Positions 1 to 64,000 of a stretch of DNA of 64,000 nt are shown piece by piece. The notes under the pieces were generated by a model that saw only the letters and a list, made by a program, of their open reading frames with translations, did no database searches and was not told the DNA's origin. The translations under genes and the position numbers were made by a program. Numbering within the stretch: the first letter of the stretch is position 1; each line of letters begins with the position of its first letter. Origin of the DNA: Clavelina lepadiformis (Eukaryota; Chordata; Ascidiacea; Aplousobranchia; Clavelinidae). Where the stretch lies: NCBI RefSeq assembly GCF_947623445.1, contig NC_135240.1:9858001-9922000 (forward strand), read 5' to 3'.

Positions 1-1014
1 ATTTCGGCCAGCTGCTGTTTACCTTTTTTGGACAAAACCGCTTCCGCAAACGGCTGGCTACATGAGCCAGTTATGCAACTGGTAGCCCATCTTTCTACCT
101 ACTGTAGGTAACCGGTGGCCGATGAAGCAGGCAAATAGCCTACGGTAGGCAATGATTTCATCATTTTACTTAAAACAGATAAATCAGTCATCGCCGCATC
201 AGATAGTATTATTTATTGGTGCAACTTGAGTCTCCTTTTGTTAAGAGACCAAAACTGTGTTTGAAGTGACTGTTTCACCAGTGTTCAGAAGACAAAATTT
301 TTAAACCACAATGCACGGAATAATTTATAATACACAAACAAGAAAAGCTGATTTATTAATCCCCAATTAATAATAAATAAAGATTTGAGGCTTCAATGCA
401 CACCATCACGCTAAAATTTGTATCTTTTGCATGTAGGATTTCTCGTGAAAAATTAACAAACTTTCCTGTTACGCAGATTTCTGCTATCACTCTCCTTTTT
501 TTGCAAAAAGGAATACGGTACGTTTGTGACATAGTGATAGGCATTCGGTAACCGCCGCCATACCTAGACCACAGAGTATTGCAGTTTTTAGCATGATCTT
601 GGGTGTAACAAACAACCAAAAATGACAAGTACGGTGCGCAAAAATCCTCAGACACAATAAAAGAGCACAGTTACACAGTAATATATACAGTTTGACTTGT
701 TCAATCATTAAATCAATTGAAAATTGAGTACACAGAAGTTCTGTCCAGGTGATTAAGGGCAAAATAATGCACCTTAAATGCGGCACTGAAGCTCATCAAA
801 AGCAGTATTGAGTGTGCTCTTGCCGAATTTTGCATTCCGGTGCCAGACTGCATTTTTTACACGATCTTGGGTGAGCAGAAGATTTAGAGGCTAGTTTGGC
901 TGGTTTCTATGCTTTAGCAAGCCTACTTTAACATGTCTGCAAAACATTTTTCTATAAATCATGTAAAAATGCATAAAGACTGTGTCCAAAATTTATTAAA
1001 TGCATACATACAGC
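1..1014. other. Intergenic, no gene recognised
   Basis: No exon of a known family was found on either strand. Short open frames exist at 356-786 on the minus strand, two of them overlapping in different frames, without recognisable motifs. An exon of a gene lying left of the window cannot be excluded. Confidence 0.4.
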
Positions 1015-1735
1015 ATACAGTTATACTATTGTCTAATTTACAGTATGATATATTGGCTTGGGGATCCGCATCAAGTAGTTAAACCATTTAATATAATTCG
1101 TAATTAAATAGTAAGACTAATTACCAATAATAATTAATATACCAAACTAACTACACTTTATAGAGCAAACGATAGTCTAAATATATCTTAAATCTACCAA
1201 TTACAGACAGGCAAATTCATGCCTAACTATTACACAAATCTTCCCCAAAAATTTTAATGACTATTTCAGCGAAATCAAAGCTACGCAAATGCAATACTAG
1301 ATCATCACAGGACAACTTATTCTTGCCCCAAACCAAAACAGTAAAAAATAAAAAAGTTAACATAAGTATTTCTCGTATCAATTGAGAAGTGGACTTGAGC
1401 AAGGGATGTGCTGGTCGGATAACTGTGAATAGGGTGATGGATGTATGGTTGTTGATTTCTTTTGTATCATATTGTTATTGATTTTTGATTTGTTATTCTA
1501 TTGGTTCTGTGGTGTGTGTGTTTTGTTTTGCAGTGTTGTTTTAACTAATTGAGTTTCAGTTTTTCTATTTGTGTTAATTGTTTTTTATTTTCTTTTGCAA
1601 TAAAATCTGGGGCAGATGCCCTAGATAACTGTGAGGTCTTTTTGCTGCGCCACACCAATAAGTTATTTTGGAACTTTGTTATGATACTTTTTAGTTTGTT
1701 TTGAATGGTGAAATAAACTTTCTCTCTCTCAGATA
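1015..1735 (+). mobile_element. Decayed non-LTR retrotransposon (LINE) 3' end
   Basis: Around 1035-1075 one frame reads LQYDILAWGSASSS, which fits the post-RT motif of many LINE ORF2 proteins (LQYGILAWG type). Around 1195-1320 broken frames give pieces such as LQTGKFMPNYYTNLPQKF, the usual 'LQ..KFM..Y....LP..F' segment that follows it. The copy has many stops. It ends near 1735 in an AATAAACT stretch followed by a short TC run, which resembles the 3' tail of LINEs that end in simple repeats. The family (CR1, L2 or Jockey-like) cannot be fixed by eye. Confidence 0.6.
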
Positions 1736-2972
1736 ATAATCCATATTAAAATAAGCTGGCACTCGTGATCACAGCACATTTTTATTTTTCACAGAAAGCA
1801 TTAGTTACACTAATCACGCTAAGCACTTGCTTTCGAAATTTTCATGACACAACATTTTCAAGCATTTATTGTAGGGTCTTTCTATAATTGTGAGCCAAAG
1901 TTAAAATATTTTTGTAAGTGGCCGACTCTGATTTGGCTTAACCTTTTTTTGTAGATATCTCTATAAATAATGAACACATCCAAAGGGTTTTTAAGATATG
2001 GCCCTTCCGCGATTGGGCTCATACCCATTTTTCACCCTTGTAAATTATGAATGTTTATTTTTAGGTTTTTTTTATGGTCAATATCTCACTAAAGAGTCAG
2101 AGTTGCTACAGAATAATTCTGGCCCAGGTTTTCACAATATGCTGTCAGATCATCTCCTTTCTTTTTAAAGTTATTGGCCTCTCAAATGTGTATCCTTTTA
2201 AAGTTAAATTTATATTAAATTAAATTATTAAAATTAAACGGAATTAAAACGACGGAATTAAAAAAATATAAAATTTTAAAACACTCCTGTGAGTACAGGA
2301 TCACATACAGCTAGTTAATTGTGTTAGAACCCTCTTATTTGAGGACAGGTCTGTGTCATGTGTGTAAAAAGAAGATTGACTATATCCAAGTTATAATGAA
2401 GAAGTTAAGGGTCCATAAAAAGGTTTCCAGCTGAAAAAAATGACTGTTTTGTCGGTTTTCGGGTAGCAAGTTTACCATGTGGGCAGATACTGAAACTTCT
2501 TCTACTTGGTTGCACATACCTTGGCTTTATTTGGTAAAGTAAAAAGGTAAAGCTGTTTCCTTATCTATTCTATTGTTAAATGGTCCAGTGAAAGGTAGTC
2601 ATTATTAGCCGAAAACACCCCCATAATACAGTTTTTACAAGTTTTTGTTGTGATACTTGTTTTTGCCATTGTTTATATTGAAAAGTTCCTTCCCACTTTC
2701 TTTAACAAGTGTGTATGACACAAAGCGATCGTTACTTAAGTGTTTTCAAAAATTTTAATTTTCATCATTTTTGCACTTTTATCCATAGTAATTCTCCTTG
2801 CTTTTTCACTGGTTGAAGTTATCCATGAAGCAATATTTTACAACAATTGATGTGACAATGGGAAACAAGTTATTCTCAGAATTTTTTTGCTGATGCAAGA
2901 AGAGAAAAACAAAGCAAGTGTTTTGAGGGACTTAATGCCCCTTGTGTTTATCAGACATGATGTAGATCTATG
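1736..2972. other. Intergenic, nothing recognised
   Basis: AT-rich sequence between the LINE relic and the left end of the transposon. I see no open frame above background, no RNA gene and no clear repeat. Confidence 0.4.
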
Positions 2973-3118
2973 TTATATCACCAGTCTGCATCAATTTTGC
3001 TGAGTTACAAGTAACAGGTGTTTTTGGTTAATTTGGCGGCGCTGATTCCAAAAATAACATCAGATTTTTTCTATCACGTCAATTTTTTTCACAAAACGCA
3101 ATTCAGTATTTTGACAGT
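2973..3118 (+). repeat. Left terminal inverted repeat of transposon copy 1
   Basis: Outer tip at 2973-2990 and inner block at 3031-3118 match the reverse complement of 5277-5442. The block GCGCTGATTCCAAAAATAAC (3039-3058) and the stretch TTTTTTCTATCACGTCAA just after it are the best conserved parts and recur in the diverged copy 2. Confidence 0.75.
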
Positions 3119-3235
3119 AAGAGCAAATAAATAGCAGTATTCACAATATGTGAATATGCCTCGGCGTAAAAAGCAAAAAAAATTAATAACAGCACATATC
3201 TGCATAAAGGTCACAACACTGAAATTAATATTATT

Positions 3236-4941
3236 TTATGGAAGAAGCTTTCTCTTTTTTGACTTTCGAGAATGTTTATATGTTTCCTCATCTCTCATAA
3301 GACACCAACAATAATCGGCCATCATACTAACATTCCACCGACCTTGATATCTTTTTTCCATGATTTTGATATCTTGGTGGAAACGTTCACCTTGTTCTTC
3401 ACTGGAAGATCCTAAATTTTCTGGAAAGTAGTCCAAATGACTATGCAGAAAGTGCACTTTTACACTCATGTTGCAGCCAAGTTTTTGAAACGAGCAAAGC
3501 AAGCGGTTGACAAGTTCTTTGTAATCAGGTGATTTGGTATTACTGTACCCAGAAAGTTGCTCACAACCTGGCTAAAAGCCACCCAACCTTCTTTTTCATC
3601 TTGATTCATGGTTTTGATAAATTTCTTGTCTTTCATTAGCTGTTTTATTTTTGGCCCATCAAATATTCCTGCTTTCAACTTTTCATTGCTCAAGGCAGGA
3701 AATTTTTGGCAAATATACCCAAAACATGCCCCATGTTTATCCAGGCTTTTCACATATTGCTTCATTAGCCCCAGCTTAATGTGAAGAGGTGGTAGTAATA
3801 CTTTGCTTGGGTCTACTAATGCTTGGTTAAGAATTTTTTTTCCTCCAGGAGTAAATTCTTTTCTCTCAGGCCATTGGTCTTGTTCCCAATGTTCCGTTTT
3901 AGCTCTACTATCCCATAGACATAAAAAGCATGGATACTTAGTGTAGCCACCTTGTCGGCGAAGTAGCATACCCAAAACTTTCAAGTCACCACATATTAGC
4001 CAGTTGTGCTCAAAATATTTGCATTTAGTTATTAAGATTTTCATATTTTCATACGTTTCTTTGAGATGTACTGAATGACCAATTGGTACAGAGGCATACT
4101 TGTTTCCATTGTGCAACAGTACACACTTTAAACTAGCCTTGGAGCTATCTATGAATAGACGCCATTCCTTTGGATTGTACACACAACCCATTGCATGTAA
4201 GAGGCCACCTACGTCATGACAAAACACAAAGGCATCTTCCATGCTGAAGTACGGAACCAAACCTTCCTCTCTTCGTCTGTAGAATGAATATGTGGTTTCA
4301 GGAGCTAGTAGATTGTTGTGATGTAGCCTGGATCCTAAAAGCTCTGCAGAAGCTTTTGGCAAATCCAAATCACGCACTAAGTCATTTAAAAAACCTTGCT
4401 TGATTAATATCGGAAGCTTCTCTTGGTCTGAAGATGAGGAATAGTGATCAGTCTTAATACAACTGTCATCTGATGTGCAGCTATCTGTCTCACTTAATGA
4501 TTGAGTTAAAGACGTAAATTTAGGTACAGGGATGCTGTCAGAATGAGGCACAGGTCTCAGGGCTGATGGAATATTAGTATAGCTGATTTTGGATTTATTT
4601 TTAGAGCTAAATCCAGCAGTATTTACAATGCAGAAATAACAGTCGTTGACATGGTTTGCTGGCTCTCTCCATATCATTGGAATGCCAAAGCTCAAACTCT
4701 TTCGTTTGCTCTTGGTCCATTGTCTCAGATTTTCGACACATGCCCTACACACCTTGTGAGGTGCCCAGGACTTGTCTTGATCAATTAGTTTGATACCGAA
4801 GTATGGTAAGTAAGCCTTTTTCACAAAATCTGTGATGTTTTGTCTTTGCTTTGGAGCAGTAAAGCATCCACAAATATAGCAGAAAACATCTGGGTGTCGC
4901 TTGCACCTTATTCGTCCAGCAGAAGTACTAGCCATTGGCAA
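3236..4941 (-). pseudogene. Transposase-like protein of transposon copy 1
   Basis: Reading leftwards from 4941, a 491-residue frame starts MPMASTSAGRIRCKRHPDVF. It has a Cys-rich N-terminus: C-x2-C near residue 21, H-x-x-C-x2-C near 62-68 and C-x2-C near 100, like a small zinc-binding module. A serine-rich linker follows, then a core with WRLFIDSSK (about residue 262), ICGDLK (about 318) and YPCFLCLWDSR just after. The C-terminal part, with FLHSHLDYFPENLG and EEQGERFHQDI, continues in an 88-residue frame at 3236-3502 that overlaps the first in another phase, so this copy has at least one frameshift near 3500-3550. The order Asp, Asp, CxxC, Glu resembles an RNase H-fold DDE transposase with a zinc insertion, but the catalytic assignment is my inference. 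A multi-copy host gene of unknown role is the alternative. Confidence 0.6.
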
Positions 4942-5276
4942 CAGGTTGTATAAATACAGGTTTGCAGAATACTTTAAAACTTATCTAAAAATATAAAATA
5001 AAGATTCACCTATATATGTAAGCTACTTCACATAATTAGGCATGAGCTATTTACAGTAGAAATTCGCCTATATCGACACCTCAAGGGGATGAAGAATAAG
5101 TCAATACGCTCTGCTTAAGCAATAACGTCCAGTTTTAAAACACTCTTTCTTGTAGAGCTAGTTTTGACTTTTAGTAGGTCAAGCATCTTGCAACGCGTCA
5201 TCTTGCATCTCTACTGTACTTCTACAAAATTGATGTAGGCTTGTGTAAAGCTCTATGCTATATACCGGTAGTAATT

Positions 5277-5442
5277 ATTTCCTTTTACCATCAAAATATT
5301 GAATTGCATTTTTTGAAAAACATTGATGTGATAGAAAAAATTTGAGGTTATTTTTGGAATCAACGCCCCAAAAATAACCAGAATAAGTCCTCTTTTTGTA
5401 AAAAGCATAAAAAAAATTTTTTTTTGTAGACCAGTGACATAA
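5277..5442 (-). repeat. Right terminal inverted repeat of transposon copy 1
   Basis: Reverse complement of the left repeat. The best block is GGTTATTTTTGGAATCAACG at 5346-5365; the outer tip is 5425-5442. The two ends differ mostly by single substitutions, so the copy is not young but still alignable along its whole repeat. Confidence 0.75.
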
Positions 5443-5804
5443 TTTTCCATGATTCGTTTCCCGCTCTGTTTTGCCACAAATATGAGTTAAGCATTAAACG
5501 CATTTATTCAATGTGGCTGCACATATTTTGTGATTGGTAGAAGCTCAGAAGCAGGGAAAATGTCTTTTTACTTTCATGTCAATGGCATTTACTGCAACTG
5601 TTAAAATATAGTTTTGCTACATTTCACGTTTGATCACTTATGGTTTGACAGTTGACACATTTGTTTTTGAAATCCACATTGTAATTCTGCTTTGGCCATC
5701 CCTACATGTATGTAACTGTGTATTTACTACATATTAATTGAAATCTATAGACATTTTCTTTCTAGAGTTGTATTTTTATCATAGTTTAATTGTTTGTGTC
5801 CGAA
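5443..5804 (+). promoter_or_regulatory. 5' flank of POLD1
   Basis: About 360 bases between the transposon and the POLD1 start codon. A strong acceptor-like site, TTTTCTTTCTAG at 5754-5765, lies 39 bases before the ATG, with another AG at 5783. No matching upstream coding exon is visible. It may be the acceptor of a 5' UTR intron or a trans-splice site; both are inference. Confidence 0.3.
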
Positions 5805-8800
5805 ATGGAAAAGCGTAAAAAAGATGCACAGGACATGCCACTTTCAGCCAAACGCTGTTGCACTGAACAAGAGTCTTACACTAAAGGTACCTTTAGCATT
5901 GACTATTTTATTACTATTTTATTTGTCTACTCACTGCTATTTTTAATTGCTAACCCAGTATATTAGTCCCCTGTCAAGTTCATACCCTAAAGCCAGGCCT
6001 GGTCATTTAAACCAATTGAATGTTGCGGCCGGTATTCCTTGAGGCGGCAGTTTAGGTTATGATCTAAGTTCAAATACAGAAAAATGCTACTTATGGGGCA
6101 AATAACATGACAATTAAATTATGGCGTCAAAATCTGTTAGCATACTCCGAATTTCTAAAACTTTGGCACCCACGGGCATACAAACTAGACACTTTGTGTA
6201 TTGTAACATGTTTTAGCCTTGAAACGATCTCTTACTGCGTTAAATTTAATTATGAAAGCTGCATTACAAATTAGTTAGCATAATATCGGAATGTTTACAA
6301 AATAAAATGCTTTCTGATTTGTTGGCTCTTGTGTTTATGTCTAGAATTACCTTAAAATGTTTAAAGAAAAGCCGATGAAACAATTGCGCATGAAACTGAT
6401 GCTTGAAATCACTGAAAAACATCATTCTAGTTTTGTAAAATCTCAAAGCAACAATGCAGTATTTTTTGCAGTATTCCATAACTGGAATAGGTAGATGTCG
6501 CATAATATTTAGGATTATAAATTTCCAAAACTGGTTTATGCTTCCAGTTGGTTAGTTTTCCACTTGCAGTTGGTTAGTTTTTTTTAATGTGGAATTTTGA
6601 TTCTAAAGAGTTTTCCGACATGGTTTTAAAAAGTATATATATATACTTCTATATACAGTCGAAATTGGTTAATCGCATAGTCAATTTGCCAAGCTTTTTT
6701 ATGCGATTAACCGATGTATGCGTTTCCTACATTTTCTCCGCTATTCTCTTTCAAACACCGGTGCACGCATTCTTGCTCCTCCGCCGATTTTTGGAATGGC
6801 ACAATGCATTATGACGCAACAAGTGAGCTTCCTTCTTTTCGATTTCGACACAAAAAAAACACGAAACAAAAACGGAAATCAATTTTTATTAAAATAACTC
6901 TCAATTGTAGTTTGTTTAATATTTTCCGATATGTTGTTAAGCAGTTGCTGTTCCAGAGGAAAAAATTTGTCCATGTCCATTCCCTGAACATTTAGTCGCC
7001 GATGGATTGTGTGCAGTGCCTAACAATCCTTAAATAAAAATTATTCTTGTTGTTCTATTGTGATGTAACGATCCGTAACAATCCTTAAATGAAACGTAGT
7101 TTTGTGGTTCATAATCACTGTAGAGAAGGCCTTTTTTCGTGAAGTTTTACTTTATTGTTCAAATCAGTGACGTGCTACTGTCTCTATAGCCTTCAGCCTT
7201 GCGGTGAATTTAATCACAGCTGTCTTTAATTCACAACTGCTGTCTTCAGTGTCTTGTCGTGTATTTAATCGCTGCGGGTTATGGGAGATCTTGCGATGAT
7301 TTTTGTTTATTGGTGAGGATAATCTTCAGCAACTTAACACTTCATCAAAGGAAATATGCGATTAAGTGATACAAGTCTACAAATCAATCAAGAATTCCTA
7401 TTCGATTAACCCTTATGCGATTAACCGTTGAATTTTCTTCACAAGAGAATGAGAATGGTTTGGGATTATGCAATGCTATGCTACAAAGCGATTTATGCCT
7501 TTAACCGATATGCGATTAACCCATTTCGACTGTATATATATATATATATATGTTTATATACATAATGTCTTAGTCTTCCATTTGTCTATTTCATTTCAGA
7601 TAACATCAATTTGCTGGCAAGTTTGCCTGAGACTGACGTAGCAAAATGGATGCGAACCCCACTTACAAAGCTGGATATAAAAAGTGACCCTATAATATTT
7701 CAGCAGATTGATGTAGATCATTACATTGCTGACAGTGCGATCTCTGACATGCCAGTTCCTGAGGGTGGTGCTGCACCAGTTATTCGAATGTTTGGATTAA
7801 CTATGGAAGGTCACAGCATTGTTTGTCATGTCCATGGTTTTTTACCCTATTTTTATGTACAAGCAATGAATGGCTTTCAGGTGGGACATATTCTCTTATC
7901 ATCAATAAAAAATTTTTATGCACAAATAACGTTTGCCACGGCTGCATATCAGCGTAAAAACCTCTTTTCCACGTCTGTGTAGGAGGAGCACTGTGATGAA
8001 TTTCAGTCCACTTTAAATGAACTTGTCTTGAAAGAAATGCGAGGAAACAAAGATCTCACAAAAGCTGTCTACAAAGTTGAATGCTGCCAAAAACAAAGCA
8101 CGTATTTTTGATGTGTACTTGTTCTAGGGCTAGGCTCATGGAGCCGGTCTCAAACTAGACTATTGACAGTAAATAATCCTATGTTACACTAAGCTATGTA
8201 GCTCTTTTGGTAATCTCATTGTTTTCTAAAGTATGTTGTCAGGGTTGTTATTATGACAATTAAATTGATCATGATTTAAGTTGGTATATACTGTTTGGAG
8301 TAATTTACTTAATGTTTGTTAGCTTAATAGTATATCATTTTAAATGGAAATATCTATAGGTATTTTAATATTTAACTTTAGATATGTTTTTTACAATAAG
8401 GTTCTTTCCTTTCCAAGTATTAGATTTTTTCCGCATTGAAATTATATTAAAAGTACCTTTGCGTATGAAGCAATAATTTTGTCTACCGCTGTATGTCAAA
8501 GGTCATCTTTCGTTACGGGATACTCTATCGTGATAAACATGAAACCAAGATTTTTTTTATCAGTTCTGCCTTTGCCATCTGAATGTGACATTTTAGTTGC
8601 ATAATATTAATTGGTACTTAATAATTTGCAGATATGTATGGCTACAGCAGCAGTGGCAAATCAACTTTTTTAAAGATAACTGTGGCGGTACCTCGTTTAG
8701 TTGCCACCACCAAGCGTATGTTGGAATCGGGTTTTCGCACACCTAGCTATCCTGAATATGTGTACCAAGTGTTCGAAAGCTTCATTGATTTTGAAATCAG

Positions 8801-11800
8801 GTGACTATATCTGCATCTGTATAACAGTAGATTAATGTTGTCATATTTTGGTATCTTTACTTGTAAATTTTGGCATATGGTTAAGCACAGTTGCGGCATA
8901 TACTAAAGCAAGGGTCGGCAACCTACGGCCCGCGGGCCGGATCCGGCCCGCCATGCGAAATCGTTTGGCCCGAGACATGTTATTTAGTTATCACAAGATT
9001 ACCGCCCGCCCTTTCTTATTGAGTTTCAAACTGCAGTGTTAGCACTGTTTGAAAAAATTGTAGTATTGTTACGCCATAAGTACGTCGTACTAGTCTATTG
9101 TTACGCCATAAAACTGGTGCGAAAGCGGTAGACTAGTATCTCGTACTAAGTACGAGATTGTCTGTAGAGTAGACTAGTCGTTATAGATAAAAAGAGAGAT
9201 GCACACGAGCTTTAACCTAAACTTTTTTATAATGCTGTGTTGTTGAAGTGTGAATACATATCTGTTGCTCTTTTTGTGATTGGTATGATTGAGATTGCAA
9301 CAATGTAGCGTAATATACTGAAGTGAGTGTGAATTATAGTAGCCTATTAATGAAAGTTCCGGCCCGCCAAAGAGTTGTACACTCGACATTTGGCCCGTGA
9401 CTAGCAAAAGGTTGCCGACCCCTGTACTAAAGTATACATACCGTATATGCAATTTTTTTGCGAATATGTCGAGGTTAAAATTTGTGTTGTTATATGGCAG
9501 AAGCGTGTATGTATTTGTCTTTGATGTTTCAGGTTTATGACAGACTGTGATCTTGTTGGATGCAACTGGATTGAACTAAACCCTGGAAAATATCAAATAC
9601 GTGATGCAGCTGCCATGATTTCCACTGCTCAGGTAGAAGTGGATGTTAAGTTTGATGATTTTACAAGTCACGCCCCTGACGGTGATTGGCAGAAAATTGC
9701 CCCTCTGCGAATACTTAGCTTTGACATTGAATGTGCTGGACGCAAAGGTATTCCCATATAATGAAGATGCTGATGAAAAAAGAAGTTAACATTATTGAGT
9801 GTAGTTTAAACTTTGCTAAAAATCTCTAAACAGGTGTCTTTCCTGTGCCTGATGTGGACCCAGTGATTCAAATTGCTTCCATGGTGAAATGTCAAGGAAG
9901 CACTGGGGAGCCATTTATTAAAGTTATTTTTACCTTAAATTCATGTTCATCTATTGTTGGTTCCCACGTTTATTCATTTAAAAAGGAGGAAAACATGCTT
10001 CAGGTTAGTTTTTTATGTTATTTGTTAAAGGTTTCTCCTTAAATATTTATTTTTATCGATTACATCTCAATACTAGATGATTTTTTTTTCAATTTTCAAA
10101 TTTTTCTTTTAGGCTTTCTCTGATTTTCTGCGTGCTGTAGACCCAGACATAATCACTGGGTATAATATACAAAATTTTGATCTTCCATTTTTGATCAACC
10201 GAGCTGCCCATCTAAAGGTTGCGAAATTTCCATATCTTGGAAGGTAGACCGCTTTATTTATGTTAAGTTTTACTACGTAGTTTTAATCATTGTATTTACT
10301 GATTTTTCTTTCTATGAGTTTTATAAATTATTTTTATCTGACACTTTTTTCAGAATAAAGGACAGTGTAACTAGAATTAAGGATACAAAGTTCCAGTCTA
10401 AACAAATGGGAAGCCGTGAAATGAAAAACATCAACATGGAAGGTCGTGTACAGTTTGATGTATTTGTGGTGAGTGTTTCATGTCATATTGGATTCGATTG
10501 CATTACTACATGTGCTGGCGATCTGTCATGCTTAGGATACCCCTCGTTAATAAGAAAAAGTTCAAGAAGTGGTAAAACTTTTACTTCATTTAAGCAGAAT
10601 GAATTTGTAGCAATTAGAATTAAACAAGATTATACTCCCAGCCTCCACAGTGACCACAACAATGGCAGGGCTTTGTAAAAAGACAAACACTATAAATATG
10701 ACAAAAACAACACTACTGGAACTGAATAAAACAACGATTCAATATTGGTTTGGCTAGAAGTACTTTTAGCATTTTTGCACTAAGTAATTGGCAGATATCT
10801 TGTAGATGACCAATTAAACTAACTAGTAAATAGGTTGTTCATCTAAACACATCCATATTTCTATGGAACAAGTTGAACATTGCGCACTCGAGCTTATACA
10901 GTTACTGGGAAAAGCTTTAACCACAATACAATCACACTTCAGATAACATTATCAGCATCTGCTACAGTTAAAAGGCAAGGCTGATAATAATCTGTACTTG
11001 ATTGCCGATTTTCTTTAAAATGTTGGTGTATTTGTAGATATTTTCTGCATTTTATTATTTTTTACTGTTTAGGCATTACTGAGGGAAAAAAAGTTACGCT
11101 CATACACATTAAATGCAGTTAGTTTTCACTTTCTTGGCGAGCAGAAAGAGGACGTTCATCATTCTATAATTACAGAACTACAGCATGGAAATTCACAGGT
11201 CAGTAAAGATAAATGACGGTAAATAAAATAGAAATACTTCTTTTTTACCTTCTAAAATTTTTCTTAAGACAAGGCGTCGTCTTGCTGTTTACTGCTTGAA
11301 AGATGCATTGCTACCACTGCGGCTTCTTGACAAGCTTATGTTCATCATTAACTACATGGAAATGGCTCGAGTTACCGGTGTTCCATTGTCTTACTTACTC
11401 GTTCGTGGGCAGAGTATTAAAGTTATATCTCAGCTTCTTCGCAAGGTGAATTGCTTACAAAATATGTAGATGTGCTGTTCTAATTCCTATGTACTTCATT
11501 TGTATCTCATCGTTATGTTAGACATGACTGGTGTAATCGTTACAGACAAGGGCGGAAGGTTTGCTGATGCCGGTCATTCCAACAAGCAACAATGATGAAT
11601 TTACAGGAGCCACTGTCATTGAACCTCTAAAAGGCTATTACAACATTCCCATCACAACACTCGACTTCTCTTCATTATACCCATCCATAATGCAAGCACA
11701 CAACCTTTGCTACACTACTCTTCTCATGAAAGTCAGTGAGATCATAGCTTGCGTGATTTTTTTTTTCATTTCATGTGCATTGCAAATAGACGGATTTTTG

Positions 11801-14800
11801 GCTTTGATTTTAGACCGGTAAAGAACGAGATAAGCTAAGTCCTGAAGATTACATCAGAACACCGTCAGGTGATTACTTTGTCAAATCCAGCATAAGAAAA
11901 GGTCTTCTTCCTGAAATTTTGGAAAGTTTGCTCACTGCTCGCCGCAAGTAAGGTTTATCTACTATTGATTAAAACAGTGTTTCCCAACCTTTTTCAACTC
12001 ATGGCCCACTTTTTACTGCTAATTTTTGTTTATCCCCACCAATTAAGGTGACTAAATTTTATTGACAATATCTTTTAGTCATGTGAAAAAAACGAGTCAA
12101 ATCAAAAACAATCTTTTTCAAAAAATGTGTTTGTAATTGCTTTTAGGTTTACAGTGATCCCACTTCACATTATTCGATTTTTGTAGTCTGCAAAATTTTG
12201 GCGTGCACAGCGACCCACCAGTGGGAAGCGCTGGTTGAAGCTATTCCTAAAATACTCAACTTCAAAACACTTTATTTTATTGGTGATGCTGCACTGAGTG
12301 TAATACAGTGTTTAGTCAATTCAACCCACTGATGATTTAATCCAAGACAATTTAACCCAAGGACTATTCAACTCACCGATGTTGGTTCGTCTTGGGTTTA
12401 GTGGTTCTGGGTTGAATCGTCCATAGCCTGAATTTACTGTGAACCGTGTAATAGTATACTTTTATGCGTGCCTAATGCAAAGTAACAACGTACCTTTCAG
12501 AAAGACTTCATAATTTGCAAATGCTAACGTAACCTACTTAAATAGTGCTAACAACCCTAGCAGGTGGGCCAAAGCTACTTACAATCTTCAAGATGTGGTC
12601 TTCTAGTTTTTCATGGTTTGATGTATTGTTTACAGTGCTAAAGCGATGATGAAAGTTGAAAAAGATCCCTTCAAGAGGAGTGTTTTGGATGGAAGGCAAT
12701 TGGCTCTCAAAATTAGTTGCAATTCAGTGTATGGGTTCACTGGGGCTCAGATTGGAAAGCTTCCATGCCTTGAAATTTCTGGGGTATGCAGACATCCACG
12801 GACTTAGCTCGATAACTCAAAGACATGTGAATGATGGTCAGTGTTTTTAAATTTTTAGAGTGTCACTGCCTTCGGCCGTTTGATGATTGATCAAACAAAG
12901 CAGCATGTTGAATCTCAATACACCATTGAAAATGGATATGAGCATGATGCCAAAGTTATTTACGGAGATACAGATTCGGTGATGGTCAAATTTGGAGTGA
13001 AAACTGTAGCTGAAAGTTTCAAGCTTGGACAGGAAGCTGCAAAGTTTGTTTCAGAAAAATTTGTAAAGCCTATTAACTTGGAATTTGAAAAGGTAAGTTT
13101 TGAACGATAAACCATTATAAGGTGAAAACGTATTTTAATATTTTAGTTAGAATTGATCATAAAACACTAAAAAATGTTAAATTATTTTAATATTTATGGC
13201 TTTGAAGTCCACATTCTTAGTGGAGATATATGGTTATAGGTGTATTACCCTTACCTACTGATTAGCAAGAAACGATATGCCGGCCTTTACTTTTCGTCCA
13301 GTGCAGATGTGCATGATAAGATGGACTGTAAAGGAATTGAAACAGTTCGTAGGGATAATGCTCCACTAACTGCTAAGTTGATTAATACATGCCTTGAGAA
13401 ACTATTGATTGACAGGTATACTTTGTTTTGGTTAATCGGTTCCAAATGTGCTTATGTATCTCACAAAACGTTCATAGTGAATCAGACAAATGTATGGTAG
13501 ATTGGTATCATATTTACATTAAGTGTTGTACTTGACTTTCCATGTTTATATCCTAACTATAACAAAATATTTAACATGTTTCTTTATGCCATTCTTTCAA
13601 GGAACCCTGACAGCGCTGTTACTCATGCAAAGGAGGTCATATCCGATCTGCTTTGCAACAGGATTGATATTTCACAATTAATTATCACTAAAGAGCTCAC
13701 TAAAACAAAAGAGGAATATGCTGCCAAGCAGGTTTTGACCATTTTTTTTTTTTCATATTGCATGCTAAAATGAGTAGAGATAAACTGGGCTGAAGTTGAC
13801 ATGATTATTGATATTTTATAACTTTTAACTACAGTGTGGTAAGACAATTCCATGACATAACCACTTTAAAATGAAGCATACATTGTTATATAAAATTATG
13901 TTATACTATGTATTTTTGAGGAGAAGCAAACCCAGGAAAATGTCTTCACAATGATGACCTTAATGCTTATGTAGGGAGAATGAATATTGGAGTTGTTGGA
14001 GTTTAAAATTGTGTTAGATTTAGAGAAAGTAATGGGGATTCATTTGTATGCTAGACTGTTTAACAGTAATGGATGACTGTCCGTTAAGTACTTTTTTAAA
14101 AATGAAGGTGGTTATTTGATCACAGAGTAATCCCAGTATATAAAGAATTCCATATCCTCAAAAGAAAGCAACGAAGCATGAAAGTGAAAATTAGTGCTCT
14201 TGACAAGTGAATTAGAGAGCTGGTGTAGATTAACAGTATGGTTTCAGAGTTGGAAAATGCAAAGTGGACACTATTTTTATTGCAAGGGAACTACAAAAGA
14301 GGTTTCACGATAAAGGCAGGCAATTGTTGTGGGCATTGAAAATTGCTGAAGTAGATTAGTATTAGAAGTAGTTGGTAACTGGTAAGAATGGTGATCGTTT
14401 TTTTGCTGGATTGAAGACAAGGGTAAAATATGTGGTTGGATTTAGTAAATGATCCCAAAAAAAGGGGAAAGTCCATCAATTTTAAGCCTACTTTTTTGGT
14501 ATCATATTGGAGGATATCATTAAGAACTTGAGGTTATTTGATTTACTGTAGGAATTGCTATATACAGACAACGTGACTGTTGCAACAATGTAAGGAGATG
14601 AAGCAAATTTACGCACTGGAGAAGAATGGTCTAAAACTAAATCGTGTAAGACTAAATTTATGGTCCAACAAAGATGTGGTGAAGAAGGAGACAGTCTTTT
14701 CATTATTGCTCCAAGTTTTGAGATCCACACGTACCGTGGGATGATTGATAAGTCGGAAAGTAGAAGAGCCAATTTCAAGCTTAATAATGATAGTAACTGG

Positions 14801-16581
14801 GATATGCTCGATAGAGGTGGATGTTGTGTTGTATGATTGGAGCAGCATAGGGAAAAATTACATTCCATGTTAATTGCATTCCCAACTACTTAAAATGTTC
14901 TCTGAAAAATAAACTGCTCCATTTACCAGTCACGATATGGGCTGGTCATTCTTTTTGAAATAGAAAACAGACCGCCGAGAATAGAAAAAAGACCAAGACC
15001 ACATAGAAATGTTAAGGCGGTTGGTGAGCTAGAAAATGGGGATGAGGAGGTCAGAATAAGCAGGAAGTGGAAAATATGGCAAATGTAATGAATCGAAACC
15101 AGCTGAGTTGGATTGGTCATGTAGAGAGAAGGAAAGGTTTGTCGTGGTTTAAGAAAATAAGAAAGTTAGAAGCAATTGGCAAAAGGGAAAACTGAATGCC
15201 AAGAATTTGAACCCAGGTGGTTGTGTGTGACGTGCGTGAGTGGAGGCTAAAGAAAGAAGACCCCAATATCGAAACATGTGGAAAAAAGACTAAATGACTT
15301 TATGAAGCATGTCAATCCCCAAAACATTTTAGACCTATCAAATAAAACTGTAACTCACATTGTTCATTTTATTCACATAGGCTCATGTTGAACTTGCGGA
15401 GCGCATGAAAAAACGCGATGCTGGCAGCGCCCCCCAACTAGGTGATCGCGTTCCATTTGTCATAATAAGTGGTGCCAAAGGACAAGCAGCTTATTTAAAG
15501 TAAATTGCCTGTTGGTCAATTAAAAACTATGATGATATCAGTCTTTATATGTTAATGTTGCTGTATTCCAAATTTTTTACAACGCAACAATGTAGCCATG
15601 TGAAGTGATGTTATTAGACTATTTTTTCTGTAGATCCGAGGACCCCATTTATGTTTTGGAGAACAATCTTCAGATTGATACTGAGCACTACTTAAAGCAT
15701 CAACTTAGCCAGCCTTTGTTAAGAATATTTGAACCAGTTCTGGGAGAGTCAAAGGCCGAATCCGTGTTGCTTAGTAAGAATAAACCATTAACATATGTTT
15801 TTAGTTGGCTGAACGTTGCATCCAGCCACAGAAAGTTATTTCAAACAATGTCTTCATTAGCTACAATAGTAGTATATTTAGACATTATGCTGATGACATC
15901 ATTGCTATTATTTAGTGGATAGTTGCATGTTTGGAACCCAAAAAGCAGCAGACGAATGAATGGCATTTCACCTGGCTATCATGGGAAAGCACTAATACTG
16001 TAAACTTAAAACTTCTTGTAAATTCTTTTAGAGGGAGATCATACCAGAGTGAAGAAAGTAGTTGCATCAAAAGTTGGTGGTTTGATGGCATTTGCAAAGA
16101 AACGAAACACTTGTATTGGATGTAAAGCGGGCATGTCAGAAGATGGAGCTGTTTGCAAGCATTGCCGAGACAGAGAATCTCAGATCTATCAAAAAGAGGT
16201 GCAGTTGTTTGTGCTTTTAATACATTTTTACAAACACCAGGTTAACCAGTCAAGAGTAATTTACAGCCACTTTAAACAACTTTTCTGCGTAGATCATTAA
16301 ATTATCTGCATTGGAAGAGAAGTTTTCACGATTATGGACACAATGCCAAAGGTGCCAGGGATCGCTGCATGAGGAAGTTATTTGCACCAGGTAAAAACAG
16401 CTTTTCTACACAGTTTTATTCGTTCGGAAATTATAGATATCTTATGAAATGCTTACAATTAACATTTTCACTGTTGATTTTTAGTCGTGACTGTCCAATC
16501 TTCTACATGAGAAAAAAAGTTCGAATAGATTTGGAATCGCAAACATCAGTCATGAGACGATTTGGTTCTCCAGTGTGGTGA
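5805..16581 (+). CDS. POLD1: DNA polymerase delta catalytic subunit
   Basis: Replicative B-family polymerase with 3'-5' exonuclease, acting in the nucleus on the lagging strand and in repair. Exons: 5805-5886, 7600-7880, 7983-8097, 8632-8800, 9533-9747, 9834-10003, 10113-10243, 10354-10468, 11073-11198, 11269-11445, 11546-11731, 11814-11947, 12636-12783, 12859-13092, 13240-13415, 13602-13731, 15381-15499, 15634-15773, 16032-16198, 16293-16390, 16485-16581; total 1069 residues (human about 1107, with a longer N-terminus). Visible motifs: basic N-terminus KRKK; Exo [11 protein letters not shown]; Exo [14 protein letters not shown]; Exo [14 protein letters not shown]; Pol [10 protein letters not shown]; Pol [11 protein letters not shown]; Pol C YGDTDSVM; CysA zinc finger CIGC...CKHC; CysB iron-sulphur motif CQRC...C...DC near the C-terminus. 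All catalytic residues look intact. Exon 3 only joins exon 4 in frame through a GC-AG intron (8098-8631). Introns carry LINE, hAT and pogo-like relics. Confidence 0.96.
6656..7532. mobile_element. Short pogo/Tc1-like element (MITE) in POLD1 intron 1
   Basis: The ends form a 24-bp inverted repeat with one mismatch: CAGTCGAAATTGGTTAATCG on the left and, as reverse complement, CAGTCGAAATGGGTTAATCG on the right. Both are flanked by TA (6654-6655, 7533-7534), the target duplication of the mariner/pogo superfamily. At 877 bp with no long frame it is non-autonomous. The tip word TATGCGATTAACC recurs inside the element, near 6702, 7402-7425 and 7509. A (TA)n run adjoins the right end. Confidence 0.85.
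7533..7562. repeat. TA-rich microsatellite
   Basis: An alternating TA run directly right of the pogo-like element. It may have been the target site or may have expanded from the TA duplication. Confidence 0.8.
8909..9424. mobile_element. Non-autonomous hAT element in POLD1 intron 4
   Basis: Left tip CAAGGGTCGGCAACCT and, as reverse complement, right tip CAGGGGTCGGCAACCT are the classic hAT terminal repeat. The 8-bp target duplication TACTAAAG is perfect (8901-8908 and 9425-9432). Subterminal GGCCCG motifs lie on both sides. The 516-bp interior has no transposase, so it was moved in trans. Confidence 0.95.
11975..12233. mobile_element. Short hAT-like element in POLD1 intron 12
   Basis: Left tip CAGTGTTTCCCAACCTTTTT, right tip (reverse complement) CAGCGCTTCCCACTGG; about 10 of the first 12 bases agree. 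The tip sequence is the common CAGTGTTTCCCAACC type of short hAT elements. No convincing 8-bp duplication remains, so the copy is old. Length 259 bp, no coding capacity. Confidence 0.7.
12315..12428. repeat. Palindromic ATTCAACCCA repeat, copy 1
   Basis: Degenerate units of the type TTCAACCCA / TTTAACCCA run forward in the left half and as reverse complement (TGGGTTGAATCGTCC) in the right half. A related, also palindromic block is at 48626-48790. Confidence 0.65.
13920..15290 (+). mobile_element. Decayed LINE (endonuclease to post-RT region) in POLD1 intron 16
   Basis: Broken frames, in the order of a LINE ORF2, give an endonuclease-like piece [10 protein letters not shown] near 13950, an RT piece [20 protein letters not shown] near 14270-14330, a degenerate YADD-box neighbour (YTDNVTVAT) near 14560, and [13 protein letters not shown] near 15095-15140. 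The last is the 'WxGHVxRR' motif typical after the RT domain. Many stops and frameshifts are present, so it is old and inactive. It lies in the sense direction of the 1.65-kb intron. Confidence 0.75.
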
Positions 16582-18606
16582 TTTAAAACAACCAATTTTG
16601 CAGTGCAAACTTGGTAATGCGAATATTGCCACCAAGCTAAATACCTTGAAGCAGTTAACAATTTTTGATTGTTTTTTTTTTATTTTGTATTGTTGGTATA
16701 AAACACAATTACAAAAAACCTTGATCTGGTAAATACTTGATAATTGAATGTGGAAGATAGTGCAAAAGCTGAAAGAAGTCGTTCATCACTTAGGAATTGA
16801 GCATTAGAAAATATTGGTGTCATTTGTGATTTTTTAACAAGTTTATTGGCAATATTTTGTACTGGTGAGATAAGATTTAACACTTCCCTTATTTGTAAAA
16901 ATAGCGACAGATAAAGCAACAAAATGTTGTGAGCTATGACTCATATGTAGAGCTAATACCAGAGCCAAAACAACAGCGACAGCCACCACAAGCACTTACG
17001 TACTCTCAACAAAAGTTTAAGTAAAACTTTAGGATTTAGCTGGTTCTTTTTTGTTGAGGAATGAAAGATACTACATTTCTTCAACCTAAAATAGTCTAGT
17101 CTTTAGTGTGGAAGTTAAAAGTTTTGCAATTACAAAAATCGCATAAACCCAATATTTCTGGTAACCATCTTTTTAATATTCCTCCTTTAAACCACAAAAA
17201 CAAAAGTCAACTGTAACGTCTAATGTTGTCATAATCCTGCTCTATTTTAGCAAGTTTATCTTGAAATAGTTGTAATGTCAGTTTAGGTGATAGGTCCACT
17301 TACTAAGTTTTGTGAAGCCAACACTGGTATATATTATACTGGTATAAATATTACTAGTTGTTGAGACAGGAATCGTGTAACTTACACTTCACTGGACCTG
17401 ATAACTGTATCATGACCTTTTCCAATGTTTATAGATCATAAACAGTTAAAAACAACAATTTGTACAAATCACTGACTTGGAATATTTCCAGTTTTTGTTG
17501 CTTTGGAGTAATATCTTTGTATCGAAGATAGTCCTTGCCTGTTATTGGCTAGATACTTCTGTACCAAAGAAGTGTAGCCAGCTCAAAAGTCACAAGCAGC
17601 TGTGCACTTATGAAGTTGATATCAGTAGTGACTTCTCATTTGAAGTACCAACCATTGTTGTAGTGGCAAGTGAGGTGCTACACCTTGATGTAAAGATTTT
17701 ATGTCACACCCAGCTTACAAAATCTTTTCATATATCTATAACATAGAGAAATGAGATCAGAAGTGACTCCATGTTATTAGATCAAAGCTTTCCATAATTT
17801 ACATACTTAAATTAAGACACAAGGTGTAACTCATGTGTCAATGTACAAATGCATTTATAAGTTTTTTTAAAGATGAAATCTTTTGTGACACTGAGAGCAG
17901 TGGATGATATATCAAAATTTATCTCATATATTTTAGTGTGAATTAGGTCAAGACAGCAATGATAATGTCACTTTGTCCTCATGCTTGACAGGCTCATTTG
18001 TATCAGAATAACTGTTTGGACAATTACTCGTTCCAACTACTAGAACTAGAATGGAACCCATTCATAGATTGGAGTTTTAATATTATGCAGGTGTATCCGT
18101 TTATTTGTCTTTTGAGTTTTATTCAAGAAAGGTTTCATTAGAGTTGTCATCCTTAACGACATGTAAAATGCCCTTTTACTGCTTTTTATGCTTACTTTCT
18201 GGTAGATTGAATACGTTTGACCAAGGGGCTCTGGTTTCCCTGTATATTTTGTAGTTGAACCTCTTACCAACTAGTTGAAAGAGGAAATTCAAATTCGATT
18301 AACTTGGTTTTTAAATAAATTTTATTACACATAAGTGCTATTGGGTATATCAGACAGTCTTAAGCCAACTGTTAAATATTGGAAAAGCAAAGCATGAAGG
18401 CAGGCATTTCTATTTCGACTTCTGACTGCAATGTTACACTTGTTTTATGACAGTGAATAGCTTTAACTGAATCTGATAATAATTGCCGCCGAGCTATTGC
18501 CACCTGAATTCAGTGCAGTGCTAGGCACTCTGTTGACATCAAGCTCAGCTATCTAGTTTATTATAGGTATTATATATTACAGTTGTATGTACCATCTGTT
18601 CCCAAC
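16582..18606. other. Intergenic between POLD1 and the LACTB cluster
   Basis: Contains the POLD1 3' end region. Open frames at 17477-17746 (+) and 18046-18270 (-) show no family motif and no convincing splice partners. Exons 4-9 of the neighbouring LACTB fossil were looked for here and not seen. Confidence 0.4.
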
Positions 18607-18998
18607 CATTCGCTCTTCATAAAACTTTTTGGGCAAATTTAAAAAGTTTTTTCTAAAACTAATTTGACCTCTTACGTCAAGCTTCTAGCACCATAGCAAT
18701 GAAAGATTTGCTTTTAATTAATTGCTGTCATCGAGCTGTTATCCTCAGACTGGGGAAAGTCTTAAAGATGTTTCTGGATGGAAGATGTTTCTATCACTTT
18801 TTTCAAGAAAAAAAAAAGATGATATGCTAAAAGTTGGGAATAGGTTCATCGAACTGTATTTCTTGAAGAACTTGACAAGCAATTTAACCTGCAGCTGCAC
18901 ACTGAGTGCTCAAGGCCACCACCATATTTCGGATTCCGACGTCTTCCATCACCCTTATAACATGTTGTTTTCTGTTCTGTATTACTACAAATGCTTGA
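18607..18998 (-). pseudogene. LACTB fossil fragment (remains of exons 3 and 2)
   Basis: 18607-18716 aligns with the antisense of LACTB exon 3: it shares the block CATAGCAATGAAAGATTTGC, the SxxK region, with one change from the intact genes. 18911-18998 aligns with exon 2, sharing TTCTGTTCTGTATT. The two pieces keep the order and strand of the intact genes, with intron-like sequence between. Stops and indels are frequent and no other exon is visible. This is a third, dead member of the tandem cluster (host gene duplicate). Confidence 0.75.
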
Positions 18999-19949
18999 TA
19001 ACCCACCATGTTCAAGGAAGCAATTACCGGCAGATTTAGTTTTTTCCTGGTAATTGTGAAACCGATTATATTGTATATGTACTGTTATGAAGTTTTTTTT
19101 CTGCTCTGTTTAGCTAATTTAATTGAAGTAGTAGCGCAGGCATCCTTAAAATTTGATACGGTTACAACAGAAATAAATATCAAGTACAAAAGACTTAAAA
19201 ATGTAGTAAGTTTTACAAAGTTGGTTGGTTTATTGACGTTTTGCTTGATTTATATTTTTAGGTGACAGCAGTAAGAACATAGTAAATACACATTTTACCA
19301 TAAGGAAAGCCTTTCTATTTAGATGTAAAATTGGAAGGAAATAAACAATCATATTAATCTGAAACACAGCCTTTCTGGTATGTGGTTCAGTGTGCTGTAC
19401 ACATGTTGTGAACCTTTACAAAAGAATTGCTTTTATCAAAAGTAATCATAATGCATGACATAAATTTCAATTTCCAAAGGTAAAACCGTTCATGTCAAAT
19501 AAAATATATTAAATACAAACATTAAACAATTTTTGTGGCAGGAAATAAACATATCGACTGGGTGACTAAACAACCATTCATAATTGGACATAAATAATTA
19601 TCATATGTTATTTTGACAGGTATGGTGGACAAAGGATCAGTTTTTCTGGTGTTTAAACAAACACACCAAAAAGAATTTGGCTATTGAACATAATGTAACC
19701 GGAATGGGTATTTCAATAATTAACGTAAACTTTGTGATCATCTGGTGATTCTGAATATTATTTGCAAGTTGAACTAAGTTCTCAAAAACTATTTAAAAAA
19801 ACTTTCTGATAGCTTCAAAAACTTTGAGAATTTTTTTGTCTCTTAACCCTTGACTTTTGGCAGATCCTGACAACACCTATAGTATTAAATTTGACATTAA
19901 AACATGGTCAATAAAACATTGGCAACATTTCAATCACTGAGGATCTATT
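18999..19949. other. Intergenic, nothing recognised
   Basis: AT-rich stretch between the LACTB fossil and the 3' end of the next LACTB gene. Only short random frames. Confidence 0.4.
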
Positions 19950-22900
19950 TTATGGTACAAATATGTCAGCTGAGTGTTCAACAAACTCATTAGCTATATC
20001 TCTTGCCACTGAAGTAAGATTGATGCCGTGTATATTTGTAAGAATGGCCACAGCTATTCCTTTTATTCCATTTCCAGCATTTGTTTTATCTGACTCAAAA
20101 CAATGTGCTATTTGACTAATATTTCTACCATTTGGTATTAAAGTTTGGTTAGAAAAGTGGAGGGAATCCCTTCTTGGCACCAAAAAAAGTATGCTGGATG
20201 CTCCACAAGTGAGACCTGAATGAGCCACTTCTAGCTGCCATTTAGGGCAGAGTCCAAACCATTTCTAAAATACATTAAACATGGTTGATTTTTCCTGCAT
20301 TGTGGCAATTTTAGGATTTAAAATTAGAATTCTTTTGTTGTTCAAACTCCACACACAGTGGGAAGATCAAATATAAATTAAACAACAATAGCCATGCTAG
20401 CGTTAGCCTACACACTTTACTTACCATTGAAGGGTACACTTCCCACCCAAGTCCATAACTTATATTTTCTGGCATTTTGCTACCTCTACCTCTTTTGCGA
20501 AGGATAACTGAACGCCACATTTCTCTGACCTACAAAATATGCTCATGTCATAGTTGAAACTTAATTTAGATTTTTGATGTTTTAAATAAAAACTTACAGT
20601 ATCAGCTCTCAAAATTCCAGGTATACTGCTGTTGTTTTCAAGATCACTATTGCTTGATTTTTGATTTTGGAGCTGTCATAACCAAGAGTAAAAGTTGGTT
20701 AGATTTGTGCTGTGTAATACGTACTCCCATGATTGTGCTTTTCTTAAATGGAAGTAGATTCCGAAAAGGTGAACATCCTTAATTGTTTTTACAAGTGTGC
20801 TTAGGTATAATTAAATATTGCTAAGTGGATTTACTATGAAAAGTCATACTACTAGATAATACTACTGCCCATGAGGATTATATTTAAGGGCAAAAAAAAT
20901 GTTTCAATAATTTTGGTATATATCCACACTACAATATCAATTATCTTATTTTTTGTCAGAAGTGCGTTGGGGACAAAAAATCAGCCAGCTGTTAACAGCA
21001 TGCGCTAATGAACGGGAAAAAATGACAGACAGTTTAAAATGTGCTCAAAAATAATTAAGGTAATAAGTACTGGTAACAACTAGAATGGCCACTAAACTTA
21101 TAATTAGTTAAATCCACAACACAAGTTGAAAAAGCAAAGCTAAGCAAACAAGCAGGTGGTAGGTTCAAGCAACAGGTGATTGAAAATTGCTTCAATGCTC
21201 TACATCAGTGGATGGGAAAAGAAAACACGCCGTAAAATAAACGTCATCCCAGTTTCTGGTGGCCATAACACTCGTTGATGATGAGCCCTAGTTCGTACAG
21301 CAAAAATTTACACCAATGTGTAATCTTTGGAAGATTTAATGGCATTCCTGCTTGTTGCAAGATGGAATTTTATCTGGAACATCGACAGTGATGTATGATA
21401 ATAGTATAAAAATTACCAGACTTCTATGTTAAATATTCAGTTGAAAAGATTATTTAATATAATGTACATATCGGTGTGCATAATGTAGTTTGATTTACCT
21501 GAAAGCTGTACATCATGGCGTTTCCAAATTTTATTAAATCTCCAACACTTGAAAGGAATCCAGCACCTGCCCATTTGTATGAGTTATTAACATATGGAGC
21601 ATTTTCTAGTTTTCCGTCCTTTCTGATGTAATATCTTTAAAAAATTTTGCACATGCAAACAGTCTGTGTATTATCAGCGGACTAAGTGCCACTTTAAAGT
21701 AGGGTCTTCTGTATCTAGATATGCTGATTATACCTTGACCGATTATGGATCAACTTTTTGTGAACATCAGCATGAGTTTCATTCATTCCAAGACGATGGA
21801 AGTTATCTTGCATTAAAGAAAGGAAGTCCCTTCCAGATACCTTTTCTAAGATGGCACTTACTAAAGTCCACCCATGGGTCGAGTACCAATATTTTTCTCC
21901 TGTGGTGTAGTAAATAGACCTATGTGATCAAGTGGTTGAATTGTGAAACAATAATTATATCAGGTAATTTTATTCACTATTGAATATCGGTTAAGTAACT
22001 TTTTTACCTGGCTTGAATAGCAGCGGATCTTTTTGAAAGATTTCTAATGCATCTGTTACACTTTCATATTGCTTCGTTAGGTTATTTTCTGGGAGGTTTA
22101 ATATATCTAACATGGAGGTAGCTCTTGCTTCTGATAATGTTTTATGGTAGTGACGGATGCCACTTGAATTTGATAACAATTGTCTCAGTGTTATTACTAC
22201 CTAAAACATAGTTGCAACCAAGTAAAATTCAATTTACCTAAAACTTTACTCAACTCGAAGTATTAAAATTTGCTGACTTCACGTCATGCACTGCGTTAGA
22301 TTTGTCACCATTTACTAGTAGTAGTGTTAAAATTGATCTAGTTTAGAATTTTTTTATTTTAGTTTGATTTACTATGGAAATATCTTATTTAATTATGTAA
22401 ACCATTAATTTTGGCTGTTGCTGTAACTTGAACCAACGCAAGTCACTTCAGTACTGTCTTTAAACCAGTATGTCATTTAATAACATTTAATTTAAACCTA
22501 TCAGACATGTTACCCATAGTGTTGTTCACCTTTTTTCCTTCGTAAAACTTTTCTGGGAAACTCACGTATTCTTGAATGTTTTTGTCTAAATCTAATTTGC
22601 CTTCTTCCATTAACCTTGCAGCAGCCATAGCAGTGAAAGATTTGCTTATACTTGCTACTCTCATCACAGAGGAAGGTGTGCAAGGTACTTTATTTTCCAC
22701 ATCAGCATATCCAAAACCTTCATTGTTGAAATATATTTGTATTAGTGTTCCAAGTTAACATGGTGTGAAATGATGATCTTTATACTCAGACTGAGGAAAG
22801 CCTTTTGCACAACTTAAACTCAGCGACGATTCTTCACCGCTTTGGCTTGAGCCACAGGTACAAAAAGTTTGTACAAGTTCCGATAGACTCGCACATTTTT

Positions 22901-23889
22901 ACTTGCTTTTTGACTTTTTTGTATCACGTTGCCCAAATTTGGAACTGCTTACCAAGACAACTGAACAGGAGTAAGTGTTGTTGGTACCTTGCCCAAGGAC
23001 GTTTCAATAGAGTGGTGGCGCCAATTGGGATATAGCAAGCCAAGTGCACAAACCACTCAGTTACTGAGCATACAACATCTAATATTATAAAAGCTGACAT
23101 GTCAGTATTTTAGGATAAAGTTTTATAAAACGTGATATATACTTGGCTTATTTAGAGTGTATAAAAACCCAAAAAGTACCTTGCTTCCATACCGTTACAC
23201 CATCAATGCTAACAGCCACAGCCATTCCGGGAGCTCCAAATTCTTCCATTATTCTTATGATATGCTGTTCACTGTTCTGTATTGCAACTTGAAAGTGTTT
23301 CTGAAATAGCAAAGCAAAAGATTTTCTTAACAAAACTAACTTGGCTGTGAGAACTTTTTGAATTAATGGGATCCAGTAGTTATACTTACTGAAGGATAGC
23401 TTAGTTAAGAGATTGCTAAGTTTTTTATGATTTTTGCTATTATACATGTAGGCTAATGACTAGGGGATTAAATCACAGATGTAAATCTAAAAAAAAACTA
23501 GGAAAGAATTTTAGACATTTGCAGACTTTAAAAATGTGCAGAAATCAAAATCCTAAACTTTTGTATGGTCTTCATCTGAAAAGTGTCATATTTTTTACCA
23601 TTAATGAAACCCCACAGTTATTGATAATTTCTTGCTATCAAACATATGTTAAATTTTGTGAGTTTGGAGTTTCTAACTGTAAACATTTTTTGAACTTCAT
23701 TCACCCTAGTAATGACAAATTAATCGTTAGAGGTATGCGGTACTCTCTATAGTATTTTCACATAAAGCAGTACCAGTAATTATCCTGCTAATAACTGACA
23801 TGCAAAAACATTTGTGTACTGACATTATGATCCTCTTTATATCCAATGGTAGCAGCAGCAAGTCTTTCAAGAAGGCAGTAAGTATGCAT
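19950..23889 (-). CDS. LACTB: LACTB-like serine beta-lactamase-family protein, paralogue B
   Basis: Member of the penicillin-binding/class C beta-lactamase fold family; vertebrate LACTB is a mitochondrial intermembrane-space protein with serine peptidase-like activity. Exons in gene order: 23824-23889, 23180-23300, 22530-22717, 22008-22200, 21734-21899, 21499-21634, 20598-20672, 20425-20529, 19950-20264; sum 454 residues. Motifs: SISK (the SxxK nucleophile box) in exon 3, SGIRHY in exon 4, YSTHGW (YxT box) in exon 5, and NNSYKWAGAGFLSSVGDL in exon 6. The third box, HTGG in human LACTB and in paralogue A, is HSGL here, so catalysis may be altered. Exon 1 is short (22 codons from MHTYCLLERLAAATIGY) and is assigned from similarity to the start of paralogue A plus a good donor. 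Exons 2, 5, 6 and 8 have the same lengths as in paralogue A. Intron 2 holds a LINE relic. Confidence 0.88.
22790..23040 (+). mobile_element. LINE C-terminal relic in LACTB-B intron 2
   Basis: One frame gives YKKFVQVPIDSHIF and then AQIWNCLPRQLN, which matches the 'F..VP..R.........R.A.LWNSLP' end of many LINE ORF2 proteins. It lies antisense to the host gene and has no other recognisable domain. Confidence 0.6.
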
Positions 23890-25687
23890 CTTTCACCAAA
23901 AGCAAGGTCTTTTTAGATGGCATTAAAATCAGTAGCAAATAAATAAACCCTTTACACAAAAACAGGTGTTAAGTTTAATGAGTTAAAAGTTAAATTTTCA
24001 GTTTGAACTTGGTTGGTCACCAATGATACATTCTAGTTGGTGTTGTTTTAAGTAATATATATTTGGTATTTACAATCTCTTAAGCTGCTCTTGTTCTAAA
24101 ACATGTTTTTTGTTTAGTAAATGAACCCATTTAGTGATTTCAAATGCTTTCAAGGTTAAATATTTTAACCCTTTAGTTGCCCTGAAGCTTTAACTTGATG
24201 AAGTTTGATATCAAATCCAACACCCATTAAAAACTTTAAAAATGTTACTGCACAATACCAAATAATACTGAGGATTGAAAGGTTTTATTTACTGAAGAAA
24301 ACCTTCGATGGCCGTATTGTATTGTGCTTAAAACATGCAAGAATAATGTAACCAAATGATAAACATGAATAAAGGTTAACACGATTTTAATGTGCGTTAT
24401 TTATTCCTTTTCAAAATCAAACAAGGGTAACAACGAAACAGTTCACTTAGAATGTAACTCAAATAAAGCGTTCATAATCATGTCACTAACTGCTCGCTTT
24501 TTGATCATAAGTGTAGGAAAGTTTGAAGCACATGCAGCCCACAGGAAGCAGACAGATGCCAAAATTTATCTATTTAACTTTTTTTCAATCGCATGGCTCA
24601 CACATAAATTTCCTTTACTACAAAACAGGAGCATCCTAGCACAAATGTTCCATATTTGTAAAACCTGTACCAGATTCCTGCCTTCTTTAGCAGATTACTT
24701 GCTTATTATCCAACAAATGGCCTCACAAACACGGCTATTGCAAAATTATTTATTTCACGGTAAATAGATTATATTACACTACCGATAACTCAAATTGCCA
24801 GTACAGGAAACATGTCGTTTCTATGTACATCTACAGTCACACCCACGTGAACTCCCCTTTGTGTATACCATGGCAGCCCATAAATTTCATTAAGAATGTC
24901 ACATATGAAGTGTTAGCCATTTCTTTTCCCTAGACCAGTCTATTTCAACCAAAACTTAACGCAACTCAAAACGTATTTCAACATAGTGTCTAAGACATTC
25001 AAAAAAACTATATTTCACTTCGTTAGTAGCAATAGCTGCATGTGAGCAAAATATACTTATAGGCCCCCATCAGTGCAATCCAAGTGACCCAAGGTTTAAG
25101 AAACACTATACTTGATACAAAAAGAATGAAATACTGTTTTTTCAAACTGTATTGACGGAGTATGCTTTCAATAGCTTCTGTTTCGACGAGATTGTCGCCA
25201 ACTAAGTTTTACATCATCAACATCATCATTATAGAACTTAGTTTAATCCCGTTATTAGCATATGCAAACGATGGCATGAATAATGATGATGCTAGGATAT
25301 TTGCTCCTTTCGCTTGTCAGAAAAGCATTGAAATGCGTTTGGCCACTTGCAAACATGTCCATATGTTTGACACACTTTAATGTTGAATAATAGTATGACA
25401 CACTCTGAAAAGATCAATCGGAAGTGAAATAAAAACAAATATACCACAAAATATACGAACAGAATAACTTTGCAAAATTAAGTAATTCATTTTTAGCTTT
25501 ATCCAGAGATTAAAAGAACATTAAAATGTTTGAAAATATATGATTCGAATGACCTATTTTCATTCATTTCAAAAACATATACATGAGTTTACCAGTTTTT
25601 CAAGCATTGCAAAATAATAAACTAAGATACACAATGTGGCATAGACAGCAACTCAGTGATATGCATCATGAGGTGTGTACTACCAGT
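23890..25687. other. Spacer between the two LACTB genes
   Basis: Holds the promoter of paralogue B and the 3' flank of paralogue A. The longest frame (24390-24767, +, 125 codons) has no known motif and no clear start context; I do not call it a gene. A possible weak hAT-like tip near 25090-25112 was not accepted. Confidence 0.4.
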
Positions 25688-28600
25688 CTAATCTGATCTG
25701 AGGTTTTTATCAAATTCCTGCGCTAGATCTCGTGCTAGCTGAGTAAGACCAACACTCTGCATGTTTGTGATAATAGCCACAGCAATCCCTTTCACTGCAC
25801 ACTGTTTTTCATTTGAATCCTTATTAACTGAAGTTTGTTGAACATCTGAGTCTGAGTGCAGGGCCAACTTGCAAAGTGAAACTTCGATTTCATTTTCTCT
25901 GTCTGACGTTGATCCTTGGACAGGAATATGGGAGTTTGTATCTGGAAGCAGGAAGAGTATGCTGGATGCTCCAATTGCGCCTCCAGTATGACAAACTTCC
26001 AACTGCCACTTGGGGCAACATCCAAACTGTTCCTTTAGTAAAATAATAAACAGTTATTTTTATGAACTAAGAACACCAAGGCCAAAAATGACACTGATAG
26101 GCACTGAATCCTTCTGCCATAAAAGTGATGTCAGACTTAGACAAAAGATGTGAAAGTGTGAACCCAGTTTTGTAAGTTTATCTCAATGCAATGTATTCTC
26201 TTTACCCCAGATGACGTAATGATTTTATGACCTTGCTTCGAACAATCTTACGTAACAAGTTTTATTACTTTTGAAGAAGCGTTAGAGAAATTAACCAAGA
26301 GAAAAAAAGCACCTGTTTAAACGAGCTTGATGTTTCTATGACCTTGTACGTACTGACAACTTTTGATGCCGTTTATGATTTATGAAACAATAATCTATCT
26401 TGGACATAGCAATTAATGCACAACTTATAAAAGAGATAATAAACACATTTAATTAATCCCCATTGGCTAAACAGCAAAGTACATTGTATTCACGCTTTTA
26501 TTACACCACTTCCTGGGTGCAATTTACATTTGTTGTAGTTAGTCATTAGTTTCTTTATTATCTGCCAACATGTATATATCAAACCGTTTTCCACCTCAAA
26601 AAGTACGAGTTGTCGAGGTCAAGAAAAGGACTAGTCAAGTGTTATAGAGGACATCATATAACCTGATTGTTGTATGCTGAATGTAATCTTTCTAGATGTC
26701 TGTTGAGAATTAATTAAGGCGTTGTCAAGCATGAGTATAACTTATTTGTTAACCTGTTAATATAATCTTTGTCTGTAGTAATAATAATAATACGTGATAA
26801 TTGTGTGTTTTAAGTTGGCTGATGCCTAGAGTTTTCTAGGCTGAATTCGCTCCCGTCTGAGAATAGGTAGACAGATGCGAGTCACAGCTATAGAGGAAGT
26901 ATAGTCATCTCAATACAAAATTAAAATAAACTTGTAAGAAACAGACATATCAGCACTATCGAAAGTGCATTACAAGCTTACCATTACTGGATAAACTTCC
27001 CATCCAAGTCCATAGCTTGCATTTTCATTTAGTTTACTATTTCTTTCTCGTTTACGGTGAACAACTTGATGCCACATTTTGTGAACCTTCACAATTTATT
27101 TTACAAAGTTTACTTTTAGTAGAAAAGCTAATGTTAGCACAGTTTGTGTTTCAGAGACCATTGCAAACTCACAGTTTCAGCTTTCAAAATCCCTGGTGTG
27201 CGGTTTTGTGTCTTTTCCTTATTTTCTTCATTTTCATTATTGTTAGATACATCTGCTTTATACTGTCAAGGCAAAAGTGAGTTAAATTTGTTTGGATTGT
27301 GCTGTACCATTCTGTCATACATGAGCTATAGTGTAATATATTGCCAAGGTGTTTTAACAGGTTCCTACCCATGTAAATCAAGCAGATTTTTGTTCATTTA
27401 CGATAATACATAATGCTCAAGGAGTCTTTGCATACCTGATAGCTGTACATCATGGCATTCCCAAATTTCATAAGGTCGCCAACTGTAGAAAGAAAACCAC
27501 CCCCAGCCCATTTGTACGAGTTGTTCACATACGGAACATTTTCTAATTTTCCGTTCTTTCTTATGTAATACCTTCCAAATAATAGGATGATATGGTTATG
27601 ACCGGAGACAACTTCCCCACTCTGATTAGATGCAAATGAATCGCAGCATTTAGGTCCAAAATATTACCGAATTATACCTTGACCGATTATAGATCAACTT
27701 GTTGTGAACATCAGCATAAGTCTCATTCATTCCAAGACGACGGAAGTTATCTTGCATTAAGGAGAGGAAGTCTCTTCCAGATACTTCTTCTAAGATGGCA
27801 CTAATTAAAGTCCACCCATGGGTGGTATACAAAAACTCTTCTCCTGCATTTTAAACAGATAAGGCAGTTCTGTAAATTTATTGCAGTTAAAAACACTTGG
27901 GGGCGTAATGAAAGAATATATTGTTTTATGTTTAAAAAGAAATATTATAACTTTAACCTGGTTTATATAACAAAGGATCATCCTTAAATAATGCCAAGGC
28001 CTCTGTCACACTGCTGTATTGCTTTGTGATGTAATATTCCGACAATTCAGATTCAATCTTTGGGGGTTTGGGTTTGTCTAAAGTTTTAGAATAATGTCGG
28101 ATTCCACTTAAATGCAACAGCAAGTGCCTCAAAGTAATTGTCACCTGAAACAACATAATCAACCCTATGATGAACAGCAACTTTACAAGTTTGTTAAAGG
28201 ATCGTTTTCTAACCTTTTCACCATTGTAGCTTTTCTCTGGGAAACTTTGCGCATACTCTTGAATATTTTTGTCCAAATCTAATTTGCCCTCTTCCATTAA
28301 CCTTGCAGCAGCCATAGCAGTGAAAGATTTGCTTATACTTGCTACTCTCATCACAGTGGAAGGTGTGCAAGGTACTTTATTTTCCACATCAGCATATCCA
28401 AAACCTGTTTTCGAAAACATGCATCATACTGTTCTGCACTACTATTTAAATTTAAAAGGAGATAGTGGTGAGTTAATAAGGATCTGGCAATACAAACATT
28501 TGAAGTTTACCAAACTGATACAAACTAAAAACTTCCTTATATGAGATTACCTTGTTTCCACACAGTTTTACCATCAACACTCACAGCCACAACCATGCCA

Positions 28601-28866
28601 GGAGCTCCAACTTCTTCCATTTTTTGTGTGACATATTGTTTACTGTTCTGTATTGCGACTTCTAAGTGTTTCTGAAGAAAGGTTGTTTGTTAAATTAAGA
28701 GATAGCACTTGTAAAATCAAATCTATTTTCTTACATCTATCTTTGATTGCTTCTTTTTTTTCTTGTCTTTCTTTTGTTTTACATCGGTAAAACGAAGTGC
28801 CTCGCTGGGGTTTTCACCTCGAATGACAGTTGCAGCTAAAGCTGCAAAAAAGTAGTTAATGCGCAT
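25688..28866 (-). CDS. LACTB: LACTB-like serine beta-lactamase-family protein, paralogue A
   Basis: Same family as the next gene to the left. Exons in gene order: 28735-28866, 28551-28671, 28214-28404, 27958-28144, 27678-27843, 27436-27571, 27173-27262, 26982-27086, 25688-26032; sum 490 residues. Start MRINYFFAALAATVIRGENP, a hydrophobic stretch that could be a mitochondrial signal or anchor, followed by a lysine-rich segment. Motifs: SISK (SxxK) in MRVASISKSF, SGIRHYSKTL, YTTHGW where human and paralogue B have YST, NNSYKWAGGGFLSTVGDL, and the HTGGAIGASS box in the last exon, then TNMQSVGLTQLARDLAQEFD as in vertebrate LACTB. Phases agree at every junction. The tandem layout and shared exon sizes show local duplication. 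The YTT change next to an intact HTGG box contrasts with paralogue B. Confidence 0.93.
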
Positions 28867-28953
28867 CTTTTACAACCTGTACAAAAACAGCAAAGAATCT
28901 TATAGATTAAATCCGATAAGCTATGAGTGGAATCTGAAAAAGGGTCTAGTATA

Positions 28954-29031
28954 CAAGTGCACAACCAGATGACATTACAATTTTAGTAGCTGGGATCTTG
29001 TATAAAAAGGCATCCAATGGTTGTGCACTTG
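28954..29031. repeat. Perfect 14-bp inverted repeat
   Basis: CAAGTGCACAACCA at 28954-28967 and its exact reverse complement at 29018-29031, 50 bases apart. It lies 88 bases upstream of the LACTB-A start codon. It may be a tiny MITE remnant or a hairpin; nothing else is known. Confidence 0.8.
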
Positions 29032-29138
29032 CCATTTTGTAGAAGTGATTACAGTTACACGTAGCCTACCGGCATATAATTTAGTATAGTTTGATTTTAA
29101 TTTCCCACCTTGGAAATTTACTTATTAATTTAACTCCA

Positions 29139-29290
29139 GTTTAACCTAAGAACTTAAATTTTTGTTGCATATATAGCCTACCTTTTTTGTCCGAACGGTC
29201 TACCTTAACCGCCTACCTTTAATCACCAGCCTTTTGATTACTGGATGCTGTGACCGGGTGACCTTACGTCGATCTGCTTCGATTCAGTAC
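29139..29290 (+). repeat. Possible partial copy of the CTAACC dispersed repeat
   Basis: Shares the order 'TTTTTGTTGCATA ... TACC ... AACCGCCTACCTTTAA ... TGCTGTGACC' with the better copies at 35450, 45296 and 63785. Diverged, and only the right part of the repeat is present. Confidence 0.4.
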
Positions 29291-30143
29291 TAGGCTAGAC
29301 CTAGTCATTTGACAAACAAACCTTCACAACACCTTTATTAGGGAAACAACCTAAAAGAAAATAGAAACAAATGATATTTTTATTCATAGATGTCTTATAT
29401 ATAGAAACAGTGATTGGTCCGCTCGTGGTGTTGGTGATTAGTAACTAGTTTAATACTATTTAATAATAAAAAACAGTCGAGAAAGAACTAATTTCAACGT
29501 ACTTTTATCAATACATTTATTTAAATTGCTATCACGTAGCCAAAACGATTCCAGGGAAATGGATACTAAAAGTAATAGAAAATTCGTAAAACAACCTTTA
29601 TGCTACTTGCTGGACCGGAAACATAATTGTTGAAGTTGTTCGAGTTTTTACACTCAAACATGTGCTGACGTATCGCAACGCGTAATGTTTTATTTTATGG
29701 TAATTAGAAAAGTTAAACATTTAAGTATTCACCCAAAAAACCTGCAAATGTTTAGAGATCCTTTGTTGCTAACGACTGCGATTCCTGCAGTCTCGCCTTA
29801 GCGTCATAAAGCATTATTTATGTATGTTTTTACCCTAGAAACAAAAAGAGTGATAAAATCGTAAGTTGGTGCAAAGTTATTCTCTATAGGTGTCGGCGTA
29901 TTAAAAACAATTACAATATGTTCTCAGCGATCATTATTTGGGTTTCCTGTTTCCTCTTCCAGCGAACAGATTGAAACAAAAAAAGAACTCCGCATAACAA
30001 TGTTTCGACATTTTTGTATGGTTTTGCAAAAGCAGCAGATAGTTGTATAATCGTATGCATTTAGTAGGTTTATACGTTAAACATTTCTTGTTTAGTAGGT
30101 TATGAGCTGAAGTATAAAAAATACTGATCCAAATTGACTGAAG

Positions 30144-31675
30144 ATGGAGAGGATTGCGATTATTAGTGTAGGTCTCGTGGTTTGGATGAATGGAATTGGT
30201 TTTTACCTGGCAGCAATGCTTACTGACTTTTGGATGGTGGCCGAGTCAGATAGGTCTGGTGGGAGTGTGGGCCTCTTCAAATCTTGTGGTCCAAATCCTA
30301 ACGACGCCTTTTGCAATAATCAAAGTAGATTAACTTGTCGAGTTTTTTTAATGATATGACTAAATTTAAATATTAAATTATCGTAATATGAAAGAGTTGT
30401 AAACGTGCCTCATATTGTTAACCCGAACCCGAAACAAGCCCCAACCCGGCCCGAACCGAAAATTTAGGCTACTTGAGGCCGGAGTTAGACCCGAAATTTA
30501 ATTTCCTGAATTAATCAAAGTCATCTTTTGATGCCATTATTTGACTGCCATCATTTTCTAAGTTGCGCTTTGCTGTATGCGAGAGGTTTTTAGCATCCTG
30601 ATCTTGTAAAGAAAGTGAACTTACAACGCAAATGTGGCAGAGTGTGAGTATAAATTCGGGCCTGAACACGACTCGAAAAGCCCGGCAACTCTGATTAGGC
30701 TCGACTCAAATAAGATAATAGTAAATGTGCCAACGAAAGTAGAACTCCGGTCAAAGGTGCATATTTTGATAGCAAATAAAACTTTTTTGGAAAAAAGCAA
30801 CCAACCAGACTAAATTTAAGACAGTTCTGAGTTCTAACTAATGGAAAGCCACACCACAAAGCGTCGTGTGACGTCAGCAAATTTTATAAAGTTACGCATA
30901 ATTGACTTGACTCGAGTCATAATTTAAGTTGACTTGAGTTAAACATCCACTTGACTTGACCTATTCAAGTTAGAAAAAATGACGCCTTTACAACTTTGCT
31001 TTATTTGTTTCATACTTCTTGATACATATTAATATTATTAATAGAGTATTCATTTTCTTAAGTACGGTTCATGTACGTATGCTTACACAAGCACATTACA
31101 GATTCACCACTTTTTTATTTTTTTACAAAATTTTCCGATTTTTCAGGTTGGGACCCAAACGAAATTACACTTACAATATTTCTACCGCGCATAATTATGC
31201 TCCTGGCTGGAGGGTTACTTGGTATTGGAATGGTTAGTGGTTTGTTTGGACTGTTGAGCAGAAAGCATGCTTTTTTTGTTGGTGAGAGAGTTCTAGACGT
31301 TTTTGCAGGTAAAATCAACTAGTTTTAAACGTGTTTTTTAAACTGTGGTCTTGCTTTACCGCGTTCAACTTTCACCAAGATTACAGATTTCCTTATCCTT
31401 CAAAACAAACAGGCCTACATACAAAAGTTTTACTTCTAATTAAGTTGTTACTAATAGCTGTCAGTCTACAGAACATTCCTGATGTTTTAACAGGCCTACT
31501 CATCTTTGTTGCTTGCGGTGCGTTTACTGGGCTTCACATCAAGGACGTCACCAAAGGCGGTCCATTCTTTATTTACACTTACCATTTTTCTTTTTACATG
31601 GCGTGGATATCAGGAATCATGCTTGTCATTTCTGGCGTGATTGGTGTCTTTGCAAGAAACCAAGATACAGACTAA
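30144..31675 (+). CDS. Claudin/PMP22-like four-TM protein 1
   Basis: Three exons: 30144-30324, 31147-31308, 31494-31675; 174 residues. Four hydrophobic segments: residues about 3-27 (from IAIISVGLVVWM), 72-95 (IIMLLAGGLLGIGMVSGLFG), 112-127 (GLLIFVACGAFTGLH) and 145-168 (FYMAWISGIMLVISGVIGVF). The first extracellular loop has W, then GLFKSC and a second Cys nine residues later, the W-GLW-C-C signature of the claudin/PMP22/EMP family with Phe for Trp. Both introns are phase 1. Members act in cell junctions or as membrane adaptors; which applies here cannot be told. It heads a tandem group of three. Confidence 0.82.
30419..30690. repeat. Possible MITE with CCCGAA ends in claudin-like gene 1 intron 1
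   Basis: The left side (near 30420-30475) is rich in CCCGAACCCG motifs; the right side (30655-30690) has the inverse, reading CAGAGTTGCCGGGCTTTTCG on the minus strand, a hAT-like tip. The interior is not coding. The left tip is not cleanly defined. Confidence 0.45.
30897..30995. repeat. Short CTCGAGTCA-rich repeat, copy
   Basis: Repeats of ACTTGACTCGAGTCA and ACTTGAGTTA, ending in GACGCCTTTACAAC. Similar words are in the hAT element at 53245-53629 and in 49497-49610. Confidence 0.5.
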
Positions 31676-33885
31676 AAACTGTTGCAAACTTGACCTACTT
31701 GTGAATATTATATTAACGAAAACGTCAGTATTCAGTGTTAATGTAATTTTCGAAAAAGAATCATTGATGAAGTTGACACGCATGCTTTGCATTTAAATGT
31801 GTTACTTTGCAAATGTATAATATATTGTGTCGTATGTAATCAATTTATTGTCATAATTTGGTAGTAAAGGCACAAACAACCAATAGACCAGTCGTCTACA
31901 AGGTGCACATAAATAAGGTTATACGAGTATAACAGCTCTGCTTATCCATTTACACTGGATAAAAACGTTTACGTTTTACGAAGGGAGTCCGCCACCAATA
32001 AGCTGAACAATTGACGTCAATTCGTGACGTACGTGTAAAGCTAGACATATCATGAAGCCCGCTATGTTTTTGTAACGAAACTCGTAGGCAAAGAATTGGG
32101 TGCGGTTGATAGCTTGTAAGCACAATGCAGCCTCCTTACAGTATGGGATTTTGCTTAATTTTATGACATTGGATTAATTTAAGTTGTGATCTGCGCGAAC
32201 ACAGATATATTTCCGCCCTTCTGTGATTATCACGCGACAGATGTGGTGATGATGATATAGTGAAGTTATTTTTATTTCTTAGACAGCGTTGTTGTAGTGT
32301 GTGTAATACTTCAATTTAATATAAAGAACTAGTTTTTTGAAATCTTATTATGCAAAACAGATTTCATTATGTTAATAATAAACTTCATTATTATAGCAAC
32401 ATAATGATAGCCTATAAATCAAAGGCTGATAGCGCTTTCTATGGAAGCGAGATTTAAGGAAAGTCCATGTTGAAAAAGAGTTTAAATGTTTTACATGACG
32501 CCTTCGTGTTGGCAATTAGAGAGTGGTGTTTCAGTTCTAGTCCAATTTCCGCAATAGTTGAAGCAAGTATCACATGATATTAAATACGTCACAGTACTAA
32601 GCGTCATGTTTTCCGCCTCCGGCTCATTTCGAATTTATTATTGTAAGCAAAATGAAGCTTACAGGTCTGTAGTTATAAACTATGGCGTTCGTTGTATGAT
32701 GCTGAGGTAGGCATACGTCATGGTTTGAAGTTGTAACTTGTAACTGAATTTTTGGGTAACTATTACAACAGCAGCCAAGCCTAGATTATTTGACGTATCA
32801 GCTCTTTCAGCAGAGAAGAAATAGAATCAAAAGGTGGTAACGTAGCTAGAATATGAGCAAATTATACAGGGTTAACTATAGCCTGCGTAGTGTCAAATAG
32901 CAACTTTAAACAGATTCGAATAAATGTAGATGAATAACTTACTAACTTGCGAAACTTCACTTCATATTAAAACTTGATAAAATTCCATTATATTAAATCG
33001 TAGTATGAAATCAAAGCTGAAAAGTATTCAAACCATTCGTGATTGGTGCCCGTTATTGGAACCCGTTTAGTTATACCTTTTTGAAACGTTTTTGTACCCG
33101 ATTTTTTAATGACAGTTGCAGCTATGTTATGAAATCAACCTTCAAAATGATTACGTATCGTGCTATAGTGCAGCATTTAATTGTGTACTTTTTAGTCTAT
33201 GCTGTTGTTACAGTTTTACTGGAAGAACTACTTCGCTTCTGGGAATCCAAAAAAGGATAGAATATTGTTAAAATAAACTCTATGAAATCACGTTTGAGGA
33301 AGCGCATCAGGCACAACATTTTTTCGAAACTGGTTGCTGACATAACACGTTTTTTGCAATGAAAATGCTACTATTAGTAGAAACAATGTGATTAAAAGTA
33401 GTTTATAAAATGTTACGCTTATCGAACCATTGCAACCAAAACAGCTATATCGGAACTACAACACATTTCGTTTTATTGACTAATCAGCTATGAGCTATGC
33501 GCTATTTTTGATGCTGTTCGAAACTATTTTAGTTTGAAGCTATTTTTCACAGTTTTTTGTTAACATAAGTTCCTAAGTTAAATATTTTATTAACATAGTG
33601 CCCTAAACATATGTCCTCAGTTTAGCTTATAATCTAATTGTCACTTTAATTAAGCCATATATGGCTAAAATAAACTTTTTGCATCTCCATTCTCTTATCC
33701 AAACCGCTATTTAAGAGCGCAATAAGCTGCCTGATTTATGTCGGCCTACTTATACGCCGAAATATTCACTTTTATTTTTAGTCATATGAAAATATGTTTT
33801 GCTTAGAGTGTTTAGACGCAAAATTGTATTAAGTTTTGATATATATTATATAACTTCACAAGTTGAACCGATATTAATCGACAGT
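31676..33885. other. Spacer between claudin-like genes 1 and 2
   Basis: No exon recognised. A TGACGTCA word at 32012-32019, followed by TGACGT, could bind CREB-type factors but may be chance. An open frame at 33039-33260 has a hydrophobic middle but no partner exon. Confidence 0.4.
33513..33772 (+). repeat. CTAACC dispersed repeat, copy 1
   Basis: Contains GTTCGAAACTATTTT, AGCTATTTTTCACAG, an AACATAGTGCCCTAAAC block, AACTTTTTGCATCTCCATTC and GCGCAATAAGCTGCCTGATT, in the same order as the copies at 35450, 45296 and 63785 (reverse). No coding frame. Confidence 0.7.
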
Positions 33886-35109
33886 ATGGGTCGTAAAATT
33901 GTCCTTGCCCTTGCTCTGCTGTTCTGGATGGTTGCTGCCGCGCTTTATTTGACAGCCATGCTCACTGATTCCTGGTCAAGAATTGAAATCCCAGCAATTA
34001 GTTTATTAGACACAAGTGACGTTTCGGTTCAAACTAATGGTCTTTTCAAGACTTGTGTTAACGTCTTTTTTGGCATAACATGCACTAACCAAGGTAAGAT
34101 GAAATACTCATAAAGTACAAAATTATATTAAAATTACAGCAAACGTGAGAAAAAACAGAAAAACATTTGCATTAATAAAAATACTGAAGTATTGGCACCA
34201 ACTTGTAGTCGTTTTGAATTACATGAAATTGCTGAAAGCAATAATGCAGATAGACAAAGGATTTTATATAGACGCTAACAAACAACTACAGTTCATGCTG
34301 TTTCGGGCTTATACTTTTTTATCCGACCAATAAGCTGTGAATTGAACACAAACAAGTTTGTGCAGTGACTTTATATTAACTGTATTATACTATCTATATA
34401 CTGCATTAATACAATACATTGCAAAACTCGTTAAAAATTTAAAAACCACTGTTTACCATTCTAATAATCTTCTTCATTTTCATTATTTGCCGGGTTATTG
34501 TAGGTGTCTTGTACATCGTAAATTTACATTATGGTTAGAAAAATATTACCGTCATAAAGTTATATTATTTGCAATCAAGGGTGGAATCCAGATGAAGTTC
34601 CAACTGCAATTTTCATTCCTCGCATCATAATGCTTGCCGCCGGAGCGTTGGTTGCACTCGGGCTCTTGTTTGGTATTGTTGGACTTTGTGCAAGCCAATC
34701 CTGTCCGGTTATAACTGAAGGTGTATTGGGCATTGTGGGAGGTAGGTCGGGTTTAAGTTAGATTGACAGAAGTCTTCAATTTATTGGTTTGTTTACGGAC
34801 TTTATTCTAATACTTTCTCATCACGTAGCAACGCATAAATACAATATTTATACTATATGTGTTTTGTTTGTACAATAACATATTCTCTCATGACGTTTAA
34901 TGCAAACTTTTATTTCATTTTCAGGTCTGTTAGTTTTTGCTGCCTGTGGTACCTACACTGCATTGAACATTTCCAATAATCAGCTAGTCGACGCATTTAC
35001 AGATAACACATTTCAATATTCGTTTTACTTGGCATGGGTTTCAGGATTGATGTTCATTATAGCTGGAGTGTGTGACATCATCGCAGGAAAATCACAAAGC
35101 CACTACTGA
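33886..35109 (+). CDS. Claudin/PMP22-like four-TM protein 2
   Basis: Exons 33886-34093, 34580-34741, 34925-35109; 184 residues. Start chosen at MGRKIVLALALLFWM, which matches the N-termini of its neighbours; an in-frame upstream ATG at 33799 is less likely. Four hydrophobic segments, loop signature W...GLFKTC...C, and IFIPRIIMLAAGALVALG opening TM2. The middle exon is 162 bases, as in the other two genes, and both introns are phase 1. The first extracellular loop is the longest of the three (about 15 residues more than in gene 3). Confidence 0.83.
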
Positions 35110-35449
35110 AACTGTTGGTTGTCTGTACTGGTAAATTCTCGATTTGGAGGCGAAACTGTTTGTTGGAGAGTTACTAAATAATGAAACGATGCTTATAGAT
35201 CAAACCCCCACTATATGCGTTAGATATAGATTTTTAGTATCATGCGCTCAAGTATCGCAATGCGTTCTGTATAGATTTAAGCATAGTCTTTTGTGGCTTG
35301 CAAGTGAAACATAAGTATAACACAAACTAATACTTATACATTGTAATTCATTTTATGAAAAATTTTATACTATAAAATAGACCTACCATTTTATAGTACA
35401 CGTTTCGACATTTCGTGCTTGCTTAAAATAGATTTTAGCTAAAATAAAA

Positions 35450-35705
35450 GGCTGCCACTATTTCACAGGAAACAAATCGCATGTTCAAAGCTATTTTTCA
35501 TGGTTTCTTGATATCCTAACTTAAATATTATAACATAGTAACTTAAACCTAACCTAAATCTATACCTTCTAATCTAAATCTAACTCCAACGAAACTTAAG
35601 TAGCTAAAATCAACTTTTTGCATACCCACTCTCCTAACCTAACCGCCTATCTTTAACAACAAGCTGCATGACCTATATACGGTGAAATAGTCCCTTTAAA
35701 AATAA
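35450..35705 (+). repeat. CTAACC dispersed repeat, copy 2
   Basis: Begins near GGCTGCCACTATTTCACAGG and continues with ATTATAACATAGTAACTTAA, ACCTAACCTAAATCTA, AACTTTTTGCATACCCACTC, AACCTAACCGCCTATCTTTA and ACGGTGAAATAGTCCCTTT. This is the most complete copy of the family in the window, about 250 bp. Confidence 0.75.
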
Positions 35706-36281
35706 TATTCTAAACCCATTTTTTGCATAATAACGTGGCCGAATCACATTTAATACCCGAATACTTACAAACGCAGTCCGACATTTGAACACATGACACC
35801 GTGCAGCATACCGTTTAGTGTAAATAGTAAACATTGCTTTTTTATTGAAGTGTAGTTAAACGTTTTAGTTGAAGCTCTCTACCTTACTATAAAGAAAGTT
35901 TAATCAACCAATACATTTTTACTTGCGTCATAACATTTTTTGTAAAATCATTGGAAAATTTTGTTTAAATCTTTATATAATTGTTTATCTGTGTATGTAC
36001 TGGGATACTTAAAACGTACAATTTACTGTTGGTGTAGCAACACATTCTGGAGTTTCACTTATATATACGTCTTTATATTACTGTTGATGCCTTGCTTGAT
36101 TCCATTCTGGATGTCTCTTGTGTAAAAAATCACGTGCAATACATTTCCATTGCATTGCTTGCATTAAATGTGTGAACAACGTTGATTCTTCGTATACAAT
36201 ATTTCGCAATCGCTATGAAATTATGCACGTGATGTTTCAGGAATTCTTCCTCCCCTTCGGCGGTCATCAGTTCCTTTGTCG

Positions 36282-36308
36282 ATATATATATATATATATA
36301 TATATATA
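36282..36308. repeat. AT dinucleotide microsatellite
   Basis: Uninterrupted alternating AT of about 27 bases. Confidence 0.9.
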
Positions 36309-37474
36309 GGTTTTATAACATTTGCGCGAACATAAATAGGGCGGTTAAATTTATTTTGTAAATCTGAAGCATATGGAATTGTTTTGAGCTTATAGTTATA
36401 GGAGCACATAGTCAATACACGCGTTTTGCGTATACGTATTGATTACAGGATATGAAGAATTATTGTGTTTTAGAGTAAATGTTTCTGTAACAAAAAGTCC
36501 AAAATATTCAAACACAAGTAAAGTATAATGCCATCATCCTCGCTCTTATATTGGCGCTTTTATTGTTTGGATTTAGTTCACTGATCAACCTTGTTGCTCC
36601 ACGTCGCTTTTAACCGCGTGTCTGCTGGCTTTACCGACAATACCTTTTAACCTAAGTAGTGTGAATTTTATGTTTGTTCTTGCCGTTTAAAGGCTATAAG
36701 CATAGGTAAAAGCTATTTTATCTTTTCTTATCACGAAAGACGTTGTCATCATCCTTGAAAACTTGACGTCTGTAAAGTGTCAAAGGTCAAGTTGTCAAAA
36801 ACGTGCATCACCAAAATGCCTTAGCGGTGATTAAGGGTCGGATTTAAACGCCTGAAGGCAAAAGGGTATACAAAACCAAAATATTGCTTCGCTCGTATAT
36901 AGCAGTGCAAACAGTTGACAAGTGAAGCAAAAAATCGAACGAAACTACACCTTACAGAAGTCGAAAAAATATTCGAAATTAGTCACTGAGCTATAGCATG
37001 TTACGCAAAGACCAATTTGTCAAATTGGCGATAGTCCAGAGAACATAAAGCATCGTTGTTACTTGTTAATATTATACTATATATGCTAACGTTTAATTAG
37101 ATTATATTGTCCAAGAGTAGTTTTCAGCTAAAAAAGCGAATGAAATTACTTGATATTGTTTAAGACTAGCCTTCGCTCTTATTAGATTCTATAATATGCT
37201 ATAGGTTAACTTATAAGCCTAAAGGCATTACGTAGGCTATTTTTGCCAATTTTTAAAACTTTTTCATAATTATTTACAGCTTGATGCTATCGTTGTCTGA
37301 TACATGCTCTTAACATCATCACGACCTGCATTGCTTACATGTGATATTTTACCGGCTATATCTGAAATAAAACTATGATATAAAATAATGTAATAAACTA
37401 ATATACATATAATATAATAAAATATGACAAGTTTTATACTATATGTAACAGACTTAATCGTCGCTTAAATTATC

Positions 37475-38539
37475 ATGGTGCATAAAGTTGGTGTTGCTGT
37501 GTCGTTTGCTTTTATACTGGTTGGTACCGGATTATATTTGACGGCAATGCTTACCGACAGATGGGTCGATGTGTTGTTTGATTATCATTACGGCCTTTTC
37601 AAGAACTGCTTCCCCGTTTGTGAAAATCAAGGTAAGACTGAAACGTGATATAGATCTATATGAGAAGCTTAAACCTGCAATACGTTGAGAATTAATAACA
37701 TTTTTGGACCGTTGACATTGTCAAGGTTGGGACCTGCAGAACGTTAGAATGGCAGTTTTTGTTCCAAGAATCATTATGCTTGCGGCAGCTGCATTGGTGG
37801 TTATTGGAGTTTTTCTTGGTTTAATCGGCCTCCTCACAAACAGTTCTTGTCCTGTCGTAACTAAAGGTGTTCTCCTGATACTAGCAGGTATAAGCCTACA
37901 ATTTCAGTATACAAACTTCACCAGCATTTCAAATAAGTTGAGTAATAATTTATTGTTATTTATTTCATTATCATTTCGCAGTACACCTGAAGAAGCAAGC
38001 TTATGCTTGCGAAAGCTCGTATAGAAAAATCAAAAATAAAGTTAACCTTCAGAGTGCCAATTAACTATATCCTGTGTTTTATTTTACTTGTTATTTATTG
38101 TCATCTTTATAAGCCTATTATATACATAAATAGGTTTGTAAAACAGATTGTTCCGAAAAGTATATGGAACAGCTATAATACGCCTATATACTCTTCAACA
38201 CAATAAAATTGTTCAAATATTTCCACGATTTTGAGTAAGATAAGAAAAAAGAATATGAGTTATCAGCTTATTATAATTATAAAAATAGTTGCCCAACAAT
38301 ATATGACAATAAATAACATCTAATCTGGAAAACTCTGAAAACTTTGTTATGATCGGGAATTTTCAGGCGTGCTGGTCTTTGCTGCCTGCGGTACTTTTAC
38401 TGGTTTGAACTATTCAACTGAGGGGAATTCAACCAGGTTTGGCTCTTTTCACTTCTCTTTCTACTTGGGTTGGGTTTCTGGATTAATGTTCATCATGTCT
38501 GGAATATGTGGCATCGTTGCGGGAAAAACAGGGGTCTGA
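37475..38539 (+). CDS. Claudin/PMP22-like four-TM protein 3
   Basis: Exons 37475-37631, 37726-37887, 38367-38539; 163 residues. N-terminus MVHKVGVAVSFAFILVG, loop signature W...GLFKNC...C, FVPRIIMLAAAALVVIG at TM2, GVLVFAACGTFTGLN at TM3, FYLGWVSGLMFIMSGICGIV at TM4. Structure (162-base middle exon, phase 1 introns) is that of genes 1 and 2, and the sequence is closest to gene 2, so the cluster arose by serial duplication. Intron 2 holds a hairpin repeat also present in CACHD1 intron 3. Confidence 0.82.
37986..38075 (+). repeat. Hairpin repeat with CTGAAGA-stem-GAAA core, copy 1
   Basis: CCTGAAGA is followed by a 6-bp stem GCAAGC/GCTTGC with a TTAT loop, then GAAAGCTC and AGAAAAATCAAAAATA. 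The reverse complement of 47935-48020 has the same elements in the same order. CUGANGA-stem-GAAA is the order of a hammerhead ribozyme core; the other two stems were not found. Confidence 0.6.
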
Positions 38540-40275
38540 TTTTTTCCGTATATTATAGAAGCTATACATGATGAAGGTCTGTTTATAGTTCAGGCCTACT
38601 GTTGGACCATTACTCTGTGCTGATTGATCTAAACTTGGTTCAAATCGCTAATTTCATTGTTTTTGATATGCTGTTTAGTGTTTGCTATACTTATTTCCTC
38701 CATGTATACCGGCTTATATACGAAGTGGCCTATTTCGCTTTGTCGGTTGGTAGGATACAGTGGATGGAAATATTATATTATATATTATAATATTCCTAAC
38801 AAAACTTATACATTTTCGACAATTGCAAATAGTGATAGAAAAAGCTTTAAGCATGCTTTCTGCTTCAGATATTGTGTTAAAATGTGTCATCCTTTGAACT
38901 TTTGCTTATATCATTATATTGTTATCAATTAAATCTGCAGCATTTGAGGATCTTGTCTTTTACCGATAAGTTAATCAGTTTTTGCTAACATGGAAGATAA
39001 ATATTGCCCCGGAATAAAGCTATTAAAAACGACGCATATTATTGTTTGCACCAGCAAGATTCTCATTTTTGAAGAAAATTTATTAGCTCTTTAAAAAACC
39101 CAATGAGTTAAATGAAAAACAAACTTCTGTATGAAACTTTTTCTCTCATAAATTGATTGTATTCTTCTATTTCCTTGTATTTCACAAGTGTACAAACTGT
39201 GGCAATTTTCTAAGAACGTTGCTAAATATACTTGTTTGTTTGCACGTGCGTATTTTTTGAGAGACAAGTTACAAAAACAAAACAAAACTTTTCTAAAACT
39301 CCTAAACGCTCCACTAAGATAGAAAAAATTAAACAGGAGATAGAACTGAACAAACATCTCAACAATGAACCATGTACAATGCAAATGCTTAAGTCCATAT
39401 TTATTTGCTGGTGTGTTGTGAAAAAAATTTCCGCATGGAATTATGGCATCCATTGCATATGGTTGCTTTGTACAAACATAATTTCTAACACAATCGCTTG
39501 CGGAGATTCCTTGTCAATCGACATGTGGCAGTAACTAATTGCGTATATAGATTTTTCCAAATTTGGGATTTGGAAACAAGAAACTTATCAAGACAGCTTT
39601 GCTGTATAACAATTGGGCCGAAATATGAGAGACAAAAGACTCAGTGGTAAGTATGAGCAGAAGTGCCGAACTTAAGTTTTTTTAGAAAAATATGTGCACA
39701 CATTGTGCAGAAATGGTTTATATTATGAGTTCAATATTTGCTATATAGATTCAGGCCAGGTTGATCGGACCGTGTTGTAATCAGTATAAGATGGTACCGA
39801 CAAAACTGCAAAACGGTAGGCAGACCAAAATCTTCAGACAATGAACATACGTCAAAGGCTCATAGTTTGAAAACATGCATGCATCCGGCAGCGAATTATA
39901 TGGGGTGCCTTTGGTGAAAAAGTGTTTGGCAAAAATGATTTGGCGACTTTACGGTTTTATGAAACTAAAAATCAAATTTGCACATAAAGCATGTGGACCT
40001 ATATATTATAAGTTATACAATTTAGCTGAAGTTGCAAATTTAAATTTTCATGCTCATTATTACAGTAAAATTGCATTTGACATATAACGAAATTGTTTAA
40101 TATTAAAGCAAATATGACCTGTCGTACGCATTTTTGCTCAATAAATTTTCATAATTTCCAAAAAGATTACCCAAAATGACAGTTTTTGAAAAAATGAATT
40201 AAAAAAATAAACACGGATTTCAAATGTTGTATACCCTTTACATTTCGTACCTAATTTTTTGATAAAGGTTTTTAG
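38540..40275. other. Intergenic between claudin-like gene 3 and CACHD1
   Basis: The genes are convergent, so both 3' flanks lie here. An AATAAA near 39014 could serve gene 3. Overlapping frames on both strands around 39091-39534 have no recognisable family and are not called. Confidence 0.4.
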
Positions 40276-43200
40276 TTAGATGATTATGTTTCTGTAGTTG
40301 TTTTGTTCTTCCATTGTGATGTACTCATCGTAAACATCGTTCTCACTGTGTTCACCCAGTGGATTTTCATATGAGGCAACGTCTACTTTTTGTATGCCGA
40401 CGGTCTGACTTGATGGAGCTGGTGCTTGCGTTGAATTTTCATTTTGATATTTCAATTCATTCTTGTTTTTATGTTCATTCTTTGATTTTTTCTTCACGAA
40501 AAAAACAACTGGTTAAAATTAAGCTATCAATAAACTTTTCTGTTTCTAGTTGAAACTGCATAAAATATAACCGGGCACAAACCTTTCTGAAGAGAACGAC
40601 AGCTGTCACGACAAAGACGACGAGCACTACCCCGGCAACCACGCATCCAGCTATAAGTCCAATGTTATCAGTACCTGCATATGGAAAGCGCTAAATCTTT
40701 CGCAATCATTCTATAAGAAAGCCCGATATATTCAAATAGCTTTTTTAGCCTTTTTTGTTGCAAGCTTGTGTAGATTTTACTTTCTCTAATACTGTTTTGC
40801 ACTGCTTATGCATTTATGCAGGAACTTCGGTTAACCTTTTGGCGTTGAAGGGCTTGGGGAATCTACGACCGCAAAACATTTTGGCAAACCGCTGACTGAT
40901 CCCATTGTAAAGTTTGACAATCTTGCTTGATTTGTTGGCGAGCAGGGAAAGATTTGTGGATAACTGGAAGACAGGGTATACTAACATTGCGAGGGCATAT
41001 TTTTAATTAAACATTGTACTTACTCGATAACGCAAAAATCTCATCATAAACAACGTACACTTTTAATAAACAAATCAAACAGCTTTATTGTTGGCGTGTA
41101 ATACAAGATACTTTATAAACAGGAGTGCAGACCTGTTTTGATATTGATTCGTGCAGGCATTGTAATCCAAATTGCTTGTTCGGCAAGGGCACTCGCAAAT
41201 AGTATTGTCAGTCACGGAAAGGGCAGCAACACAGATACCGTTCGGCTTGTGATTGTTTAAATAATAAGGATTAAACCTCATTCAATCAAAAGTTTTTATG
41301 GATCATAATAACAATACGGGATTTTTAAGCACAATTAATATCAATCCAAAAAAGTACTACCACCGACTGTTAACAGAGGTTATTTAAACCCACATTACCC
41401 CTATACAGCATATAAAAAGATATCTTATGAAATTTCTATCTTACAGAGCATCGTCTACAGGTGTTATCCAGTTGGTTGCAATACCCCTGGCTTCCCCCGT
41501 CTTCACGCACTATAAGAAAGGAGTTTGTTTCTCGGATTGGAGTCAGAGTAAATTGAAAACAGCTGGCACTGATGCCACCGTTAGTGGTTACTGTCGTTTG
41601 CTCATGCGCAATAATCTGAAGCCATTGACATTTTACGTTTAAGTTAAAACATATCTTTGGTGTTTTACAATTAATTTACCTTTCAGCCGATCATACTCTT
41701 GCGCAAAAAATCAATGATTTCTTACTTCGTACTTCCGTTCCAAGGTGGCGTCATCTATGTTGGCACATCTTTTTACCACCGCCAACCCGTCTCGGATCAG
41801 TGCGTTCATGATTTGCGGTTCGACTGTCGGAATACTTCCACCCCCAGGAAACGACAAATGCAAATTAATGGCGTTTAGCGAACTCACTTGATCGGACCAT
41901 ATCACGTAACCAGCGTTGTCAATAAGAAGGCACCTTAACAACATATAGTTAAAGTTTGTTAGACAGATCAAAAGAAAAACACAGACAATATAAGAAACAT
42001 TACTTTTTCGCTTATTGTCGTCTTCATTAGGATCGCTCCTCTAATTGTTTACCTGTGACTAGCAACATGCATTATATGCGCATTGTAACGTTACCTGTAA
42101 TTGCTTTCACCACAAAGAGGGTACAAATTTACAATCAAATCGTTGAAATATGACAATACAATATCAAGCCCCATCACTCCAACTACGGTGTCGTTGGGTG
42201 TATGAATCCCATCAGTTCTAAAACAAAGACCTATTTTAAATGCTCATAAAACATTATTATTATTGATAAAATACGATATCAAATATAAAAAAGAAAATTT
42301 GATTTATACGTAATTGTCTCACCTTCCTTGGTAAATCACTTTGCTTATAGTTACAACGGTTAGTCCTGCGTCTACATCTTCGTAAGGAGGAGTTACAGCA
42401 TATTTTCCACGATTTAACAATGCATTTCGGTACCTTTACAATTGAGAATAAATCATCTTATAGGCTTGCTTAACAAACAATATATTTATGTCGAAAAAGC
42501 TACAATAAGCATTTAAAGAAACAAGAGTTTGATATGAGTTATATAACAAAAGAATTGATGTATTCACAGGTGCTTGGTTAACTTCAACAGTTGATTCCGA
42601 CATAGATCTAGCGATTGCTTGCAACACAGTAACACGAAAGAAATTTTATATATGTAAGAAGAAGTATATAGAAATTTTATATTTTTTAACGAAATCTCAG
42701 AGTCATGGTGCTGATGTAAGAATTTCGAACTGAAGAAAGTTTTTACACGACTTAAACTCATCCCTCATCGCTCGAATGCCGATAATTATCGAGCTTATCA
42801 GGGCGCGTTTTCCGATATGGATCTGTTTTTATTTAGTTTCTTGTAATACTGCTGTGCAAGGGCATTTCAGGGATAGATTTTAGCGCTGCCGGGCATCGAA
42901 GCCGGTTCGTAAATTGCCAGACCATCGCTCTACAAACATTAGACTACAAAGCCAGTTGTTGATCACTGTATTTATCGTGTTGAATTAGCGTCACTATATA
43001 TGCTACGTCTTCGCATGCGGTTTAAACATGAAAGTTGTACGGAACTATACAATGTGCTGTAAAATCTACTGCAGTGCTGTTTAGCTTACCATTCTCTAGT
43101 TACGGGATCAAAATCTTTGGGCTCTTGTGACCCTGGGTATAACCTAAAAACACCTTCTCTAGTACCGATGTATCGGAAGAGAACCACCTGTAACTGAAGA

Positions 43201-46200
43201 TTTTTATCCTGCGTTGAATTAATCCAAAGACTTTCAGCCCTCAGAGTAAGTTTTACGACATCTCGGATGTCATCCTGTAGAAAAATCGGCAAAAAATAAT
43301 TACAACGTTTATACTGTTTCATTACAATTGTTGTGTGAAGATATAATAAGACAAGCCGCCTATATCGTAACCTCTAAATTTGTAGGCTGGCCCCCTCTTC
43401 CTTCCATATAATTTTTCAATTCGGTAACACTGTTCTCTGTTTCTTCCGTTAACAAAAACTCCTCCACTCTTTTAAAGCTTCTGGCGCTTAGGGCAATCGA
43501 ACTTTGGTTGGCTGTAATAAAGAAATTGCAAAGAAACGGTTTGTCATATCCGATATTTTAATTTTATAAAAAATGTATTCGGCAAAACATATTTTAGTGT
43601 GTTAATTTGCTGCAGGTTGGAATTGCTTACAACACAGATAAAAATTGAAGTGAACACATTGATATTCCGGAGGAACAATATCAAATCGATGATAAAGAAA
43701 AGATGGAATGGGGTTCAAGTTGGTGGAAGGGTTAAAAACTCGTTTATCTCCGTTGGGTATCACCACACACGTCACAAATGGTGTTCCATCAATCTGGAAA
43801 AAAAGCATGGCCATAGTTATATAGGTATTAATTATGTAGGTTGTAATACGCCGAAAAACTTCATCACACAACTTTGCCAAATATCTCTGCATATATGACT
43901 TGAATTAATGCAAGAGTATCACAAGCCTTTTAATTGTTTAAACCACTTCAAATATTATAAAAAATGTTTGAAAAATTGCAAAGAGCCTTACTGGCTTCCA
44001 AAAATACGTTGCAAGTGTCATGACGGGGGAACTCATATCTCCAGAATATAGACGGGTTGCAAGGAATGTTTTGTTCCCACTGAAGCCACTGTTTCAAATT
44101 GCGGCATTTTTATCATGTGGAGTAAATACAAAATATTTTAGTGCATGGAATCAGATTACCTTTTCATGCTCTCGAAAACTTCTAAAAACTCTTCTTCTCT
44201 TTCATAGGCGGTGGCTTCCACAAACAGAGGATGAGTATCTTCAACTTCCGGAAAAAGAGGATGGTTGATAACCAATCCTACGTATGAAGCATCGCTAATG
44301 TTAAGATTTGTTTTGTCCCCGGTTTTGAATTATAACCAAGCAGAAATAAAATTAACTAACCTGAACGGTCAATGATGAATGAGTACGAATACTCAGAAGG
44401 TTGGAAAAACGTTGACTCTTCCAGCAGTTCAGTCAGAGTCATGTCAACAACCGCCACACCAAGCACTTCACCGGCTTGAGTGACAGGAAGAGTTCCACTT
44501 ATAACGACCCCTATAGACACAAGTATTCCCGATAAATACTGCTCAAAAGAGACTTCAGTTTGGCAAAAAGGAATTGCCTATAGAATACGATTTCAATGAA
44601 GTAAAAAGCTGACATTTTGGGCAAACTGGTAGCAAACCTATATGTAGACAACAATAAGATCTTAAATCTAACCAAGTCCCCAATTATCCAAGTACGGCAC
44701 GGTCCAGACAGGATTGTTAGCAGTTTCAGTGGAAAAGAAGTGCCGGAAATACGAGGTGATCTGGTTTCTTACGTTATTGACATCACGGACGTTTAGAAAT
44801 AGACCAGCCTAAAACACAAAAGCATCAGGAGTTGATATTTACACCCAGGTTTTTTTTAAGGTTTGGTTTGGGTGACCGCTAAGTAGTTTTAAGAGACCGC
44901 AAGTGTTTCATTTAAATACCAAAAAATAGTAGTAGTAAGTTGCAAGTCCAAATTTTGGGAAACCGCTGGAGAAATTTGGGGGACCGTTTCGGTCCCCCAA
45001 AACACCTTAAAAAAAACACTGCTTACACCCACATAAACACTCAATTTAATTTTTTGCTTCTTTTTGCTTGACATTTTACTTCCAGAGTGCGTACATGGCT
45101 GAAGCCTAAACAACAGTGTTATCACCGGTGGCAATTCAAATGGCAAATGGCAGATAAGAGATTAGACATTTCGTATACTTTTGCGCGGCCGCAGCAGGAT
45201 CGACTATTAAGATATTATTACGTCATCACTAAGTCTTACCGGCATTCGGACTTATATTGCGTAAGTTGATTTGGGGCATGTATAGGCGTGCAATTTTTTT
45301 GGCTGCCACTGCTTTACAGAAAAAAGTCGTTCGTTCGAAACTATTTTTCACAGTTTCTTGTTGACCAAACTTAAATGTTATAACATAGTGACCTAAACCT
45401 AACCTAAATAAAATTAAAACCTAACCTAAAGCGCGTAACTAGATGAAAAGTTAATTGAAGTTATCCTAATATCTTCAAGAAATAATTTCTATACTGCGAA
45501 AAAGAGAATAGCAAATTGAAAGTATTAGTTAGCAAGTAATATTTACCGCATTATGTATATTTCACATTTGATGCTGGGCTTTCATTTACTAATGAAGTGA
45601 AAATTTGGGCCATCGTAATAAAAGTTTGCCGACCACTGACCTAATCTAACTGCCTATCTTTAATAAAAAACTGCGCGACCTACTCACGGTGAAATATAGT
45701 CACTTCGAATTTCTTTACTCGACCCCAAAAAATCTGTTTTAAAAATTTTGTTATAAACTAACATCACAGGTGAATTAAAGCTTTTTTGTATCTGCACAAA
45801 ACTTTCAACAAGCTTACATTAATATCCGGTGATTGCGACACACCATACGCAGAACCATTTTGCAACGCCATTCTCTGAAGTGCTGGAAAATCTGTAAAAA
45901 CATAGCAAACATATTCGAGAAATTTTTTGAATGTTTTCATATAATTCTTATAGTTACCAGTTTACGCACAACTACTGCAAACTCTAACCTGCTGTACCAA
46001 CGCCAAAAGTCATAAGATAAACTGAATTATTCAGAGCTGCGTTTCTCGCTTTTATCGTTTGGAATATTTCTTTAGTATCCCGGCTCGCAGCATCGGCTCC
46101 ACTTATAAACACGATGACTCGCACTATAGGTTATAAAAGCCAAATTATGGAAACAGTTTTAAGATAAAAATGTTGGCAAAAATGCACGTATATATAAGCT

Positions 46201-49000
46201 AATAAACGCTTCCACAAGATCGCAAATGAAAATTTCAAACCAATATTTTCATCGGCGTTAGAAGTCTCAAAAAAGTCAAACGCTGAAGACAATCCCTCAG
46301 TGTAGTTTGCCGTTCCTAAAAAAAACAATTAATCAGCATTTTTCTCTTTCTTTTCAGCTCTTTTTTTGTAAAGTTTTGGGTTTACCCTGGTGCCCATTCA
46401 AGTACTTCGGATAAAATGCAATAAAACTGTCAATTTACCTTCGAAACGAAGCGCGAGTTCTCCAAGAAAGTTGGTCAAGTTTCTCACGTTTTGGGTCGTA
46501 GCTTGCGCGAGGTTGGCGCTGAAACACCCGCTGGGTCTTATAGTCACTTCATTGTTGAAGCCAATGATGGCCAACTGCATGAAGTCAATTGATTTTTTAA
46601 TGATTTTAACGGTACACGAAGGACAAAGCATATAGAATGAAATCTTGCGTAAAAACATATCTGGCATTGAACACATCATAGCGAAAAAGTTAATTTACAG
46701 TAGATTCTGGAGAAAAGTTTTCACCTTATCTCGCGGATTGGAGCTGTTTATTAGCGTAGATGCCACCGTGGTAGCTAGTGCTATATTTTGCAAAAGTGTA
46801 TCGCTTGTATCAATGGCGATAACTACTTGCTTGGCGGTCGGCACGTTTGCTTGCACATACCAAGGTCTGTAAAATGACAAACGTATCACTGTTTCTACAC
46901 ATGCAGCGCTGTATGTGACAAAAGCCAACTTTATTTCATTATAACTACGTTCATTTAAGAATTTACTGTAGTTCTGTTATATGTTGTAATTTAAATATCA
47001 CATCATCACGGAAATATCACATCTTTTTATGCCACCACGTTCGTTTATTTGTTACGGAGATATGAAAAATATACTGCAATAACCTGACTCTGTTGTCAAA
47101 CGCTTGACAATCTTCTTGGTCAGTAAGTAAGCCAGGGAACTGCGTTGTAACTCCTTGTTCGCTTCCGTAATACTGCCATTTTATCAATGGGTGGTTTTGC
47201 TGATTGATGACGCACGCTTGCCGAAACTTGTCAGAGAGTCCGTTCGCATCATCGGGTGTATTGGACGATTTTCGAATGCAAAAACCCCCAGGAATCACCT
47301 TCAGTGGAATAGAGCAGTGCTACTCAAACTTTTTAATACCGAGTGCCGGCAGCACAATTTTCGTCATTCGGCGTACCGGTTCCAGTATCATATAAGTATA
47401 GATAGGCAGTACCGCGGTACTATAGCACTGAATTACTATACCGCAGTACTTTTTCAATACCGGTACCATTGATTCGTTACTTTTCAAAATAAGTACCGAA
47501 TCTCTGTACCAAATTACTTTTTTCAAGAAATTTCTGTCGGTCCCGGTACTCGGTACTTTTCACGTGATAATTTGAAAATTTTAACAAGTATGTTTTCAAA
47601 ACTACTTGTTAATTAATCCCTAATACTTTTTTTAGCATCTGCTGATCTTTTTTAATCTAGAAATGCCAGGTGAAATTGCAAGCAATTAACTTCACACATG
47701 TTTTGACCTGGAGTAACCTTTACCGGGGGCATAATAGCGGCAAACATGGCATTTGCAGCAACATCTTTTACACAAAGAGTACCGGTACCGAAAAAATACC
47801 GAACTACTTTTTTAAAGTAGTACCGAATACCGGAACCGTCGGTACATTTTCAGCCATGTACCGGTATCGTTACTGTTGCCGGCATCGGTCCGCGTGCTAC
47901 AATTTAAATAGCACTAAAATAAAAACAAGATATAGGTTGGCACTCCGAAAGTTAACAGTATTTTTGATTTTTCTACAGGAGCTTTCGCAAACAAGCTTGC
48001 TTCTTCAGTCGTAATAAGGAAAAAGTAGTACTGTATTTGTGGTGTAACACTTGAGTAGTACTGTTATAGAAGATACAAAAGTCTTCCATTATAACAACTT
48101 AAGAGATACTGAAAAGACTTAAGTAAGCTTAAGCACCATACCTTTTGTAAAAATCGTGGATCATAACGAACATCGTTATCCTGCAGTTCGCAACACTGCT
48201 TATTGTCAGAGCTGTCCGAATTTTCGACATTGTTTCGAAGATTTATTAAAGCATCTATCCTCTCCCTGAACTTTAACCTAAATGCTTCAGCAACCTGAAA
48301 GAAGAACACTAAATTACAAGGCTTTAATGAGACACATTAAAATCTAACTACAACCACAACGTATGGTGTAACGTCGCAATCTTTAACTCCAGTAGTTACA
48401 TATTTACCTGATCCAAGAGATTTTTTCCTTCAACTGACTGACTCCCAAATGCTTGACTATCATAATACCTCTAAAATAAATACAGAACACTTATTACATT
48501 AAAATATAAGTTTTAGCTTACTTGCTTTGCTCAAAATCATTCGTAAACAGATATTTCCAATAAATGCTGTATATGCCGTCATGAAAATCACTTGATTTTT
48601 TGTAAAAGTCTTTGTTTTAGTTCCAGGTCGATTCAACTCAGTGCGATTAATCCATGACGAGTAAACCCATTACAATCCGACTAAGGTTTGTGGGTTGCAT
48701 AATCCTTGAGTTGGAATGTCCTGAGTTTAACTTAATTGTCCGTTGGTTGAATTTTCCTGGATTCAATCGTCCTGGGTTGATTTGAACGACCATCCTTTGG
48801 GTTTGGGTTACGTGCTTGTAGGCGTATGCGTAAGCTACATGATTTTGTACCAGTACGCCTACCTGCATTTCTCCATGTTGCAGTGAGGATTCCATAAGCA
48901 TCTCGACAGCTTTCCTGAGAGCTTCGTCTGTCACTTCTATTGCACCTGAACGACTGAATGATAATAACAAACACAAACAAAAAAAGAAATTCACTTTCAT
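40276..49000 (-). CDS. CACHD1: VWFA and cache domain-containing protein (CACHD1)
   Basis: Single-pass membrane protein related to calcium-channel alpha2-delta subunits; vertebrate CACHD1 modulates voltage-gated calcium channels. Exons in gene order: 48863-49000, 48408-48470, 48142-48294, 47084-47298, 46725-46866, 46439-46574, 46241-46315, 45989-46123, 45818-45891, 44673-44808, 44361-44510, 44160-44277, 43992-44031, 43631-43793, 43372-43511, 43090-43274, 42323-42433, 42095-42217, 41726-41933, 41445-41615, 41133-41245, 40836-40963, 40583-40674, 40276-40491; 1074 residues (human about 1270). Seen: signal peptide MKVNFFFCLCLLLSFSRSGA; IKWQYYGSEQGV before the VWA domain; VWA strand VVIAIDTSDT; cache parts FLYHRFDIV and GVFRLYPGSQEPKDFDP; Cys-rich ICECPC near the end; a TM segment IGLIAGCVVAGVVLVVFVV; an 80-residue cytosolic tail. 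Exons 13 and 21 rest on weaker acceptors. CACHD1 fits better than CACNA2D because of the YHRFD and ECPC regions. Confidence 0.92.
42880..42955 (-). repeat. tRNA-derived SINE or tRNA relic
   Basis: On the minus strand GGCTTTGTAGTCTAATG...GTAGAGCGATGGTCT resembles a tRNA 5' half with A box, and CCGGCTTCGATGCCCGGC resembles a T arm with B box. Pairing of the acceptor stem is not preserved. It lies in CACHD1 intron 16. A SINE head is more likely than a functional tRNA. Confidence 0.5.
44846..45021. mobile_element. Non-autonomous hAT element in CACHD1 intron 9
   Basis: Left tip CAGGTTTTTTTTAAGGT and right tip (reverse complement) CAGTGTTTTTTTTAAGGT, each followed by GGGGGACCG-like sequence. Flanking 8-mers TTTACACC (44838-44845) and CTTACACC (45022-45029) match at 7 of 8, the hAT target duplication. 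Length 176 bp. Confidence 0.85.
45296..45712 (+). repeat. CTAACC dispersed repeat, copy 3, split by a hAT remnant
   Basis: Left part 45296-45428 (GGCTGCCACTGCTTTACAG, TCGAAACTATTTTTCACAG, AACCTAACCTAAA) and right part 45640-45712 (CTAATCTAACTGCCTATCTT, ACGGTGAAATATAGTCACTT) belong together. Between them about 210 bases end in AAAGTTTGCCGACCACTG, a hAT right tip (CAGTGGTCGGCAAACTTT reversed). The left tip of that insert is not recognisable. The repeat is thus older than the hAT insertion. Confidence 0.65.
47315..47900. mobile_element. Nested hAT relics with GTACCGGTAC repeats, CACHD1 intron 3
   Basis: The outer left tip CAGTGCTACTCAAACTTTTT at 47315 is a common hAT end. Inside (about 47404-47880) lies a copy of the element seen cleanly at 51977-52488: shared blocks GGTCCCGGTACTCGGTACTT, GACCTGGAGTAACCTTTACC and AAAGTAGTACCGAATACCGG. 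The relic starts only 16 bases upstream of the CACHD1 exon 4 acceptor. Confidence 0.7.
47935..48020 (-). repeat. Hairpin repeat with CTGAAGA-stem-GAAA core, copy 2
   Basis: On the minus strand CTGAAGA, stem GCAAGC/GTTTGC, GAAAGCTCC, AGAAAAATCAAAAATA and GAGTGCCAA follow the order of copy 1 at 37986. One stem position differs by a C to T change that keeps a G-U pair. Confidence 0.6.
48626..48790. repeat. Palindromic ATTCAACCCA repeat, copy 2
   Basis: Starts with GGTCGATTCAACTCAGTGCG and ends with its inverse (TGGGTTGATTTGAACGACC); several TTGAGTTGGAATGTCC-like units lie between. Lies in CACHD1 intron 1. Related to 12315-12428 in POLD1 intron 12. Confidence 0.65.
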
Positions 49001-49924
49001 TCTAATGATCTTGCTTGTAACCGTTATAGACAACTTTCCGATATCCCTTTGTGCAAGTGAGGTAGCAAACTAGAGTAGGCTATAACACGCATAAAAGGCG
49101 ATGTTTTACACTTTGTGTTGAAAAAAACGTAATGGAAAGTTTTCGGGAGCTTACTGTAGTTAAAGAGGAACTGCAAACTGCATGACTGATTAGATGGCAT
49201 CTTACACTTGAGCGACGTTGAAAACACAGTTCTATAGGCTATATGGTTTGGGTTTCATGTTCGTCTTCAACAATGGGGCTTATTTGCATTTTAGCTGCTT
49301 TTTGTCTTCAATTTTTTTTATTTTGGGATGTCGCTCCCGTCCGCTTTATTTTTTCAGCTAGAACAAATTTCTTGCAAAACGAGTTAAAACATGAGGTTTA
49401 CATAAAATATGAAAGTGAGTATTTCATATATGTCATGCTAACAGATTAAAGAGTAGTGAGCTATAGGCTAGCCTAGCCTACTTAATTTTTTGCGATTTAA
49501 CTTGACTTGGCTCGAGACACAACTTAAATTGACTCGACATGACTTCAGTCACAAAATGAATTGACTCACCTCGAGTCAGGAAAAATGTATCGGTAAGGTT
49601 ACAACCACAAACGGTATTTTTTTAGATACTTCATAATTGTGCAGTTCACAGAAAACAACAGCTAAGCGCTTAAGATAAGGACCTGGCCACCACATAATAC
49701 GGCCATGATAACCGGTATAATTGAATGTGTTGCAATTATGAACGTCATCTTGCCTTGCGAGTGGCGAGTGATCTCAACCAAGCAGGCGTTTCGCCAGACA
49801 CTGCGTTGTAGCCAATACAATTTATTTCGTCTCAAATTAGGCTAAGTCAAATCAATTAATAAAAATTCTTTGTATTAAACTCAAGTATATATGTTATGTT
49901 TTTTAGAACTTAGCGATGTACATT
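49001..49924. other. 5' flank of CACHD1
   Basis: Should hold the CACHD1 promoter and 5' UTR. A CTCGAGTCA-type repeat is listed separately; no other gene is seen. Confidence 0.4.
49497..49610. repeat. Short CTCGAGTCA-rich repeat, copy
   Basis: Words TTGACTTGGCTCGAGACACA, GACTCGACATGACTTCAGTC and CACCTCGAGTCAGG, then GGTTACAACCA. Related to the element at 53245-53629 and to 30897-30995. Confidence 0.5.
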
Positions 49925-51950
49925 CAGTGGTGGGATTCAGCCGGTTCGCACCGGTTCGCGCGAACCGCTTCCTAAAAATAAAAAAAGTTCGCAGAACCGG
50001 TTCCTGGCCAACTTCTTCGAGTTCCTGGCCAACCTAATTATATATGTAATATGTACAAATCGTATTGGAGAATACAAAACTAAACATGTTTATTCTTCGT
50101 ATAGTTTCTGTTCAAATGTGTTTAAACCGCTTCGGCGTTAGACAGTTAGACTCATTTTCAGGATGAGGTCTATACCTCCGTTACTAATCGTACCACCGTC
50201 ATAACTACAACATGCATTTAGTAGACGCTCGAGTGTTATCCGTACATATATTTACAAATTCATATTTGCCAGCAACTTAAAAGTATACATCTAGTAATAA
50301 CGTAATGCTCTTTAACAAATTATAGTTTCTATATCGCTATTTACGAGGAAGCTTTTTGATATAGATTTAACTGATTTTAACACTCTTTATGATGAAGCGA
50401 CAGCAAAATATAACTGATTTTTTTCGCAGGTTTCAAAAAATATATGATAAAGAAAAATCAGACTACACGAGTTATGGATTGAATTTAGCAAGGGATGAAA
50501 CATCCTAAGAGCACCCACCAATAAATGAAAAAACGTTTGATAAAACATCAAAAGATGAACCAATAGATTATGGAGAGAACGAATGTGGCATAAATAAGGA
50601 ATTTCCTGAGTGTTGGAATCAAAAGGAGGCGGAAATGTTCGAAGAAAAGTATGAATATTTGCTCGTCGCTAACAAAAAACTAGGCTGTGAAGCATGTGCC
50701 GAACTTGAGACTCTAAATATAAAGTCTATACATATATCCAAATCATGGGCGAGTCATAATATCAAAGGACAAAGGAAAACTAGAATTATTAGACGGGCGT
50801 CTCTACGGGAAAATTGCATGAACACTTCACATCCAAAGCACACAATTTTTGCGTTGCCGAACTGAAACAACGTGAGAAACCGGGAATTCTCGAAGTTATT
50901 GACAAAATAAAAATAGATATGTAAGTTCTACAGAAAAGGTTTTCAATACAGTTTACAGTATTGCAAAACACAACCTACCGTTTTCATCTATAGAAGATGA
51001 AATTGAATTGCAGATAAAAAATGAATTATATATAGGAGTGGAAAAATGCTGTCAAAAAAGTTGAGCACATTGCTGGGCATATTAAACAGATAGTATTTGG
51101 CAAAATAATTCAAAAAAATCTGAAAATCTTCGTTATTATTGATGAAGCTTCAACAATATCTAATAAAGCAGTTTTGATCATTTTCGTTTTCGTTTTTGCC
51201 AACTATTTTCTTAGATTTAGTATAGAGTTGGAAGCACAAGATGCCGAAACAATATAGGCTATGTAAATTTGCTTAAAAGTTTGAACAACGTAGGATTTGA
51301 CAACCAATGTTTGAAACGCAATTAAGTAGCCTTGTGTTCTGACTGAGCAAGTGCGATGCTTGGCAAATTATCTGAAGTTAGCACAAGGCTTCAAAACAAC
51401 TTTCCAGATGTTATCATTTGGCACTGTTTGAGTCATCGTTTGCAACTCGTGTCTACAATTCCATCATGACCTCTGTGTGAACGATTTCCGTGACTACGTT
51501 GAAAATGTGATACACAATCGCTCAAATCAAAAGGTTCCTGATACAATACTAAAAATAAAAAATATTATCAAAACGATTGCTTTGAGTTCTGCTGATGCAG
51601 AACGAAAATTTTCGATAATGAATCTCATATAACTTATAACAAAGAAACGACACGACAAACGACAAAAGAAACCGCCTCGTCGTTAATAACATATCAAATA
51701 TTTTGATCATAAAATTGATTTGGCTTCCCCTTAATTTGTGCAACGCAAAAGATTTGGTGAAAATGTGGCAAAAGAAAAACCACTCAGCCGATGATACCAG
51801 AGTTAAATATTCAACTGAAGCTTCACATAATAGCAATAAACTGTCTATACGGAAGTATATGGATTAATATGGTAAATAAAATTATTACCTACATATTTGT
51901 ATATTTTAATACCCATACAAAGAATAAGTTGACCTGAATCTCACAACCGC
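49925..51950 (+). mobile_element. Decayed autonomous hAT transposon
   Basis: Left tip CAGTGGTGGGATTCAGCCGG is a known style of hAT end. A weak right counterpart CCTGAATCTCACAACC lies near 51930-51950. Between them is a broken transposase (50389-51866). No clear target duplication is left. About 2.0 kb, within the usual size of hAT elements. Confidence 0.75.
50389..51866 (+). pseudogene. hAT transposase relic (KIAA1586/C17orf113-like)
   Basis: Starts MMKRQQNITDFFRRFQK, the usual 'KRQ..I..FF' N-terminus. A 76-codon open stretch at 50635-50865 continues it with KLGCEACAELETLNIKS and SKSWASHNI, as in the KIAA1586 and C17orf113 group. Later broken frames give IFVIIDEASTISNKAVLI (catalytic Asp region), IWHCLSHRLQL, and near the end SSADAERKFSIMNLI with NHSADDTRVKYS, the hAT dimerisation region. 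Several stops and frame changes make it inactive. Confidence 0.75.
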
Positions 51951-51976
51951 CTACACTGTAATAATTTTGCCACAAC

Positions 51977-52488
51977 CGGAGGTGGTCAGTACGGCGGTAC
52001 AATAGTACCAAATTACTGTACCACGGTAGCCTACTTTTTAGTACCGATACCGGTATGGTCGATACTCTTTTCTAAAAGTACCGAATTACTTTTCTCAAGA
52101 AATATAAGTCAGTCCCGGTACTCGGTACTTTTAAAATGATTACGACAAGGTTATGAGAAGTATGTTTTTTAAAACTGCATTTTAATTAACACTTAGTGCC
52201 AAATTGAGCGCTTTTTGTTCGGTTTTAATCTAAAATTGTCCAATAAAGTCGAATAGAGTGAGTTCGCATACTTTTTGACCTGAAGTAACCTTTACCGGGG
52301 TCATAATATCGGCAAAAATTGCACTTGCAACAGGATTCGTTGTAGAAAACGTACCGGTACCGAGTACCGACAAAGTACCGAACTACTTTTCCAAAGTAGT
52401 ACCGAATACTGGAACCGTCGGTACATTTTTAACCAAGTACCGGTACTGTTACTGTCGGTATTTTCAAAGTACCGACTGCCCACCTCTG
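51977..52488. mobile_element. Non-autonomous hAT element with GTACCGGTAC repeats
   Basis: Left tip CGGAGGTGGTCAGTACGG, right tip (reverse complement) CAGAGGTGGGCAGTCGGTAC. Flanking 8-mers GCCACAAC (51969-51976) and GTCACAAC (52489-52496) match at 7 of 8. The subterminal regions are crowded with GTACCGGTAC-type palindromes. 512 bp. A related copy lies in CACHD1 intron 3. Confidence 0.88.
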
Positions 52489-53017
52489 GTCACAACCTTG
52501 TCGTTAATTCCAAGGTTTTGGATACTTTTTGCGCAAGGTTGTCTTCGTGCGATTATCGATGGACAAACCATGAAATAAAAACGTAGGGCCGAAAGTCTTT
52601 TTGCTGTATATTTTTATTTCATTTTCCTTTTTAAATAGTAGCCTACTGTCTGAATTTGGTGCTGTCCACCAGAACCATTGAACGGAAGCGTCATTCATGT
52701 CTTGCTCAATGGCATTGCTATGGAAGCGCCGCTGATGAGCAATTAATGAGTATCAAAGCGTTTTCACGGAGTCTCTCTGCTCTAACCGCTCCGCCTCTTG
52801 GCCGACATTTACTGTAATGTATCTGATATAATAAACTTTGTAATTACGCAAAAAATTACAAAATATGGGAAATGTTCCTTTGCGCCAACCATGTGCGGGA
52901 TTATGAACATATAGGTCGACCTAGGTAGACCTAGACCTAGATTGCGTCTTTACCCATTTTACCAGATCCTTGGTGAACAATTTGACGTCATTGCATCGTG
53001 AACAAGGATAGTTTGAG
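52489..53017 (+). promoter_or_regulatory. 5' flank of OBI1
   Basis: About 530 bases between the hAT element and the OBI1 start codon. No known site recognised. A 64-codon minus-strand frame at 52504-52698 has no family match. Confidence 0.35.
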
Positions 53018-56000
53018 ATGTCTGGCGCGAAAACGATGCAAACGTCGGTGACTTTCACTCTTCCAATTTTGTGCCAAATATGCCTAGGAAAGGTAGTTTT
53101 TATATAAGAATTTTATGTGAAATGCGCTAATTTATAAAATAAAAAGTATCATTACTATGCTTTAAACGCGAGTTTCAACATATCTTGAAATCGATTGTAT
53201 CGTAAAAGATAGAGTCAATATTATGTCAAAGATAAAGTTTATATCAGTGTTGTAATTACTCAAGTTACATAATTTTATGATTTGACTTGACTCGAGTCAA
53301 AGTTCAAAATGAGTCGAGTCATGTTATGACGGTAGTGATGGCAAGATATACAACTTACTGTAGCAAAAACATATATTTCTGAATAATTTCAACTCTGTAA
53401 AAAATATTAACCAGATTAATTTTTGACAGCCATAACGTTGTCGTTATACTAACCAATTCAATGCAACACATGTTATGACCTTAGAATTGTTTTAAAGTTA
53501 AATACATTGACTGGACATGACTCGATAGTCAAAGTTTAAACTCATTTGACTTGAGTTACAACTTACATTGATTCGAGTTACAATTCAGAATGACTCGAGT
53601 CAGAAAAGAATGCCTTTATTACAAACCTGGTCTTTATTATTATACCAGTTATCATATGTTTTTGTATCAAGCAAGAAGGTAGGCATTCATATTTAACACA
53701 CCTTAAAAAATCTCAGCAATGTGGCACTGTATTAGCATTATAATAATAATTAATGCTTGTTATCAATGTTTGTCAAAAGAGTGGTGTGGTGGTCTAAGTC
53801 AAGTTATATAGGTGCTGTTCACCAAATTGTTGGTGCAAAGCTGAAGTTCATTACACTGGACAACAATTTAGAACTTATTTTTTATTCCTCGCTCATTTCA
53901 AGTTTACCTAGACTAATTTTGCAATGCTGAATCCAAATCTGGTCTTAGATTTTTTCTAACACGTCACGTTTTTGAGATATGATATATGCTCACGACAACC
54001 CATAACTGTGATTTTGGCTAATTTTGGCTGAGCGGAACAAAACATTACATGTAATCAACCCAGTAATTTCTATTGAAAATAACAGCATTATCATACTGCA
54101 CAATTTAACACAACCCAGGATAATTAAATCAGACAAAAATAACATTATATTCCCTCAAAAGTGCTTTATACACTTGCTCTTTCGAGTATGTTCAGTGTCA
54201 GTTTCACGCTGAAGAAACCAGCAGTAGTCCCCCATCATGTTTGGGTTAAATCGACCTCTATACCGCGATTCCATCACAGAGATGTCTTGGTGAAATCTTT
54301 CCCCATGCTCGTCGCTCACATCACCCAGGTTTGGCGGGAAAAATTCCAAGTGTGAATGAAGAAAATGCAGTTTAACCGACATTCTGCAGCCCATTTCGCG
54401 GTATGATTCCAGCAAATTGTCCACTAGTTCCGAGTAATTTTCTGCCCTGTACTTCCCAAGAAAATTTTGTACAATCTGTACAAATGCATTCCAGGCTTTT
54501 AATTCAATTGAATTAAGCTTGAATGGAAATACTGGGTCACGGATCAAATCACGTATTTGGGGGCCAACAAATATTCCAGCTCTCAGTTTAGCATCACTTA
54601 GTATTGCACCAAATTTTTCTTTTATATGCAGGAATCCATCTCCATTGAAATCCATTGCCTTCACAAATTGTTTGATCAGGCCCAGTTTAATGTGAAGTGG
54701 TGGCAAGTACACTTTGCTCGGATCAATTAGGGGTTGGCACTTAACATTATATCTTCCAACAATGTAGTCCGTTCTCATTGGCCATTCAGTTGTGTCATAG
54801 TGGTTTGCATCGTCTCGACTGTCCCACAAACAGAGAAAGCACATATGCTTGGTGTAACCCAACTGCAATCCGAGCAAAAGTGACACAACTTTAAGGTCTC
54901 CACATATGTACCAGTTATAAGCCCGGTAGTTAATGACCCGTAGGATGGTTTCCATAGACTCGTACGTCTCCTTCAAATCGACAGCATCAGCAATAGGGAC
55001 AGAAGGCTTTTCATTCCCATTGTGCAGTAGGACAGCTTTCAAACTAGCTTTGCTAGAATCAATGAACAGTCTCCACTCAGTGCTAATGTGTTGGTGGCCA
55101 AGCTCATACATGAGTGAATCAACATCAGTGCAAAAACACACAGAGTCTTCGATTTTACCCCCCCCCCCCCTCTATAGTCATGGCCAAGAACATTCAAGAA
55201 TGCATTAATTGTGAAAAGATAGAACATTGCATTTACAAAATAATGTCAATATTAATCTTACATAACATGCATTGTGACATAATATGACCAACAATTCGCT
55301 GGGAAAGAAAATTGCACAATACCTTGTACTGTAGAACCTTATAATATAGTGCCAATCAATGCAAAATCCGAATTTCGTGAATTTTCATATCTTGAAAACC
55401 TGACGTGATAGACCAATTCTGATTTCAGATTTGGAATCAGCGTCCCAAAGTTAGTCTAGGCAGTTTATTTTCATTTGAGGAATAATTTTGCTGTTGTCCA
55501 GTGATAGACAGTGTGCACTGAAGTTTCCATTCTTAGTTAATTTATCATAAATTGGCGCCCAAACGACCTAATTTACCTTGTTTGTTTATTATAAACTGGC
55601 ATGAAAATGAAAAAGTTTGGCGTTCAGATTGACAAGTTTCGTGCGTTCAGGTGTCACCGTTTCCCTTATTGACCAAGCCCACTGAACAGAAGCAAACATT
55701 ACTGCATTGACCAAGGACATATCACTGGTAGCATCACTGGGTATCAAACATGGGTTGAATTAAATTGAGCCCTGCACTCTAATCATTCGGCTGCTGAGCC
55801 AACAACAAGACTGGTTATCACTTTCAAATTTGGGCCGGGCAAAATTATGTAAAATTAAAAATACAAGCAGAAATTTATCCATGTGAACTTGTTTGTACTT
55901 CACAGATTTTAGACAATTAATTATAAATGGTACTTGATTAAAAAAAACATTTACTTTATTATCACCGTGCTTTGTTTTGCAGGTAAAAGAACCAGTTACA

Positions 56001-59000
56001 TGCTCCAACCAACATGCTTTCTGCAGCTCTTGTATGAATGTCTGGCTAGATAAAAACAGCCAATGCCCTTCTTGTAGGGTTGAAATTACTCTACAGAGTC
56101 CTGTCAAGAAAATAATTGGTCAGTCGCTGGTTATTTCAACCGCAAGTAGTGTTGCTTTGTTGAGTATTTTAAAAATGCTGTATACTAAATTTGTGACAAG
56201 TACAGACTTTTTAGAGTTCGTATAAAAATCAAAAACTGTAACCCTTCAAATCCGGGTTGTGCAGATTTTGGTGTATTCCAGACTGGTGGCTATGTGTGAT
56301 AATATGTTGTGTGGTTATGGACGATTTTCACAGGTGGTACACTGCAAAATGATGGCAATACAGCTAATCAGCGTTCAATGTCAAGACAACTAAGAAGGGC
56401 TCGTTATGAATTAGTCCTGAAAGAATATGAGGTTTTTGCTTTTAAGATAGCTTATATCACCCTGTAGGTTTTATGTAATTGATTACTATTAAACTATATG
56501 TTTCCTCATACTTATTCAATCTACTGTCAATTAATACAGGATGAGATATTGCAGTTGGAAAATAATGTTGAGAAACTTTCAAAAGAGAACCACAATTTGA
56601 AGGAACAACTTAAGAAAAAGGCTTCACATGCAGGTGGAGAGACATGTCCATCTGTATTGACAAGTCATGAAAATATAAGTATTGTTGCTCCCTGTGAAGA
56701 AGATGTCAAAGATTTGTCAAGGAAAACGAAAGAAGTTTCAAAAAACTACAAAAAGGCAAAAAAAGAAATAGCCGATTTGAAAGAGGTACATTTTTTGCAA
56801 GTTTTGGTTGCAGTGCACATCACATTATTGTTCCAGTGTTTTTTCAAACTATGTGAGAATCCTAAAATTACAATTTCATAATTGCCAGGTAAATGAAATG
56901 CTTTTAAAGCGCAATGATGACCTTAGACGAGAGATCCTAATAGTTCGTGAAGAAGTAACCACCAGATCACCAATGAAGTACGATATAGTAATTTCGTTAT
57001 TGATATATACTTATCACGTTGATAGTGGATACAGCATCAGGTAGACAACTGGAATTGTCTTGTATGATGTAAGGGATAAGAAACTTTAATCTCTGAATAG
57101 TGAATTGGGTAGTTTAGTTTTGTGTAGCAATATATGTTGGCTTCTGTTTGTTTTAGGTTTGGACGCCTCACAGTGGCCACGTTGGAAGCAAGACTAGAAG
57201 CATCAGAAAAGCAAGTAGTGCAACTTCAGAAAGCGCTACAACGAAATGATGCGTACAGTGAACAACTTGAAACTGAAATAAAAACCTTAAAAGCAATGAA
57301 AATGAAAAAATACAAAGAAAATGCAGGCAACCAGTTTATGGTACAAACTGTCAATCCCATTTTGTCAGCAATGTTGCATGAGCCTAAAAAGGACATAGTT
57401 GCTGAATCATTTGAAGCGTCTATGCATTACTCAACACCTTCAGAAAAATTAAATTCACTTTCAGCAATTACACAATGCGAGTCTTTAGTTGCATCAAACG
57501 ATGTTCTTTTGGATACCGAAGATGACACATCAAAAACATCTTCAAATATAGAAATGGGTAGCATTATTGAGGAAACATTTAAAGAATCTCATTCTACTCC
57601 ACTTGTACAGCCAGTTCCATCGAGTTTTGCAAAGTCTTCGTTTAGCCGAAAGCTGCAGTTTGATGATACAACTGAAACACATAACTCTGAAATTTTTCAT
57701 CGTGAGACATTCTAATATGAAATATTTTAATCCATTATTCTTGCTTGTCTAATATGCATTTTGTTTCAAATTATTCTAACCTTACATGTATTCCAGGTAA
57801 TTTCTTTTCTATTGAAGATGCATGTGATTTTGGTACTGACATGTCAATGGAGTTGACAGATCTACAGTTAACCTATGATGCTATTAGGAGATCAACATCC
57901 GAAAGTACTTCAAATACAGGAAACAGATCTGTGCAGGGCTGTAACAGTCAGCAAAATAAAGACATGGGTGTACTTTCTCCAGGTGAACAAACCAAATTCA
58001 TACAGTGTATCCATAAACATTACTGGTCACAGCAAGTCAATGTTTTTTGTGTATACAGCGAAATGAAACTGAGCTTTCGCCAGATTTAAAGGTCAAATAG
58101 AAATTAAATAGTTTTATCTGGTGCTGATTTGGAAAAAAAATTAAAAGATAAAATTTAATTTTAACGTTAACAAAACACCCATTTGTACTCCCATAACATA
58201 CAGCAATGAAAACAACAATTGATGCTGGAGGCTCGCGCATTACAATGTCCCAACTGAGTGCTGAAGAACATGATTTGTTTTGTCGGCCCAGTTCAGCACC
58301 AAGCCGGACTTTTTTATTAAGCGGATCTCGTTTCTCAGCCTTGCAACCTCTTGATCCTCCCAACAGATCTAACAGCAGTGACTTCCAGCCAGTGAAATGG
58401 TCATTTTTTTCTCAACTATTTTGTTGAGTTGGTTCAGTCATCGTGATAGTTTAGTGCGAAGTTGTGTAAATTCCATTTGAGTTGAATTCCACTTTTTTAA
58501 CATAACAAAACTTTTATCTTAATTCTTAGCATATCTCCAATGCACATGCTAAGCCAGCCACCAGAAGTCAAGGATGAGAAAAGGTATGCCAAAGTTTGTC
58601 TGCTTTTTATAAGTGTGCTGTGTATCGTAATCAATGTGGCTATGTGCTAGCAACATTTCCTGTTTATAGATCACAAAGTCCACTATTGCGATTGGTGTCA
58701 CCTCATGATGTTGTTGATGCAAGATGGAGACAAATGGAAAGTATGATAAACATAATATTTTTGTTGATTATGTGGTGTTAGTCAGAATACTTTTATACTT
58801 TTCTGCTCACAGCATTCTGTTTTAACCTATTTTGCAGCTATTGTTCCCAAACCTGATGAAGAGCTACGAAGCAAGGAAATTTTATCCAGGGTCAATATTC
58901 TTAAAAAGAAATCTAGCAATACCAAGGTAGACTTGAGTGAGAAAGTACCCATAATATTTTTTGCTTAACAGACATTGTCTCCAGGAAACATTTGTAATTT

Positions 59001-59169
59001 AATTTCATCACATTGTTTTGTTGCAATCATTGTCCCATAGTCATCATCACCATCACCACCACAGATAGCAAGTTCTTCAGCAAGCGATGGTCGTCGCAAG
59101 CAAAAGTTTTCTCAAAAACGTTCTGGTGAAATATTGTTTGAAAGCCCATTAAAGTCACATAAAATTTGA
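53018..59169 (+). CDS. OBI1: ORC ubiquitin ligase 1 (RING finger protein 219)
   Basis: RING E3 ligase that in vertebrates multi-monoubiquitinates ORC and promotes origin firing. Exons: 53018-53092, 55983-56118, 56334-56431, 56540-56785, 56889-56977, 57157-57701, 57797-57982, 58204-58399, 58530-58583, 58670-58740, 58838-58926, 59041-59169; 637 residues (human 726). The RING is split over exons 1-2: LPILCQICLGK, then VKEPVTCSNQHAFCSSCMNV, WLDKNSQCPSCR, as in human (CHICLGK, FCSICIDLWLKNNSQCPACR). A coiled-coil follows, including RSPMKFGRLTVATLEARLEA, which matches human RSPQKFGRFAVAALQSKVEQ. The tail is serine-rich and low in conservation, ending ESPLKSHKI. The exon 8 donor (58400) is weak; it was chosen because only it keeps the frame into exon 9. 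The 2.9-kb intron 1 carries a hAT element and a second copy of the unclassified transposon. TRAIP was considered and rejected. Confidence 0.9.
53245..53629. mobile_element. Non-autonomous hAT-like element, OBI1 intron 1
   Basis: Left tip CAGTGTTGTAATTACTCAAG, right tip (reverse complement) CAGGTTTGTAATAAAGGCAT. Flanking 8-mers GTTTATAT and GTCTTTAT agree at 6 of 8. Both arms contain GACTCGAGTCA-type words, the same as the short repeats at 30897 and 49497. 385 bp, no coding frame. Confidence 0.7.
54155..55141 (-). CDS. Transposase-like protein of transposon copy 2, N-terminally truncated
   Basis: A 328-residue open frame without a stop, reading leftwards from 55141. It aligns along its length with the C-terminal two thirds of the copy 1 protein: WRLFIDSSKASLKAVLLHNG, YICGDLKVVSLLLG, YTKHMCFLCLWDSRDD, DPSKVYLPPLHIKLGLIKQF, FLHSHLEFFPPNLGD and DEHGERFHQDI. 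Identity is roughly half, so the two copies come from separate lineages, yet the frame stayed open, which hints at selection until a fairly recent time. Homology runs a few residues beyond the first Met (KIEDSVCFC), so the real start lay upstream. The Asp (FIDSS), Asp (GDLK), CxxC, Glu (GERFH) series is kept. DDE assignment is inference. Confidence 0.6.
   Translation of the reverse strand: MCFCTDVDSLMYELGHQHISTEWRLFIDSSKASLKAVLLHNGNEKPSVPIADAVDLKETYESMETILRVINYRAYNWYICGDLKVVSLLLGLQLGYTKHMCFLCLWDSRDDANHYDTTEWPMRTDYIVGRYNVKCQPLIDPSKVYLPPLHIKLGLIKQFVKAMDFNGDGFLHIKEKFGAILSDAKLRAGIFVGPQIRDLIRDPVFPFKLNSIELKAWNAFVQIVQNFLGKYRAENYSELVDNLLESYREMGCRMSVKLHFLHSHLEFFPPNLGDVSDEHGERFHQDISVMESRYRGRFNPNMMGDYCWFLQRETDTEHTRKSKCIKHF
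55158..55170 (+). repeat. C13 homopolymer
   Basis: Thirteen C in a row in otherwise AT-rich DNA, directly upstream (in the coding direction) of where homology of the copy 2 protein begins. It may mark a deletion joint or be a sequencing-length artefact. Confidence 0.85.
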
Positions 59170-61046
59170 TAAAGGATTTTAGTGTCTTCCTTAATGAAAA
59201 CAGATCTTGACTAATATTGGGAGTAGATTTGTGCTTTTTCTCCCAGCAATATATAAGCTGAAATTCTTACCTTTTAAAAATTATGCAGTTTATTGAATCG
59301 TTTTGCTTTTAAAACTTTGAAATTTTATTGTTGTCATCTGCTATTTATTCTTTTCTGGTCAGTTAAGTTGCACTTGCTACCTCTTGCTGAAGGAACAACA
59401 AGCTATGCAGCAAAATCAGACAAATCGTTTTCAAGGTTTTTAGTAAATGGAACTTTATTGAGTTTTATTCTTATTTTCTTCAGGCTAAACTGCACGAGTG
59501 GATTTACTTTTTACCTACTACTGTTCTCTGAATAAAATAATTAACTTTAAGCTCTGAAAGTGAAACCACTAATTTTTTCTTTTCGTAACAGTGTCAGTTG
59601 GAATTTTACTGGTAAACTTTTGATATTTTGGTAGTTAATCAGTTCAAAGCAAAGAATTTCACGCTAATTTCCATAAAATAGTTTTATTCATGGTACAGGT
59701 TTATTCAAGATGTTAAAACAGTAAACTTTCCAAATGCAAAAAGTTAAAATATCAGAGTTTGACGTCATCACTTGTGTTCATCATGGAGTGTTTTTGTTGC
59801 CATATGAAGTATTTTTGTAAATGTTTCTACAGTGTTGTACCACAACCATGGGGTATTTTACCTACACTTGTGATTTGCAGACTTGAGAATAAGCCTTTTT
59901 AAATTAATACCAGTAACTTCATGAAAGTTAGCTTATGTCGCACAATGCTTTGCATGAAATAGGTCACTTTTCTTCATGGTTGTATCCAATTTACACTGGT
60001 TAATACATGCTTTCGGAAAAGTTTACTTTATGAGAGAATATCCTCTTGTTTCCCAAAGCTCTAATATATTGCTGCCACGTACGTCTAACTTAATGGTGAA
60101 TTAAAATCAGAATTTAGGCGCAACTATGACCTGAATCACATGGCACATCTGTTACACTTTCTCAAAAATCACTTTCTGGTATTGATAATTTAGACTACAA
60201 CAGGATATTTCAAATATATACAATGCTTGTAGGTGGAAATAATGTAATTGGTTTATTGTTATTTGGGAATTGGTCCTGCCAAAAATTGAGGGCAAAGGCT
60301 TGACATAATAACATTTGCTGTATGTTCTGTAAGTATGTAACATCTGTATCCATTTGTTGAATGTTAATTCTTGGCTACAGATAGAATGGTGATTAATGTG
60401 TAACTGTAAACGTTTGTATTGGTTTACTCATATCATAAGCCTTTTGAATCGAGTATGCATGATGTGCAATGGTTTACTGCACTTATCAAGAGTAAATGAT
60501 TCCCTGGTCAGTATAATATTCCTAAGTGTTGCATAAAATGATCAAAATTTGTTTTACTTCATTTTAAATAAAGAAACAAAATTTTATGGCTTGGTGCTCA
60601 ACGCTAAAAAGGTATGAACACCAACTAGTCAATTTTGTAAAGACAAACACAATGCGCCTTGCATGACAAAAGGAAATAAATAGCCTGTTAAAATGAGTGT
60701 GACAGAAAAAACACTCCTTTTGACAAGCTTCTTAGCTATATTGAGATACAAAACAACATATGATGTAAAAGGCATTCCACAGACAATAATCATATGGTCA
60801 AAAGAACAACAGCAAAATATCTTTAAAATGTTGCTATAGTATATGGCCAATGTTCATGGGCAACAAAAATATAGACTAGTCACTTGACTGATCTAAGCCA
60901 TGCCAATGCATGCTCACCCTGTTGTTTAACAGTGATGTGACAGAGAATCATTTTTTGCACAAGACTTTGTGTTCTATTTGCTAAGTCCCTGGTCAGCAAA
61001 ATCTGCTAAGTGCACCTTTGTCCATTCAAGTTGGTAAACAAGAATG
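59170..61046. other. Intergenic between OBI1 and RagC/D
   Basis: Convergent 3' flanks. AATAAA at 59531-59536 could be the OBI1 poly(A) signal. No exon, RNA gene or clear repeat seen. Confidence 0.45.
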
Positions 61047-62918
61047 CTATGCGTTTGTCGAATTGGCAAGATGACCAATACTATTCATTCCTTCCACTGG
61101 TAAAACTCCATTTGGCTTGTTCAGTTTTGTGCGGACGTCAAATACACTGTGAATTGCTTTTTGTAAGCAAAGTATGTTGTAATCAATGATACCTGAAACA
61201 TACACAAAAATTATTTGCAAAAGATTCCAAAATTCATACAAAACGGACAAAGTGAATTTTAATTGACCTCTTTTAGTGAAGGCTTCGTCACGTAAAATGC
61301 AAACAAGTACAAGAAATCTGGTAATCTCTCTCAAATAAAGTATACTGGAATTGTTAAGTCTTATAATGCAAGTGGAGTCCTGCTCACAAGCACATTCGGA
61401 TTCATCATCTCTGGAAAAATGAGCATATTTAAACATCCTTCAAGCGTTAACAAGAAAACTATCGTTGGAATGATCAATGAATTATTTTATACGAGTTAAC
61501 AAAAATATTATAGTTACCCGTATATGCATGTCATGTCGATCATAACATCAATCATCTCACAACAGAGTTCATATGATTGCATGTCCACTGCTGACCCATC
61601 AGTGGCAATATAAATTTTGCTAACAACATCAAAAAGGAAGGCTTTCTCCACCATAGAATTCTGTTAGCGTAAGCAATTTGAATAAAGACTCACTTAAGCT
61701 CACATTTATATATATAGTTGTGTTCTGCATCCCAAAGCTTACAAAATACCTGGACATAACTGCTCAGTAAATTTTCAAGTGTAGACAGTTGTGGAATAAG
61801 TTTCTGCACCACTTTGCTAAACGCTTCAAATATTGAATGGTCATAGATAGATGTAAGGTAGAAGCTGTAAAACAATAGTAGCATACAACCAAAGTGTACT
61901 GAACAATTTCGTAATTTATCTATGAACCTCATCCCATGATCAAGATGGTAAAAATGTCTAACTATACAACCTTAAATGTAAGTCAGTAAGTCCTGCCTCA
62001 TGTAGCTCCTCATTTGCTCTTTGTGAAATATCACGTTGAGTTTCAATTTTGTGATCATCTGATAAACCATCTACTTTATGGATAAAGATTTCAAAACGAA
62101 TTTGAGGATTCACCTGTTCAAAAAACTTTATTATTGCAGAAAACCCTGAATAATGCAGGTTTTATAATAAATCTTGTGGTGCATGTCACTTACCCTATAT
62201 GCTTTTGACACAGTTTGATGAAGACAGGTTAGCGCATCAATGTATTCATCCTGAAAAAATAAATCAAAATCCATTCATAGAAAATTAGATCATATTATTA
62301 GATCATGTTCCATTTTTCAATAAATTCTTACACTTAATGGTGTCAAAAGTTACGTTTGCATGATATTCACAAAACGTACAGATGACTACCACAATACAAA
62401 TGTAATAGTTTCAAACCTGAGCATCAACAACAAATATTAGTGCCCCCGTTCCCCCGAATATCATGTCTAGATCAAAGTTTGTGTCAAGAAAATCCACTTG
62501 CCCTGGAATATCCCATATTTGGAAGTTTATAAATGAGTTATTCGAGACATCATCTTTGAATATTTTAGCTGTACTTTCTAAAAAGAGAGTCTCATTTGGC
62601 GACATCTTGTGAAAAACAACCTGGAATGTGTAAAAAAGTATTTTGACATTTGCGTTTAAATCATTCTATTTTCCCGTAACAAGTAGGTTACATAACTTAA
62701 GAAACTTTCGAAATCACATATTTCTATTATACACAAAAAATTTAACTTACCTTTTGTATAGACGATTTACCACTTCGTCGCAATCCCATTAATAATATCC
62801 TTGGTTTTACATCACTTGATAAAACTGTTGCAATCTGGTCATCATCTTCTCCATGATAGCTGAAAGCAGCCTTTGGCATAGACCCAACAGAAACCCCAAA
62901 GCCTTCATGAGATTCCAT
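61047..62918 (-). CDS. RRAGC: Ras-related GTP-binding protein C/D (RagC/D)
   Basis: Small GTPase that pairs with RagA/B on lysosomes and recruits mTORC1 when amino acids are present. Exons in gene order: 62751-62918, 62417-62620, 62194-62250, 61971-62113, 61750-61864, 61518-61660, 61268-61410, 61047-61192; 372 residues (human RagC 399). Motifs: G1 [18 protein letters not shown] at the end of exon 1, then [17 protein letters not shown] (switch I), G3 [13 protein letters not shown]4 [20 protein letters not shown], and the C-terminal roadblock part [36 protein letters not shown] and [13 protein letters not shown]. The start at 62918 ([14 protein letters not shown]) is chosen by length; an in-frame ATG at 63005 also exists. 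One gene stands for vertebrate RRAGC and RRAGD. Confidence 0.95.
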
Positions 62919-63784
62919 TTGTTTAGAAGATTTTTGCTTATGATTCTGTACATTAAAAAAATCCTTTATAGTTAGAATATATTTCATATTTACTAATTTG
63001 AACATTCCTTTATTTAAAAAATATGTAAATTAGAACTATACGCAAGATTGAAGACATAAAATCATTTATTTTTTACCATTCAAAACATGTTTAGGTTAGC
63101 CCATTCAAAAAATAAAAAAAACAAATAAAAGATCATTGACAATCCAAACTTGCACTAAGGCTAGCACCAAAGTTCAAGCGATGAAATACCATCCCTGAGT
63201 TTAAGTCGTTCAAGGACTTCCCGGAGTCCAGTGACAAAGATCATCATTTCACACCAAGTAAATCATTTCATACAAAATAAAAATGTGCTACCTTGCCTTC
63301 ACAAGTGCAATGAAACACTGCCACGAACAGACTCCAGAGTTACTATTAGCATTTACCAGAGTCGTAACAATGTCATCAACTTCGAGTCACAATCAATTAC
63401 CGTTTAATACACAAGTCGTCAATTCGAGTCGTTTGGAAGAAGTCACTTGACCAGAACTTGGGGCTCTTATAAGTTATGCTGCTGAGCCCAAATGCTGGGT
63501 ATCCACATATAGCAGTATGGGAGTTCAGAAGTAGAAAATATTCAAAATGTCTTGCTAAGTGCAGAAGTGCAAAATTGTTTGTTCTATGTTCAGCTAATCT
63601 ACAGGTAAACCGGTATCTAAGTAATAAAACTACGAGAATAAACCTTCTTATGTCACATCTTGGACTGTGCCACGGTCACACAAACATCTTACCTAACCTA
63701 GTCTGTACAAATTCGTTCAAACAAGTAGCAACATGCAATGTAGGAGTAGAAAAGCATGACCTATAGCTGCCTCACCCCGCCTGG
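62919..63784. other. 5' flank of RagC/D
   Basis: Should hold the promoter of the RagC/D gene. No other gene is recognised. A 96-codon plus-strand frame at 63476-63766 has no family motif. Confidence 0.4.
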
Positions 63785-64000
63785 CCTACATTATCGTTAA
63801 CGAAATGACTATTTCCCCGTATGTAGGTCACGCAGTTTGCTGTAACGAATAGGCGATTAGGTTAAGAGAATGGGTAGGCCTATAGGACTATATGCAAAAA
63901 GTTGTTTGTGGCTACCGTATTTAAAGCGTTATTGGAGTCTAATTTAGATTAGAAGGTAGATTTAGGTTAAGTTTGCTTTACTATGTTGTAACATTTAAAT
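63785..64000 (-). repeat. CTAACC dispersed repeat, copy 4 (runs off the window)
   Basis: On the minus strand it reads TTACAACATAGTAAAGC, AACTTAACCTAAATCTACC, CAACTTTTTGCATATAGTC, TTCTCTTAACCTAATCGCC, AACTGCGTGACCTACATACG and GGGGAAATAGTCATTTCG, the order of copy 2 at 35450. The copy continues beyond base 64000. Confidence 0.75.

Follow-up and report, generated by a model that had tools for sequence, protein, structure and literature searches.

We found that a 2458-bp element carrying an "uncharacterised" protein is, with high confidence, an animal-type Chapaev3 DNA transposon, present here as an old and probably inactive copy. It lies in the window, the whole stretch of 64,000 nucleotides of Clavelina lepadiformis DNA that was analysed. 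The protein is very probably the Chapaev3 transposase, from a known animal transposon group with a RAG1-related fold. When matched to published descriptions of Chapaev3, the termini, the target site duplication (TSD), the insertion preference, the motifs and the fold all point to this part of the Chapaev superfamily (CMC group), although an earlier note on this DNA had held that the protein could not be assigned to any named superfamily. That note also omitted the frame split of the gene and the presence of a second such element elsewhere in the window (Table 1).

Table 1 Transposon features in the window
Feature	Coordinates	Strand	Basis
Element 1, Chapaev3-type, 2458 bp	2979..5436	-	terminal 12-mers and alignment to copy L031; transposase on minus strand
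TIR region, 3′ end of element 1 relative to gene	2979..3133	+	inverted-repeat search, blastn, L031 alignment
Transposase gene of element 1, last part, 88 aa, other frame	3236..3502	-	ORF and tblastn; H(4)H and catalytic Glu (GERFHQDI)
Transposase gene of element 1, first part, 491 aa	3466..4941	-	ORF and homology to other copies; N-terminal zinc domain, both catalytic Asp, C(2)C, LH
TIR region, 5′ end of element 1 relative to gene	5272..5436	-	inverted-repeat search, blastn, L031 alignment
Element 2, same kind, diverged and shortened, 1650 bp	53854..55503	-	both termini, inverted arms, arm homology to element 1
Element 2 transposase catalytic part, 328-aa ORF, N-terminal domain absent	54155..55141	-	ORF and homology

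The boundaries of element 1 follow from the terminal 12-mers and from an alignment with the close copy L031, to which the terminal 170 bp are 93% and 96% identical at the two ends. The left terminal 12-mer, CACCAGTCTGCA, has three mismatches to the family motif CACTGGNCNACA but begins with CAC, and the right one, CACTGGTCTACA on the minus strand, has none. The element reported previously at 2973..5442 is real, with its true ends lying 6 bases inside on each side. Its inverted arms (3022-3133 and 5272-5383) are 112 nt long and 85% complementary (blastn E about 2e-31), and they are the sole inverted pair of at least 45 nt within 6 kb in the window with an 11-base seed, a seed that overlooks the 76-nt arms of element 2, which a 9-base seed detects. 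As the earlier note had claimed, the gene sits between these repeats; FIDSSK, GDLK and CFLCLWDSR are all in the 491-aa ORF and GERFHQDI is in the overlapping 88-aa ORF.

The tblastn alignment breaks between about 3547 and 3535, where a frame change splits the gene. An intron at this place was rejected, because the ORF is uninterrupted in 21/50 loci elsewhere in the genome. The TSD of element 1 is unrecognisable, with TAT on the left flank and ACA on the right. Two close relatives, L031 and L032, have exact TSDs; these derivatives are 1.6 kb long and match element 1 at about 95% identity over 1.2 kb. The closest relative, L002 (98% over 1395 bp), adjoins short repeats in both orientations (L002 167-338 and 1312-1502), which also match the flank of L048.

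Copies were searched for in the genome of 209 Mb on 95 contigs. A first homology search gave 1686 candidates, 87 of which were scored (89 match rows), and a second, whose query came from a distant family, yielded 1873, of which 77 were scored (88 match rows). Fifty loci, some of them near-identical family members, were fetched for analysis of ends and ORFs. An uninterrupted transposase ORF of 561-572 aa from a shared Met is present in the above-mentioned 21 loci by manual count (L003-L006, L008, L010-L012, L014-L017, L019, L020, L026, L027, L029 and L037-L040), integrity being judged from genomic sequence alone, with no transcript seen. Elements with an uninterrupted gene are about 2.4-3.0 kb long. 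Copies form groups of 96-99.8% identity across 1.9-3.0 kb, mostly sharing their end points and differing in their flanks, and some uninterrupted copies are about 99% identical to one another. Such similarity suggests more recent movement elsewhere in the genome. An uninterrupted ORF need not mean an active enzyme, since Glu replaces the first catalytic Asp in L029, His the second in L010, and Tyr the second His in L003.

Ends were scanned in the 50 loci with the 12-base motif, allowing up to two mismatches. Two ends were found in 39 loci, and an exact 3-bp TSD in 27 of these 39 copies, 26 of them TTA or TAA (TWA) and one TAT. When left and right flanks were paired by shuffling, exact TSDs averaged 12.9/39 with a maximum of 20 in 1000 shuffles, a baseline raised by the fact that almost every flank is TTA or TAA. 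By eye, A precedes and T follows the TSD in 24/27 exact-TSD copies, L030, L032 and L041 being the exceptions. The copies with no exact TSD are L001, L004, L008, L014, L016, L019, L033, L039 and L043-L046 (12/39). L001 is element 1 itself, where the scan chose a wrong second end because the true one has three mismatches, and a few other scan-chosen second ends are probably spurious too. In L004, L014, L016, L019 and L043, an extra or altered base is seen by eye beside an end.

The same ends recur widely. The terminal pattern ATWACACTGGYCWACA has 485 matches in the genome, versus one for the reversed control. In the 100 of these 485 places that were listed, facing ends form 23 pairs with a spacing of up to 4 kb, and all 23 have complementary TWA, although three of these pairs (C1:1.24-1.31 Mb) are equal in length and may be mutual duplicates.

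Empty sites were searched for genome-wide for two copies. Copy L026 is inserted in a repeat, and a 180-bp query was built from its two flanks, joined over a single TTA. Rows spanning bases 1-180 numbered 17/27, and in 14 of the 17 the match has a length of exactly 180 bp, with 95-98% identity. The occupied site gives two rows instead, which abut on the TTA at query bases 88-90. For L010, 32/41 rows cross the junction by manual count at 75-81% identity, weaker evidence because the rows start just about 8-20 bases before the junction. The proposal of a cut-and-paste transposon with its transposase is thus borne out by multiple copies, shared ends, TSDs and empty sites, the search for further copies with the same ends and for empty sites having been suggested in the earlier note. 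Homologues in other genomes without flanking inverted repeats would, according to that note, have counted against its reading; among the loci fetched here, 11/50 lack one or both recognisable ends, which is what decay or shortening of copies would produce.

The protein was anticipated to be a DDE enzyme with the order Asp-Asp-(CxxC)-Glu, and this agrees with the structure model of L004 (pTM only 0.56). An RNase H fold is predicted with two Asp and Glu at the expected fold positions and the CxxC between the second Asp and Glu; the predicted active site is Asp265, Asp319 and Glu517, and a fold lacking clustered acidic residues, which would have spoken against the idea, was not seen. Each residue of DDE, C(2)C, LH and H(4)H is kept in at least 14/15 or 15/16 alignment rows. 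Fold comparison (VIA-align) ranks Transib/RAG1 first.

Sequence searches found less. Pfam gave no transposase match, the nearest being ZSWIM1-3_RNaseH-like (E 0.16, in L004), and we know of no Pfam model for Chapaev3. The PDB sequence search gave no match for the catalytic part. A BFVD fold search gave 0/571 matches at E up to 0.001, with no bracovirus among the named entries of the best 50 of 571. Pattern scans of viral and genome contigs found no relatives, a weak negative because few short peptide patterns were used.

The N-terminal zinc domain (window 4522-4941, minus strand; L004 1498-1917) has a predicted fold like insect ZAD domains (L004 model, VIA-align). It matches RAG1_imp_bd weakly in 2/14 rows (best E 0.01), and against PDB sequences at E up to 10 it finds RAG1 chain 21wb_A alone, weakly at E 4.8. 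The zf-AD profile gave 12 weak matches over the whole genome, none above the cut-off, and 0/14 in control genomes. A limited literature search found no link of ZAD to transposases, Chapaev or RAG1.

Chapaev elements are described as having CAC/GTG termini. For Chapaev3, where transposases are single-exon in most families, the TSD is TWA and lies between A and T, and the motifs are C(2)C, LH and H(4)H (PMC4079192). All of these traits are found here, including a mostly single-exon transposase of ~560 aa, and the DDE residues and other features are likewise those of the Merrow, Garfield and Conan families of Chapaev3. In the silkworm, a Chapaev3 element of 2289 bp encodes a transposase of 556 aa (PMC4079192); the values here are about 2.4-3.0 kb and 561-572 aa. 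Chapaev3, a sublineage of Chapaev (PMC12730594), also occurs in a fly (PMC3630058) and, as CMC-Chapaev-3, in Hydra (PMC12220107). The present host genome differs, as does the ZAD-like predicted N-terminal fold, which is absent from the Chapaev3 descriptions consulted; one of these states that Chapaev3 has Chapa, an N-terminal zinc domain also found in RAG1 (PMC4411706).

EnSpm/CACTA elements are alike in CAC termini, short TSD and C(2)C with H(3-4)H, a pair described as common to EnSpm, Mirage, Chapaev and Transib (PMC12730594), but here the TSD is restricted to TWA, the element is small with a single ORF, and there is no CACTA Pfam match. With Transib/RAG1 (HzTransib 6pqx, RAG1 5zdz), the protein is predicted to share an RNase H fold that contains a helical insertion, and 352-368 residues align at about 4 Å, whereas identity is 14% (6pqx) and 9% (5zdz). 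The Transib TSD is 5 bp, as opposed to 3 bp here.

Could the element belong to a new, unnamed superfamily of the wider CMC/Transib clade, with Chapaev3-like ends and TSD kept by common ancestry? The catalytic part has no Pfam or PDB sequence match, and the strings GERFHQ, CFLCLWDS, PPLHIKLG and FIDSSK were not found in print in the literature search, as such a superfamily would lead one to expect. The ends, TWA site, motifs, transposase length and exon structure are all those of Chapaev3, while for the N-terminal Chapa domain there are just the weak RAG1 matches given above, and we regard a new superfamily as quite unlikely. A PIF/Harbinger element, for which the canonical TSD length of 3 bp would fit (PMC12730594), is far less probable still. 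C(2)C and H(4)H lie between the second Asp and Glu, the ends are CAC..GTG, the predicted fold is best matched by Transib/RAG1, and no Harbinger-type Pfam match appears at E up to 10; Harbinger identity was rejected on fold and ends.

A single long ORF in many copies might also be read as a domesticated host gene, or a host multi-gene family, merely lying between unrelated repeats. Here ends, TSD and empty sites travel with the gene, and copies 96-99.8% identical stop at shared ends in differing flanks. Because empty sites exist, this reading is already refuted for the family, and its overall probability is very low. Chapaev3 is the reading that we retain.

For a Chapaev3 element, we propose that a transposase of ~565 aa would bind the element ends, consisting of a CACTGG-type TIR and a conserved subterminal block, that its DDE RNase H active site would excise the element, and that insertion would occur at A-TWA-T, duplicating TWA. 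By analogy with the Transib/RAG relatives, the flanking DNA may be left with a hairpin when the element is excised, and the C(2)C/H(4)H residues may bind zinc. The N-terminal zinc domain, judging from its sequence, could serve end binding or dimerisation.

Element 2 has both termini CACTGGACAACA, with no mismatches to the family motif, and inverted arms of 76 nt (79% complementary, 9-base seed) that are related in sequence to those of element 1 (blastn). Over 227 aa, its ORF shares 54% identity with that of element 1 (E 2e-97), and its flanks, TTA versus ATA, give no matching TSD. A RING-finger exon (55980-56120, plus; zf-RING_2 E 6.9e-7) adjoins it. A third such element, L049 (G000:C1:9855073-9857817), lies just upstream, with a TTA TSD and a broken frame; about 190 bases separate its end from the window start. 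Element 1 itself ends about 370 bp ahead of an ATG (5805 onward, plus), which we tentatively read as the first codon of a B-family DNA polymerase gene. A REV3_N match below threshold (E 5.6e-6) was obtained for the plus-strand ORF 7611-7982. The ORF at 27953-28420 (minus) belongs to the Beta-lactamase family (PF00144, E 4e-22), presumably a LACTB-like animal gene.

Because element 1 is frame-split without a recognisable TSD and element 2 is without the N-terminal part, both window copies are probably old, and from their sequences they would be unable to make a working transposase. Activity, if any, resides in other families of the Clavelina lepadiformis genome. There, the uninterrupted copies about 99% identical to one another are useful for the study of a relative of the RAG1 recombinase, and the ZAD-like N-terminus gives a testable clue to how an insect regulator domain arose. 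An "uncharacterised" animal protein gains a transposase role with defined ends and target, so that its annotations as a host gene can be corrected.
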